Positions 1-64,000 of a stretch of DNA of 64,000 bases are shown here, in pieces (the first letter of the stretch is position 1; each line of letters begins with the position of its first letter). A program made the position numbers and the translations under genes. The DNA is from Golubevia sp. BC0850 (Eukaryota > Basidiomycota > Exobasidiomycetes > Golubeviales > Golubeviaceae). The notes beneath the pieces were generated by a model, which did not search any database, was not told where the DNA came from, and saw nothing but the letters and a program-made list of their open reading frames with translations. The DNA lies in NCBI GenBank assembly GCA_012976225.1, contig JAAVVG010000025.1, forward strand, positions 124,001 to 188,000. The letters are read 5' to 3'.

Positions 1-460
1 TAGTAGATGAAGATGCTCTTGATGAGCTTTGACCATTCGTTGCCCCTGAACTTCGTGGCGGGGCTGAAGGTTGAGCTCTGCCGCCTGCTCTCATGGAAGG
101 AGGTAGATAACTTGTGTATAAAGAGCCCTGAGCGGAAGTTGAAGGTTGAGTAGCTAAAGCAGAAGCAGTTGAACCGGATGGAAACCTATTGTGAAGAGAG
201 AGAGAAGTATGAGGTCTTCTTGGAGACGAACTATTAGAGGTAGAGTGAGATGCGGAAGAGGTGGATCCGGTTGAAGAGCTGTTACTGATAGGTTGAGGAA
301 TTCTTGGAGTTGGAGTTGAAGATCCAGAAGAACTTGAGACATGAGCAGTCGTTTGAGTTGCAGCCAGAGGAGGAATGTTAGAGGCAGCTTCCACTCCTGG
401 TCGAGTAGCTGTAGCTGTCGCTGGAGTTGAAAGTGGTACGTTGCCTCCATTGGGATTCAT
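1..460 (-). CDS. Ser/Thr/Pro-rich protein, N-terminal part (runs off left edge)
   Basis: The minus strand is open from an ATG at 460-458 to base 1 with no stop, giving 153 residues. The protein starts MNPNGGNVPLSTPATATATR and continues as low-complexity Ser/Thr/Pro/Ala-rich sequence (for example HVSSSSGSSTPTPRIPQP and SPRRPHTSLSLHNRFPSG). It looks intrinsically disordered; no fold, signal peptide or membrane segment is visible. The start is 119 bases from the divergent start at 580, so the two genes probably share a promoter. Function is unknown, and the recognisable domain, if any, lies outside the window. Two competing minus-strand frames in the same stretch are shorter and have Leu/Gln-rich shadow composition, so this edge-open frame is preferred. 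Confidence 0.55.
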   Translation of the reverse strand, partial: MNPNGGNVPLSTPATATATRPGVEAASNIPPLAATQTTAHVSSSSGSSTPTPRIPQPISNSSSTGSTSSASHSTSNSSSPRRPHTSLSLHNRFPSGSTASALATQPSTSAQGSLYTSYLPPSMRAGGRAQPSAPPRSSGATNGQSSSRASSST

Positions 461-579
461 CTTTCGGGGATCTTTCAGAGATGAGATGCTGTTGCTGGTG
501 GTGTTGGAGAGAAGGAGCCAAAGCGCGATTACAATCTTCAAGCTGCCCTCCAATCTCCAATTTAATCCAATTCATCAAG
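461..579. promoter_or_regulatory. probable bidirectional promoter
   Basis: This 119-base gap separates the divergent starts of the Ser/Thr-rich gene (ATG at 460, minus) and the TMEM70-like gene (ATG at 580, plus). No clear TATA element is seen. The promoter role is inferred from geometry only. Confidence 0.4.
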
Positions 580-1635
580 ATGAGCTTCCAGCCAATGATT
601 TCGATTTGCAAATCAAATCCAAACTGTTTTCTGAATTCAACGAGGAATTTAGCAAGGCAGCGAAGTTCAATCTTAACCATCAGCAGCAGCAGCTTGACCC
701 AAATCAGATTTCACTCAAACTTACCATCCATCAAATCCAAATCAACTTCTTCCAATCCTCAGTCGACGAAAATTAATTCCACCAAATCAGTCTCATCAAC
801 CTCAAGATCCGAACTTCGACCTTTCCACTCTTCATCCTCTAGACTCAATGCCAACCCAACTTCTTCCACCTCCTCCGCTTCTCCTTCACTTCCCCTCTAC
901 CAAGGACCTCTGTCCTCAGTTTTCAGACGTTTAAAACTCTTCTCACTTTCATCCTTCGGTTTAGCAACAGCTTTAACTCCTGTGATTCTATTCGCTCCTG
1001 CAGATCTAAACACAGCAGGTAGGATAGCCTTAGTGATAACTGCATTGGCAACTTCAGGTTCTTCAACTGCTTTAATAGGTTGGATCTCTGGTACTTATGT
1101 CAGTGAAATGAGGTTAAGGAAATCCTACTCAGGTGAGAATTCAAATGCACCGATACAAGAGTTAGGAGATGGAAAGCCAAAGGAAAATAAGTTGAAAAAG
1201 TCAGTTTTAGAAGATGAGGTTTCGAAAAAGGCAGAGAAGGATGCAAAAGATCAAGTGATATTAGAAACTCTTCAATTGAATTGGTTGTTGGTACCTATGA
1301 TCACAAGCATCTATAAAGCTGACTTTTTGAGAGGTACTGAAAGACCTTTTACTAGTTGGGAATTAACTAAAACTCCTCCTCTTAAAGACCTTTCCTCTGA
1401 AGACCTTTCTTCTGATCAAAAGGACATTGTCGAGATCTTAATAGCTGAAACTAGACATGCTAAATCAGGGGCTTTGAAAGGAAGGTATTTGGCTAGATAT
1501 TCTAAAGGTGCTAAATCTAAGGGAAAAGATGGAGAATGGAAATCTGAGGGAGTTTGTTTGGAAGAAGGGAAAGTTCAGAGATATTTTAATGTTCATGAAG
1601 AATTGTTGGGTGAGGAATGGAAGGTTTTGGGATGA
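580..1635 (+). CDS. TMEM70-like mitochondrial inner-membrane protein
   Basis: Single-exon gene of 351 residues. The first about 90 residues are rich in Ser, Arg, Lys and Asn and poor in acidic residues, like a mitochondrial presequence. Residues about 105-175 hold a short motif (LYQGPLSSVFRRLKLFSLSS) followed by two hydrophobic segments (around ATALTPVILFAP and IALVITALATSGSSTALIGW). This resembles the TMEM70/TMEM186 type of mitochondrial protein, in which 'Y.G.L...vr..K.fSls' precedes a two-helix hairpin; TMEM70 helps ATP synthase and complex I assembly. The C-terminal half is charged and contains LETLQLNWLLVPMITSIYKA. ATG 580 is chosen because the frame upstream (from 427) is antisense to the neighbouring promoter and adds a Cys/Trp-rich stretch. 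The family call is by remembered pattern and is moderate. Confidence 0.5.
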   Translation: MSFQPMISICKSNPNCFLNSTRNLARQRSSILTISSSSLTQIRFHSNLPSIKSKSTSSNPQSTKINSTKSVSSTSRSELRPFHSSSSRLNANPTSSTSSASPSLPLYQGPLSSVFRRLKLFSLSSFGLATALTPVILFAPADLNTAGRIALVITALATSGSSTALIGWISGTYVSEMRLRKSYSGENSNAPIQELGDGKPKENKLKKSVLEDEVSKKAEKDAKDQVILETLQLNWLLVPMITSIYKADFLRGTERPFTSWELTKTPPLKDLSSEDLSSDQKDIVEILIAETRHAKSGALKGRYLARYSKGAKSKGKDGEWKSEGVCLEEGKVQRYFNVHEELLGEEWKVLG

Positions 1636-2215
1636 AGAGTGGGAGGGAGAAGGGAAAGTCAGTTCAAACAAAAATCGTCGAAGGGTCTTGCGAAAGATTC
1701 TCGGGTCAGTGTCATGCATTATCAATAGAAACTCATTCATTACTGCTTCAAGAATGCTTTTCGAAAGTAGGATTGATGAAGAATTCCCGTGATGGTTTAT
1801 GAAGATTCGAGGACTGACGGCTGTTCATGGTACTCAATTCTGGATCCTCTTGAGCTCGCCTTGGGAAATCCATTTGATTTGTTGAGTTCTGATCTTTCTT
1901 GATCTGTCATATCTAATTTTTCGGTTTCAGAATTCTCACCTTGATCTCCCACAATCCTATTGAAACCGACGAACAAAGGATTTGTCTCTCAATTCTTCCA
2001 TCCACACTTTCCCAAAGATGGCAACTCAATCGAAACAAGGAGTCAAGGAGGATTGTATTCTTTTTCGAAATTTCTTTCAAAATCAGAAGGCTTCCTTCTT
2101 GAGAAGCTCAAGATTCAAGAGAGCCTGGAAACTGATGTACCCTTTCTGAGATTCACGTGTTTCTCTTTCGGAGTCAAGCAGCTTTATACGCACAGATTGA
2201 CTCCAACATTTGGGA
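1636..2215. other. intergenic, no gene seen
   Basis: This is the 3' flank of the TMEM70-like gene. Only short frames with no family resemblance were found, and no RNA gene or repeat was recognised. Confidence 0.5.
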
Positions 2216-2523
2216 TCATCTAAGGTAATCACTTCCGAACCGTACTTCCAAAGAAAGCTCTATGAGATCTTCAAAAGAAAGAGAAGCACGACTTGGTAAG
2301 TTCTCACTTCACACACACCTGTCTCGATAAAGTAGTCGTCTGAAAGTTGCGCATCAATTTGTAACATATCCTCATCAAATAATTTCATCCGATTCTCTAA
2401 ATTGGACTTCATTCCTGTGATGTCCATGCTGACTTCAACCAGCTGCGAGGCTAGGGAAAGGGGGGTCACGCTAACGAAAGATTTTGAGGCTTCCATCGAA
2501 GTGTTGTTCTCTGAAAACCCCAT
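2216..2523 (-). CDS. possible small coiled-coil protein (82 aa)
   Basis: A candidate two-exon gene. Exon 1 is 2523-2319, a 59-base intron 2318-2260 (gtgtgtgtg...ctcatag) follows, and exon 2 is 2259-2216 ending in TGA. The joined product starts MGFSENNTSMEASKSFVSVT, continues with an amphipathic stretch (VSMDITGMKSNLENRMKLFD) and ends FGSDYLR. The composition looks like a real protein rather than a shadow, and the splice sites keep the phase. No family is recognised. Alternatively, 'ggttttcag' just before residue 5 could be an acceptor and this could be the 3' remnant of a longer lost gene. It lies head to head with copy 1 of the unknown dispersed family. Confidence 0.3.
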
Positions 2524-2618
2524 CAGCGTCAGCAGCAATCCAACCCGAAAGTGAAGCCAATCATTCCAAAGTCTACTCTAGAGCCTACCTACTCTAGAGA
2601 ACAGACTTCAAGTCAAGG

Positions 2619-4243
2619 ATGGCGACATCTAATACTCTCAAGCTGTTATTCTGCCACAACGTCTCAGCTCACGGATGCGTCCCTCAGACTCTTCCTCTGG
2701 ACATCTCAGGAGTCAAACCTCACAAGAAGATAGAGAAGATCCTCAAGGCATACTCCAGAGCAGGTGCAATCATTCCAGAAGAGCAGATCTCGTCTCTGCA
2801 GCTTGGAAGATGCTTCTGTTCAACTCATTCATCTCAAAGTCGCTCTTCGATTACGTTCGGCGGAAGCAACACATCTGAATCAATGGGACTCAGGGATGGT
2901 GATAGAGTATTTGTGAGGAGAAAAGATAGCGTTCAAGAAGATCAAGGAAAGGAAAGATTAAAGGAGGTGCCAAAAGTTGGTGAGTAGAGCAAAGGATTAG
3001 GACTCAGACTCGGGGCATGAAAGTTAACAGCGAGTTAAACTGGGAGGAGTATCGCATATAGAGCTTATGGCTAGAGCAGCTCATCGTGACTGGGGGGAAA
3101 CACTTTTTTGACGACACCTATCTTTGGCTATTACTTGGACGAATCCAAGGGAATCTGTTACCGGGATTCTGCTAGAGCTTCAGTCAACACTGCCATTGAG
3201 CTGACTCCAGCAGCTGAGCTCAAAAAAGATGGTTCCTTCTCTTCTATCGTCACCAGTAAAATGACACAAGTTCTTCGAAGGAGAGATCACTCTGGTCAAC
3301 CAGAAAGAGAAGGACAGGGATGGATTCGGGATAAAGATCTGAAGAAGGTTTCCAAGATGTTGTGGGCTGATTTCCTCGCTACAGGTGAGTTCACCACCGC
3401 ATTTTCTCTGTAAAAGCCTATCAGTCTAAGCTCTGACATCGCGTTACCTCTATTCTTTTCCACTCTGCTCGCAGGTAGGAGCTTACTATCCCAGCCTTCG
3501 TCAAGAAGCCGCCACGTTCGAAACCGTTCAGGAAACTCACTGAAAGATCTTTTGGCCGTCGAGACTCAGGAAGCGATGAGCAGGAAAACGACGAAAGTCA
3601 AGAGGAACCAAGTCAAGAAGAATCAAGTCAGGAGGATTCAAGTCAAGATAAAGAGAGTGAAACTGATGAAGAAGAAGAAGTAGGAGACAGAAGAAACGGA
3701 ACTAGAGTATCTCCTCAGAGGAAACACCTCACGGATAGTAGGAAAAGAGCCCTCAAGAAAGAGTTCCGGATCTCTGGGCTTTGGAACGATGTCAGTTGGA
3801 AGGAACAGAAGTTGAGAGCCGGTCTAGGACCTGTTCGTGTCTTCAACAGGTCTGTAGTAGGACCTCTAAAAGAAATGGCGAGGCTCACACCGTCAAGCTC
3901 GCCTACCAACGGATTCCCTCCTCTCGTCTTGAAGGCTCTTTTACGATCTTTAGCTAGGAAGGAGAGTGCCTGTGGAGTCGTCAAGTCCTCTCCTTCTGGT
4001 TGAGCTCAAAGGGACGTGTTGGGAGGAGCGCTGGAGCTGCTTCGAAGTTCATTGAGTGGTCAAGATACCTTCGGTTCAGAGTCATCATCCGATGAAGATG
4101 AGGACCACGATTCTCTTGACAGCGGTTCCGACTCTTCTCTGTCTCCCGCTCCTTCTAATTCTTCAACGTCTTCAACGAACTCAAACATGAATTTCTTTAT
4201 CTCAAAGAGGCAGTACAAGCAAAGTCAGCATCGGGAACTATGA
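2619..4243 (+). pseudogene. unknown dispersed family, copy 1 (degenerate)
   Basis: Unrecognised gene, homologous in order along its length to 11950-13723 and, over the second half, to 36561-38191. Exon 1 (2619-2979) encodes a block shared with copy 2: LFCHNVSAHGCVPQTLPLDI, then KPHKKIEKILKA and IPEEQIS.LQLGRC.CS. An intron starts at 2980 (gtgagtag). The next block (3093-3391, LGGNTFLTTP ... IELTPAAELKKDGSFSSIVT) is out of frame with the codons just upstream, which end ARAAHRDWGETLF-stop. The acidic block after intron 3392-3474 is again in a different phase (3490-4003, RDSGSDEQENDESQEEPSQE, then GLWNDVSWKEQKLRAGLGPV and NGFPPLVLKALLRSLARK). The last block (4016-4243) is Ser/Asp-rich. At least two phase breaks relative to copy 2 make it look decayed; a complex intron arrangement could also explain part of this. 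Confidence 0.5.
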
Positions 4244-5403
4244 AGAAGGAAGAGCAGATGGAGTTGCTTAGACATTTCGACAACGTGAGGAACTTCTTGA
4301 GCCAGTGAGCTACAGATGGTTCGGAGGATTGGTTCGCATCTCGGATTCGTAGAGTGAGTAAGGTCTCTTCATCCACGAATATGTGAGAAGAGGTGACGAA
4401 TCTCCCTGCAACTCTGTTGACCTGGCCTCTTTCTCTCTCTCTCTTTCTCTCTCCCCCGCCCTCGCTTCAGCATCTTTGTCTCTTCAATTCCTCGTCTCTT
4501 TATAGGCATGTGGTTCATCTCACTCACTTATCAGGTCTCTTTCAGCTGAAACACCCCTTGGAAGCAGGAAAGCTGTCCGCTTCCTTTCAGATTTCACGTT
4601 TCACCTCCTGCATTCCCTCAGTCCCTCATTCCCTCGCCGTATCGTTTTTTACTTCTTCTGAGAGCACTTAGCTCCATTCTTCCGCTTGAACTTTCCCCGC
4701 TCAAACCTGACTGTTCCCCTGGCGATGCAAAGCGTTTCTTGAAATGACACACTGACGAGTCAAACTTTGAATCGAGAAATGAGGCAAAACGACAACAGCA
4801 ATAGAGTCTTCGAATTAATCATCCGCTTGAACAAAAATCGGGTTCGAGATAAATGGATATTTGACAGGATACTGATTAGGAACGAAGCCGGAACAAGTCA
4901 GGAATACAATGCGTGTATTAGTGAATTCAAAACAGTGAAATGATAAACAGAGAAGGCGAAACGTTAAGGAGAGTGTAATAGTAAATGCTTGGTCGAGTAG
5001 AGAGCGTATGATAAAGCTGAGGAATGCGAAAGAGAATAAGAAATGAGAGCGATCTGAGAACTCGAAGGAGAATCGAAGCAGATGTTTAGGCTAGACTAGA
5101 AAAGTTGAATGGAACTTGAGATTAGAGTGAGTAGAATGAGATAGAGAAAGCAGGCTGATTTAATGAAAGTGGACGGGCGACGAGAGAATAGAATCATGAA
5201 GGGTTTGGAGCTGATTTTCGGGAAGGGTGGAAGTGAAAATGAAGCGTTGAAGGAGAGTAATAGACTCGACCGTGCGTTTGCGCTACTTAAAAATTGAAAG
5301 TGAAAAGTGACACTTGAGGGTAGAAAGTAAAGTACTGATAAGAACGTGTTGATGGAAACACCCCCCCCCCCCCCGGGGAAGCTTAAATGGTAAAATTGAT
5401 TGA
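4244..5403. other. intergenic, pyrimidine-rich, contains poly-C tract
   Basis: No supported gene. A CT-rich stretch lies at about 4425-4470. A run of 14 C followed by 4 G lies at 5361-5378, just beyond the stop of the minus-strand gene ending at 5404. The remainder is AG-rich plus-strand sequence without coding character. Confidence 0.5.
5361..5378. repeat. homopolymer tract, 14 C then 4 G
   Basis: An uninterrupted C run ends in GGGG, 26 bases beyond the stop of the minus-strand gene at 5404. It reads as poly-G in that gene's 3' transcript. Confidence 0.9.
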
Positions 5404-7596
5404 TCACCGTTCAAAGAAGACAGATTGACTGAAGTCGTCTTCGATACGGCGTCTAACAATCTCTGAATCATTTTCAAGCTTGAGATCATTAACCAAGTCA
5501 TTGCTATCTCTAACAGGTAAACCCATCGCCTTTGAATGGGAAGTCGAAGAAGAAGGACTCTCACTCCTATTACCAAAAGAATCATCCGAGAATCTGGAGA
5601 TTCTATAAGAGCTTTGAACTCCATTCTGCGTTGAAAACGTGGAATATTGAGAGGAACCATAAGAAGAAGAAGTAAGAATTGTCTTTGAAGCTCCGATTTG
5701 ACTTTCTCTAGAAGACCTCGAATCCTCGATTGAGCTGTCTCTTAACCGACTCGATACCGCCTGGATTTTTATAACCTGTTCTTTGTTAAAATGAGGCGAA
5801 GGAGGTAATTCTCCAAAACTTTTTCTCTCTCCGTCAGGTGCAGTTTTAGGTCTCTTTTTCCTTCTGGGGGCTGGAGTCAGAGAGGGCACTTCGAAAGCTA
5901 GGTTCTTAGATGAAAGAGGAATAGTTGAAGAAGTAGAAGAAGAGAGAGGAGCATCGAAGACCATAGTTGGATTGAGAGGTGGCGGCGCTTTGATTGGAGT
6001 AGGTGAGGCGGCTTGTCGATGTTGAGTAGATATCTTTGGACTTGAAGGACTTGAAGACGATCGAGAGGTGTTGAGATCGAAGCTTTGATGAATTGATGCT
6101 AGGATCGCAAGATTCTCTTCCACGACAGGAAAAACTCGATATGAAGATTTGCTTGGAAGTCCAGTGCAGCGACGAGCTTCGCGAAAGATTGAAGTGAGTC
6201 GCATCTCCTCGATCGCCTGTCGAAAGAGGTCGGGCAGAGAAGAATTAGAAACCAGTCAGTCGTTAACTCGAGACAAAGACGTTCGATGATGAGAAAGGCG
6301 CTTGATGCTTACCTGCTTATCAGCATTTCCATCCTTGATCCTTTTCAAGATCACGTCGGAAAGATGCGTCTCCAATGATTCCATCTCTTCAATGAGGGAA
6401 GTGAACTTGGAGGAAGAGACTTCAGGACCTCCTTTCTTGCTCTGCCAAGGCGAGATCCTCTTCCCAAGACCATTCTTCTCCTTGCCCTCTTGTCGTAGAG
6501 TCGAATTCGGTTTGGTCGCCCAATCCAGAACTAGGGAGAGTCTTCCTTCAAAATCTAACCCAGAATCTTTCCCTGTGAGTCGCTCTGCCAGAGATGTTAG
6601 AGCGGGAGATGGTAAAGGATACGTCGTTGGACTTTCGAACCTTCCAGAGTCGATGGACCTTCTTCCCCTTGATGGACTAGATGGTAGAGGAGGTGACGTG
6701 GGCGCTCTAATCTCATTCCTTGCACCAGCTCCCTCTGAGGTACCTGGTCTACGTGATCTACTCCTGAGCTGAGAGAACATCGACGACTTGGGAGAAGATG
6801 GGAGCTCTTGTTCCGTCTGGAAGGCTGTGACCTGAGAGATCGAAGGCGAGTCCTCTTTCGACCTTCTTCCAGGGAAAGATGCTAAGATGCTAGAGGTAGA
6901 TCTGTGATGATTGTAGTCTGGAGATGTCTTGTAGATTGTTGGTGGACTTGAACCAGAGGGGTTTTGATTAGAGGACCATTGATCGTCTTGGCGCGAGTTA
7001 TTAGAAGGACAAAGGATTGGAGACGACTTGTGCAAAGTTGACGGTGGTTGAGGGGTAGAAATAGAATTTGATTGAGTGCTTGTCGATCCTTTAAAGATTC
7101 TGGAGAGACCGTTGGAAGCGACTGAAGAGACAGAGGATCTCCGAGAAGCATTGCGCCCGCCTATCCAAGACTGCTCATGCTCCCCTGACGAGAGGATTTC
7201 TAAATTTGACTCTCCCAACGGCATTGATTGTTCTTTCTGCTGATTTTCCTTGTCAAACCAATGAGCTGTACGAGTTAGATGAAGTGGATTGGGAGAGAGA
7301 GGTGGAGGTGGAAGAGTGTGGGAAGTAGAAGGAGTTGCTGAGTCAAACGATGATGGACCAAAATGATGATTCCTCTCTGAAGGGACACCTATTGACGGGC
7401 TGTAATTTGATGGTGAATGTCTAATAATTGGGACTGGATTATCATGAGCAGCGAATTTCTGTTGAGACGGAGACAGCTTCGGTGGTTGAGAATTGGTAGA
7501 TACGGCCCGTGGTCGATTGAGGATGACTGATAAGCCTTTGTTAGGTTCTTCATCATTGGTCTTTGACGAAGAACTTCTTCTGTTGAATAATCGCAT
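5404..7596 (-). CDS. Ser/Pro-rich disordered protein (698 aa)
   Basis: Two exons: 7596-6313 and 6216-5404, with a 96-base intron (gtaagcatc...tttcgacag) that keeps phase 0. ATG 7596 (MRLFNRRSSSSKTNDEEP) is the first in-frame ATG; the frame extends further only through a TTG. Most of the protein is low complexity, rich in Ser, Pro and Arg with many SP/TP and RRxS motifs (SRRSSVSSVASNGLSRIF). A short ordered stretch spans the intron (SSKFTSLIEEMESLETHLSD, VILKRIKDGNADKQAIEEMR), predicted helical and perhaps coiled coil. The C-terminal exon carries a basic PRRKKRPKTAPDGERK cluster that could be a nuclear localisation signal. No enzymatic motif is seen; a phosphorylated scaffold or cytoskeletal regulator is possible. 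Family not recognised. Confidence 0.7.
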
Positions 7597-9070
7597 TGTT
7601 GATGAGAGAAGCGGGAGGTAAGAGGGAAGAAGCAAAGAGAAAAGATTCGTCCAATCCCTTTAAAAGGCTCGAGGAGGCATCAGGATAAAGTCAAGGTGTC
7701 GAACCTTGTGTTCGAAATGCTGAGCACTTTTTCTAGATCCGGTTCCTACCCTGATCTCCGTTACCTGCCGCCAAAGTGCGCGGGCATGGCCCGATCTGAG
7801 ATCTCGATTTTGCTCTCGACCGCCTTTCTTTCTCATGCGACCTTTCAAAAAGCTCTCTTCATCTTTTCAAAGGTTAGGACAATCATTAGACGTACGTTTC
7901 GTAGATCTTCCCTCCTCTCACAAGTTGACGAATTGGTACATACGATTTACGATGTCTATTTCGAAGTTCGAACCGTCCAAACGGACCCGATTCCAACCAG
8001 TTGGCCGTTGAGAGCAGGAGAACTCCGCTGGGGTCAAAGTCAACCCATTTGTTTGCGTGTTTGGTGATCTTCACAACTTTGGTTTCAATTCGTTTTCAAT
8101 CTTCTCCTTTTTGCGATTCTGACCGTCGTGGCCGTGAGAGAGACTGAGAGAGAGGGAACCGAAGCAGATCTTCACCTGAGACCTACCTCGGTGCTCGCAG
8201 GAAATAGAAGTCTTATGTACAATTCTCACTATGTACTATGTATACACATTCGGGTAAAGAGCAGTCCTGACTATCCTTAACTTCGGTTCAGATTATAGAT
8301 CGAAGCGAAACGCCACACGACACCCCAACTTTTGAGAAATGGAGAACCGCTGCTTTGGGAAGGTGGTGGCTACTGAGAGCAAACGAATTGCTAAGGGACC
8401 CTCTCATACCTTTTGATCAAGAAACGATAAGTCAATCCCTTTACACATAGCGAGAGATCGAGACAAGGAACTGTCTTTGGGCGTGAACTTATTCTGAAAC
8501 CTTTCAAAGTCCTACTTAGGAGTAGTCCTTCTATCACCATCAAAGAGAAAAGATGGGTGGTTTCGGTATCAGAGGTTCGATGGAGTGAATGATCAAGGGA
8601 TGAAATCATCTGGGATTTGTCTTGTTGAGTTTTGAGAGGTTTGACTCTCGAACCTCGAGCTTCACTCCCAGCGTCTTTGCGACAAGAATGAGATCTAAGC
8701 CTGGAGCCATTCCAGATCATGAAAGCGCGGTAGCCAAGTCTGATTGGGAAGGGGCGTGTAGGATAGACAGATTGACAGGAGAAATTGAAGCGAGACTCTT
8801 GCGGGGAGGAGAGGTTTGATGTCAAGTGAGCATAGAAGCTGAAGCAGGACCTTCCTCGAGCTCTGCTTTTGTTTGCAGTATTTCGTCATACTAGGTTGTT
8901 GAAGGGACAGCAGTAGAAGAAGGAAGGTTCTGAGCAGAAGAGCCCTTTCCAATCAACACTTTTTTTTTTCTTTCCAAAGTTGAACCTAAGATGATCCTCA
9001 GCCTTGACTCGGGGAGCTCTAACTCAAATGCACTTTGCTTTGAAATAACGTGACTTTCTGAAACCGTGTT
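7597..9070. other. long intergenic region without supported gene
   Basis: About 1.5 kb. The longest frame is 144 codons on the minus strand (8391-8825), with no family resemblance and high Arg/Cys content. No tRNA or repeat was recognised. Part must be the promoter of the gene starting at 7596 and the 3' flank of TRS20. Confidence 0.4.
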
Positions 9071-10194
9071 TTACAGATGTTTCCTAGCAATAACTTTAAC
9101 CCTAGTATCGAAAGCTTGAGATCTGATAGGTGAATTCGGATCGTGGAATGGATTCATTGATACCTGTCAAATGCCAGATCAAGAAGGAACAGGCCCAACA
9201 AAGAGTGAGAGTAGTTTGAGTAAGAACGCAGAGGACTGAGCTGGAAGAGAAGATGGTCCAGTCGAGAGGGAGAGGGAAGGCAAGAGAGTGGGAAGACGAA
9301 GAAGAGAAAGAGACTTACCTTCAACCAAGATTCCCAGACTTCTAAGAAAAAGTTCCTGATTCCATCATCATGTTTGTGTTCGTGGAGGATTAGGAATTTG
9401 ATATCTGATGGAAGGAAGACGAGAAGAGGGAATGGCGTTGGTTGCAGCGAGGAGAGAATGGGGGCAACAGGAGATTGAAAACGCACTGCCTGGAAGAAGG
9501 AATGCTGAGGTTGTCCATTCGTTGATTCGGTCTATCGATTTGAGGTACCTGGAGAGGAGGAGGAGGCGAGAGGTAGAGAGGGAGGACGAGATCAGCATGC
9601 TAGAAGATAACGTTCTCCAAACTCTAGGAAACTTCCGAAGGAGATAGAAAATTCCAATAGATTCATTCAAACTCCAATCCTATCGACTTCACAGAAGGAA
9701 GCCAAACCCAGCAAGGTACCCATCTCTCCTTCTGAAATTGTTACTCACATTGCACTATTAACGAACATAACGTCCTCGACAGTATCCAGACTACTATGAG
9801 CGATCATCTGTAAGACATGTTTATCATTGTACCTTCCAAATCCTAATCCTTTACCTTCAGCGCTTACGTTCCCACTCGCAGCAGCAGCACCTTCTCTCTG
9901 ACTTCCATCTCTCTGGCTGAGAGTATCTCTTCTATTCAACCCACCAGCTAAAGTACTCAAAGCAGAACCGAAACCGAAAACATCTGATAGACCAGAATCA
10001 GTAGACCTTCTGTCTGGATTGGTGGAAGTTGAGACTCTTGAATTGGAAACAGGTTGATTGGATTGATTGGAGGAATTGTTTGAAGATGAGAAAAAGGAAG
10101 AAGGTCCCGAACGATCTGTAACTGGTTTGGAAGCTAAATCTGCTTCATAAAGTGGATTGTCTCGAGTTCCTACTATGCAGAAATAGTAGGACAT
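9071..10194 (-). CDS. TRS20: TRAPP complex subunit Trs20 / sedlin (TRAPPC2)
   Basis: Four exons: 10194-9749, 9548-9487, 9404-9319 and 9163-9071, total 228 residues. The product starts [20 protein letters not shown], the classic sedlin N-terminus, and continues [20 protein letters not shown], then [39 protein letters not shown] and [20 protein letters not shown], ending in ARKHL. These match the longin-fold sedlin family throughout, and each splice keeps phase. Sedlin is a core TRAPP subunit acting in ER-to-Golgi traffic and links TRAPPII/III-specific subunits. It is longer than the usual about 140 residues because a Ser/Asn/Gly-rich insertion of about 85 residues follows DLASKPV in the first part of the fold. 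The first in-frame TTG and upstream codons were rejected because MSYYF is the conserved start. Confidence 0.93.
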
Positions 10195-10325
10195 CTTAGG
10201 AAGATATGGTGGTTGGGAGGGAGATAGGGAGACCTTATCACAAGAGTCGAGACCCACTTGGCTTCCGTTTGCTCCTTCTTCTTTTCTCTTCCCTCTAGCT
10301 CGACTATATTTATTGACCATAAGCC
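10195..10325. promoter_or_regulatory. probable bidirectional promoter TRS20/SND2
   Basis: This 131-base gap lies between divergent starts, TRS20 at 10194 and SND2 at 10326. The role is inferred from geometry. A short 'ctatatttattg' stretch at about 10303-10315 lies just upstream of SND2 and might serve as a TATA-like element. Confidence 0.45.
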
Positions 10326-11435
10326 ATGGTGAGCATAATCGAAAAATAGCCATTCCCAGTCTAACACTTCCATTGAGCTTCTCTCATCTCTCCCCTCCCA
10401 GGCCAAAGCTTCCTCCAAAAAGATTGCCTCTCAGAATGCATCAACTCTTCAAATCCTACTTTACGGCTTCCTGGCCTCGAATCTAATCCATTTGTTATTC
10501 GTGTTTGTGTTTTGGAAATCTAGCTTGAGCTTCAAGAAGGTCTTTCTTTACACAACAACCGAGTTGGTGGCTTTAGGATTGGGTTGGACTTTGAAGGGAA
10601 TGGCAAGTAAGGGAGATGATTTGGCTCAGAGTGGGCTGACTACGTGAGTATGGTAGTAGGTAGTGATGGATGTAAATATAAGAAGGGGGAGGCCGAATGG
10701 AGTTGTTGTGCAGTGAAGGTGATGGAGAAGGTAGCTTCTCAAATGAGGAAGTCTTCCAAAGCTTCGCTCTTCTAGAATCAACTCAAACTCAGGACATAGA
10801 ATGAGATTGTGCAAATAAATCATAGCTGCGCAGCTTGCGTTTCGATTGAGATCCTGACCTTTGACCTTTCTCCCTCCTTGGCCCTTTCAACTTCTTCCTG
10901 GCCCTTCTATCCAACTTCAGCTACATGTTCGACATCATCTATGTGACATGGTTTGTCCACATCACAACTGGATTACTATCAACTTATTTTTGGTGGCTCT
11001 ATCTAGCAGTGAGTCATCACAGATGACTTCTCAGACCTAATTCTCAGCTGTCCTCTCTACCTCTCCAAGTCCCGTCTGTTTTCGCCCTGCGAGGAGGCTT
11101 TTCAATGACAAACTAGATCTCCGCAACCCATTAGCCTGCCTTTTTTCTCAAACTCACCCTATCTTAACGCTCCCTCGCGTTTCCGTCTCCAGATCCCAAT
11201 CTACGCCACCTCTCTCCTCTACTCAAAACTAATTCTCCCCTACGTTTTCGGTGGGAAATCACCTTTTGAATCTCTTAAACAATTGATTTCTGGAAAGAAC
11301 GTGGATCCTTTCTCCAACATGGCTGGCAGTGGAGCAGCTAATGGAAGCGGGAATGGAGAGATGAGTAAACGACAAGCTAAATTACAGAAGAGGATGGAGA
11401 AGGGAGATGGGAGGGTGCAGAAGAAAGTTAGGTGA
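10326..11435 (+). CDS. SND2: TMEM208 / Snd2 (Env10) ER membrane targeting protein
   Basis: Four coding exons: ATG alone at 10326-10328, then 10402-10643, 10921-11008 and 11193-11435, giving 191 residues. The product begins MAKASSKKIASQNASTLQIL, as the TMEM208 family does. It has hydrophobic segments LYGFLASNLIHLLFVFVFW and ELVALGLGWTL, then YMFDIIYVTWFVHITTGLLS and FWWLYLAIPIYATSLLYSKL. The end is the family's basic tail (MSKRQAKLQKRMEKGDGRVQ). In yeast, Snd2/Env10 takes part in the SRP-independent SND route that delivers proteins to the ER membrane. The first intron (10329-10401, gtgagcata...cccctcccag) falls directly after the start codon; no in-frame ATG is available in the next exon before the first membrane segment, which supports the ATG-only exon. 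Confidence 0.9.
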
Positions 11436-11949
11436 TGATGGTCGGATTTGAATCGAGGAGCTAGGTTCTTGGATGGGGAGCAGACGGGATTGACAAGGAA
11501 CTCTTGCTTCGATTTCAACTGAGGAGGCTCTGTACTTAAGAGACGGAGAAGGAATGTATGGTTATCACCTGATTTGGAATACTTTGGCGCAGACTAGAGT
11601 GGGTTTGGAGAGAAGTCTCGGGTCTGTTGTTCCTGGTAAAGTCGAGGGGAGGGGTGAATCTTTGTCCTTCCGTCGTCCTTCGCTAAATGAATAGCTTGTT
11701 TTCTAAAGAGAGTCATTTTTTTGATGTGTCAACTTCTCAAGCTCGTCGTCTCAAAGTCGTCGTTCTAAATCTTCACAATTGGAGCATCCTTTCCGGTTGG
11801 TGGCAAACTTGTTAGCTTGAAGGCTGAGTCAAAATCCAAAAAGTCCTCCCAACCCTGCTTCCCTCTCCAAGTGAGGTTCATAAGGCCTCAGTCTTGATTC
11901 GACCTCCAGAATCTTCTGCGTCAGGCACTTCAAGAAGTCTAAGACAGCA
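11436..11949. other. intergenic, no gene seen
   Basis: 3' flank of SND2 and 5' flank of copy 2 of the unknown family. Only short frames were found, and no repeat was recognised. Confidence 0.4.
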
Positions 11950-13723
11950 ATGTCAAGCAACCACCCAACCCTCAAGCTTTTCTTCTGCCACAACATCTCT
12001 GCTCACGGATGCGTCCCTCAGACTCTTCCTTTAGACATCTCAAGAGCCAAACCTCACAAGAAGATAGAGAAGATCCTCAAAGCATCCTCCAGAGCAGGTG
12101 GTGTCATTCCGGAGGAGCAGATCTCATTTCTCCAACTAGGAAGATGCCTCTGTTCATCGCAGCAATCTCAACTTCAGCCTCCAAGTCTCTTCGATAATCA
12201 CCTAGCAGTAGATTCAATGGAGCTCAAAGTTGGAGATCGTGTATTCTTCAGAAAGATGGACCTACTTGAGGATGAAGAGGACGAGGAGGGAGAGGAAACT
12301 GATCAGCTTGGTGAGTATTAGTAGCAAGATGATGGAGGTCGTGCTCCTCATGCAGCTTAGAATATTAGGAAACGTGGTTGAGATAGTGAGAGCTGAAAGT
12401 GAGATTGTCAAAGGAGCTAAAGAACGAGATCGGTTGGGAAAGTCACTCACCTCATTACATCGTCCTTTCTCTTATCTCTGCGCGGTTCAGCTGCTGAAGA
12501 TCAAGTCACCACTTCGACTTCAAGTAGGAGAACCGGCGTGGCGAGAAAGGTAACTGGAAGAACTGCAACTTCTAGATCCAAGGCCATGAGGTCCAAATTT
12601 CAAGCTCAAGTCGCTGCTTACTTGGGTGGAAGCGCTTTCCTCAAGATCCCTGTCTCTGACAATCGTTTCATTGACTCGGGTGGTGTAACTTATTGGAGTC
12701 ACATCGCATCTGCAGTCAGATTGGGAATCAAATTGACTCCAGAGTTCGGCAAAAATGGATCTCTTCCAGAAGTTCTCTCCGAAACGATTTTATAGGTGAT
12801 TCAAAGAAGAACAGGATCTGATGAGATCAGAGGGAATGAAGATAAACCCATTACTCTCAAAGGTATGAGACAAGTTCTTATCTTAATGAAGCCTCAATGT
12901 ACCGCGTCAGGTGAGTTGGTTCTAAGTCTTACTGCACCAGAGCACCCATTCCCCTTCAACCTGGGATGTGCTGCCGCTGACTTCAAACTATTCTCTGCTC
13001 TCGCTTTTCCCTACTCATGCACAGGTACAGCCCCCCAATCGGCAGTCAGAACCCTCCACTCGAAATATTCGAAGGGGACAAAGAGACAAGTCGAAACTGC
13101 TCCTGGAGGGAACAAAATGACTAGACATAGAAGGAGATGCCTAAGGCTCCAATTGCAGATCGATCAACTCTGGGGTGACTCTTCCTGGCAAGAAGTCAGA
13201 CTCAGAAACGATCTGAAACCAATCTGAAACCATTCCCTTTAATCAACCATCACGTCTTGACTTCTCCTCTCAATATAGCAAAACTCACGAAGTCTCGAAA
13301 CGGAATCCCTGCTTTAGCTCTTAAAGCTTTGAATCAAGCTTTGGAAGAAAGAGAAAGTCAAAGTGGGAAGTCATGAAATCCAAGGCAGGATGGGCTCAAG
13401 TAGTGATAGTAGGAAATGCATTGAAGCTGGTTCAAGCATCAACGGAGATTAAAGGATCAACAAATTCTCTGGATCAAGACATCAGTGCTTCTGCCACTCA
13501 ACATCAACTCGATTCTTTCTCCTCTGGCGGTTCTGAATCATCTCTCTCTTCAGCTCCGAGAGCGTCAAGTCAGGCTTTGTTGGACTTGGCTGAGGCCGTC
13601 AGAAGAATGAGCTCCCAACCATTCGTCACCGACGAGACTCAAAAGAAAATGGCAAGACATCTTAAGAGACTGGATTGTTTTTTTTGGATGGTGGGACTTG
13701 ATGCAAGGGATGGTTGCATCTGA
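11950..13723 (+). pseudogene. unknown dispersed family, copy 2 (degenerate)
   Basis: Clear paralogue of 2619-4243. Exon 1 (11950-12310) encodes LFFCHNISAHGCVPQTLPLD, KPHKKIEKILKASSRAGG and IPEEQISFLQLGRCLCSS. A phase-correct intron (12311-12500, gtgagtatt...gcggttcag) leads to a basic linker and the block AYLGGSAFLKIPVSDNRFID ... GIKLTPEFGKNGSLPEVLSE, ending at a TAG at 12793-12795. Homology to copy 1 continues in frame beyond that stop (VIQRRTGSDEIRGNEDK), through intron 12909-13024 into 13025-13227 (QLWGDSSWQEVRLRNDLKPI) and then NGIPALALKALNQALEER at about 13300. A phase change follows before AQVVIVGNALKLVQASTEIK at about 13390. The simplest reading is a decayed gene. If the TAG is the real end, a 240-residue protein could still be made. 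Confidence 0.5.
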
Positions 13724-13989
13724 TTTGAGCCAAAGGTGACGTTGGGTGGGACTCAAGGCGCGGCACAGAAGGTTCTTAACTACTTGATGTCTCTTTTGCA
13801 GATTTTGCCCCTTTGAAAAATCAATTCTCGTTTCCAATTTTCGCACCTTCTTACTGAGAGTATCTTCGAAATGTAAGCTTCTCAGGAGCCGTGCTTCTTT
13901 TGACGACCAAGATCGAGAATTTTGAAACGTAGAGGCTCACTCTTTGATTGGAACACCTATAACAGCAAGAAGTAAATCTCATTCCTCAT

Positions 13990-15132
13990 TCAAGGAGCAC
14001 CGAGCCCTTTCCCATCAGCAGCAATTCTATCAATTTCGACTTCATCCTCCAATCCCATTTCCACGAAAAAGTTTCTCAATCCTTTGGGATCAGCTCCACC
14101 TAGATCCACCTTACTTTTCTCTCCACTTTCAGCTTCAATTCCAATCCCAGCTTCATCCAAAAGGTTCTTATAGGAAGCTCTCAAAGCATAAAGAGCAGGG
14201 AAAATCCCGGCAGTTGGGAAGATAGCTAACTTGAATCCTAGAGCTTGAGCATCTTTTCTTCTCCAAAGAGGAGTTTTACCACCAGTGATACAATTTACTA
14301 GAATTGGCCATGGTGCAAAGTGGGAAGTCACTGCGGAGGCTTCTGAATCTTTGGTGATACCTTCAAGGAAACCAATGTCAGCTCCATTTCGACGAGCAGC
14401 TTCTAGACGTGAGATTGCTGCTTCGTAACCGTCGGTAGCTAAGGCATCGGTTCTTGCTATAAGCATGATTCTGTCTTCTGGTGGGCATGGAAGTTTGGAG
14501 ATGGCATCTGAGGAAGGGAAAAAACAGATGAAAGAAAGAGTCATTTGCACATCGCTTTACGCTGGGCGATGTGAAGCAAGTGTACTCACACGAAGCAGCT
14601 TTGATACGTTGAACGAAAATATCAACTCCTACCAATTGCTTAGAATCAAGATGTCCACATCTCTTTGAAGCTCTATCCAAATGGAAGAAGTGAAAGTGGA
14701 GGTTTGAACCAGTTTCTCAATCTGTCCAAAGCAGCGACTTCTACAAATACTCCAAACCACTCACACCTGATCTTCAATGTGTAAAGCAGCAATTCCATTT
14801 CTATGGTATTCCTGAATAGTTCTAGCAACTTGAGGAGCTCCACCGAATCCAACATCGGCATCTGCAATGACAGGTACGATTTCTTTACCGCTACTCGCAA
14901 TTTGAGCTGAAAGACCAGCTTCTCTAACCATATCTGACATGGAAAGAAATCCTAAATCTGCTCTTCCAAGGGCAGAGGCACTGCTGCCAGCTCCAGTTTG
15001 GTAGAGAACTTGAGCTCCACAGTTGATTGCGACTCGAGCTGAGATTCCGTCGTCGACTCCTACGGCTGTGACGATCGAATCTTGGGAGAGGAGTTGACGA
15101 AGTTTTGAGGCTGGGGATTGGTAGTTTGACAT
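13990..15132 (-). CDS. isocitrate lyase / PEP mutase superfamily enzyme (oxaloacetase- or methylisocitrate-lyase-like)
   Basis: Three exons: 15132-14765, 14672-14590 and 14507-13990, 322 residues. The TIM-barrel signatures of the superfamily are present: an N-terminal SPASKLRQLLSQDSIVTAVG, the metal-binding VPVIADADVGFGGAPQVART (D91, D93), IAALHIEDQV, the K-R-C-G-H active-site motif (K126-H130, Cys128 the likely general base) and MLIARTDALATDGYEAAISR. At about 320 residues it matches small family members such as methylisocitrate lyase, oxaloacetate acetylhydrolase and petal-death-like lyases rather than glyoxylate-cycle isocitrate lyase (over 500 residues). It likely cleaves or hydrolyses a C-C bond in a 2-oxo or 2-hydroxy dicarboxylate; the exact substrate cannot be read from the sequence. 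Splice phases are consistent, and ATG 15132 follows a short AT-rich leader. Confidence 0.88.
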
Positions 15133-15522
15133 GGTTTCAGGTTGAAGTTAGGAGGAGAATTGAATTGAATTGAATAATTCTTTAACGTCAAGTTGAGGTC
15201 TCTTGGTGTTAGGAGAAGAAGGGAAAGAACGTTCTGCACCCCTGATAAAGTAGTTACACGGAGCTGACGGAATCGGACAAGGCCGATTCTTCCATCTTCT
15301 TTAGATTCATCATGCAGAGTTCTCCAGATTATCGGATCACTAATCCAATTTCAATTTTAAGGCGGAGTCTCTTTTGGGGTGGGACTGGAAGTATCTTTGG
15401 GGAGAGATGCTTGATGCTCCAGCAGCTTCAACTATTCCTCCAACTCCACTCTGATCAAATCGAGATTGGGCATTCTTAATCTAAATACTCTTCTCCTACG
15501 AAAGTTATCATCCAATCCAACA
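15133..15522. other. divergent intergenic region (390 bases)
   Basis: This lies between two divergent starts (lyase-like gene and peroxisomal carrier) and must carry both promoters. No specific element was recognised. Confidence 0.4.
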
Positions 15523-17133
15523 ATGTCAGAAAGTGATCTAGTGAGTACTCTTTCAGCAATTCCTTCAAGGGGAAGTAAGAGCGAGGTTGATGGTTGAAGG
15601 TAGACCCCGGGGTCGGATGTTTAAGGACCGATCACATCCTTGACGTCAAAGAAGCGCCAATGGAAGAGTCACCAGCGAATCTGAATGATGATCAATCGCA
15701 AAGAGAGCATATGGGAGTCGAATTTTGGTGGGACAGGCTTGGAGTATGGGACGAGGAAGAGAGAGACTGAGGGAGAAAGGCATGGCCTCCTCTCTGCTCT
15801 TGAAGCAGATCTAATCTAATGCTCCGGCTCCATCTTGGGATCTCTGATGAGCTCTAGAGGTACTATGTTTTCCACTTTAAGAGAGTCGAGCTGTTAATCC
15901 CTCTATCTACCTCCCCACCTTCTCGCAGCCCGCATTCGCCCAAGCCACCTCTGGTGCAATGGGATCACTAGTCTCAAACACCTTGGTCTACCCTCTCGAC
16001 CTGCTTTCAACCAGACTTCAAACTCAATCACGTTCAAGAGCCTCATCTGCAAAAGCCAAAAAGGCAGAACCAACTCTTGTCGGAGCCTTAAAAGAGATAG
16101 TCAAAACCTCAGGTGTTGGAGGTTTATATCAAGGATTAGGTTCAGATTCTCTATCGAACACACTTTCCAATTTCCTGTTCTTTTATTTTAGAGGTTTCTT
16201 GATGGAGTTCCTGCATAAGAGACATGATAGACTTAATCCAACTTCTGGAAAGGGAAAGGATGGACCTTCGTTTAGTTTAAGTCCAGCTCAAGATTTGGCT
16301 GTTGGGGCCTTAGCTGGAATTGCTTCTAGATTCTTTACTACACCTCTAAGTAATGTAACTGTTAGAAAACAAACTAATTCTTCGGTTTCTTCGAATCCAA
16401 ATGAAAAGGAGAAGGGAAAATCTAGTTCACAAGATGATGATGATAGCTCGGATGATGAGGATGGAGAATACGGTGACGGACCAAGTATTTTAGATATTTT
16501 GAAGGAGATTGTAAGGGAGAAAGGACCTATTGGTAAGTCTCTTACACCTCTCTATCTCTATCGTATCGTATCTATTCTCTCCTAGGTCTCTTCTCTCCTC
16601 TCTTCTCTATCTCCTCTCAGCAGCTCTCTCCTTCTCTCTCTATCTTCTCTCTACACCAACGATGATATCTAACCTCTTCCATCTTCTTTCCAGGTCTTTG
16701 GTCAGGATTCGAAACCGCAGCTCTCCTATCAGTAACTCCAGCCTTAACCTTCAGCTTCACAACTCTTTTCACGAGACTTCTACCAAAATCATCTCAAGAA
16801 TCTCCTTCTGCAATTCAAACTTTCATAACTTCTGCAGGTGGAAATGCTCTCTCAACTTTCTTACTCTTTCCTTTGATTCTCTCTAAGACGAGATTGCAAT
16901 GGAAAAGTCCAAGTGGAAAGAAAATATATAAGAATTTGATTGACGTTTTGAAGAAGACTGTTAAGAGAAATGGAATCAAAGGACTTTATCAAGGACTGGA
17001 AAGTCAATTGGTTAAGGGTTTAATAGGTCATGGTATGACAATGATGGTTAAACAGAGAGTTGAAGAATTGTTCATCATGGTTTTCTTGGTGTTGAGAGAT
17101 AGAGCTAGAAGAGCGAATGCGATTAAAGCTTGA
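15523..17133 (+). CDS. ANT1: peroxisomal adenine nucleotide carrier (PMP47/ANT1-type, mitochondrial carrier family)
   Basis: Three exons: 15523-15540 (only MSESDL), 15929-16532 and 16694-17133, 353 residues. The product begins MSESDLPAFAQATSGAMGSL, and the first carrier repeat follows with the PLDLLSTRLQ signature (P-x-[DE]-x-x-[RK] form). A second repeat has TTPLSNVTVRKQ, the unusual second signature of peroxisomal PMP47-like carriers. A third has FPLILSKTRLQWKSP and GIKGLYQGLESQLVKGLIGH. These proteins exchange ATP for AMP/ADP across the peroxisomal membrane for fatty-acid activation. An acidic Ser/Asp insertion (SSSQDDDDSSDDEDGEYGDG) lies in the loop before the second repeat's helix. The first intron is long (388 bases) for this window. 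ANT1 versus PMP47 is a naming choice; the substrate is inferred from the family. Confidence 0.88.
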
Positions 17134-17742
17134 AGAGCTGAAGAGAATTCAAATGAGCTGTACATAATGGAACTGAGGAAAGTCAAATCCAAGTGTTAAA
17201 TAGATTTAGAGCCCAACAACCGACTTTACCTACTGTTCAACTTCCTATCCCCTGTCAGCCTTTGTTTCTTCTTCTTTCGGATCTCTCTTTTCTCTTACGC
17301 AAGTCTCCCCTTCGTCCATTCAGCTTTCAAAAAGCTTTCTTTCCTTTGTAGTCACCACTGTTTCCCCTGTAATGGAATGTCAAAAATGCCATGTTGTGTT
17401 TGGGAAGCAGCAAGATGGATCTTTTAATGGATGGGCTCGGCCCTTGACGACGTATTTGGCGAATCCCTTTTTCGTTTTCAAGAACGCAATCAACTTACAC
17501 GAACAAGCATTTTGAGAATGTTCGGGGAAGAACTCCAGCTCTCAGAGATCAAGTTTGGATCTCTACTTCACTACTTTGAGATTGGGCAATTGCTGATGGG
17601 ATGTCTTTCCCCGAATGGGAGGCGATCTTCTTATGCCCGCGAATACGTCAAATTCTCCTTTCAGGTGAGGATAAGCTTCTACCTTTAAAAAGTGAATTGG
17701 GCAGACATCTATCTCTAATTCTCCTCAAGAAATTCTCTTAGA
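17134..17742. other. intergenic and probable 5' leader
   Basis: About 600 bases between the carrier and the acetyltransferase start. An 85-codon frame at 17431-17688 and a shorter one from 17373 have no family match and cannot be joined in phase to the downstream gene with confidence. Confidence 0.4.
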
Positions 17743-19355
17743 ATGACTGAAATCTACCGCAAATTAGGTGAGCATCCCATCCATCTCCGCCCTTTGGGTG
17801 TTATACTTTCACGTTTTCTAGAAATCCTTAACCTCTTGTTTCCCACTCTCGATCTGATTCTCTCAAAGGTCTACAAGAAAGGTATTGGGTCGCTGTTGAG
17901 AATTTGGGGTTCTTGCCAGTCATCAATATCATCGGTTTAATCTCCAGAGTCTCGGAATCAACTCAAACCATGGAGGATCAAGTGGAAGAGTTTCGAAGGA
18001 TGCTATCTGTGAGAATAGAGAAGGTTTTAGTTGAAGCACCGCTGCTGGCCTCAAACGTCGTCGACATCAAGTCTCAAGAGCCGAAGTGGTGCAAGTCCGC
18101 TGCCATTGCGACAGAAGAGATGCTGAAAGTGATCCAAATGGAGAGTGCGATAGAATTAGAAGGATTATTAGAACATCAACGGGATATGGGAATGTCAATT
18201 TTAACTACTTCTAGCAGCCCCCTGTTCCGAGTCTTCCTCTACCAAACCGATAATCGACTGCTCGTCGGTCTATCTATCCATCACTGCCTAGCAGACGGAA
18301 AAGGAGCTTCGACCCTTCTAGAGCTTCTGCTATCAAGTGAAAAGGATTTTCATTTGAAGTTACCTTCAATTACAGGGTTTAAAAAGGTTCCAGAAGCTGC
18401 CGATGTTTACTTCGATTTGAGACCAAGCTGGAAAGTCCTAACTCTGGTGATTTACAAAGCTTTAGTCGTACCAATTTTACCTAAGTTCTTGAAGTCTAGA
18501 CTCGAGGATAAGCCTTTCTGGCCTTTCGAGGCCTTAAAGACCCCCGCTTTCTGCAAACCAAAGTTAATTCTACTTCAGTTCACCGAGAAGGGGTTTCTTC
18601 AAGATCTGAAGGGAGTTAGTCACAAGATGGGAGTCAAAACCGTTCATCCAGTCATCCATGCGGCAATTCTAGCCGCTTTAAGTGCTTCGACGACGGATGG
18701 AGAAGAGCTGATCGGAGATGAAAGTTGTCGTCAATTTATCCCAATCAAAAGTGACACCCCTGTTAATCTTAGAACTTCAGAAAATGGGCTGATATTCGGG
18801 AACTTCATTTCAAACTTCAGTTGGATTGAGAAGATTCAAGAACATACTAGATTTTGGCAAGCAGCAAAAGTTTATGATCAGCAACTGAATTCAAAGGAGG
18901 GTAGAGCCATAGCCAAGAGTGTAGCAGGGATGTTAGCTTACATTCCAGATCAGAGGAAGGTCGATTCGGAGAGAACTGATAAGGAACCTACTCAATGGGA
19001 AAGCTTCTTTTGGAGGGAATGTCTAAAGAAACCTATGCCGTTCGGTGGTAGCTTCTCTCTTTCTAATTTGGGTGCTCTCAATCCAAGCAGTAGCATCGGA
19101 GGCACAAATCTTCGTTTGGATCAAGTGGTGTTCTGTCAATCTCCTTCGCCATTTAGCAGTGCTCTCTTTTTTGATGTTTGCGGAGTTAGACATGAAGATG
19201 GAGTAGGAGGTGGGCTTTCAATCTCGGTGGGCTGGAGAGACGGTGCGCTGGAGAATTCTCAGGTCGAAAAGATAGCTAGAAGAGTAGAGTCAACTTTGCA
19301 GAAAGTCTCGAGAGGGGAAGTAGGAGAATCGATGACTTTTCAAGACTTAATGTAG
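17743..19355 (+). CDS. alcohol acetyltransferase-like enzyme (AATase/condensation fold)
   Basis: Two exons: 17743-17767 (MTEIYRKL plus one base) and 17869-19355, joined by a 101-base intron (gtgagcatcc...ctctcaaag); 503 residues. The junction restores KLGLQERYWVAVENLGFLPV, the usual family opening (LG..ERY......LGF). The catalytic HHCLADG motif lies at H146-H147...D151. Further landmarks are FRVFLYQTDNRLLVGLSI, a central linker with GVKTVHPVIHAAILAALSAS, and a distal FGGSFSLSNLGALNPSSSIG segment where the family carries its structural DFG-like loop. Such enzymes transfer acetyl from acetyl-CoA to alcohols or related nucleophiles; the acceptor here is unknown. There is no signal peptide. Earlier ATGs upstream were rejected because they do not reach this frame. 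Confidence 0.85.
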
Positions 19356-20057
19356 TGGCTGTATAGATCATGTAGTTCGGTGATTACTTTAGACTGTAAC
19401 TTAGTTTCTCTTGAAGCACATACATGTATACATACTTCCCTTTGCCAGCTCTGGGACTTCTGTGCCCTCTTTGCTCCCTTCAAAGAGATCTGCTTGTTCT
19501 TTTGGCTCAGCATGCGAGTGTAGAGATGTAGACGAGCAGACCGCAAGAGCGACGAGTGCGCATCTCGTTAGTTGAAATCGTCCTTCGAACTTCTTACTCC
19601 TGCTCCAAGGGGTAAATCAGCTCATGTAGCTCAGAGAGGCAATTTGCGGGAGCCCCTTCAGACCTTATGAGCATATGAGTCTTTTCAAATGCTTGATGGG
19701 ATGGTGTGAAAGGGGGATTGGGTAGAATTGAATGCAGAATGAGTGGCAAAGACTGAGAGGTTGGATAAGACTGGGAGGGAGGTTGGATCTCGATGAGGGC
19801 CATGCATCCATTTGACGAACGCAACACTAAAACCTCTTAATTTGTGAAGATGTTCTCTCCCAAGGGTCGCTCAGTATGATCGGGTAAAAGTCAGCATACC
19901 TCATCTTCTGTTTGTTACACTTTTAGACCCGGACTAGCAATCCCGGCTAATTTCAAGAGGTCTTGGATCTCCCATCTCCAGATTCTATTTAATCTCAGAG
20001 GATTTAGATTTTGAAAACTCACATTCTCTCCTAGTTTACCGCGTCTCTTACAGCAAC
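19356..20057. other. intergenic, no gene seen
   Basis: A 77-codon minus-strand frame (19594-19827) lacks any recognisable feature. The stretch 19980-20057 is the likely promoter and leader of the reductase. Confidence 0.4.
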
Positions 20058-21301
20058 ATGGCTTCAACAAAGATAGCTCCTGGGTCAACCATTCTCGTTA
20101 CTGGAGCTGATGGCTTTATTGGATCTGCGGTCGTTACCCAGCTCCTGGTCCAAGGCTTCAGAGTAAAAGGCACCTCTCAAAGTCAACTCAGGCTCGAAGA
20201 ATTCAAGAAGAAGGCAGACCAGGAGTTCGGAACTGACAAATTTGAGATCGTTGGGGGAATCCCTGACTTGGCCGTCAAAGGTGTATTGGATAACTACTTG
20301 GAAGGTAAGGAGAGTAGAATCAAATCGTTCTCATTCAGTCAGTGCCCCTCCCGACTGACCACTCGTGCCTTTCTTACCTTCCACCCCACCAGGCGTCTCA
20401 GGACTCATCAACGTCGCAGCCGACACTTCTTTTGGGAGTGACTTGAAGAAAACAGTTCAAGACGCTGTCTCCCTCATCGAAGGAGTTCTTAATTCTGCAA
20501 AAACAGCTGCGGAAATGAAATCGGTGGTCTTGACGTCATCAAGGATAGCGGCTTTCAGACCAAACGGTACTTCTCAAAGAATCTCCGACAAGGAATGGTT
20601 CGATGAAGCACCAAATCTGTACGACAAGGTCCCAGACCAGATGAAAGGTGCAATCACTTATGCCTCGTCTAAAGTCGCTGGAGAGAGGGCAGCTTGGAAA
20701 TGGACGGAGACCGAGAAGGTGAGTGAGCTTTTGATGTGGAAAGGATGGAGAGTGAGTCTGACCTCAAATTTCCCCCATCTTCCAGCCTGATTTCAGAGGT
20801 GAGCAGGATTCTCAAAAAGTTCTTGGATTTTGATTGGTCTTCTTTACTGACCGACCTTTCCTTTCTATCAAACCTCCAGTCAACACCGTGCTCCCTGATG
20901 TCGTTTTAGGGAAGATTCACAATCCAGCCGAAGGAAATTACTCTACCGCTACTGGTCTGATACAATTCTCCAAAGGAGACTCAGGAATGCTCGAAATGCT
21001 TCTCCGTTCTCCCGTTTGGTTCGTCGACGTTGAGGACGTAGCCAAGCTTCACGTTGCCGCTCTCATAGACGAGACTGTCGATCGACAGAGAATCTGGGCC
21101 GCTTCAGCACCTTTCTGTGCTTCTGAGGTCCAGGGAGCCCTGAAAGAAGTCAAACCTGACTATAAAGAAAGAGATGTCTCTGCTTACCCTCCACGTCCAG
21201 ATATTGTGATCGACAACAGCAAGAGTATCGCACTTTTGGAGAAGCACTATGGCTCCGGTTTCAACGCTCTCAAGACTGCTGTCAAGGCAAACCTTTTGTA
21301 G
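20058..21301 (+). CDS. extended short-chain dehydrogenase/reductase (GRE2-like aldehyde/ketone reductase)
   Basis: Four exons: 20058-20304, 20393-20718, a 13-base microexon 20786-20798, and 20880-21301; 335 residues. The NAD(P)-binding motif TGADGFIG is at residues 15-22, and the catalytic YASSK (Y172, K176) follows a conserved VLTSS. The microexon supplies KPDFR and joins to VNTVLPDVVLG, the position where family members have 'kP.f....i.P...lG'. The C-terminal half has WFVDVEDVAKLHVAALID, typical of the dihydroflavonol-reductase/GRE2 branch. The enzyme probably reduces aldehydes, ketones or methylglyoxal with NADPH; the substrate is not determinable. All four junctions keep phase. It ends 390 bases before the convergent stop of GID9. 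Confidence 0.9.
20786..20798 (+). other. 13-base microexon of the SDR gene
   Basis: CCTGATTTCAGAG is bounded by 'cttccag' and 'gtgagcag'. It joins phase 0 on the left and phase 1 on the right, and restores the conserved reading KPDFR-VNTVLP. Without it the flanking exons are out of phase. Confidence 0.85.
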
Positions 21302-21691
21302 TGAAGTCCAACTTTCTCTTAATTGATCCTTGTCGCAATTTGTATTCATGTTTTTGAAACCTCGGATCAAACGAGGGCGTGTTGCGTCTTGAACGACGTT
21401 CGGGTTGGATGAAATGCGAGAACATCTTCTATGATTTCTAAAAGAAAAGAATTGAACGAGAAAAGAATCGAGATCGGGAGGCAATTGATGTGTTGATGAC
21501 ATGAAGAAAAAGAGATGGAGAAATGATGGATTGCAGAGCTCTGGAAAGGGTGAAGCTGAGAGCGGCGGAGAGTGTAGCGAGGTGAAGAAACAAGAGAGTC
21601 GGGAGGGGAAAATCAAGATAGAGGACTACACTTTGAGAAGTCAAGCATGTAGAGACAAGTCTGTCTTCAACTCTCACTTCGTTTAACTTCT
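21302..21691. other. convergent 3' region
   Basis: Between the SDR stop and the GID9 stop. No gene was found; a minus-strand frame here is a shadow crossing GID9's last intron. Confidence 0.45.
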
Positions 21692-24600
21692 TCAAGAAAT
21701 ATAAACCTTCCTGACTTCTGAAAAAGCGAACTTGTCTCCAGTTCGAGGACAAGTAACGGTACTTCCATTGGGAGATTTCCTTGCCATTTCTTCGAGCGCC
21801 TGAAGAGAAGAACCAATAAAGAAAGAGTAGAAAGAGGTCAGCAAAGCAGGCGAAAACAAGCAACCTTCGACTCGCCAACATCTCTTCTCTCAACTCACTG
21901 TTCGACTATAGCATCTACCGTTAGGTAAACTCAACGGAGGATCCTCCTCATTCATCAATTTCCCAGAAATCCAACAAACTAAAGTAGAATTAGAATGATG
22001 AGACCAAGGAACTTCTTTAGCCAATAATCCCAAACCTTTAGAATCACAAATCGGACAATCGGTAGATTTCGAAGAATTTTTCTTCTTTTTTGAAGGAGGA
22101 GAAGAATTCTTGCTCAAATCCTTGCTTGTCCAAAGTGGTTTTGAGCCAGTAGGGTAAGAATCAGAAGTTCTTGTTACATTACTTGAGGATTCAATTGCAG
22201 CTTGAAGATTGAGATCTAGATTGAAAGTATTAGTACTGTTCCCTAATGTATTCAAAGAATTCCCAATAGAATTAGGTTCTCCATGAGTAGCAGGAGTTTC
22301 AGAATTGGTGATTTGAGGATCTAAAGTAGTAGAAATTCTTTCACTTGTTGAAGTTTCTATCTCTTGAGATTGTTCTACTTCGATGTTTTCAACTCCAGGA
22401 TTGATGGCTTCGATTTCTTGATTAGATGATTCGTTTGCTTCCCAAATGTTCATGTCCCAAGATGGTCTTATGTTACTACTACTAACCATTTCACCAGTTT
22501 CTCTATCACTATTTCTAGTCCTTTCAGTAACCATACTCAGAACTGGAGTACTGGTATCAGTTACTCTAGTTCCTTCTTGACCTCTAAGATTCACTTCAAG
22601 ATTCACTTCAGTACCTTGATTGTTTTCATTCATACCCTCTTGAGAAGAACCCAAGCTTTCATCTCTCTCAAACTTTCTTTTCTCTTCAATTTTCTCATAA
22701 CAACCTCTAACTTTCAAACTACTCAACCCAGCGCTCAAAGCGATTTGTAAAACGCTCATTTCAGGTAAACCATGTAATTCAAAGAAAACCTTTCTAAAAT
22801 TCTCTTTCAAAATCAACCACCTATCTTTGTTATAAAGGTCTTGATAACTATAATGTTCAGGTCCAGAAGCTAATAATCCCATAGCTCTTGAGATTTGAGA
22901 TCGAATCAAAGCTTGACTTTCTGTCAAAGCTTCGGTTCCAATCTCCTTTCCGTTTCCATTTGCAGTTGCCGTCGTTGGAGTGGAGATGGAAGTGGAGGGG
23001 AAAATAGATTGAGCTTGAGCTTGAATAGTGGAATTTAGTAAAGCCCTTCTACCAATTGAGGTTTCTCCTACATCTCTTGATTTCTTCGGAATCGGTTTTG
23101 AAGGAGTTTCGAGAGGTTTGATAGGTGGAATTGAAGCAGTTGTCGTCGAAGAATAAAGTGGTAACAAATATCTTCTAGCATATAAAATCGCTTCTTTCAG
23201 AGATTCTGGAGTTCTAATCCTAGCCAATTCAATGTACTCTTGAAGTCTTAGATCGAATTCGATTGTAGACTGGATTTGTGGAAAGAAGACAAAAACGCCA
23301 AGGTCAGCAGGAAAGAAACCCCAAGGTAAGAACATCAAGGTTCGAAGACAGAAAAGTTGAAAGAAGAAAGGATATACTCACATCCTTAACCTTTTTCAAA
23401 GAACTCTTATTCTCGGAGCACCAATTCAAAGCAGGAGTACAACTATTCTTACCTTGCACTTTCATTCCTTCTTTGAACTTACCCTTCAAACCCGGATTAT
23501 TAGAAGCAATCACCAAAGAATCTTCAATTTGATTGAGTTCTTTAAACAATTCTAGATCTAACAAATCTGTTATACCTTTTGGTCTAACCTCTTCTTTATC
23601 GGCTCTTATACCTCTGTTTTTCGTTGCATTTTTATTCAAAGTTGTAGCAGAGCCAAAACCACTTGTAGAAGAAGAACCAGGAAGATTTTGTGAGTTAGGT
23701 TGTTCAATCCCAATCAACCTAGCACTCTCCTGGAAACCTTTTCTCAACATCCAATCTCCAATGAACCTGTCTAATCGGATTTGTGACCATTCTTGGAATT
23801 GAGTGGAAGAGGTTGAAGTTATTTCATGGAGGTCTTGTAGATGAGAGTAACGGGAACGGGAGGATTGAAGAGTTGAGGTTAGGGTTTGGGGGAGGGGTGC
23901 CAGCTGGAAGATGCGAAATATGAGAGAGAGAGAGAGATATGTGAGAAGAGGGGAAGAGAGAAAGAGAGGGAGAGAAGGAGAAAGGTAAGAGGGAGGAAGG
24001 GAAGGTGAAGGGGGAAAGTGGGGAGGAGTGACAAGGGAAAGGGGAGTGGGGATTGAAACGCAAGATTGAGAAAAAAGAGGTCAGCTTTTGAAATCTTAGG
24101 AGAAGAGATCATGCGTCTGTCTCTCAAATGATGTTCTCAGTCCAGAGAAAGAACACACTTTGGTCAAGACATGAGTCCTTATCAGTTCTTTCCAAAGGTG
24201 GAGCTGAGCAGAGTCTATTGAGAGCCAAAGGAACGTCTGTCACCTCTTCTCCTAGAGATCTCACTGCGTGAATCAGATCTTTAGATATCAAAGTAGATCA
24301 TCTTTGTTACAATCTCTTCAGGACGAACCCCACGATGCTTCTATCTGACAGGGTTGATTGATTGACCTCTCCCCCCTCATATCCGCATTTGGAGATCTCT
24401 CGATTCTGATCCTTCTCTCCTTCTCTCACAGAATAGTCATTGATGGAACAAATGCAACGGCTGTTTTCATTCCACCCCAACTCTATAGACATCTTCCTTT
24501 CACTTGGGACTCTCCCAACTTGAAACTGTACTTGTACTGACCTTTCTCTTCAACCCCCTAAGTTTATCAATCATTCCATCCAATCCTCTTTCCAATTCTG

Positions 24601-24955
24601 AATTCTTTGAATCTACATCCTTTCCAGTGTCAAGATTCTTCTGCTGTCTTAGTAGATCTGTACTCTCATCCAATGAAATGTCGATTAAGATTTGAGATTC
24701 ATCTTCTGGCTGTTCATCTTCTTCATCTTCTTTATCTTTCTCCTTAACATCGCCTTTTCTTTTCCTGTCAGCTAAAACTCCAGTTGAGTTTGATGAATAA
24801 GTTGACTTTAGGTTTTTGATAGTTGAATTACAATAACCGATTTCTCTTTCTATTAACCTTTGTTGAAATCTTAATTGTCGCTTCAATTGATCCGACGTTG
24901 TCTTTGAAAATGGTTGCTCTAATAACAGAATCCCTTCAAAGTTGGGCGAACTCAT
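21692..24955 (-). CDS. FYV10: GID/CTLH E3 ligase subunit Gid9/Fyv10 (MAEA)
   Basis: Four exons: 24955-24542, 23903-23382, 23269-21899 and 21799-21692, 804 residues. The start MSSPNFEGILLLEQPFSKTT matches the MAEA N-terminus. LisH lies near residues 175-205 (WSQIRLDRFIGDWMLRKGFQ), followed by CTLH (ALNWCSENKSSLKKVKD joined to STIEFDLRLQEYIELARIRT), then the CRA region (MGLLASGPEHYSYQDLYNKD, LQIALSAGLSSLK). The degenerate RING is DCPICDSKGLGLLAKEVPWS, SKLVCWISGK-type residues, LPNGRCYSR, CPRTGDKFAFSEVRKVYIS. This subunit pairs with Gid2/RMND5 to ubiquitinate gluconeogenic enzymes and other targets. It is much longer than MAEA (about 400) because of two disordered insertions, one within the first exon (KDKEDEEDEQPEDES) and one of about 230 Ser/Asn/Glu-rich residues before the RING. 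Intron 1 is about 640 bases with a GTCAGT donor. Confidence 0.92.
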
Positions 24956-25063
24956 GGTGAAGGGTAGTGGAAGTGGGAGTGGTGGTGAGTGATGTGATAA
25001 GGACGGCAATGACCACCAATGACCAAACACAACAGAAGATCGACCTGAAATCAAGTTTCATAT
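24956..25063. promoter_or_regulatory. probable bidirectional promoter FYV10/APC11
   Basis: This 108-base gap separates divergent starts of two E3 ubiquitin-ligase subunits. The role is inferred from geometry. Confidence 0.5.
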
Positions 25064-25767
25064 ATGAAAGTGAAAGTTAACGATTGGCAAACTGCTGCTT
25101 ATTGGCGTAAGTAGTATCAGCTCAACAATCTACAAACTACAACTCAGTCAGCCAACCAAAGCTGACCTCTCCTCTCCCACTTCCCATTCCCATCCCACTT
25201 CTCACTCAGAATGGGACGTCAGAGATCCAGATGACGTTTGTGGAATTTGTCAAAACAACTTTGACGGTGTCTGTGGTAACTGTAAAGAGCCAGGCGATAA
25301 TTGTCCTCTTCGTAAGTGAAGTAGGAGTAGAAGTAGAGTAGATCTCTTCCGCTTCTTTCTGACTCTCTCTTTCTTATCTTCCCTCTCTTTTTCATCATGG
25401 TGAATCTGACCACAATCTACTGTTTCAACCTGCTAGTGTTCGGACAATGCACTCACGAATTCCACATGCATTGCATCATGAAATGGATAGAAGCAAACAA
25501 TGATGGTAGAGGCAATGGTCAATGTCCTATGTGTAAGAGAGATTGGAGTGAGTATTCCTGTTAAAGCCTGTTTTGTGCAGTTGGAGTTGGAAGGACAGAA
25601 CTGGATAGGAGAAGGGTTGGGAGGGGTGAAGATGGTGGGGAGAGATAAGGACACTCTGGCTAGAAGATCTCAACAGGTTCCACGTCACAGAAGGCTTTGA
25701 AAAAAGGCACTTGGATCACTATATTAACCATTGTCTTATGGTTTTGCGTCCGATTCTCGAGAGATAA
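25064..25767 (+). CDS. APC11: anaphase-promoting complex RING subunit Apc11
   Basis: Four exons: 25064-25106, 25210-25311, 25437-25547 and 25664-25767, about 119 residues. The product begins MKVKVNDWQTAAYWQWDVRD, joining DDVCGICQNNFDGVCGNCKE, PGDNCPLLFGQCTHEFHMHC, IMKWIEAN and CPMCKRDW. All the zinc ligands of the Apc11 RING-H2 finger are present. Apc11 is the catalytic RING of the APC/C, working with Apc2 to recruit E2 in cell-cycle control. The first three exons and their phases are secure. The last exon (25664, after 'ctctggctag') gives KDLNRFHVTEGFEKRHLDHY and stops at 25767. Other acceptors are possible, so the C-terminal 34 residues, longer than usual for Apc11, are uncertain. Confidence 0.9.
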
Positions 25768-26947
25768 GAATTCAAACCCAAAGTCTAACTCTCTCTCTCT
25801 CCCCCCCCCCCCTTCCTTCTTTCATCCTTCTGCTTTCCCCAACAAATCAGGAGAAGCTCAAGCAACTCATCATCAATCCTGAACAAACAAGAACATCAAG
25901 CAAATCTGACTTCTGTTTCAAGAAGAAGGGGGGAATTCTACACTGTCAAATTAACAAGACCTTTTTTTTGTCCGACTTTGAAGAATTCTGGAAAGATTTC
26001 AAACTCTCAAGTCCCTTCTGAACGGGTTTCAAAAAAGGTTGGGCTCTCGCTTCTCTTTTTAATCAAGCTTATTCTAGCATAGACGAATAAGATTTCAGAA
26101 ACCTTTTCAAACATGCAGCAACGGTTCATTAAAAAAGCAAAGTGATCCGAAGATGTTTCGAAACCCAGGAAATTTATTTTTGGAGACTCTTTTGCGATGT
26201 ATTTATCCTTCCTTTCAGATTACGTCACCTTCAATCCAACCTTCAAGTCCATCAATTCTTTCTTTTTTTGCCCTCATCCTCAACTCTCACTCTCAAACCC
26301 TATCAAGAACCCTTCCACACTCTTTCGCTCTTGACTTTCAACTCTCCTATACCTCTATTATGGAGAACCAGCCTTCTACTCTTTCTACCCCAAGTGAGAA
26401 GGTGTCTCTACGACAAGGTTTGAAGGTTAGGAATTAGGGAGAGAAAGGTTGGGAGAAAGAGGATGAGAGAGCTGCTGGCTTGCTTTTAGAGATGATTTGG
26501 GAGGTTTTTGGGAGGAAAGGAGATGGATTTGGTGGGTTCTTCTTCTGGTTTGGGACTTTTCTTATAGAGAATTGGGGTTCGGGCAGAGGTTGTGCGAAAG
26601 AGGATCGGTTCTGCTGCTTTTCTAACCTACCTTTCGAAATGAATTTGATTTCGAAGCTTGAAAGATCTTCAGAATTTGAATTTTTCGTCTTGCTTCTTTC
26701 CTTCTCTTCAGTTGTCTGAAGTTCTGGTTCGACTGTTCTTTTCTTCTTTTTGATTTGGGTTGAATCATCAACAGACTCAATCGAAATCTTCTTCTTTCAT
26801 CCCTTCTGGAAACCTTCACTCGATCGAAGAGATCTCCAAAACGAAAAAAAGGAAAAACAAGACTAAAACTCAATTACAGAACTGATATTACAAAATTCGA
26901 TAGTGAGCGATACGACACTTCTTCATCGATAGAACCAACCTCAATTC
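25768..26947. other. long intergenic region, no supported gene
   Basis: About 1.2 kb. A CT repeat running into 12 C lies at about 25787-25812. Short frames (for example a 25-codon frame starting MENQPST at 26360) lack support. The right end is the 3' flank of the gene ending at 26948. Confidence 0.4.
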
Positions 26948-29900
26948 TTAAGCGATAAACGGTTTCCAAAAAAGCTTCTCTCCACCATTCCCATTACTCC
27001 TTCTATTCTCTGGCGATATGACTCTCGTTCCATTCATGAGCTGCATCAATTCTCTTGGAGTCTTGAAATTCTTGCTCTCCCCAATTACTTCTCCTCGACG
27101 TCTCTGACCATTCCCTCTCTCCTCGTAAAAACCAGAGTCTTCGGTGCCATTTTCGAATTGACTGGGCCTGTATCTTGAATTCAAAGTTGACTGATGACTC
27201 TGCTGGTATTGGTCTCCTAGATTTGCGTATCTTGGAAGTGGAGCTTCTCTTGAAAACTGTTGATGATGACTTGTCTCGTCAGCTCTGGTTTCAGATTCTG
27301 AAGTGTTTTCTCTATCTTCTCTGTGTCCTTCTTCCCATCTTCCAAACTCCATCTCTTCGACACCTACTTGCTCTTGATCTTGATCTCCATCACTCGTTTC
27401 CGTTTGCATCTCCATTTGAATTTCGTTGTCATTCTCATCCCATTTCCCAACCCAACGTCTCAAGAACAAATCCTCTCTGCCTCTGCTCATTCCTTGCATC
27501 TCAGTATCTGGATTATCTGAAAGCTTTTGAAAGTTTCCAGTCTGTTTATGGATCTCTTCAGTTTGATACTTTCCTGATGCGTCGCTGATAAGTAGAGGAT
27601 CTGGAGAGACAGATCCATCCTGAGAGTGTTGAAATCCAAATTCAGTTTGACCGCCCTCAAATCTTGTATGGAAATCGTTCGAGTATTCTGCTTGATCCGC
27701 GGAGTTGGGCCCTAGGAAATTGAGTTCGTCGTCTTCTTCTCCGTTGAAGGTCTCCGGAGAATTGTGCTGCTGAAGTATTTGAGATTGGTCGAGGGGAGAA
27801 CGAGGTTGAGGTTGAGGTTGAGGAGGAAAGCGACGTACAACTGGATCTTGAAGCAAAGTCCTACTCTTCTGATTATGAAAGTAGTAACTCGTGATACTTG
27901 CAGCTGAAGTCGGTCTTTCTAAGTTCATTCCTGCTCCCATTTGACTTTCACTTTCATCCTCTACTTCTTGAGCTTGATTTTGGAGTCCATTGCTATCAAG
28001 TAGATCCAACTCATCAACTCCACTAGATCCCAAATCTTGACTTTCCAAGGCGTTCTCAAACCTGAACTCTTCCCATGGCTCTTCCACCATCATAAACTCA
28101 GCATGCTCATCATCTTGACCTTGCTCTTGATCTTCACATCCACCCATTATTTGATCTGGAAGCCTTTCGTCTTCACAAGCTCTAATGAGCCTTCCGAGAG
28201 GTGAGCTAGATCTCATTCCATCCTGACTGAAGGCTTGCTGATAAGCACCTTGATCAGTCATCAAGACGTCTTCCAGTCCCTCTAGAAGATTTGAATCTTC
28301 CCTACGCTGTTGATTCAGCTTCACTGCTTGGAGCTCTACCCCTCTTCCGTCCAGCTTGAGATTAGGAAGGGGTAAAGGAATTGGATCTTCTGGAGCTGGC
28401 AGTGTGTGTTGAGCTCTCCAGCCATTTGCTACGTTAGGTCCATTTCCAAGATTATAAGTGTTTAGGAGCTGGAGCTCAGCAGCGGTTTTCTCGGGTTGGA
28501 CTTGTAGATCAGGCCCACCCTGGACGGGCTGGAGCTGAGCCGCAGGTATGTGCGCTGGAACCAAAGGTTGTGGTTGAAGGGCTTGAGACTCGTTTCCTCC
28601 ACCCTGAGCACTTTGATGACTCTTTTGACTTCTAGATCCGGCTCTTGAAGCTGTTCTTGAGAGTGGAGCTCCTCCTTCTTCTGCTTCAGCTGAGCGTAGC
28701 TGGCGACGTCGGACCGAATTGACAGAGTGCTGATCCACGGAAGTCTCAGCAACCTGACTTTCCTCATCTTCATCGACTTTTACCTCACTCCGAAGATTGC
28801 TTCTCTGTAAAGGTCTTCCAGAAGAAGAGGAAGATTGATTTGGAGCTGCTGGTGATTCCAATCCGTCTCTGGTTCCAATTCTACGAAGCTTGCGAGCTGG
28901 ATTGGTTGAGGAAACTTGAGAAGAAGCAGTGACCAGGGAGGATTCTTCTTCGAGTTGAGCTTTGCTCTTTTGAATTTTTTTAGAGCGTCTATCATCTTTT
29001 GGATCTTCCTTTGGGAGTTTTGATGACTCGCGAGTGACGGGATTTGAATGATTCGAGTAGCTGCGAAAGAAATTGGACTCGGAGAAAGCGAGTTCTCCAT
29101 TTCTGTTTGGCTTCAGTAGAGACTGTCCGATAAGGTCGGAAGAAGAAGCTCCACGTTGGAAGAGACCTGAAGCCGGTCGAACTTGCTGTGGATCGCGGAA
29201 GTGACAAGAGAAAAGGAGGGGAGCAGATCAGGTGGCAAATTCAGGTTCAATCGGAGTCGAAATGAAAGTTACCAAAAGAATCCAAGCTTTCAAGACAACT
29301 CACAGTAAGCCTCCCTTTGGCGATTCTTCCCTTCAAAGGCTTGAAAATTCTTGCACTTTCTTCCAAAGCTTTCGAGTTTCGATCCTTTTTCTTTTCTTTC
29401 TTTCTATGTTTCGGATCCGACGAACTTGATTGACTAGAGACCTCTTCTTCTTCTTCTGATTGATCTCTGGCGCGTCTCGTTTTCTCAAATTTCTGCTTCT
29501 TCTTCATTTCTGATTTAAGTCTCGCCGAGACAGGTTTGGAGCGATCTTGGACTATCAGAGCTTTCTCTCGGCGACGTTGCTTTCGTTCAGCTCGTCCTAG
29601 ATTTCAAGGAGATACTCGTGTTAGTCAGAAGATTGATCCGGTGAAAGAAACGGGAATGAAAAGAACCGATTGAGACAATTACGACTCACGCTTAGAAGCT
29701 TCCTCTTCGTACTCCTCTTCATCCGTCTCTTCTCTCTTAGTACGACTCTTCTTTGCTGTCCTCTTCAAATCTTTTTCTTCGCCTCCTTTTTCTTCCTTTA
29801 TAATCTTTCCAGAGTTTATTTCTTGCTTGTTCTTGCTCCGATCCTTGTCTTTCTTCTCCTTCGCTCTATCTCGCTTGCGCTTCGTTGGAGGAGGAATTGA

Positions 29901-30539
29901 AGCTTCTGCCGAGTCCACCTTTGCCTTCTCACTTGATAGAAATTGGCTTTTCTGATCATTTGTTGATGCCAGAAGAGGTGCACGAGGAACGAGGAAGGGG
30001 CTCAAAGGTTCTTCAGCATCTTTGAAGATGCTAGCTCCTATCGCCGTTGAGACTTTGGGATCTGAAGGTTCTTCTTCCTTGTTAGATCGACGAGGTTTCA
30101 TTGACTCGATTCGTTTACTAGGAGAAGAGATTTTCTTCTTCGACTTCTTGCTTTCCTTGACTTTGACGCTTTCTTTCATTGCTTCTTGATTTGGATGCAG
30201 CACCAAAGCTGGAGATCCTCTCTGTCTTCCCTCAGGGCCGAATCTCTCAAGTGGTGAGTTAGGTCTGTCATCTTCTCTTTTGTTCCTCTTCTTGGTGGGC
30301 AGAAGAGCAGCTTGAGTATTGGCCATGGGAGAGAGTGAAGGAGGTCGGATGGCAAACGAATGGTCTGCGATTGAATTGGACCAGTCCTTCGCCAGATCCT
30401 CTATTCGACCAAGAGAAGAGAGATTGGATGAGTTAACTCTTCCTTCTTTCTTGAAAGAGAACATCTGGAATGAGTTGAGGTGCTGGATGGAACTTGGCTG
30501 AGTAAGAGGTGATGTGATTGAGGACGAAGAGTGACTCAT
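26948..30539 (-). CDS. large disordered, probably nuclear protein (1126 aa)
   Basis: Three exons: 30539-29690, 29596-29304 and 29185-26948, with phase-consistent splices (gtgagtcg...aatctag; gtgagttg...atccacag). The N-terminal about 375 residues are basic low complexity with many lysine clusters (PPPTKRKRDRAKEKKDKDRS, KKSRTKREETDEEEYEEEAS), suggesting nuclear or nucleolar location. The middle carries Ser/Asn-rich sequence, then Gln/Pro-rich and acidic stretches. Near the C-terminus a more ordered part reads FKTPRELMQLMNGTRVISPE, then GEKLFWKPFIA at the very end, which may be a short interaction domain. No catalytic motif is seen. The start is ATG 30539 (MSHSSSSITSPLTQPSSIQH). Family not recognised; chromatin, kinetochore or ribosome-biogenesis roles are all possible. 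Confidence 0.75.
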
Positions 30540-30939
30540 AGGAAACCCTATCTTCTCCAAACAAGATCAAATCTCACAAAATCGATTTAAACTTATGAAA
30601 GGTAACTTTCAGGCTTAGTAAAAAGTGTATTCAAAGAATCAATCGTTCTCCAGGCGTTTTTTTAGTAGGAGCCAAGTTTCGAAGCTACACTCGACTACTC
30701 GTTGCTGTGACCCGATCTTCCTGCTTCGTCGCTTTCGCCTTCTGTCTCCAAAATTATTTGGATGTGGTTTGAAGAATAAGAATGTTGAGATGACAAGATG
30801 ACAACTCCTCAGGGTGGATGAGTGACTCGCATCGAACCGACAAGGATAGATCGTTCGGCTTCAAATCAGGATGGGGCATCAAGCAACAGCCGAGACCAGC
30901 ACGGTTCTACGAATTGAAAGCAAGCACAAGGAGTTAAAA

Positions 30940-31100
30940 TGGAGTATATTTACCAGCGAGACTCTCGTCTTCTCAACTAGCTGCTCGTCCCAAATCTCGA
31001 CCTTCGTCTCCCCAGCAGCTTCTACCAATTCTGCAGGCATTCTTGCAAACAGGTCTTATTCCAGAAACGCTTGTCATCTTCCATTTCCGCTTCTCTCTTC
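30940..31100 (-). pseudogene. F-box/LRR family C-terminal fragment
   Basis: Read on the minus strand, LFARMPAELVEAAGETKVEI (WDE) aligns with the C-terminal motif of the family copies downstream (for example LLSRCSRGMIEAAGETKVEL at about 31200-31290). No other part of the gene lies next to it, so it appears to be a leftover C-terminal piece of an older tandem copy. Confidence 0.4.
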
Positions 31101-31189
31101 GTATTCTCATAGTGATTCGAGAAAGTGTCTGAAGATACAGGAGCAAAAAGAATAAGACCTTTCATCCAACCAGTCAGCCAATCAACTTC

Positions 31190-32667
31190 TCTAAACCTCT
31201 CTCATTCACTCCCCACCCCAGAGTTCAACCTTTGTCTCCCCAGCAGCTTCTATCATTCCTCTAGAGCATCTTGACAGGAGAGCTTTCTCGGCAGTCTTGA
31301 AAGCTTCGAAGTGACCCGATTCTAGACGAAGAGTCAAACTTGAGCACCTTTCTTCATCTGCTTCTTTCGATTTTTAATTTCTGGAAGAATGATTACGAGA
31401 GAAGAGCACTTCTGCTAGAAGAGTGACATCGAAGACCAGATTCCTGCTAATTGAGAGTTGACATAGAACAGGTAAGGAATGAGGAAGTGCTAGACCGACT
31501 TGAAGGTAACGAAGGAAGAAGTCAACAGAGGAGAAAGTGTCATAATGTTGTCCCTCTTTGAGTAGCTGGAGCTTCTTTAAAGAAGATCCTTTCTTGCACG
31601 CCAGAGCTCCGTCTCACGTCTCTTTCTCTGCTCATCCCAATCCCAACATGAGCCCAACTCTACAGCTTGCCCAAGTAGAAATGGTTAGAGCTGGTAAAGA
31701 CGCTGCAGTGCGGTGAGTGTGTAATAGGAATTCGAGCCAAGGGGAGCTAGCGGGTGACTAGCAGAGCAGATCTCAGAGCTTGGATGGGCAGTTTCTGAAA
31801 TGATCTCATCTCCTGACTCACAGAGCCCTAAGAGCTGTTTGTGGAAATGGCGAGTTCCGAGGAGAATGGAGAGAGAGGATTGGCTGGCTTCCGGGCTGGT
31901 ATCACTATGTGAGTTGGGCATTTTTTCTTTCTAGATGGACTTCCCTCTCAATGCCTTCTTTGCTGATCTGACCCTTCTTCTCTTACTCCACTCGCTCAGC
32001 TTCTGGCTCACTCGGCTAGTTTCCTACTGATCTTGTTGCATCGTCGATCGACTTTTTTGAGTGCGGGAGAGAGTAGCCTTCAGTTTGGAGAGCCACTTGA
32101 TGTCCTCCTCCGACCAACCGCATTCCCCCTTCTTGCCTCTGTTCCAAACGCGACCAGATCTCCCAGAACATCAAACTCGAATTCAGGAAGTTGAAACCCA
32201 GTGAGATTTAAACGTTCTAACTTCGGGAAGGATTGAAAGTAGTGGACAACGTCATCGTAAAAAACGTAAATGACATCCTCATAGCCTTTGTTGAAATCTT
32301 CGGAAGATCCTTCGGTTCCTACCCAAATCATAGGGAGCACGTCACTGTCGAAGGAGTCTAGACGAAGATCTATTGCTCTTATAGTCCGTTTTGAGAGTTC
32401 CAGTAGAGCACAGACTCTCGCAGCTTCTTCGTTGGGGAATTCTGTTGGGCTCTTAATTGAAACCAGAGTATTTCTAGAACGTTTAGCGAACACCTCAATG
32501 ATCTTGACAGTGTGCTTTGGAGTTGGTAGATCGATGTGTCTCCAGAGAGTTGAAGTGTTGAGAAGGACCTCCTTCCATCCTTTGCAAACACTCATAGTTA
32601 AACCCAGTTCGATAGTAGAGAGGTGACTGAAAGTAGAAGAGACCACTTCTGAGGGTAGTTGCTCCAT
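31190..32667 (-). pseudogene. F-box/LRR protein, copy 1 (broken, with internal insertion)
   Basis: Starts with MEQLPSEVVSSTFSHLSTIE at 32667, an F-box (LPSEVVSSTF...L....VCKGWKEV...LWR.I). It continues IDLRLDSFDSDVLPMIWVGT and FPKLERLNLTGFQLPEFEFD, then changes phase at VAFGTEARR (homologous codons resume as CGWSEEDIKWLSKLKAT). The LRR middle present in the copy at 40039 is missing and is replaced by unrelated sequence (about 31605-32070). The C-terminal part resumes at 31600-31190 (KKLQLLKEGQHYDTFSSVDF, FLRYLQVGLALPHSLPVLCQ, TLRLESGHFEAFKTAEKALL). F-box proteins of this kind serve as SCF substrate adaptors. This copy is probably non-functional, although a 195-residue N-terminal frame remains open. 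Confidence 0.7.
31648..32189 (+). CDS. possible small spliced gene inside F-box copy 1
   Basis: On the strand opposite F-box copy 1, three segments join with good splice sites and consistent phase: 31648-31712 (MSPTLQLAQVEMVRAGKDAA VR), 31824-31908 (ALRAVCGNGEFRGEWRERIG, WLPGWYHY) and 32000-32189 (LLAHSASFLLILLHRRSTFL ...). Donors are gtgagtgt and gtgagttg; acceptors are ctcacag and gctcag. The last exon runs into antisense F-box sequence after about residue 75, so its end is chimeric. No family is recognised; the hydrophobic stretch could be a membrane segment. It may be a captured fragment of another gene or a chance arrangement. Confidence 0.25.
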
Positions 32668-33115
32668 CTTGAAGTGACCTTCACGAATGGAGATGATGGA
32701 GAGTGAGGAGCGGAGTCGCTGTAAGCACAAATCCGAAGAAGAGTGAAACGAGAAAACGGCCCTCGATCAGATTCTTGAAGTTATTGATTCACTTACGATT
32801 GATTGAGGTAGTCATTGCTAAAAAGGAGATTGAAAGTGAGGATGAAGATGAAGCTCGCGGTGCTGGTGAACTGCCCTCGCTCGCTGAGTCTCGTTCCGAT
32901 CTCGTCGAGTAGAGAGGCTGTCGGGTGAAGTGAAAGCCAGTTTAAAGCTTTTTGTTTTATATAGGTCCTCGAAGAGATTAAGGAAGTGAATTGATAATCA
33001 GGAAGCAAGAAACGTCTCGCGCTGCAGCTGGATCCTTCTTCTTCCCCCACACATCCATCTTCAATCGATCATCCATAGAAAGAACATCCAATTCTATTCA
33101 ACTCAAATTCAAAAA
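32668..33115. other. divergent intergenic region
   Basis: Between F-box copy 1 and the SNF5-family gene. Only short frames; it must contain the SNF5 promoter and an AT-rich leader. Confidence 0.4.
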
Positions 33116-35910
33116 ATGTCAAACCGACCTCGAAGATCGATTCGACCTCCAGCGATCTCTGGAGTTGGATCTCCTGGAGTTGGATCTGGAACTTCCACTC
33201 CAACTTCGAATCAACAATCCAATAACTCTAATGGATTCTCAACCTCAACTTCTTCAGGCATTCCAAGTTATTCTTATTCATCAGCTACACCTCATTCAAT
33301 GTCAATCACTAAACTCAATCCATCCTCCAATTCTAACTCTACCTCATCTTCATCTAAACTTCCACCATCATGGCTGATCTCTTCAGATTCAACTCCCTTT
33401 ACACCCAATTTACCAATTGGACCAGGTCAAGCAAAATATTCTACTTTCGCATCGAGAATGAGAGCAGGTGTCACTGGATTAATGACTCCAATCCCTTCTT
33501 CAGAAGGTGAATTAAAAGATCCTTTAGGTGGTAGAATTAGAGATAGAGCTGCTGAAAAGGAGAAAAGAATGTTACAAAGGGATAGAGATAGTAACAACGT
33601 GACTGTGACTGCAAGTGGTAGAAGAAGTACTGTCAATTACAATGAAGATCAAGATGATTCAGATCTCTTAGTGGAAGAAGCCAAACCTAGACCTACTCCA
33701 GTGGTGCCACCTAAAGTTAAGGTATCAGATCCAATGCAACCTGAGATTGATTGGACTCATCAATATTTGGGAATGCCACCTCCTGGCAATAAGATCGTTG
33801 TTCGACAGGCTGCGGGGACGGCTCATCATCATTTGTGAGTAGGGAGGAGAGAGAGGGGAGCAAGGAGATTGGAAAATTGCTGCGTGAGGGTTGAAGCTGC
33901 TTCGTTATAGTCACGATCCGTCTTCTGAATACTCCTTATAGAATATCTACAAGACTCTCATCGAACAGCGACGTGTCTGCTGGCGTAAGAAAGGCTAATG
34001 CTCTTGCCACCTCCAACCTTCCTATCTCTCTTCTCAGCTCTGAAGCAGACCTAGCCCGAGCAGCTCTTCGGCCAGAAGTCCTGATTCCAATTCGGATAGA
34101 GCTAGAAACCGAAACTCATAGAATCAAAGACGTCTTCACTTGGAATGTCAATGGTGAGTCATCCCCTCGTTCCCCTCTCGTTCCCCTTCCCTCCATCTCT
34201 AACCTCCCCCCCTCCCTTTTGCAGAAACTCTACTCAAACCATCTCACTTCGCAGAAATCCTAGCAACGGACCTCAATCTCCCCTTCGATCCCTACGTCTC
34301 CCAAATTGAAGCTGCCATCTATCAACAGATCGAAGACTTAGGAGCTTTAGCTGAAATCCAATTAGGACCCGCAAAAGGTGGAATCTGGAGGAATTCTGAA
34401 GATCAAGAATTGGAAGAAACTCAACTTCATGACTCAATGGTTGTTTCGGGTTTTGGGATTGAAGGTAGAGATGGAAAAGAATCTAGACAATGGGATTATG
34501 GAATCAAGGAGGAATTTGAAAAGATTAAGGAGAAAGAATTGAAGAGACTGTGCGAGGACGGGATTGAGATGGAGAGGTTTAGAGAGGAGAAAGAAAGGTT
34601 GAGGATTGAGAGAGAGGAGGCGAAAGGGAAAGAGGGAGAAGAAGGAAATGACAATGAGAATGAAAACGAGAATGGGGAAGATGAGGATGAAGATGAAGAG
34701 GAAGAAGTAGATTTAATGGGAGAAGATTTAACTGTCGAGGAAATGATGGAACAGGATGAAATGATGACTGGAAAAGGTGATTGGGAAGATGATATTAGAG
34801 TGGTTGTTGATGTGAGTACATGAAGAAGTGCTTCGAAATCTTACGAGTGGTGGGTTACTGACATTTTTTCCTATTTCATCCTTTTAACAGTACGACCTGC
34901 ATATTCTACGCCATCATTTAAGAGACAAAATCGAATGGGATCTATGCTCACCTTTAACTCCAGAAGCCTTTTCCGAAAAACTTTGTTCAGATTTATCCCT
35001 TTCAAGTGAAGCAGCTTGCTTGATTTCTAATGCTATCAGAGATCAACTTTTGAATCATAAGAGAGCTGCGGTTGAATGCGATTTAATTGGTGGAGGTAGA
35101 ACTTGGGAAAAATCAGTTAGAGAGATTAAGAGAGGAGATTTCGTTGATGAGAAGAGGGAAAAGGAGAAAGCTAGATTGAAGGAACTTGGAGGTGAACCGG
35201 TGGAGAATGGAGCAGACGGGAAAGGGAAAGAGAAGGAGAAGGAGAAGGAGCCGGAGAAGGAGAGGCAGATAGAGGTGGAAGAAGTTCCTTTCAAGTCTAC
35301 TGGATTGGACGGGATCCCAAATCCTAGTTACAGATTCCATAAACATCCACAGGCTTCAATTTCTGCTAATCCTCAAGTGGATGGAGATCAAACTATGAAG
35401 ACTACTCAGGAAGGAATTTCTGCTCCAAGACCTCGATCTTCAAGATCTCGTTCTCGTTCTCCAACTCGACTCAGAGCAAGTAAATCTCCATCCCAATCTC
35501 AATCACAAATCCAATCTCAATCACAACCTCAAACTCAACCTAATTCTCTTCTACCTTCAACTTCAACTTCTCAAAACCCAACTCCTTCAATTCCACTCTC
35601 CCCTACTTCTTCTACTCATTCTTTGAAAGAAGAATTAACACTTCAACAAATCGAAGAAAAAATTCTTTCTCAAAGACACAGTGCATATATCACCATCAGA
35701 GAACTTCTGTCTAGAGGTCCAAGACCTTTAGAAGATGTTTGGAGAGATTGGTATGAAGGAAAGGAATTTGGTCCACTTCTTCAAAGATTGACAGAAGAGG
35801 ATTTAGGGAAATTGGAAATCGAAGCGATTCGAGCCGGGAGAAGGAATAGAAGAGAACAGGCGAGGTTTGGGGGTCCAAGTGCGGGCACTACCAGGTACAG
35901 AAATCGTTAA
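33116..35910 (+). CDS. SNF5: SNF5/SFH1-family chromatin-remodelling subunit
   Basis: Four exons: 33116-33834, 33942-34153, 34225-34811 and 34891-35910, 845 residues. After a Ser/Thr-rich N-terminus (MSNRPRRSIRPPAISGVGSP) comes the tandem SNF5 domain. Repeat 1 is LIPIRIELETETHRIKDVFT, WNVNETLLKPSHFAEILATD and AAIYQQIEDL, near residues 286-350. A long acidic Glu-rich insertion follows. Repeat 2 is DIRVVVDYDLHILRHHLRDK, IEWDLCSPLTPEAFSEKLCS and SEAACLISNAIRDQLLNHKR, near residues 500-570. The C-terminal part has an RSRSRSPT-type Arg/Ser/Gln stretch and a conserved-looking end (LEDVWRDWYEGKEFGPLLQR). These subunits hold SWI/SNF or RSC on the nucleosome acidic patch. Whether this is Snf5 or its RSC paralogue Sfh1 cannot be settled here. 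All junctions keep phase. Confidence 0.92.
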
Positions 35911-36560
35911 AGGAGATAGATAGTTGGGTGCAAAAGGCCGTCGCTATATTTTCTGCTCTTGATTTTGTTCTCCAGTGTATTCAATGCTGTTTTGTAATCA
36001 AATAAAGAAATCAACAATCTGCTCTTTTTGAGATTAGAATCTTCCTGATCGAGCACAATTAGAAAATGGATGCGATGTGTCAAACATTGCATCTTCGAAG
36101 ACACTGATCCCTACTGAAACGTGGTGTTGTTTCTCTGCAAGCAGCTGACTCTTGGACGATAAGTGAGGGCCATTGATAATGCCTTTACAAAAGAAAATGG
36201 CCGTGGTTTTCCGTGACTTTTGGCTGTGTTTCTCGGATTGGGGCGCGGAGGAGATTCGGAGAAGTGAGAGACGCCCTTCAGTAAAGCATTATCAAGGTAG
36301 GTAGGAAAGAAAGGCTGAGATCGTTGGTCCAAAACCACGTAAAAAAGAAAAGGAAAGAAGGAAGAAGGAAGCTTCTGGAAGGCTCTGGAAGGCAAAAGAG
36401 TCGCCATCAGCTGCGAATCGCTTGCGCGCGCACGTCCCTTTGAAGAGGACTTGACATCTCGGTCTGGTATAAATTCTCCACCTTGCTTTCTTTGCTTCCT
36501 TCTTCTTGAACATCTGCTTCTTCGAATCTCCCTCCTCATTACTCGTGTTCGAGTTCCGTC
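35911..36560. other. intergenic, no gene seen
   Basis: 3' flank of the SNF5-family gene. A 142-codon minus-strand frame (36111-36539) has no family resemblance. No repeat was recognised. Confidence 0.4.
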
Positions 36561-38191
36561 ATGCTCATCGTTCAGTGGAAGCCAACTTCAGACGAGAAAG
36601 AATCAGTTGGAAAACAGGATGCAGGTTTTGAGTGGAGGGAAAACGACTGCAGTACAGATGATCAAGAACAATATACAAGTCATCTCAAAGTTTTGAGATC
36701 GGTGAATGATGTTCAACTCTTCCAGGAAGATGGAAGTGCAAGAAGGAGAGCAATTCAGAGCGCGTTGTCTGGTGAGTGGCAAAATCGAACTAGGTACCAG
36801 ACTGGCGCACTACTAACTGTTGTTCAGTTCACAACAGAGTTTAAAGTTCTCGACTGCCTTCATCTACAGGACGAACTTTCCCGTTACCTTCGGCAGGTCC
36901 AACAATTGCTCGCTTTCCGGCAAAAAGACAAGAAAGAGCTGAGCCTTCCCCTTATCCCTTGGAAGTTCAAAGGAGCCCAGCCCCTATTTCCAACACTCTC
37001 TTCCATCCGCAAGCAGTCGAGAACATGCGAGGCGTCTTCCCTGGCGCCAGAGCCATCTCGAATAGGTTGGTGGGTGGGGACGACTGGGGGAGCCAGCCGA
37101 TCGGGAAGCTTGGTACTGTCCAGATCGAGAGCTGCCAAGCTCTTCAAAGCCTGGAAATTGGTGTCAGAGTTTCTCTAGCCACCCCGTCTTTCGTCGCAGG
37201 TCCAGGTTCAGCTCGTTTCAAGTCAGCTCTGGCAGGGTTCTGCTCGTAGCCCACGAATATCGAAGGGGGTCGATCAACAGCCGAGGAAGGAATCCATCTA
37301 CGTTGAAAAGGACTGAAGATCGGAGAGTTGCAGAGCTCCTTCGAAAAGACCCAGCCGGTGGAGGTAAGTTTGAACTTGATTTTGGCTTTTCAACTTGTCG
37401 GCACCAGAGGCCATACTGACACCTGCCCCTCTTTTCTACACCTCTTGAGTCTCTTCACACCAACTCCAATGGACCTTCCAGCTTACGCGAATGTTATGTC
37501 TCCAAAGGAAAGGTTCCCTCTCAAGAACAGCGGTCTTTTGCTGACAGCACTCTCGTCTGCCAGGGCGATCTGTGTACTTTGGGCTAACGACAAGTGGATA
37601 ACTCAAGAGCCTCTCCCTGGCATTTCCCCAATCGCTCTTGCAAATGGGAATGGAGTACTCTCTTCACTACGACAAATGGCAACTCTCACCTCCATTCAAT
37701 CTGGCGAGCCGGCTCCAGACGGTTTTCCTCTAGCTGTACTCCAAGCTTTGAAACAAGCAATCCATCACTCTCGTGACAATCCAGTCAAAGGCGTCAAGAT
37801 TTTCAGCTACGGGTGGAATCAAAAGAGGTGTGTTTCTCTAGCTCTGGAATTTCTCAAGGCAGACATGAGAGCGGCAAAATCTCCAGCTGCTCCGTCAGTT
37901 TCACAAAAAAGAAAGAGAGTTCCAGATGGAGATCGTTCAATAGACAACGAGCTGGATCAATACAGAAAGCTCAGTCTTTCGGAATGTGAAACAGAGACGG
38001 GAGATAGAGCTCAATCGAGAAATCGAACTTTATCCTCAACTCGACCCCCACCTCTTTCAATTCAAGAACCTCCAATTCGGCCCAGCTCGGATCCTCCAAG
38101 TCATTTCTCTAGTCTCTTCTCGACTCAGCCAGACTGTCCTCTTAAAACTGATTGGGACCGTAAGAGAACTCAGAGGAAAAATAAGACTTGA
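36561..38191 (+). pseudogene. unknown dispersed family, copy 3 (partial, uncertain model)
   Basis: The best block is 37469-38191, an open frame containing LLLTALSSARAICVLWANDK, VLSSLRQMATLTSIQSGEPA and PDGFPLAVLQALKQAIHHSR. These align in order with copies 1 and 2 (GLWNDVSWKEQ; VVGPLKEMARLTPSSSPTNG; NGFPPLVLKALLRSLARK; NGIPALALKALNQALEER). A basic KRKR stretch and a Ser/Pro-rich tail follow. Upstream, 36561-36769 (HLKVLRSVNDVQLFQEDGSA) aligns with the LTPEFGKNGS block of copy 2. The shared N-terminal block (HGCVPQTLPLDIS) is absent. Exons 36561-36769 and 36870-37249 can be joined in phase but end in a stop. Another frame at 37200-37369 is open up to a gtaagt donor but cannot be joined in phase. 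The copy is probably incomplete, but a shorter protein from 37469 could be expressed. No known domain. Confidence 0.4.
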
Positions 38192-40038
38192 GAAGCAAAG
38201 ATGTACGTTGGAGCGACTGGAAAAGTGAGTTTTGAACGAGCTTTGACAGTTTCGGATATCGAGATGGAATGGAGATATGGAAGTTGACAATCGACCAATC
38301 TTTTCCTTCTCAATCAGACCTTTTCTGACTTTCAATCCGACACAAAGTCTCGAGCTCCAATATCTGAAGGCTAGAACCAACCCCTCTCTCATTCAAGGAC
38401 TATCATGCAGCACTTCACCCAAAGCACAATTTCGAAACAAACTCAGTAGGTTCCCTTCAACAATGCTGTTCTTCAAGAATCATGTCTTTTCAACAACCTT
38501 TTCTCCCAGAAACTCTCTTCCGTCGAACCTGTCTCGTAACTATGAATCCTAGGTTTCTCACATCGTCGCCTTCAAAGTCTTCGACTTTCTTCCACGGAAT
38601 AATTTTTCCACGGAATAATTTTGTTACACGTCACTTGGGTCACTAAATCTGTCACTGTCGTTACTCTTCCCACCTTCTCCCTTTCGTTTCTTGACGACTT
38701 TGTCTCATGTTCTGCTCGAATAATAGATCTTCGCCTTTGTCTTTCCCATGATTGTGGCTTTAATCCATTCACTCACACAAGCTGCGAACGTGATCAATCC
38801 CCACTGAGAGCCCAACAGAAGCTCTACCGCAGACAGATGACAACAGAGTCTGAAGAGAAGGCGAGACGGTATAGCCTCGCGAACTGACGAGCTCGCCTTG
38901 TCTAGAACTGAGTGAATTTGATGGCGAACTAAGGTGGCAATCAATCCGGAAGCCTTTCGCTGGAAAGAAGAGAGCAAGGAGAGAGAGAGAACAAGGGAAG
39001 GACTTGGAAGCAGAGAGCTCATCCTCATACCTTTCTTCTCCGACTCTCCTGACTCTTATACACTGGCGCATGCAGCCAACTTACCCGGCGTAAGCGGAAA
39101 GATCTCTACATAAGAGCCACCCTCTGCTCATGCAAGTCATCTCTTATCACTTCTCAGAGTCTCTCTTTCCTTAGAAGAGAACATCTCTTATCCCTGCCTA
39201 ACGCCATCATCTTCATACCATCTGCCCTCTACGTCGGGAATATGCAGATAAGAATCAAATTTCTGATACTTACTCACAGGAGGACAAGCCATCAGACCCA
39301 GCGCTGCTTCTTCCAACCGACATGCGCCATCTTCCCTCTCTGTCTTGCCCCTTCCCTTCTGTTACCTCAGATATCGACACGATGAATGGGTCAGCCCAAA
39401 GACTTTTCGTTCCTTGAGACAGGCGTTGGATAATTTTGATACTTGATTGGAGAATGTTTGACCTCTGAAAGAAGGAAGCGGACATGGGCTTGAGGGAACA
39501 ATCGCTTGGGCTAGATCATTGGGTACTGCAGTTCAAAGGCTGATGGCGATGGGTACTCCTGTTGAAACATTAGGAAATCGAAAAAAGAAGGAGGTTGATG
39601 CCTGATTGGGTGAAGTGAGGGATCGAGAGAAGCTCGTTTTGAATTTTTGTTAGCCGCTTTACCCTCTTCCTTTCTTACTCTTCACTAAGAATCACCTTTT
39701 CTCTCTTGATCTCTTCAAAATCTTTACGGAAAAGGCTGGCAAGTAGCTTTCGTCTCAATTAACAGCCTCTCCTAGACGAGCTCGGAACGAGACTCCTCGA
39801 GCGAAGAACAGCTTACAAGTTACAGCACTGCAAGTATCATCTTTCGACCTCAGTTCAATCTCTTCCTTAGCAATGACTAGCTCTACCAAAGGTAATTTAA
39901 CCAAGAGCTTTGAGAATCCGATCGAAGTCGTCTCTTTGGTTCCTCTCCTTCAGATGATCTAACACCAGCTCTCTCGCTCTCATCACTATCCTCTAACCTC
40001 TATGTCTTCGTCATCTTCATTCGCGAAGGTCACTTAAG
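38192..40038. other. long intergenic region with short tandem repeat
   Basis: About 1.85 kb without a supported gene. A 16-base unit is tandemly duplicated at 38589-38620 (ttccacggaataattt twice). Frames up to 107 codons have no family features. The last about 170 bases are the leader of the F-box gene at 40039, including a small upstream ATG frame at about 39872 with a gtaattt donor-like site. Confidence 0.4.
38589..38620. repeat. 16-base tandem duplication
   Basis: The unit ttccacggaataattt is present twice, head to tail and identical, in the intergenic region before the F-box gene. Confidence 0.9.
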
Positions 40039-41371
40039 ATGGAGCAACTACCCTCAGAAGTGGTCTCTTCTACTTTCAGTCACCTCTCTACTATCGAACT
40101 GGGTTTAACTATGAGTGTTTGCAAAGGATGGAAGGAGGTCCTTCTCAACACTTCAACTCTCTGGAGACACATCGATCTACCGACCCCAAAGCACACTGTC
40201 AAGATCATCGAGGTGTTCGCTTCACGTTCTAGAAATACTCTGGTATCAATCAAGGGTACAGCAGACTTTAATGCACAAGAAGCTAAGAAGGTCTTCTGTT
40301 TACTGGAACTCTCAAAACGGACTGTAAGAGCAATAGATCTTCGTTTAGATGATTTCGCCAATGATTATCTTCCTCTGATTAGGCTGGGTGGCTGTTTAGA
40401 TGATGACTGTTACGCGGAAGATTGTGCAGATTATGAATTCTTTCACCGCGTTCTCCTCTTCTTTCAATCCTTTCCGAAGTTAGAGCGTTTAAATCTCACT
40501 GGGTCTCAACTTCCTGAAGTCGAGGTTGATGTTCTGGGAGATCTGGTCGTGTTTGGAACAGAGACAACAGAAGAACGTGGTTGGTCAGAGGAGAAGATTA
40601 GATGGCTCTCAAAATTGAAGGTTGCTAGTGTGTACATCGATACTGCACAAGGATTCGCGGCCCTGTCACGTGTTCTCTCAGCTTGTACATCCACTCTTTC
40701 ACACCTCCAGATTCAAGGCTTCATTGAGAAGATCCTTTCTGCTATGACGCTGAATCATTTAGAACACCTGGAAGTCGACAACAATTTTTTTGATGAAATT
40801 TTCGAGAAGGTGGAACTGCCAAACCTCAAACACATCAATCTTTACCAGGGATCGTCAATTTTAGAGAGCAAGCATAAATATTTGAAATCTTTGCTGATTG
40901 AAGCTTGGGAGGATGAAACGGGTGAATCGCAGAAGATGATAGTCTCACCCAATCTGAGAACTTGATTCGAATAATCAGATGTCAAGAATCCACTTTAAAG
41001 AAACTTCAGCTATCCAGGAAAAGTGATGATTACCCAACTTTCTCCTCCATTGACTTCTTCCTTCGGTATCTTCAAGTCGGTTTAGCCCTTCCACCACCTT
41101 TACCTCTTTTATCTCAACTCTCAATCAGCAAAGATCTAGTTTTGATGCCAATCTTTGAGCCGAAGTGCTTCTGTCTCGTAATCATTCTTCCAGAAATTAA
41201 AAATCGAAAGAAGCAGATGAAGAAAGGTGCTCAAGTTTGACTCTTCGTCTAGAATCGGGTCACTTCGAAGCTTTCAAGACTGCCGAGAAAGCTCTCCTGT
41301 CAAGATGCTCTAGAGGAATGATAGAAACTGCTGGGAAGACAAAGGTTGAACTCTGGGATGGGAAGCAGTAG
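40039..41371 (+). CDS. F-box/LRR protein, copy 2 (best preserved)
   Basis: An open frame 40039-40965 gives 308 residues. It has an N-terminal F-box (MEQLPSEVVSSTFSHLSTIE, VCKGWKEVLLNTSTLWRHID), then leucine-rich-repeat-like segments: FPKLERLNLTGSQLPEVEVD, WLSKLKVASVYIDTAQGFAA, LSRVLSACTSTLSHLQIQGF, LNHLEHLEVDNNFFDEIFEK, LPNLKHINLYQGSS. It stops at VSPNLRT. Homology to the other copies continues immediately downstream in another phase (40930-41370: SENLIRIIRCQESTLKKLQL, FFLRYLQVGLALPPPLPLLS, TLRLESGHFEAFKTAEKALL, ETAGKTKVELWDGKQ), so the ancestral protein was about 430 residues and this copy has probably lost its C-terminal third through a frameshift near 40925. F-box proteins of this type link substrates to the Skp1-Cul1 ubiquitin ligase. 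The first 61 residues are identical to copy 1. Confidence 0.65.
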
Positions 41372-42281
41372 GGACGAATGGGAGGAGCCGACGAAGTTTT
41401 GCTGTACGCTTTGAGGCTGAAATTGAATTGCTTCTGCTGTTGGATGTTCTTACATAGAGTGGACTGCTTTACTTCCTAAGCTGTCTTCAGACCAGCTTTT
41501 CGAGAGCCAAAATTTCTCTCTTTCACGCTGACCCAGATCATTCAACTTCCAAAGTCGAACAACGATCTTCACCGGTGAATCCGAGCTCCCGCGTTAAAGC
41601 TCTGTGACGTACAAGAGACGATAGTCAAAGAAACAGCTCTTTTATCTTGAACCGAATTCTGCAACCTTGGAGACAGGTTCGAACGTAAGGATAAGGTCCT
41701 GCACTCACTACGTCTTTTAATGCCCGTCTGTCAACTGCGGCCAAAGCACCAACGAATTTTAGATGGTCGCTCGATCCGACTGCCAGAGAAAGAAATAGGC
41801 AGCCTCTTAAACAGCACATTGAGGTTGAGGGTGTTTGGAGAACCACTTTCAAGACTTGATGAGGGTTTGAATCCGAAGCTGCTTGTGGGTGATTCTTGCC
41901 ATCGAAAGGAGGAAAGGTAGGAGTAGTAGCTGCTCACAATTCAAATTCTCTGTTTGCAAAGTAAACTTCTTTTCTGGAGCTTGAGTGGAGCACAGAGAAA
42001 GAACAGTATAAATGATAGACCTTCTCCAAGCAGCACTGACACTTTCAGCCTATTTCTGCGACATCTCTTCGTCGAGCAATTCAGTTCTGTTTCCCATGTC
42101 ATCCTTCATGTTCTTAACTTCGACGTTGATTTGACTGAAATTATTCCATCTAAAGAATCGTAATCATAGAAAGGATCGGAAGGAGATGTCTAGAATCTTG
42201 ATGTTCATGCCTAATTTGACGATTTGAAGCCATCTTGCGTTGTAAACTTTAACTGATTTCTCGTTTATTTTGTTTTGTTTC
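41372..42281. other. gene-poor stretch with possible coding relics
   Basis: No complete gene. A minus-strand frame at 41625-41852 (SSDHLKFVGALAAVDRRALK) with a possible donor could be a relic of the F-box-like gene to its right, but this is not firm. Confidence 0.3.
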
Positions 42282-42632
42282 CTATTGTTGGTCGATTTTG
42301 GCTTTGAAATCGATGATGGAGAGTCTCTCTAATCTGGGAAGCGTAGCAATTGAGTTGAAGGCTGCCTTAGCAATTGGACTTGGATTCGCTGCATCTTCAA
42401 CGTCTACTATTAGTCTCTTGATCCTTCTTTTAACATCTGGTCTGGCCTCCATCCATTGAGTCCTTTCGGAGAGGGATTCGTCGAAGGAACCGGATGGACG
42501 AAGAGTTGAGAAACGTAGAGGAGAGGAGATTGGATAGAAGTCTTGACAGACTAGAACTAGGTCCTCGGAAGAAATGGAAGCTAGCTCGAACTACATAGAT
42601 AAGATCTCTTGAGGAAGTAGACGTAGAGACAT
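42282..42632 (-). pseudogene. F-box domain relic of a second type, with in-frame stop
   Basis: One frame of 117 codons from ATG 42632 to TAG 42284-42282 contains a single internal TAG at codon 14 (42593-42591). Around it the sequence reads LPQEILSM-stop-FELASISSEDLVLVC QDFYPISSPLRFSTL, a good F-box core (LP.EIL..f......DL..vC..F..i). It continues SLSERTQWMEARPDVKRRIK and RLIVDVEDAANPSPIAKAAF, ending LPRLERLSIIDFKAKIDQQ. This differs from the MEQLP family in the window. The codons after the stop are well preserved, so the stop is either recent, read through, or a base-call error. Downstream parts expected for an F-box/LRR protein are not recognisable. Confidence 0.55.
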
Positions 42633-43114
42633 GGCTGGTAGACGACGACGTGATTTAAAGAGAATGGATATTAACCTGGATCGACTGCTTTTGAGAGTTT
42701 GTTGATGACTGCTCCAAGACGTGCTCTTGCGAAGTCTGTTCAGCACCTGAAAAATGGAGGAATAGAAAGTGAGCGGACATTCCAAGCAGGAAGACGATGG
42801 AACCCCACAAGTGTAGGAAGCCAGAGCGAAGCGAAGGTTCTCTGTTGAAAAGGGCAGACAGGATGCAGACTCTTTCTTCTATCGTACTCACCTAGATAGA
42901 GAAACGTTCAGAGCGTGTCGAACAGTAAAAGAAAGGGCGGAATGGTTCGAAGAAAACCGACAAGGAGCCTGCGACAACTTAAAAGAAGCGTGGCGCAGGA
43001 GTCGCAAATAACACACAACATTTGCGCATCAAATAAGCTGCTAGACGAGATTCACTCACGGAATTTCATTCAGTTAATCGGAGAACAGATTCCAAACTTG
43101 AACGACTCGGAAAG
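42633..43114. other. intergenic, no gene seen
   Basis: Between the F-box relic and SFM1, divergent. Only short frames. Confidence 0.4.
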
Positions 43115-44438
43115 ATGAGCGTCTCGGATAGGAAACGTCCAGAGTACGTCGTTGAGCATATGGAAGAGGATGATCCTGATGCACCTGCCAAGTTCCCGAC
43201 GTGGGCACTATTAGAGTGAGTAGCAGCTTGATAGACATCGAATAGTTTCATGAGCTGGACTTAGAAGGAGCAGGTATGAGAAAGGTGTTGTGGTTCAGGG
43301 ACGGGACAGAGGTAGAAGAGTTTTGAAAAACTTTCCTCAGTACGCTTCCATGCTTGATTGTTGTTCTGAACCTCGAAAGCTATTTAACTTTTGGATTCTC
43401 TGTATTTCGGCACTCTTCTTCATCCTCACAGGGTAAGTCTCTTGTCTCCTAAGATCTTTCCGTTTCCCTCCTCTCACTCTCACTCTCTCTTCCCTCATAG
43501 TATCGTCACATGCTGGAACTTGTAGGATCGGGTTCCACAGTTCACTTCACATCGCTTTCGAAAGCTTCTTTGGAGTCTCTTCGGAAAGAGCTTTCGTCCT
43601 CGGCCTCCTCTTCTTCCTCGAGTCCAGCAGCAGCATTCGAGCTTCACACCTCTTCGATTACAACTCTCATGTCCGAGAGGAATTGGGAACTCAAGAAGGT
43701 CTGCCTCTTGGATCCAAGAGCTCCGAAATCTCTGAGTGTCAGAGATGCTGGTTTCAACGCTGAGAAACTCCAGAGGGTTTCAGAAGATGAAGAAATCTTC
43801 ACTCACTTTCTATTCGGAGGAATCTTGGGAGATGACCCTCCCAGAGATAGGACAGCTAGTCTTAGACAGCTAGGATTCCCAGGAGTGAGTCTTCCATGAG
43901 TCTCCTTTCGCTCTTGATAGATGTATGCCACTTTCTGTTCTTCTTTTCTGACATGCCCTCCCTTCTGCCCTTCCTACGCAACAGCGTCATCTAGGAACTG
44001 TTCAAATGACAACAGATACTGCTATGGGAGTCACGAAGAGAGTAGTCGAAGACGGTCTTCATATGAAGTTAGAGAAAAAAGATGGTGAACGCAAAGACGA
44101 GGAGAAAGGTGAAAGTCTGACTTGGGTGAATCAGCCTGAGCTCAAGTTTGGGGGTGGAGAATCTGTGAGTGATGCCTTTCAACTTCATCTTAGTCGAACG
44201 TAGCTCGATCGATATCTTGAAGCTCTGACCATCAGACCTCTGCGTTCCTTTCCTTCTCTTTCTCTACTCTGGCTCCTCTTCAAATGTCTTTCGCCTGTCT
44301 CTCAATGAAACACAAAAGGTGGAGATGCCATTCAGATACATGGCGGAAGACCCATCGGCGAAAGTTCTGAGACCTCTCATGCCGAAAGGTATGAGAGAGC
44401 TCATCAGATCCGACCTCGACAGAGCCTTTGAATTCTAG
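43115..44438 (+). CDS. SFM1: SPOUT protein-arginine methyltransferase Sfm1
   Basis: Five visible exons: 43115-43215, a single base at 43432, 43501-43884, 43985-44164 and 44319-44438, 261 residues. The start MSVSDRKRPEYVVEHMEEDD fits the family N-terminus. FPTWALLEYRHMLELVGSGS is restored only if one G is spliced in between exons 1 and 3. VHFTSLSK, CLLDPRAPKSLS, the knot signature FLFGGILGDDPPRDRT, LRQLGFPGRHLGTVQMTTDT, VEMPFRYM and LMPKGMRELIRSDL follow. Yeast Sfm1 monomethylates Arg146 of ribosomal protein Rps3 and is a SPOUT-fold enzyme. The exon 3 frame has a stop (tag, 43498-43500) immediately before TAT at 43501, so its start cannot be moved upstream, and exon 1 has no alternative in-phase GT donor. 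It is convergent with the hydrolase ending at 44583. Confidence 0.92.
43432..43432 (+). other. SFM1: candidate single-nucleotide exon (G) of SFM1
   Basis: The local sequence is 'catcctcacag|G|gtaagtct', a strong acceptor and a strong donor separated by one base. Exon 1 ends GA (then gtgagtag) and the next exon starts TAT after 'ccctcatag', so one base is required to read GAG-TAT (the conserved L-E-Y-R-H). Flanking introns would be 43216-43431 (216 bases) and 43433-43500 (68 bases). Confidence 0.75.
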
Positions 44439-44582
44439 AGGAAGGATGATCGTCTCATCAAATCACGCTTGTCTTTATAGAATGTCACAGATAATTTATC
44501 TTTTTTCAGACTAGATTTATGCAAGTGAAGGAATTGGAAAGAACGAATTTTACATATCCCGAAGACAGCCAATCTGTCATCT

Positions 44583-46029
44583 TTAGGCCTCTTCGAGAAC
44601 TGCCTGTTCCTCTTTCAATCCTTTCAAAAACACCATTGCACAAGTCAAAACTTCGTTGGAAAGCAGAGGGTCATCGTGACCAGCTCCTGGAGGAGCCATT
44701 TCGAGAATCTTTGGTTCGACTGCCCTTGAAGATGTTAGAAGTTGAGAAAGCCAAGTCCGTCCTTTGGAGGGAATCTATGTAGGGCAAAGGGAAAAAGATT
44801 CAAAAATTTAGCAAACGGAGGTCGGAGAGAGAGTAAGGGATCAGATAGAGAAAAGAAGTAGGAGTCGAGAATTTCGTTCGAAATGGGTCGAGTCTAGAAC
44901 CAAGTAGCAACAAACATTAGCACTCACGATACCGTCTTCGAGGGCCCAAACTACTGTCATCCTCAATTTACCCTGCTGCTTCTCCCAAGTCGATAAAGTC
45001 TCCTTCAAAAGAGACTCCATTCCCCTGTCTCCACCTCTTTCCCCTCCCGCTCTCCCCAAAGACAACAGAAAGTCTTCCGAGATACCCTTCACTCCTTCTT
45101 TCATGACGAATTCTCCCAAAAGCTTTTCTGCTCCAAGTTTCTGATGATCGATCTTCTTTCCGGTTGAAGGATGATATGAAACCTCTTCAAATGAGTCCAA
45201 AGCAAAGGAGTTCGCAGTACTTCGAGGGGTATAAGGTGGATGAAAAGTTGCTTTTGGATATTTCTTCTGAGATTGAAATTTGATTTTCAGATTCTTTGCT
45301 TCTTTCAATTCTGGGGGTAGACTTTGATTGGAAGTGAAACCGATTGAAGAAGCTACACCAACGGACATTCCACCTAATTTTTCTGCTAATCTTGCAAGGT
45401 CTGGTCCGTAACTTGAACCAAATCTCATGGCTGAGTTGATGACGAAGCTTGGTAGCAGGTATAAAGAGCTACCTGAGACGGAAGCGGACACCCATGGAGA
45501 GAGAGAAACTATTCTTGGAGAAGGGTGGAAGAGATGAGGATGTTCGAGTAGAAGATTGAAAGCGTAGTAGACTCCAGCGGAGTGTGTGAGAATTGAGATC
45601 GGGGTAGCGATTTGAAGATGAGATAGGACTGATACGGTTTGTAAAGTGGAAGTCTGAATGCGAGTGGAGATGGGACAGAGTCTGGTTCCTCCTGAACCTG
45701 GTCTATCGATGGCTATCCTAATGACACGAGAGAACATAAGGCAATTCAGTCTACTAGTAGAGCTTTGAAGAGATATCGGAAGATACTGATCATAGCAGGA
45801 CTCACAGTCTGACTTTCTCTTTCCTACAAATTCCGTCTAGTCCAACCCCAACCCATCGAGAGCAGCCACTAGGTAAACAGAATAGAACTATGTCTTGACT
45901 GCTCTCTTCACCGCAATCAGCGAAGGTGACTGGACTAGAAGTAGATGGACAGATAATCCTCTGCGAGAACCGCCGGTCGCAGAGGTGAGATACGACTTCT
46001 TTGGACAAAGGTGAATAGATCGAGCTCAT
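44583..46029 (-). CDS. alpha/beta-hydrolase fold protein
   Basis: Three exons: 46029-45806, 45717-44928 and 44774-44583, 401 residues. The product starts MSSIYSPLSKEVVSHLCDRR. Joined blocks give DIVLFCLPSGCSRWVGVGLD, KVRLIAIDRPGSGGT (strand with the IAIDRPG motif typical of the fold), then SILTHSAGVYYAFNLLLEHP (nucleophile elbow H-S-A-G; the first Gly of GxSxG is Thr-His here), PRIVSLSPWVSAS, VVWALEDGIIPSKGRTWLSQ (likely acid region) and EMAPPGAGHDDPLLSNEVLT (catalytic His in GAGH). Substrate unknown. The third exon lies antisense to an 87-codon plus-strand frame, which is rejected as a shadow. Splice phases are consistent. A short lid-like insertion with many Lys/Ser residues sits between the nucleophile and the acid. 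Confidence 0.85.
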
Positions 46030-46577
46030 GATCCAAACTTTATTTTGAGTAGAGGATTGAAAGAATAGTGAAAAGTGAGGGGAGGTCCAAGAAGTGGATT
46101 TTGATGATGGTCTTGATTTCAAGAAACGTTCACGAAAACGGAAAACCCGCTTACCCGCAGCGGGCGCAGCATGACCAGACGGATGGATGGGTCTTTGCTT
46201 GACACTCTTCAAACGCTTTCTCAAGATTAGAATGGGGAAGAAACCTCTAGAATTTGAGTCAAAACCCGAAGAAGAACTTCGACGGATCCAACTCAACCAT
46301 CACTCTAAAGAAGGAAAGTCTGAGAAAAGAATGTCTTTGTTGGATTGTCCTTTGAGATTTGTTTGTTTGTACAAGAGAAGACAAAAGGGGAAAGCTAGTA
46401 TACCAGATTAAAAAGCTACGATCGAGTAAAACTTAGTCGAGAGAGGCAGAAGGAGCAAAGTGTTCAAGAGATGAGAGTGAGAAAGAGAGAAAACGAACAT
46501 ACACGAAAGCAGGTGGAAGGAAAAGCAGAGTTCTTCGGAAACGGGAAGTAGAAAGAGAACGATGGGAGATGAATGTC
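46030..46577. other. intergenic, no gene seen
   Basis: Tandem minus-strand arrangement: the 3' end of the glucanase and the promoter of the hydrolase. No other feature. Confidence 0.4.
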
Positions 46578-49408
46578 TTAAAGTCTATCGGCAGCTTGAG
46601 TTGGAGCTGGACCTGCGACTCCTCTTTTCTTTTGAGCTTGAGCCCCATTACAAGGCCAACCTGTGGGAGTCCAATCTTCAACTGCGTAAACGTCTGGAGG
46701 ATAAGTACAACCTTGAACTTCCACGTACCAAGGTTGCAAGTCGTTTGGATTGTAAGTAGCTATAGGAGTTGAAGTGGTGACGATGGAACCCGAAGGAGCA
46801 AAAGTTGGTAGCTGGATTGCACTTCCGGTCTTTGTCCAAACAGGTAAAGAAGCAGAATTGACCTCGGTACTTCTCATCGTAGCTGGAGGCCAAGGATGTT
46901 GACTTTTGTCAACAGTCGAATAAAGATCAGCTCCACCTGTCATCCAATCTTGGAAAGATCCATCCCAGTTTCCATTCAAAGGAGATCCATTTACAGCACA
47001 AGCAGCACTTGAAGTTCCAGCATTTCTACTGACTCCGTAAGGATCAGTAGGCATCCATCCTTCTTGTAAACCTAATTTATAATTCCACATTGGGGTTAAA
47101 CTTTTCCCATTTCTTAACGAATCTCCAGTTCTCCAAGTCCAGAAAAAGAAATTTTGAAGGGCATCGATTTGAACTTGCATAAATTGATTGAAGTTGTCTT
47201 TTCTATCTTGACTCCACGAAGACCAATCATCCCAGGTTGCGCATGAACCGAAACCAGAACCGGTCTGTTCGGAGTGAGTTCCTTCGAATCTTTGACCTTC
47301 TCCTACGTTGTTCAGGAAAAGTCCACAATCGTTGATCGCAAGACTGAATTCTCCAGCCACTGTGACTCCCATTTGACTAAGAGCAGTGTCTGCAGTTCCA
47401 CTGTACCACATGCAAGGTCGAGGCAGTAGAGTATCCCAATCCGTCGTGTAGTCTCCGTTGAAAGCCATGTAAGGGTGGAAGTCCCACTAGAGATAGATAA
47501 AACAGAAGAAAGAGGTGAGTCAGTCGAATGTCTGGGCAGGAGAAGGGGAAAAGGGGAGGCTCGATCTTGTCGACATCGCCGCGGCACTCACAGCAACTCT
47601 ATCCGTTCCTGCCAAGAAGCCATTCCAAGGATCAAGTCCTAAGAATCCATCATGGAGAACAATGTAAGGTCCGTTTCCCTTTCCATATCCAGTAACGTTT
47701 CGAATCGTCTCGTAAGCCTCGGCAGTCCAGCTCATAGCTGTTTCGAGTCCAATCTCTGAACCAGTGATTCGAAGCTCGTTGACGATACTGAACATCGGAA
47801 CCACTGGTGCGATATCAGGTCTTGAGATGAATTCTGTAATGATTCGAAGGTAGTTGAGAGAACGTTGACCATTCACAAGACCCAGCTTTCCCTGAAGCCA
47901 ACCTATCGATCCTGGACCCCCTTTTCCTGAGTGGTTGTAGCTGGAAGAAAGCAACAAGACGAGGGTTTGATCAGAGTCTGCTCTGTCGCCTCACATCGTT
48001 ACCCCTCTGTGCTGTTCTGAAAATCACTTCCCCGTCGACTCACCCGTTTTGACTTCCAGGAACTGTCGAACCAAAGGAGATCAAGAAGCGAGACGGTCTC
48101 AATAGCGTTTCGTAGATTGCTTCTCAATCGAATCCCTCGCCAGCTCAGGATCGCTTAGCAACAATCTGATAGAAGTACTCACCAGCGTGTAAGTCCAAGT
48201 TGATTCTCAACCCATACTTCCGAGCCCAAGTGATGGCTTTCAAGACGTACTCCCATGAGACGTGCTCTAAGAATGGCTCTGAATCCATCGTCTCGACAGC
48301 CCAGAATCCAATTGGGAGTCTAATCCAGTTTAAACCAGCAGCTGCGATCTCAGCGAAATCTTGTTCGGTGATGAAGCTGGAACGATCAGTAGCAAAGCGA
48401 GAGAGATAGATGAGCGCGTCAGTCGAAAAGGATCCAATAGAATGCTTCTCCGATCAAAAATAAGAAGCCAGAAGTCAAGGGAAGAGAAGCCAAAACTCCT
48501 TAGAAGACTTACGTGTCGTAATGTTCTCTCATCTTACTCTCCAACAAAGCTTGACCACCTTCAGCAATGTACTGTTGACAAAGAGAGTACTCATCGATTA
48601 CTGGAGTACTTGAATTCTCGTATGGTTCGTATAGAGATGGGACGATGAAGGGCTCTGTCAGTAGCCAACCTCCGACGTTGCTGTTTCAGGGGAAGAGAGT
48701 CGTCAGCACTTCAAGTCAAGAATCAAAAGAGCGGCAACACGAAAACATAGAAGCACCTGCTACTTACACTCCTAAAATTCTATCAGTGGCATAGTTAAAC
48801 TCTTCTTCTAGAGGGGGAGTATAACTCTGAGCCTTGGCTTTGAAACTATTAGGATCTTCATCCCAACTTCCACCGAAACTGTTTCTATAAATGAAACTTT
48901 GACCATTCTCCATAGTTACACTACTTCCATCAATTCCAGTTTTGAAAGCTCTAATCGGTTCATTGTCATCTTCATTCGTGACCAATCCATCACCATTCGT
49001 GTCCTTCATAGCATCACCACTTCCATCTACACCATCAGAGTCATTTCTATGGTTGTAAAAGTAGACTCCAGCTCCAACACCTCCTCCGATCAGAGCTAAG
49101 GCAATCAGAACACCAATGATAGTCCATTTCCTCTTGTGAGACTTTTTGGAGGTTGGATAAGTATAAATGCCATTGTCTCCGTAGTACTTTGAAGAGGTGT
49201 CTCCGAGAGCGATTCTAGATGAATCCGATTCATTTAAAGCTACTGCTGATCCATTTTTTGATGAATCGTATAGGTCGGATTTGGAGGTGAAACCGGAGTT
49301 GTAGGAGTCTCGAAACCGTTCCGCTCCTTGGAAATGACCTGTTGTTTGAAGTGGTACGTATTGTGGATCTGATGAATAGTCTTGGTAGAAATGTGGCTGT
49401 CTAGACAT
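46578..49408 (-). CDS. membrane-anchored GH5 exo-beta-1,3-glucanase (glucan 1,3-beta-glucosidase)
   Basis: Six exons: 49408-48768, 48680-48513, 48376-48183, a 19-base microexon 48062-48044, 47940-47592 and 47486-46578, 759 residues. A cytoplasmic tail of about 94 residues precedes one membrane helix (about residues 95-118, KWTIIGVLIALALIGGGVGA), giving a type II, ExgD-like layout. The catalytic domain follows: NVGGWLLTEPFIVPSLYEPY, EIAAAGLNWIRLPIGFWAVE, GLRINLDLHAVPGSQNGYNH, then acid/base Glu396 in FSIVNELRI and nucleophile Glu503 in VTVAGEFSLAINDCG. The enzyme trims or remodels cell-wall beta-1,3-glucan. A short extracellular stalk contains DTNGDGLVTNED (residues 136-147), which resembles an EF-hand/dockerin calcium loop. 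A Pro/Thr-rich tail ends the protein. All five splices keep phase. Confidence 0.93.
48044..48062 (-). other. 19-base microexon of the GH5 glucanase
   Basis: TTCCTGGAAGTCAAAACGG is flanked by 'ttcgacag' and 'gtgagtcg' on the minus strand. It completes LDLHAVPGSQNGYNHSG, a conserved active-site stretch of GH5 exo-glucanases, and is required for phase between the neighbouring exons. Confidence 0.88.
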
Positions 49409-49968
49409 TGATTGAAGAGATAGAAGTTGAAGAAGGGATAGGGGTAGGGGTAGGACTGAAAAAAGGGGCCAAGGCCGAAGGAGTGTCGTAGAAAGATATC
49501 AGATAGAATCAAACTGAAAGAAAGAAAGAAAAGAAGAAAGATAGATGTGGTGGAGAAGAGAAAAGAGGAAGATAGGAAAGAGAGAAAGAAAGAGAGATCA
49601 AACGATCAATTCAAGAAGTCAAGAAGAGAACGGACTGAAGGAACGAACCAAGACCGCCAAGGGCTGGGTCATCGACATACTCTACGCGCCGCGTCTACGG
49701 AAATGCTATGCTCAATTGCTCAGAGTTGTCATTCTCCGAAAGGATTTAGACGAAAGATTTCCATCAGTTCTGAAGTTTTGTATGGGTTTTTGTAAGGACT
49801 GATCGGGTTTGACTGGTATAGTGGATCGTCGGAAACTCTTCTTCTCTTTCCTAACCACCGCCGCTCAGTCACTTCATGAGTTTTGAAAAAATCTATGCTA
49901 TTCCAAGAGAATCTAAGGGAAATACAGTCTAGATGAAAACCAAAGTAGAGGTAAGCAGATGATCTCCT
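49409..49968. other. intergenic, no gene seen
   Basis: Upstream of the glucanase, with an AG-rich leader at about 49430-49600, and the 3' flank of the hydrolase ending at 49969. Confidence 0.4.
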
Positions 49969-52112
49969 TTACCAACCCCCCTTTCCAACGATGTCATCAG
50001 ATTCTTTGAAACTGCGCTCTAAGATCTTGTTGATCTTATCCGGGTACCTGAAGAATGTAACAAACAAGAAGGTCATCAGTTGAAAGAATCAAAAATGATA
50101 GAAGAACAACAGACCAAGACCTCGAGACTTACTGAATTCCTATGGCATGACCAGCTCCAGTGACAGGACAGAATTCAGCTCTAGGCATTTGAGCTGATAG
50201 ATGCTTAGAATTTCCAGGGTTCACTAGGTTGTCATCTGAGGGAGATGAAAAGGGGAATGAGATGTCAGTGATCCTTCTCGCTGTTCTAGGCAGAATAAAC
50301 CCAAGACTCGGAGAGGACTCAACTCACCATCTCCAGTAACGATCAAGATTCTTGGGACCTTCTCATTGATTCCCTTCAATTGTGCGTTTGAAACTCTATG
50401 AGTGATGACTGCACCGATCTGAGATAGAGCTCCGTGAAGAGTTTGACGTCTGGTGAAAGTGAATCTGAATTTGAACATCTAGAAGCCGAGTGTGAAGGAT
50501 GTAATAGATTGAAAGAAAGGGTTGGAAGGAAAGAAGACCGGCCTCAAATTAGAAGGTTTGAGTAAGGAAAGAGGGTAATCGCACAACAGGATCGTCCTAA
50601 CAGACACAATCTTTCCCGCATCTTCGCCAGTTCATCTTTCTAAGATAAGATAGAGGATAGAGATGAATCTAGTTCAAGAGATTCTTGTACTCACCTCCAA
50701 CATGACATCCTCATTAGTCTTTCCTTCCTGACCTTTCTTTTCACATTTCTCCTTCAACCAGTATTCAGGGAAGAGTAATCCACAGACTCTTCTAACCCTA
50801 TAATCATCTGAATCCATATTCAAAACCCTTCCTCCAATAATTCGGAACAGAGTTGTGATACCAACGACCTGCAGCGAGAGTACCAGGGGGGGGGAAGAAA
50901 GAAAGATCGAAGAGAGAATGTCAAAGTGTGAGCTGCCACCTTCTTCAAGAACTCGGAAAAACTCCTACCTAGCTCTCTTCATCAATTTCATTGGACCCTT
51001 TGACATCAAAGAAAAAAGAAACATCAATACTAACCGGCGGCAATCCAACGACCAAACTTTTCTCCCCCCTACCCTGTCCACTAGTAGTACTAATCAAATT
51101 CAAACTTCTAATCCTCTCAGGATATAATTTTGCCATTTCTAAAGAGATCATTCCACCCATTGAAACTCCTACTAAATTCAAACTTCTGCTTTCATTCCAA
51201 TCTGATCCGAGTTGAGAAAGTAAATCATAGACGTCTTTGGCCATTTCTGAAGTAGAGTATAAGCCTGATGGAGTATCTGAATTACCATATCCTCGGTTAT
51301 CTAGGACTAGGAGAGAGTTTTGTGGGTCTTGGGAAAGGTGTTCTACCTGGGAAGAAGAGAAAAGGGGGGGGGTTAGTTTCGGCCCGGGGGGGGAGGGGGA
51401 GGAGAGGAGAACTTACTTGGGGTAGCCAGCTAATGGTTAGATGATGGTGGTTTGAGATGAGAAGAAAGAGAACAATGAAGGGTTTAGAAGCTTGAAGATG
51501 GAGGGTTGCCTCTAAACTCTTGAGTCGGACAGCTGAAGCTCAATCCCTCTGGAGGTTCCGTAACTATGAACGAGACACACAGGTTGCGAGAGATCTCTAA
51601 TGGTCCGTCTTGAAACACTACATAGGTGTTCCTATCGTCACTTGCTCTTGGCCAGTAGTCACTCCATTCCAACGCTCAGCACTCCCTTCACCCTTGCCCT
51701 CTTTGGCTATAACCTCAAAATCACAACCAATCAAATAAAACACCACTCACCCAGCACAGCTGTTATTCAAACCCATCAAAAAGATGACTTTCCTGGGACC
51801 ATTTCCATGAATCTCATAATAGAGACCGAACCCTTTATCATCAGTATCTCCACCTGCTTCCTTCCTCAACCTTTCCTTTAAAGTTGTAGCACCTTTCTTT
51901 CTAGCATCTGGACTTGGATCTTTATTCTTTCCAGGAGCTACTCTATCTTTAGCTACAGTCGCTATACCTTTTGTGAATTGAGTTTTAGGATTGAAAGCAG
52001 ATGGATAATAACCGAATGGAGAAGATGTTTGAGTTTCTCTTTGAGATTTCATGAAGGATTCAGTGGCTCCTGTGAAGGCTCCTCCTAATGGAATCAAAAT
52101 TTCTTCAGCCAT
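49969..52112 (-). CDS. alpha/beta-hydrolase fold protein (lipase/esterase-like)
   Basis: About seven exons. The first is 52112-51751 (MAEEILIPLGGAFTGATESF ... GLYYEIHGNGPRKVIFLMGL NNSCAG); a 13-base microexon 51429-51417 follows; the third starts at 51346 (VEHLSQDPQNSLLVLDNRGY). Later exons encode LNLVGVSMGGMISLEMAKLY (nucleophile Ser in GVSMGG), VVGITTLFRIIGGRVLNMDS, MFKFRFTFTRRQTLHGALSQ and ILIVTGDDDNLVNPGNSKHL (acid Asp). The last pieces are CPVTGAGHAIGIQ (His) and YPDKINKILERSFKESDDIV, stopping at 49971-49969. The complete triad and junction phases support a working hydrolase; the substrate is unknown. The first about 75 residues before the fold (KSQRETQTSSPFGYYPSAFN) are an unusual extension. 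Confidence 0.87.
51417..51429 (-). other. 13-base microexon of the hydrolase gene
   Basis: CTGGCTACCCCAA lies between 'aaccattag' and 'gtaagttctc' on the minus strand. It supplies W-L-P-Q between NNSCAG and VEHLSQ, the point where the fold has 'G....W.....L', and is needed for phase. Confidence 0.8.
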
Positions 52113-52667
52113 GTTTGGATATCGGATCGTGCTGTGTTGGGATGGGAGTCCAAGGTAGAAAGCGAAATACAGAGCGATTTGAACTTTCCAAACACCACGG
52201 CAACAGCACCCGCGAGCACCGAAATGTGAAAGTCTGTTTCGTCAACTTTTTGAGCCTCTATTGGCTTTTTCTTCCACTCAAACTTGGGTCACTTTCTCTC
52301 CCTGGTAAGAGCAAAGCATCAGAATATCAATGTTTAACCTTTGCTGAATTGCTTGATCCGAATCTGGCAACGTTGTAGAGTGAAGCTCCTTCCTCTAGCC
52401 CTATGGCTCTCTATCCTCCTCGCCGCCCCCTCCCCTCTTCCTTCCTCCTGTTCAGTACCTAAGGGAGTTCTACTCGATTTTCTTTCTCATTATCATGACT
52501 GACTTGGCCAAGGTAATCGCTCTCGTACACGGTAGACTGCTTCTATCGGAATTACCACTTCCAAAACACCGGTTGTCCTCGGTATATTTGTAGGCAGTCA
52601 TCCGGAACGACTGCTACTACTTAACTACTCCATCTTTCCAACACCACTACTCACTATTCAATCCACA
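52113..52667. other. divergent intergenic region
   Basis: Between two divergent starts (hydrolase and aldehyde dehydrogenase). No gene; promoters are presumed. Confidence 0.4.
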
Positions 52668-55600
52668 ATGTCAGCTGAAATTGAAGCCTCTGGAATCAAG
52701 TTCGACGATGTCGAGTCTATCCCAACTGTAAGTGACACAACTTGAGCCTGCTCTTGGAGGTGGAGCTAACCAGCATACCTCATTTCTTCCCAACCAACCC
52801 CCGCACTTCTTCTCAGCTGGTAAGCAAGCTGAGAGCTACTTTCCTGTCTGGTAAAACTCGTAATTTGGAATATAGAAAGAATCAATTGAAGCAATTATGT
52901 TTCATGTTAAACGTAAGTAATTGAGAGAGACTTGATTTTGGGTGGGGATGATGCTTCTCCGTGTAATTGTCCGCAATTGTTGGTCCGTGTAATTGTCCGC
53001 AATTGTTGGAGGAGTGGGAATATCAGCAAGTGCTTTCAAGGCCTACAAATTCCTATACCTCAAAAGGTATTCTACTAATGTAGAGCAAAGATTTGTTATT
53101 GTCAATCCCACGAGGAATTCAAGCTATAGATGCCCTAGCTTTTCACTTGCCTTCCAAACATCTCATCTTCTTTTCTTATCTCCACCTCTCATACCATGTT
53201 GAACGCCCCTTTAGGACAATGCCGATTTGATTGCTAAGACTATCGAAAAGGATCTAGGACGTCATAGATTCGAGTCCATCTTCGCAGAAGTCATGGGAAC
53301 TACTACTGAGATTATCGAAGCTATTGATCATTTGGACAAGTGGGCTAAGGAAGAAAGACCATGGAGTGGTTTGGCTTGGGCTATGCATGGAACGTGAGTC
53401 AGTCAGTCAAATGTCAAAGAGGGCAAAGAGAAAAAAGAATGGAGAAGGAGAGGAAGAAATATGGGAGGAGGGAGTTCCGAATTGGGAAATGATGGCTGTT
53501 CTCTTGAAGGAGGGACCCGCGTTCCCTCAATCAACAGGTTCTGAACAGTTTCATTGTACTCGCTATTTGAAAGATTTAATAGGAGGAATGAGGTGGTTGA
53601 GGCGCAATCGCTATTCAATGAAGACGACCAGGATTCTTAAGGTCTCCTCTTCAAATCCTCCGTTTTCAAACCCATGTATCAAAAAATATTATAGAAGCTC
53701 ATGAACAACTACATTGTTCCTCTGGAAACCAATTCACACCAGCTCGTCCAAAAATGCTCGACTGACCTCTCTACCTTCTCTGCAACTTCAATCCTCTAGC
53801 TTCATCAAGAAGGACCCCAAAGGAACTGTTCTCGTTTTAGGAGCTTGGAACTATCGTGAGTGTCTTCCTGGTCTTGGTTGAATCATTCAGAACGCACTTT
53901 CTCGATCCTCCCTGTGATAAATTTTCGAGATTCTGGCCACCAAAATTAACCCTCTTTCCACCTTCCCCCCTCTCTCCCTTCCTTTAACAACAGCTATCTC
54001 TGTTCAAGTCGGACCAATGATTGCTGCCATTGCTGCCGGAAACACTGTTGTAATGAAGGTAGGTCATCTCTCGACTTCATTTCCTCCCTCTTCCAATCTC
54101 TTCTCTCTCTTTCTCTTGCTCCCTCTAATTCAAACCTTCCCTCCCTGTCTTTGCTCTTCTTAGCCTTCTGAAATCTCTCCACACACCGCCAAGTTAATTC
54201 AAGAACTCTTCGTCAAGTACATGGATGCTGACTCTTACGCCATTGTAAATGGAGGAATCCCACAAGCCACTGCTCTTCTAGATCAACGTTTCGAACACAT
54301 CTTCTACACTGGAAATGGTGCTGTTGGTAGAATCGTAGCTGAGAAAGCTGCTAAATGGCTTTGTCCTACCACTTTGGAATTGGGTGGAAAGAGTCCTGTC
54401 TATGTTGATGATAGCGCTGATCTCAAGATTGCTGCTCATAGGTGAGTGATTTCTACGGGTACAAATCTCAGCTCATGTCAGCTAGAGACGGTAGAGTCGG
54501 AACGATCTGAGCTGAGCTTCGACAGCAGAGGGAGCTGACCACTGTTGTCTTCGCCCGATTCTCTCCTCCTCTAGAATCCTGTGGGGAAAGGCTGTCAACA
54601 CTGCTCAAACCTGTATTGCTCCAGATTATATCATCTGCTCCCGCAAGATCCAAGACAAGCTAGTCGCTGAATTCAAGAAAGCCGCTGCTGAGTTCTGGCC
54701 TCAAGGAATCGCAAGCTCCAAAGATTACTCCAAGATTGTCAACAAAGGTCACTGGAACAGATTGACTAACATGTTGGATGGAAGTCAGGGTAAAGTCGTC
54801 ATGGGAGGTAGTAAAGAAGGAGTTGAAGATACAAAATACATGCCAATCACTATCTTGAAGGATATCAAGGAGGGTGATAGTGTCATGTCTGGAGGTGAGT
54901 TTCAAAGAAGGCGAAGTCATCATTACGAAAGTTTGGAGCTGAACTTTGAAACCTCCTCTTTTCACTCTCTCGTCGACAGAAATCTTCGGACCAATTCTTC
55001 CAATTATGCCAATCGATTCCATCAAGGGAGCAGTCGACTACATCAACTCTAAGGACCAACCTCTAGCTCTTTACATGTTCTCTTCAAACCAAAAGAACAC
55101 CGATTACATGTTCGACAACACTAGATCAGGTGCTTGTCTTCAAGGAGACGTTTTACTTCATTTCGCTGTCGGAAACCTACCTTTCGGAGGAACTGGTCCT
55201 GGTGAGTGTTTCTTGTTCTGACAGATAAATCTAACTACTTCAGCTTTCTTCGAACGCTTCGATTTCTTGATTTCTTTGCTCTTATCGAGCTCGAACTATC
55301 TCTCCTAAATTATCGAAAGCTAACTTCAGTTCCCCGCTCCTCTCTTTTCCCCTTTCCTCACTTCCTCATTGCTTCTATCCTTTCTTTCGCGTATCTCTAG
55401 CTGGGTACGGTTCTTATCACGGAAAGTATGGATTTGATACTTTCTCCCACCAACGTTCAGGAATGAACGCTCCATCTTCTGGAATCATGGGTAAAGTCAT
55501 CGAAATGGCAATGGCTCCAAGATATCCACCATACACTGATGCTAACTTGGCCAAGTTCAAACAATTGGTCGGTAAATCTCCAAATTTCAAGAGACCAAAG

Positions 55601-55810
55601 AACCCTCACTCTGCTGTCGCCACCAAGAGCGTGAGTACCACTTGAGAACTGTCTTCCTCCCCTTCCCTGTCCTCGGAGTCGCTTCTGATTTCTTCTTCTT
55701 TCTTCTAACAATAACAGTCTTCTCCAATTCTTCGTCGTCTAACCACCATCATAGCGCTTGTAGCTATCATTCTAGGAGCTCGTTCTCGTGGTTACATCAC
55801 TGCATTTTAA
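52668..55810 (+). CDS. HFD1: tail-anchored class 3 fatty aldehyde dehydrogenase (Hfd1-like)
   Basis: Ten exons: 52668-52727, 52817-52912, 53215-53393, 53800-53855, 53994-54058, 54164-54441, 54575-54894, 54980-55201, 55401-55630 and 55718-55810, 532 residues. Landmarks are KDPKGTVLVLGAWNYPISVQ, AIAAGNTVVMKPSEISPHTA, FYTGNGAVGRIVAEKAAKWL, LELGGKSPVYVD (general base Glu224), NTAQTCIAPDYIICSRKIQD (nucleophile Cys258), EIFGPILPIMPID and VGNLPFGGTGPAGYGSYHGK. The final exon encodes a hydrophobic tail (RRLTTIIALVAIILGARSRG), as in Hfd1/ALDH3A2 enzymes held on the ER or mitochondrial outer membrane. They oxidise long-chain aldehydes, including hexadecenal from sphingolipid breakdown. All phases agree. 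Introns 2 and 3 are unusually long (302 and 406 bases), and intron 2 carries a 26-base tandem duplication. Confidence 0.93.
52958..53009. repeat. 26-base tandem duplication in an HFD1 intron
   Basis: The unit starting tccgtgtaattgtccgcaat occurs twice, at 52958-52983 and 52984-53009, with no differences. The unit itself holds the near-palindrome attgtccgcaat. Confidence 0.95.
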
Positions 55811-56209
55811 GTGGTGTTCAGATTGGCGTTCTCTCTAGAGAATGCGCTCAATAGTTGGATTCTCCGTACAACACAATCGATTTGTTTCAGTTGGATTTCT
55901 GTCTCGTGGTTTAAAGTCTTTCATTCTCTTTCCTTATAAAATTCAAATCTCTCTCACCTCTGCTCTTGCCTCATCTTAGTAAATACTCTGCTCTTCTTCA
56001 ATGTTCGCTTTTTTCTGTCCTGCTGGCTTTTGTGTCTGGCATTCAAGCGGTCCGCTCTCTCTCTTCAACTTGGGTTCTTCAGAGCGAAGCCAAGTTTTTT
56101 GATTCCGAAAGAGCTTTTACAAAGACCTCGAGAGTCGTTTTCTTCTCCTTTGTCCCAAGTTCAGCAAATCAACATTAAGAAGTCATTACATATCCATCCG
56201 CCGCCACTG
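55811..56209. other. convergent 3' region
   Basis: Between the HFD1 stop and the C-terminal end of F-box copy 3. Short frames only. Confidence 0.4.
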
Positions 56210-57271
56210 GTCTCCCCTTACTTCCCATCCCAGAGTTCAAGCTTTGTATACTCAGCAGCTTTGACAACTTCTCTAGGGTATCTTGAAAAAAGAGCCTCCT
56301 CAGCCTTCTTGAATGCTTTGAAGTGTTCCGATTCTAAGCGGAGAGTCAAAGGTTGAGCATCTTCCTCCTTCTACCCCTTTGTCATTGTACCCATTTGAAG
56401 CAAAATTACGAGAGAAGAGCACTTCTGCTAGAAGAGTGACATCGAAGACCAGATTCCTGCTGATTGAGAGTTGAGATAGAACAGGTAAGGATGGAGGAAG
56501 TGCTAGACCGACTTGAAGGTAACGAAGGAAGAAGTCAACAGAGGAGAAAGTGTCATAATGTTGTCCCTCTTTGAGTAGCTGGAGCTTCTTTAAAGAAGAT
56601 CCTTGACCTATGATGACTCGGACTCAATCTTCAGACTTCGTGAAACTATCTTCCTCTAGCCCGCTTTCAGACCGGTCTTCCCACATCAGTATTCCCAAAG
56701 ATTCCAACTTCATGTCTGTAAAAGGTCTTTCTAGGAGCATGTCTTGCTAGATTGAAACGTGCTTGAGACTTGGCATTCTCACATCCCACCACATTGTTCC
56801 TGACCAACCGACCTTGAATTCTAAATGCTCTACATTCTGCAAGGTCACAGAAGGGAGGCTATCCTCATAGTAGCCAGTGATGTAAAGGTGCGAAAGGCTA
56901 GAGCTGCAGACCGAGAGAATCCTTGATAGGATCCTCGTCCCATCTTCCTCATCGTCATCGAAGTAAAGATGAGTAGCCTTCAGTTTGGAGAGCCACTTGA
57001 TGTCCTCCTCCGACCAACCGCATTCCCCCTTCTTGCCTCTGTTCCAAACGCGACCAGATCTCCCAGAACATCAACCTCGAATTCAGGAAGTTGAAACCCA
57101 GTGAGATTTAAACGTTCTAACTTCGGGAAGGATTGAAAGTAGTGGACAACGTCATCGTTAAAAACGTAAATGACATCCTCATAGCCTTCGTTGAAATCTT
57201 CGGAAGATCCTTCGGTTCCTACCCAAATCATAGGGAGCACGTCACTGTCGAAGGAGTCTAGACGAAGATGA
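56210..57271 (-). pseudogene. F-box/LRR family copy 3 (lacks F-box, phase breaks)
   Basis: Read on the minus strand it starts abruptly at LRLDSFDSDVLPMIWVGTEG at 57271, joined to the end of copy 4. It continues FPKLERLNLTGFQLPEFEVD, has the same phase change as copy 1 (then CGWSEEDIKWLSKLKATHLY), and then keeps LRR-like segments missing from copy 1: LSRILSVCSSSLSHLYITGY, TLQNVEHLEFKVGWSGTMWW. The C-terminal block is at 56600-56210, ending TLRLESEHFKAFKKAEEALF and AAEYTKLELWDGK. It has no F-box and no start, so it is a partial copy. Confidence 0.65.
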
Positions 57272-58577
57272 AAGGGAAGTCTGAAAACGAGGCTCATCTC
57301 TGCTTCCTCGAAAGCTTCTAGGTCTTCTGATTGTAGAAAAAACCAGTCGCGAGCAGCTAGTTCCTTCGATCCCCTCCAAACTCTGGCCTCTTGAAGCCGG
57401 ATTACGAGACATAAGTACTTCTGCTAGAAGATCTGGGTTGAACTCTTGGTCTTTGCTGATGTAAAGCTGAGATAGAAAGGGTAGAGAAGGTGGAATAGCT
57501 AAACCGACTTGAAAATAGCGAAGAAAGAGGTCGATTGAAGAGAGGGAGTCCCCGTATCCAATTGCAGGGTCATCTAAAACCAACTGAAGCTTCTTCAGAG
57601 TGAAATTTTGGGCTTTCACTATCTCAATTAATTGCTCCGCATTGCCCAAACTATCATCCAGTTCTCTCATCATCTCGCTCCCGTCTTTCCAAACTCGAAT
57701 ATTCTTGAACGGAGATGGTGGAAGTATCTCTCGAGAAGCCTCGAAATGCTCTTATCTAGGAGCCTCCATCTTTTCTAGTGAATAGTTGAAGAAGTCCTTT
57801 TTAATCACCAAAGAAATCAGATTTGGTAATTTGCCAAACTTTGGAGATCTTTCGGAACGGCAGCCAAAGTTGAGGGAGAGAAGAGTTGACCTACACGCTG
57901 AAAGAAAAGCAGAGAATTGATGAGCACCCCCTATATTCTTATCATCAGAGAAGCAGAGGTTTGCAGCTTTGAGGTGGGAGACCCATGTGAGATCCTCGTC
58001 TGGCCACCCACACTTTCTTCCTCGATGAAATGCAAACATTGTAAGGGATCCAGGGACATCTACCTCGACTTTGGGAAGCTGTTCTCCCGTGAGATTTAAT
58101 TGTTCTAGCTTTGGGAAGCATTGGAAGAAGCTGATGATGTCTTCTTGATCTAGGACTTGAGGACGTCTGCGAGCTTGCAGAAGAATGAAGGAAAATTTAC
58201 AGAGTTATGAAATTCTAGTCGTAATCTACTTCCCTCAAACTAGACTTAGATCGATCCAAAAGCCCAGCTGTTTTTCCTGCTTGGTCTGTAGTGAAATCTG
58301 CCGGACTGTGTATGATTTCGAGAGTGTTTCTTGAGCGTTGAGCGAAGACCCGAATGATCCTGAGAGTGTCTCTTGGATTGACTAGAGTGACGTTCCTCCA
58401 AAGAAAAGGATTAGAAACAAGTACTTCGTTCCAGCCTCTTGAGACACTCATTCTTTGACCGAGTTCGATGGTGGTGAAGTGGCTGAAGGTTAAGGAGCCG
58501 TGGCTTCTCCATCTCGAGTGAGCGAGCTGCTGCCGTGGTAGAAGTTGACGAGTAGAATTAGATTGTGAAAAGATCAC
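57272..58577 (-). pseudogene. F-box/LRR family copy 4 (full length but broken)
   Basis: The most diverged copy. RWRSHGSLTFSHFTTIELGQ and RMSVSRGWNEVLVSNPFLWR correspond to the F-box but are out of phase with the ATG homologous to MEQLP. The frame stops after SSLREVDYD, and homology resumes as FFQCFPKLEQLNLTGEQLPK and FAFHRGRKCGWPDEDLTWVS. Later blocks are LSACRSTLLSLNFGC, MMRELDDSLGNAEQLIEIVK, FFLRY-like LFLRYFQVGLAIPPSLPFLS and DWFFLQSEDLEAFEEAEMSL. The last of these runs directly into copy 3. At least three phase breaks or stops make a functional product unlikely. Confidence 0.6.
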
Positions 58578-59099
58578 AATAGAGTCAGTAGAGAGATCTT
58601 TACTGCCGGAGGATTAGGAAGACATGCCCCAATCGAGACGAGGGCATTGACTTACTGAGGGAGAAAGAACTTGAAGCTGGCTGGAAGTTGTGAGTTTGAC
58701 GGATTGCCGCTATGCTCTAGAGTTTACCAATTTTCAGATTTGACTGGAGAGAAAGAGAAAGGTCGATAGATCCAATTTAGTATAGGACGCAGTGATGAGC
58801 AGTCTGCTTTCTGCTGCTGCCTGGTAAGTCGATGAGCGTGTTCTTCCTCCCCCAACAACAACCACCATTCGAGGACTTTGGTTCGAGAAAGAGAGTTCCT
58901 ATCCATTCTGGCTCTTGCAACGTTCTATCTCATCAATCTCAATCATTCAAACGCGAGAAGGGTCAGAGAGTTGAGACTCTGAGAGTTGCTCAGCATCCCA
59001 CATCTCCCATCTCCCTTCCTCACTCTCAACCTCAGCCTCATCCCACCTCCTTCAAGTCTCAATCTACCCATCTCCTTCCTCAATCTATCTATATCAAAT
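58578..59099. other. divergent intergenic region
   Basis: Upstream of SPT6. The last 150 bases are a CT-rich leader. No other gene. Confidence 0.4.
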
Positions 59100-62000
59100 A
59101 TGTCGGCTTCGCCATCTGCAGCTCGTCAAGCAGCTTACTCGGATTCTGAACCTGAAGACACCTCTCCCAAGAATTCAACCAACTCCAAACCATCCCGATC
59201 TAGGTCCAACTCTGGTGATGGTTCAGATCAAGAGGAAGAGAATTCTCAAGACTCAGGTGAAGATATCATGAACGGCAAGTCTAACAATCCCATCGCAGGA
59301 GAGGGAGACGAAGATTCATCAGAGGAAGAATCCGAGGACGATCCTGAAGAAGCCAGAAGAATCGCTCAAGGTTTCATCGTGGATGAGCAAGATGAAGAAG
59401 CCTCTGATGATGATGATCAAGAGAAGAAGAGAAAGAGAAAGAGAAGAAAGGAGAAGAAGAGAAGGAGAAAGGAGGAAATGAGAAGAGAAGATCAAGCCAA
59501 TGGGGAGAGGGAAGGTGAAGATCCGATTGGCGGAGAAGGCGAAATCAGAAGGAAGAGAGAACACAAGGAAGAGGAATTGGATGAAGATGATTTGGATCTT
59601 CTGGAAGAGAATACTGGAGTCAAGAGAAGGAAGGATGAGGTGAGTTACTCGAATGGAGTGGTGGCTAGGGGAAAGAAGGAGGAGGAGGAAGGAATGATAG
59701 GGACAGGAGACTGGGGGGACACGCAGACTAGCTTGCATTTTTATGTCTTATGATAGATCTTGAGAAAGAGTTGGCATCATGGCGCCGGACGGTCCTATTG
59801 ACAAGGTCTCAGACAGAGCGCAGCTGACCTTTCTCAAACCTGCTCTCCCTCCCCTCTACCGTTCAGCATCGACTCAAGCGTTTCCGTAGAGGATCGGCTT
59901 CCGCATCTCCACCACCTGAGAAATCCAAAAAGGATCTTTCCAAGATCTTCGAGGACTCAGACGACGAACAAGTCAAAGTGGCTCGTAGACCCAATGCCAA
60001 ACCAAGTGGAAGTGACATGCGTTACGATGAAGATCAAGATGACATGTCAGAAGACGATCTACCAAGTGTTCAAGATGCAATGAGAAAAGGTCAAAAGATC
60101 GGAACCTCATCCTCTCAAAGGAAGGACAGACCTCAAAATGGTGGACCTTCAAGAAACGTCATGGGAGTTGGTCCTATCGGAGATGAAGATGATGTAGATG
60201 ATTTCATCGACGATGATGATTCAGAGGATTCTCAAGCTGGCGAATACGATGAGAACGGTGATAGAATCAGAAAAAAGAAGAATAAGAAATCTAAACATCC
60301 AAGTAGTGGTGGAGTTGAGAACGGTAAAGCTGGAATCGATAGAGAAGCTTGGGAGGAATTAAATGACATCTTCGGTGATGGAGAAGATTATGGTTGGGCT
60401 CTGAAGGCTAGTGGTCCAGATGATGGAGGGGAAGAAGGAATGGACATCGATGATGATGGAGATGATGAGGAAGAGGAGGAGGATGAGGATGGAGAAGAGA
60501 CTGGAGGAAGGAAAGAGAAGAAGAAGAAAGGAAAGAAGAGCGGAGTTGCTTACAAGGACGTGAGTAGCATTTATGCGCACAGAGTTTCTTCCTCTCTTTC
60601 GAAGATCGCTCTTGCTGAACAAGCCCTCCTTTGCCCCTTTGCTTCTCCAGATCTTCGAACCTGCTCAAATCGCTGAAGGGATGTTAACACTTTCAGACGA
60701 CCGAATCCGTCGTTCAGACATGCCAGAACGTTATCAGTTAACACTTCCAGGAGATGACGGATTAGAATTGCTGGAACGCAAATTAACCGATTCAGAGTTG
60801 GATTCAGCAACGAAGTGGGTAGGACCAAGGATCTCAAATCGTTGCGTTTCTCTATTCTTAAACTCATCAGGTCAATACTTCAATCATCAAAAGGATTGGT
60901 ACGCTTGTGTTAGAGGAATGTTGGATGCAAGTCTGAACCAACTTCTCGAAGCACCTTATCTCTTCCAACACAAGTACGACGAGCTAGAATTCGATGTCGA
61001 GGAAAGGGAAAGAGGAGGAGAGAAGAAGAAGAGAGCAGATTATTTGGTTAGAAGAGAATTGAGTAATCTAGTTCATCTGGGTTTGAAGTTCAAGGTCTTG
61101 CTAAAGAGAAAGGAGAAACTGGAGATAACCTTCGAAAAGCTCATGGCAGAAATTGAACCCAAAGACGAAGACAACGATTCAGATTCTTTAGATGACGAGG
61201 AAGAGAAGGAAAGGAAAAGGAGGAAGAAAGAAGATCTAGCAAAGCAGAGAAAAGAATTCGATCATCTGCTGGAGATCTCGAGCTCTTCTGAAGAGGTCTC
61301 GGATCTTACGGAATGGCTAGTTATGATTCATGGTCAACGAATGAGAGACGCCCAGACACAAATCGCTGCCGCTCTAGATGATAGTTTAGGTGATGAACTA
61401 GATTCAGCCTTGAACATCACTTCAAAACCTTCAGCCGCTCTTCCAACCTTCAAGAAGCCTTCTATCATCGGACTTTACGAATCAACCAAGTCCTCCATCA
61501 TCTCGAAGCTTGCCTCCAGAGTCGGAATTTCAGCCTCTGAACTGGCTTCCAACATCTCCTCAATCTCAGGTTCAAGACAGTACTATCCAGACGATGAGAT
61601 GCTTTCTCCAGAAACGCTTTCTCAAGAATACGAAGTTGAAGAATGGCATGCTACCGGGGCTCCTTTGAAAGCAGCTCAAATGCTGCTCTCGAACGAGATC
61701 GGTAGACATCCGACTCTGAAGAGAGAGGTCAGAAAGCTCTTCAAGGAGACTGGAAAGATCAATATCTCTCCTACTGAACGAGGGGCTGTCAAGATCGATG
61801 ATCAGCACATGTTCTATGGCTTCAAGTTCCTGAAAGAGAAGCCTATCGGCGCTTTCTTGAACCCAACTCCAGTACCTTCAAATCCAGAAGACATCGGCAA
61901 CGGAGTCAAGGTTCCCGTTCAAATGTCTACTTCTGCCTCTGCTGCTCAATGGCTACAGATCTTAGCTGCTGAAAACGATCTTCTGATCAATGTCAGCGTC

Positions 62001-64000
62001 GAACTACCCCAACCAACTCTAAGAGGTTTAATCGCCAGGCTCTATGAGAACTATCAAGGTGAAGGAACCTCCGAAGCCAGTAAGCGTTGGAACGAAGTTA
62101 GAAAGGAGATCTTGGAAATGGCTGTGGAAAAGTTCTTGATCCCGAATGCTAAGAACTGGATCAAAGAATGGTTGAAGGAGGAGTGTACTGACGTCATCAC
62201 AAAGAACGCAGAGACCAATCTCATCAGAAGAATCAACTGTGCTCCCTATCAATCTAAAAGCATGAAAGCCAGGTCCAAGCCAGACAGATCTACCAACGAA
62301 CAAGGAGAAGATACCGAAGACGAAGACGAAGACGACGCCGACGACGCTAGAAAGGTTCCCAGAGTCTTAGCAGTCTCGCAAGGGAGTGGAGATACTCGTA
62401 GAGGAGAGAACGTCATTTCGATTTTCTTAGATTCTCATTCTCGATTCCGTCATCATGCAGTCTATCCGCATCTTCGAGAAGCGGAGAAAGAAGAAGAAGA
62501 GGAAGGTGAAGAATTTACGACCAGCATCAAAAGGAGAGAGCAAGTTCTAGATCCTAGAGCCGACTTCATAGCAATGGTTAAAGAAAGACGACCAGACGTC
62601 ATCGTAGTCAACGGATTCAGTCACAAGACTGTCGCTTTAACTATGCAATTAAACGAAATCGCTCAGAAGGTGACTGCTGAGTTAATCGAAGACGCTGCAG
62701 AGGACTCAACCGTCGAAGAACTTTCAGAAAGAACAAAGAACAAATTCAAGATCGATGTCATTCATTGTCATGACGATATTGCCAGACTCTATCAACACTC
62801 AAGTAGAGCTGTCGAAGAGTTTCCTGAACTTTCAACTCTAGGTCGTTACTGTGTTGGTTTAGCAAGATACGTTCAATCTCCTCTACTAGAATTCGCATCT
62901 TTAAAGCAAGATTTAACTACGATACTTTTGGATCCGAATCAAAGATTAGTCCCAGAAGATCGTTTACGAGAGATTCTAGAGCGCTCGATCGTCGCCTACG
63001 CTTGCGAAACCGGAGTCGATATCAATAGAGCTGTCTCTGATACGTATTACGCAAATCTCTTGCCATACGTTGCTGGACTTGGACCTCGTAAAGCGCATGC
63101 TTTAGTCAGAACCATCAACAGAGAATTAGATGGAACAGTCGTCAACAGAGCAGTCTTACTCGAGCTTCCTAAAGAAGATGAAGACGACGATTCCGAATCG
63201 AGATCGATTCTCCATTTCCACGTCTGGACGAATTGCATCTCTTTCTTAAGGATCGTGGGAGAGTACACGACAAGTGGAATAAAGCAAGGACCTTCAGATC
63301 CATTAGATTCGACTAGAATTCATCCAGAAGATTACGATTATCCAAGGAAAATGGCTTCTGATGCTTTGAATCTGGACGAAGAAGATCTCGCCGAGCAGCA
63401 TGCTTCCGCTCCTTGCAAAACTTTGATGGAAAGCTCTGAACCAGCCGACAAATTGAAGGCTCTGGATCTAGAACATTACGCCAACATGCTTTTCCAAATG
63501 AGAGGTCTTAGAAAGAGAAACACTCTTCAGATGTGTGCAAGAGAGCTAGCTGCTCCTTATCACGAGCTGAGAGCTGTCTTTTTGCTACCTACCGAAGACG
63601 ACATGTTAACGATGTTGACAGGTGAGACTTCAAAGACTCTAGATTACAATCTGGTCGTTCCTGTGACTGTTGTCGCAGTCGCTCCAACTCATCTAGTTGT
63701 CAGATTAGATAGTGGAATCGAAGGAACTATCAACGCTCAATACTTCGTCGAAGAGACCATTAGTTGGGGAGATCCAGGTGAGAAGAGAAAGTTAAGAGAT
63801 TACGCTTCGATCGGAAAGACCATGGACGCTCTGATTATCGACATGGACAAGAACTCTCTCAGAGTAGAGTTGACTGCTTTGAAAAAGCATTTGCAAGATA
63901 CTTCAGTCTCCAATTCGAACAGGACTCAAGTCGATCCGGTTTACTTCGATCAAGTCAAAGCTATGGCCGAAGCTTCTGAAGTCGAAGCCAAAGCAGCCAA
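59100..64000 (+). CDS. SPT6: transcription elongation factor and histone chaperone Spt6 (runs off right edge)
   Basis: Three exons are visible: 59100-59639, 59867-60559 and 60651 to the window end (open throughout), about 1527 residues. The N-terminus is very acidic and Ser-rich (SDSEPEDTSPKNS, EEESEDDPEEARRIAQGFIV, DDDDSEDSQAGEYDENGDRI), as in Spt6, and includes REAWEELNDIFGDGEDYGWA. The tex-like core follows: DIFEPAQIAEGMLTLSDDRI, a YqgF-like domain near residues 1000-1070 (KERRPDVIVVNGFSHKTVAL), helix-hairpin-helix near 1207 (ANLLPYVAGLGPRKAHALVR) and an S1 domain near 1410 (VTVVAVAPTHLVVRLDSGIE). The tandem SH2 lies beyond the window. Spt6 travels with RNA polymerase II and reassembles nucleosomes. 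ATG 59100 (MSASPSAARQAAYSDSEPED) is preferred over upstream in-frame 58986, which encodes Pro/Leu-rich leader sequence. Confidence 0.95.

Follow-up and report, generated by a model that had tools for sequence, protein, structure and literature searches.

A predicted one-nucleotide coding exon in an SFM1-family methyltransferase gene of the basidiomycete Golubevia

Exons of a single nucleotide have rarely been reported, and the described cases closest to the gene considered here come from fungi and plants. In the CYP621A family of Fusarium a one-nucleotide exon is reported in all 24 genes, with 18 RNA reads from two species (PMC12940212, Nelson and Syed 2026). That paper ranks CYP621A second among one-nucleotide exons and first among those of fungal genes; earlier reports exist for plant VPS55 (PMC8831610, 2022) and for snoRNA host genes of the Candida parapsilosis group (PMC5033589, 2016). 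The plant genes APC11 and VPS55 each carry a one-nucleotide coding exon between GT-AG introns, backed by GFP minigenes (APC11), RNA-seq and RT-PCR and reported as conserved in diverse land plants (PMC4674806; PMC8831610). In VPS55 the exon is followed by a GTRAGT donor (PMC8831610). For APC11 sequential splicing has been proposed, the paper also arguing that a single nucleotide is too small for splicing machineries to assemble on its two sides at once (PMC4674806). Aligners easily lose such exons, as was shown for soybean APC11 (PMC8831610). In the Candida hosts (snR57-55-61 and cluster III) a nuclear one-nucleotide exon lies between spliced introns and next to stepwise, recursive or nested, splicing (PMC5033589). 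One-nucleotide exons are also described from mitochondria, in placozoan cox1 (PMC5436844) and beside the group II introns, which are non-spliceosomal, of fungal rnl (PMC12308204).

The gene described here lies on the forward strand of a 64,000-nucleotide stretch of DNA (hereafter the window) from Golubevia sp. BC0850 (Basidiomycota; assembly GCA_012976225.1, contig JAAVVG010000025.1, positions 124,001 to 188,000), and all coordinates below are those of the window. Exon 1 (43115 to 43215, 101 nt) runs from the start codon to GA, the first two bases of the codon for Glu34. It ends TTA-GA before gtgagt, and reading on past 43215 gives GAG TGA, a stop. Intron 1 (43216 to 43431, 216 nt, gtgagt...cacag; donor 7.16, acceptor 6.08) thus opens with an in-frame TGA. 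Predicted exon 2 is the lone G at 43432, the third base of the Glu34 codon, with tcatcctcacag upstream (cctcacag) and gtaagtct downstream. Intron 2 (43433 to 43500, 68 nt, gtaagtct...cctcatag; donor 7.00, acceptor 4.78) is followed by exon 3 (43501 to 43884, 384 nt), which opens TATCGTCAC directly after ccctcatag and reads TAT-CGT-CAC (Y35, R, H). The coordinates of these two flanking exon ends and of the lone G were given correctly by the original prediction, a reading of the letters that had proposed the single-nucleotide exon. The predicted mRNA junction is ...GCACTATTAGA-G-TATCGTCACATG... (GA-G-TAT).

Downstream, intron 3 (43885 to 43984, 100 nt, gtgagt...acag; donor 6.39, acceptor 5.14) precedes exon 4 (43985 to 44164, 180 nt), which contains QMTTDTA, and intron 4 (44165 to 44318, 154 nt, gtgagt...aaaag; donor 6.59) precedes exon 5 (44319 to 44438, 120 nt including the stop codon TAG), which encodes VEMPFRY; both exons aligned with yeast Sfm1. 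The intron 4 acceptor, aacacaaaag, is weak (−4.25) and adjoins no pyrimidine tract, and the last 70 nt of that intron hold neither CTRAY nor a relaxed branch-site match; the residues that follow it, VEMPFRY, are nonetheless right.

Like CYP621A, this is a fungal nuclear protein gene in which the putative exon is one G within the same AGGGT string, and in both cases the exon was deduced from a one-base gap in a conserved motif, the base completing the codon of a conserved residue (PMC12940212). The two differ in that the Fusarium G is the central base of a glycine codon and is backed by RNA, whereas the Golubevia G would be the third base of a glutamate codon and is read from sequence only. The Candida exons differ in lying within non-coding RNA and hence free of any reading-frame requirement (PMC5033589). 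The original prediction spoke of very few known single-nucleotide exons and named one, in a plant APC11 gene. Their scarcity stands, but the case is less exceptional than was claimed, as plant VPS55, Fusarium CYP621A and the Candida snoRNA hosts also have them. One-nucleotide exons are therefore already known, and SFM1 adds a predicted case to a rare set. No single-nucleotide exon in SFM1 or in any basidiomycete appeared in the titles and abstract openings returned by full-text searches of open-access literature. If RNA bears out the exon, SFM1 would rank, on the literature found, as the second protein-coding nuclear gene of a fungus to have one.

Joining the exons of 101, 1, 384, 180 and 120 nt yields a predicted product of 261 residues, which matches the Pfam family PF04252 (SFM1-like) with 208.8 bits (8e-62; cut-off 27) over profile positions 2 to 200 of 201, the alignment beginning at residue 11 of the product. 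The deduced protein is thus an SFM1-like SPOUT protein-arginine methyltransferase, the identity originally assigned to it. Structures of yeast Sfm1 (5c77, 5h5d) match it at 1.8e-21 and place WVILEYSQIL opposite WALLEYRHML without a gap; this comparison, which is one of protein only, indicates a shared family and shared Glu and Trp active-site positions. In yeast Sfm1 the arginine-binding pocket is formed by Glu9, Glu19 and Trp15, and the E19A substitution abolishes activity (PMC4860837). By the alignment Glu9, Trp15 and Glu19 correspond to E17, W30 and E34, and E34 requires the one-nucleotide exon. The predicted exon is thus the third base of the codon for an active-site glutamate, the equivalent of yeast Glu19. 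With A in place of G the codon would still specify Glu; with C or T it would specify Asp.

How many bases the joint must contain was judged against relatives. A prokaryote genome scan queried with a two-sequence alignment (the SFM1 product and yeast Sfm1) returned archaeal relatives only, 18 of them, and a scan of viral contigs for SFM1 relatives returned none. The archaeal proteins were gathered through the neighbouring motifs YVIEHM and FGGILGD and not through LEY, and were read from single open frames; they serve as intronless markers of length and are silent on intron evolution. W, E and Y are invariant in W-x-x-x-E-Y-x-x-x-x, and this block of ten residues is ungapped in 19 of 19 relatives (yeast and the 18 archaeal proteins). 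Because the exon 1 side reads W-A-L-L-(GA) and the exon 3 side Y-R-H-M-L, one purine is missing at the joint, and the frame is broken unless a purine sits between 43215 and 43501. That exactly one base is lacking between GA and TAT, as had been proposed, is in keeping with these alignments. Joining 43215 straight to 43501, with the exon skipped, gives ...WALLDIVTCWNL-stop; retention of intron 1 gives an immediate stop, and retention of intron 2 (68 nt) a shifted frame. As each of these outcomes shifts or stops the frame, only an mRNA that includes the one-nucleotide exon would be expected to encode an active enzyme.

The base that the frame and the conserved motif require stands at 43432 between an acceptor AG and a donor GT that are both usable. 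Splice sites were scored with matrices built from 45 introns predicted in the window, mostly without outside evidence, by a gene finder self-trained on the window; the finder set no minimum exon length, is rough, and passed over the one-nucleotide exon. SFM1 itself and one doubtful gene (42282 to 43069), in which the finder placed a zero-length exon, were excluded. Against medians of 7.51 for predicted donors and 6.18 for predicted acceptors, the two sites beside the G are ordinary good ones: 6.08 for the acceptor that precedes 43432 and 7.00 for the donor that starts at 43433, each exceeding the 5th percentile. Among the 456 AG-N-GT strings on the two strands of the window (231 and 225), that at 43432 is the sole one with both sites above the 5th percentiles, which bears out the description of a lone G between a good acceptor and a good donor. 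It was again the only string to pass leave-one-out thresholds taken from 36 introns of ten longer predicted genes (three of them checked against solved homologues and two matched to Pfam).

An AG-G-GT string of this kind would seldom arise by chance. In 20,000 dinucleotide shuffles of the 285-nt interval, an AG-[GA]-GT as strong as that observed appeared once, one above the 5th percentiles 31 times, and one exceeding the lowest scores among the training sites 118 times. A cruder estimate, which treats acceptor and donor as independent, expects 3.03 pairs per 128 kb at lenient cut-offs, or about 0.5% over the roughly 195 usable positions in the interval. The chance of such a string is therefore about 0.2 to 0.6% when the cut-offs are lenient, and about 0.005% for a site as strong as that observed. 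Pairs with no base at all between acceptor and donor (AG/GT, here and below the slash marking the splice boundary) are more frequent, 11 with both sites above lenient thresholds on the two strands of the window, whereas each spacing from 1 to 21 gave 0 to 6. This surplus probably reflects the overlap of the two motifs, although some of these pairs may be ratchet points.

These figures bear on the explanation that best survives beside a one-nucleotide exon, namely that one base is missing from the assembly, or was recently lost in this strain, at the joint of exon 1 with the intron or of the intron with exon 3. The gene would then have one ordinary intron, some 285 nt long, and its AG-G-GT would be coincidental. 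A base lost at either joint explains the frame equally well, and since 4 of the 45 predicted introns in the window are at least 284 nt long, one long intron would be nothing unusual in length. However, this explanation needs the independent coincidence of the AG-G-GT string (about 0.005 to 0.6%). Frequent indel errors are also argued against, within the limits of a small sample, by 14 junctions in three other genes, encoding a fatty aldehyde dehydrogenase (52668 to 55810), an exo-1,3-beta-glucanase (46578 to 49408) and a dimethylmalate-lyase-like protein (13990 to 15132). All 14 lie inside alignments to solved homologues and are in-frame plain GT-AG junctions; 13 have no gap within three residues and one has a three-residue gap two residues away (two further junctions of the aldehyde dehydrogenase gene, outside its alignment, were left out). 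We consider a missing base unlikely.

Short exons are also read in two other genes of the window. The exo-1,3-beta-glucanase gene has a 19-nt microexon (48044 to 48062, reverse strand) that encodes part of VPGSQNG, and the protein joined across it aligns without a gap to the yeast glucanase 1h4p. A 13-nt exon is predicted at 20786 to 20798 on the forward strand (ttccag-CCTGATTTCAGAG-gtgagc) in a gene of the NAD-dependent epimerase type (20058 to 21301, PF01370).

Ordinary GT-AG splicing in another pattern, through a longer internal exon or a different acceptor, would give an SFM1 with an insertion or deletion at LEY. To compare such patterns, we enumerated GT-AG models for the stretch that begins at the start codon and closes with exon 3. 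Each model had one or two introns, none shorter than 45 nt, and drew on a pool of 15 donors and 63 acceptors whose scores passed permissive cut-offs. Frame-keeping, stop-free models numbered 1700 (27 with one intron and 1673 with two), and a single one of them, that using G43432, preserved WALLEYRHML; the claim that SFM1 with its LEY motif needs a single-nucleotide exon thus withstood the enumeration. On splice and coding statistics alone this model ranked fifth, with four models 1.4 to 3.4 nats above it. The top model, a single intron from 43216 to 43622 (43215 joined to 43623), is also the choice of the gene finder, but it deletes the motif. The coding and length models lean slightly against the one-nucleotide exon, because their training included the SFM1 structure proposed by the finder, from which 43501 to 43622 is missing. 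One of the four higher-ranked models itself contains the same one-nucleotide exon, combined with an acceptor before 43642. Among the 31 two-intron models that read into YRHML, the runner-up lacks WALLE and scores 5.9 nats lower than the one-nucleotide model, and the best with an insertion 13.1 nats lower.

The alternatives delete or break the invariant W..LEY block, and the cost is seen in the match to the family: six alternative products, including those of three of the four higher-ranked models, lost 12.2 to 38.8 bits against PF04252, the product of the single intron 43216 to 43622 losing 38.3 bits. On these sequence comparisons homology outweighs the ranking by splice statistics that favours this single intron, and we regard ordinary alternative splicing as very improbable. 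Options for two introns with other ends were likewise lacking, as no AG-[GA]-GC, AC-[GA]-AT/GT or AG-[GA]-AT string occurs within 43216 to 43500.

A single intron with non-canonical ends, either 43217 to 43500 (TG-AG) or 43216 to 43499 (GT-TA), would leave the same coding sequence and an identical protein, so that protein and mature mRNA alone cannot tell it apart from a one-nucleotide exon; but to our knowledge neither TG-AG nor GT-TA is an established spliceosomal class, good canonical sites for two introns are already present, and this reading seems highly implausible. That the gene is a frame-shifted pseudogene, as the failure of enumerated models lacking the one-nucleotide exon to hold both frame and motif might suggest, is scarcely credible in view of the open frames of the remaining exons and a product of full length (261 residues, profile positions 2 to 200 of 201). 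We therefore think it very likely that this SFM1-family gene has a one-nucleotide internal coding exon, G43432, between two introns.

The two introns flanking the predicted exon are most likely removed stepwise, because one nucleotide leaves no room for U1 at 43433 together with U2AF/U2 at 43431. Each would be spliced by intron definition, one after the other, in either order. Removal of intron 1 first would turn the end of exon 1 into TTAGAG/gtaagtct, a near-ideal donor for intron 2, and the score of that donor rises from 7.00 to 7.48 (GAG/gtaagtc). Removal of intron 2 first would turn the acceptor of intron 1 into cctcacag/GTATCGT, with a rise from 6.08 to 8.03 (cacag/GT). Some features tell against this reading of two introns. 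The final 70 nt of both lack a CTRAY branch site, which 29 of the 45 training introns possess there; relaxed matches, which are common (42 of 45), are found 37 nt from the end of intron 1 (TTAAC) and 17 and 11 nt from the end of intron 2 (CTCAC). At 68 nt intron 2 is nearly the shortest in the set, with 1 of the 45 introns no longer than this, and its acceptor (4.78) falls below the lower quartile (4.98).

With two introns that would leave in steps, the arrangement resembles the [D1,2] stwintrons, where two U2 introns occupy one place and are spliced stepwise, removal of one completing or improving the donor of the other (PMC12403724). In [D1,2] stwintrons, however, the internal intron interrupts the donor after its first base and no exon remains (PMC12403724), whereas in SFM1 both donors are complete, the second being gtaagt, and G43432 stays between the introns. 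Readings as a stwintron or as a zero-length exon (ratchet point) were rejected, since one base has to remain in the mRNA. In three papers on stwintrons, the passages mentioning micro-exons or single nucleotides held nothing on one-nucleotide exons.

Two routes to the present arrangement may be envisaged. As has been proposed for CYP621A (PMC12940212), a G may have been lost from GAG/GTGAGT, with a cryptic AG-G-GT rescuing the gene. Alternatively, we infer, the donor at 43433 could be the older one and intron 1 a later gain, placed one base before it. A tandem duplication relating introns 1 and 2 gained no support, as their local alignment score of 21 is not beyond that of shuffled sequence (200 shuffles: mean 14.0, maximum 23). 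Elsewhere in the window, similar segments lie in inverted orientation, 32077 to 32702 with 40005 to 40621 (82.7% identity) and 31212 to 31538 with 41037 to 41362 (90.2%). The pair carries genes with the same start, the longer of which matches F-box; the copy at 32080 to 32667 is the shorter frame, with 196 against 309 codons, stop included.

Because a single nucleotide fixes both the frame and the codon of the active-site glutamate, the exon might conceivably work as a switch, the efficiency of two-step splicing setting the amount of active Sfm1; we hold this to be unlikely. If it were true, the skipped and retained forms would be frame-shifted and probably degraded, and methylation of the ribosomal protein Rps3 could be tied to splicing capacity or stress. 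In yeast, Sfm1 is reported to be downregulated in stressed cells (PMC7866298).

Few one-nucleotide coding exons are described in the literature found, and they are missed by annotation programs, including the finder trained on this very window. A further example, from a different fungal protein gene and a different protein family, would point to repeated origins of such exons at places where an intron interrupts an unchangeable motif. Since the residue whose codon the base would complete is essential in yeast, selection acting on one nucleotide should be easy to read here, and comparison with relatives could show how the exon originated, whether through loss of a base that a ready-made AG-G-GT rescued or through a second intron acquired one base before an existing donor.
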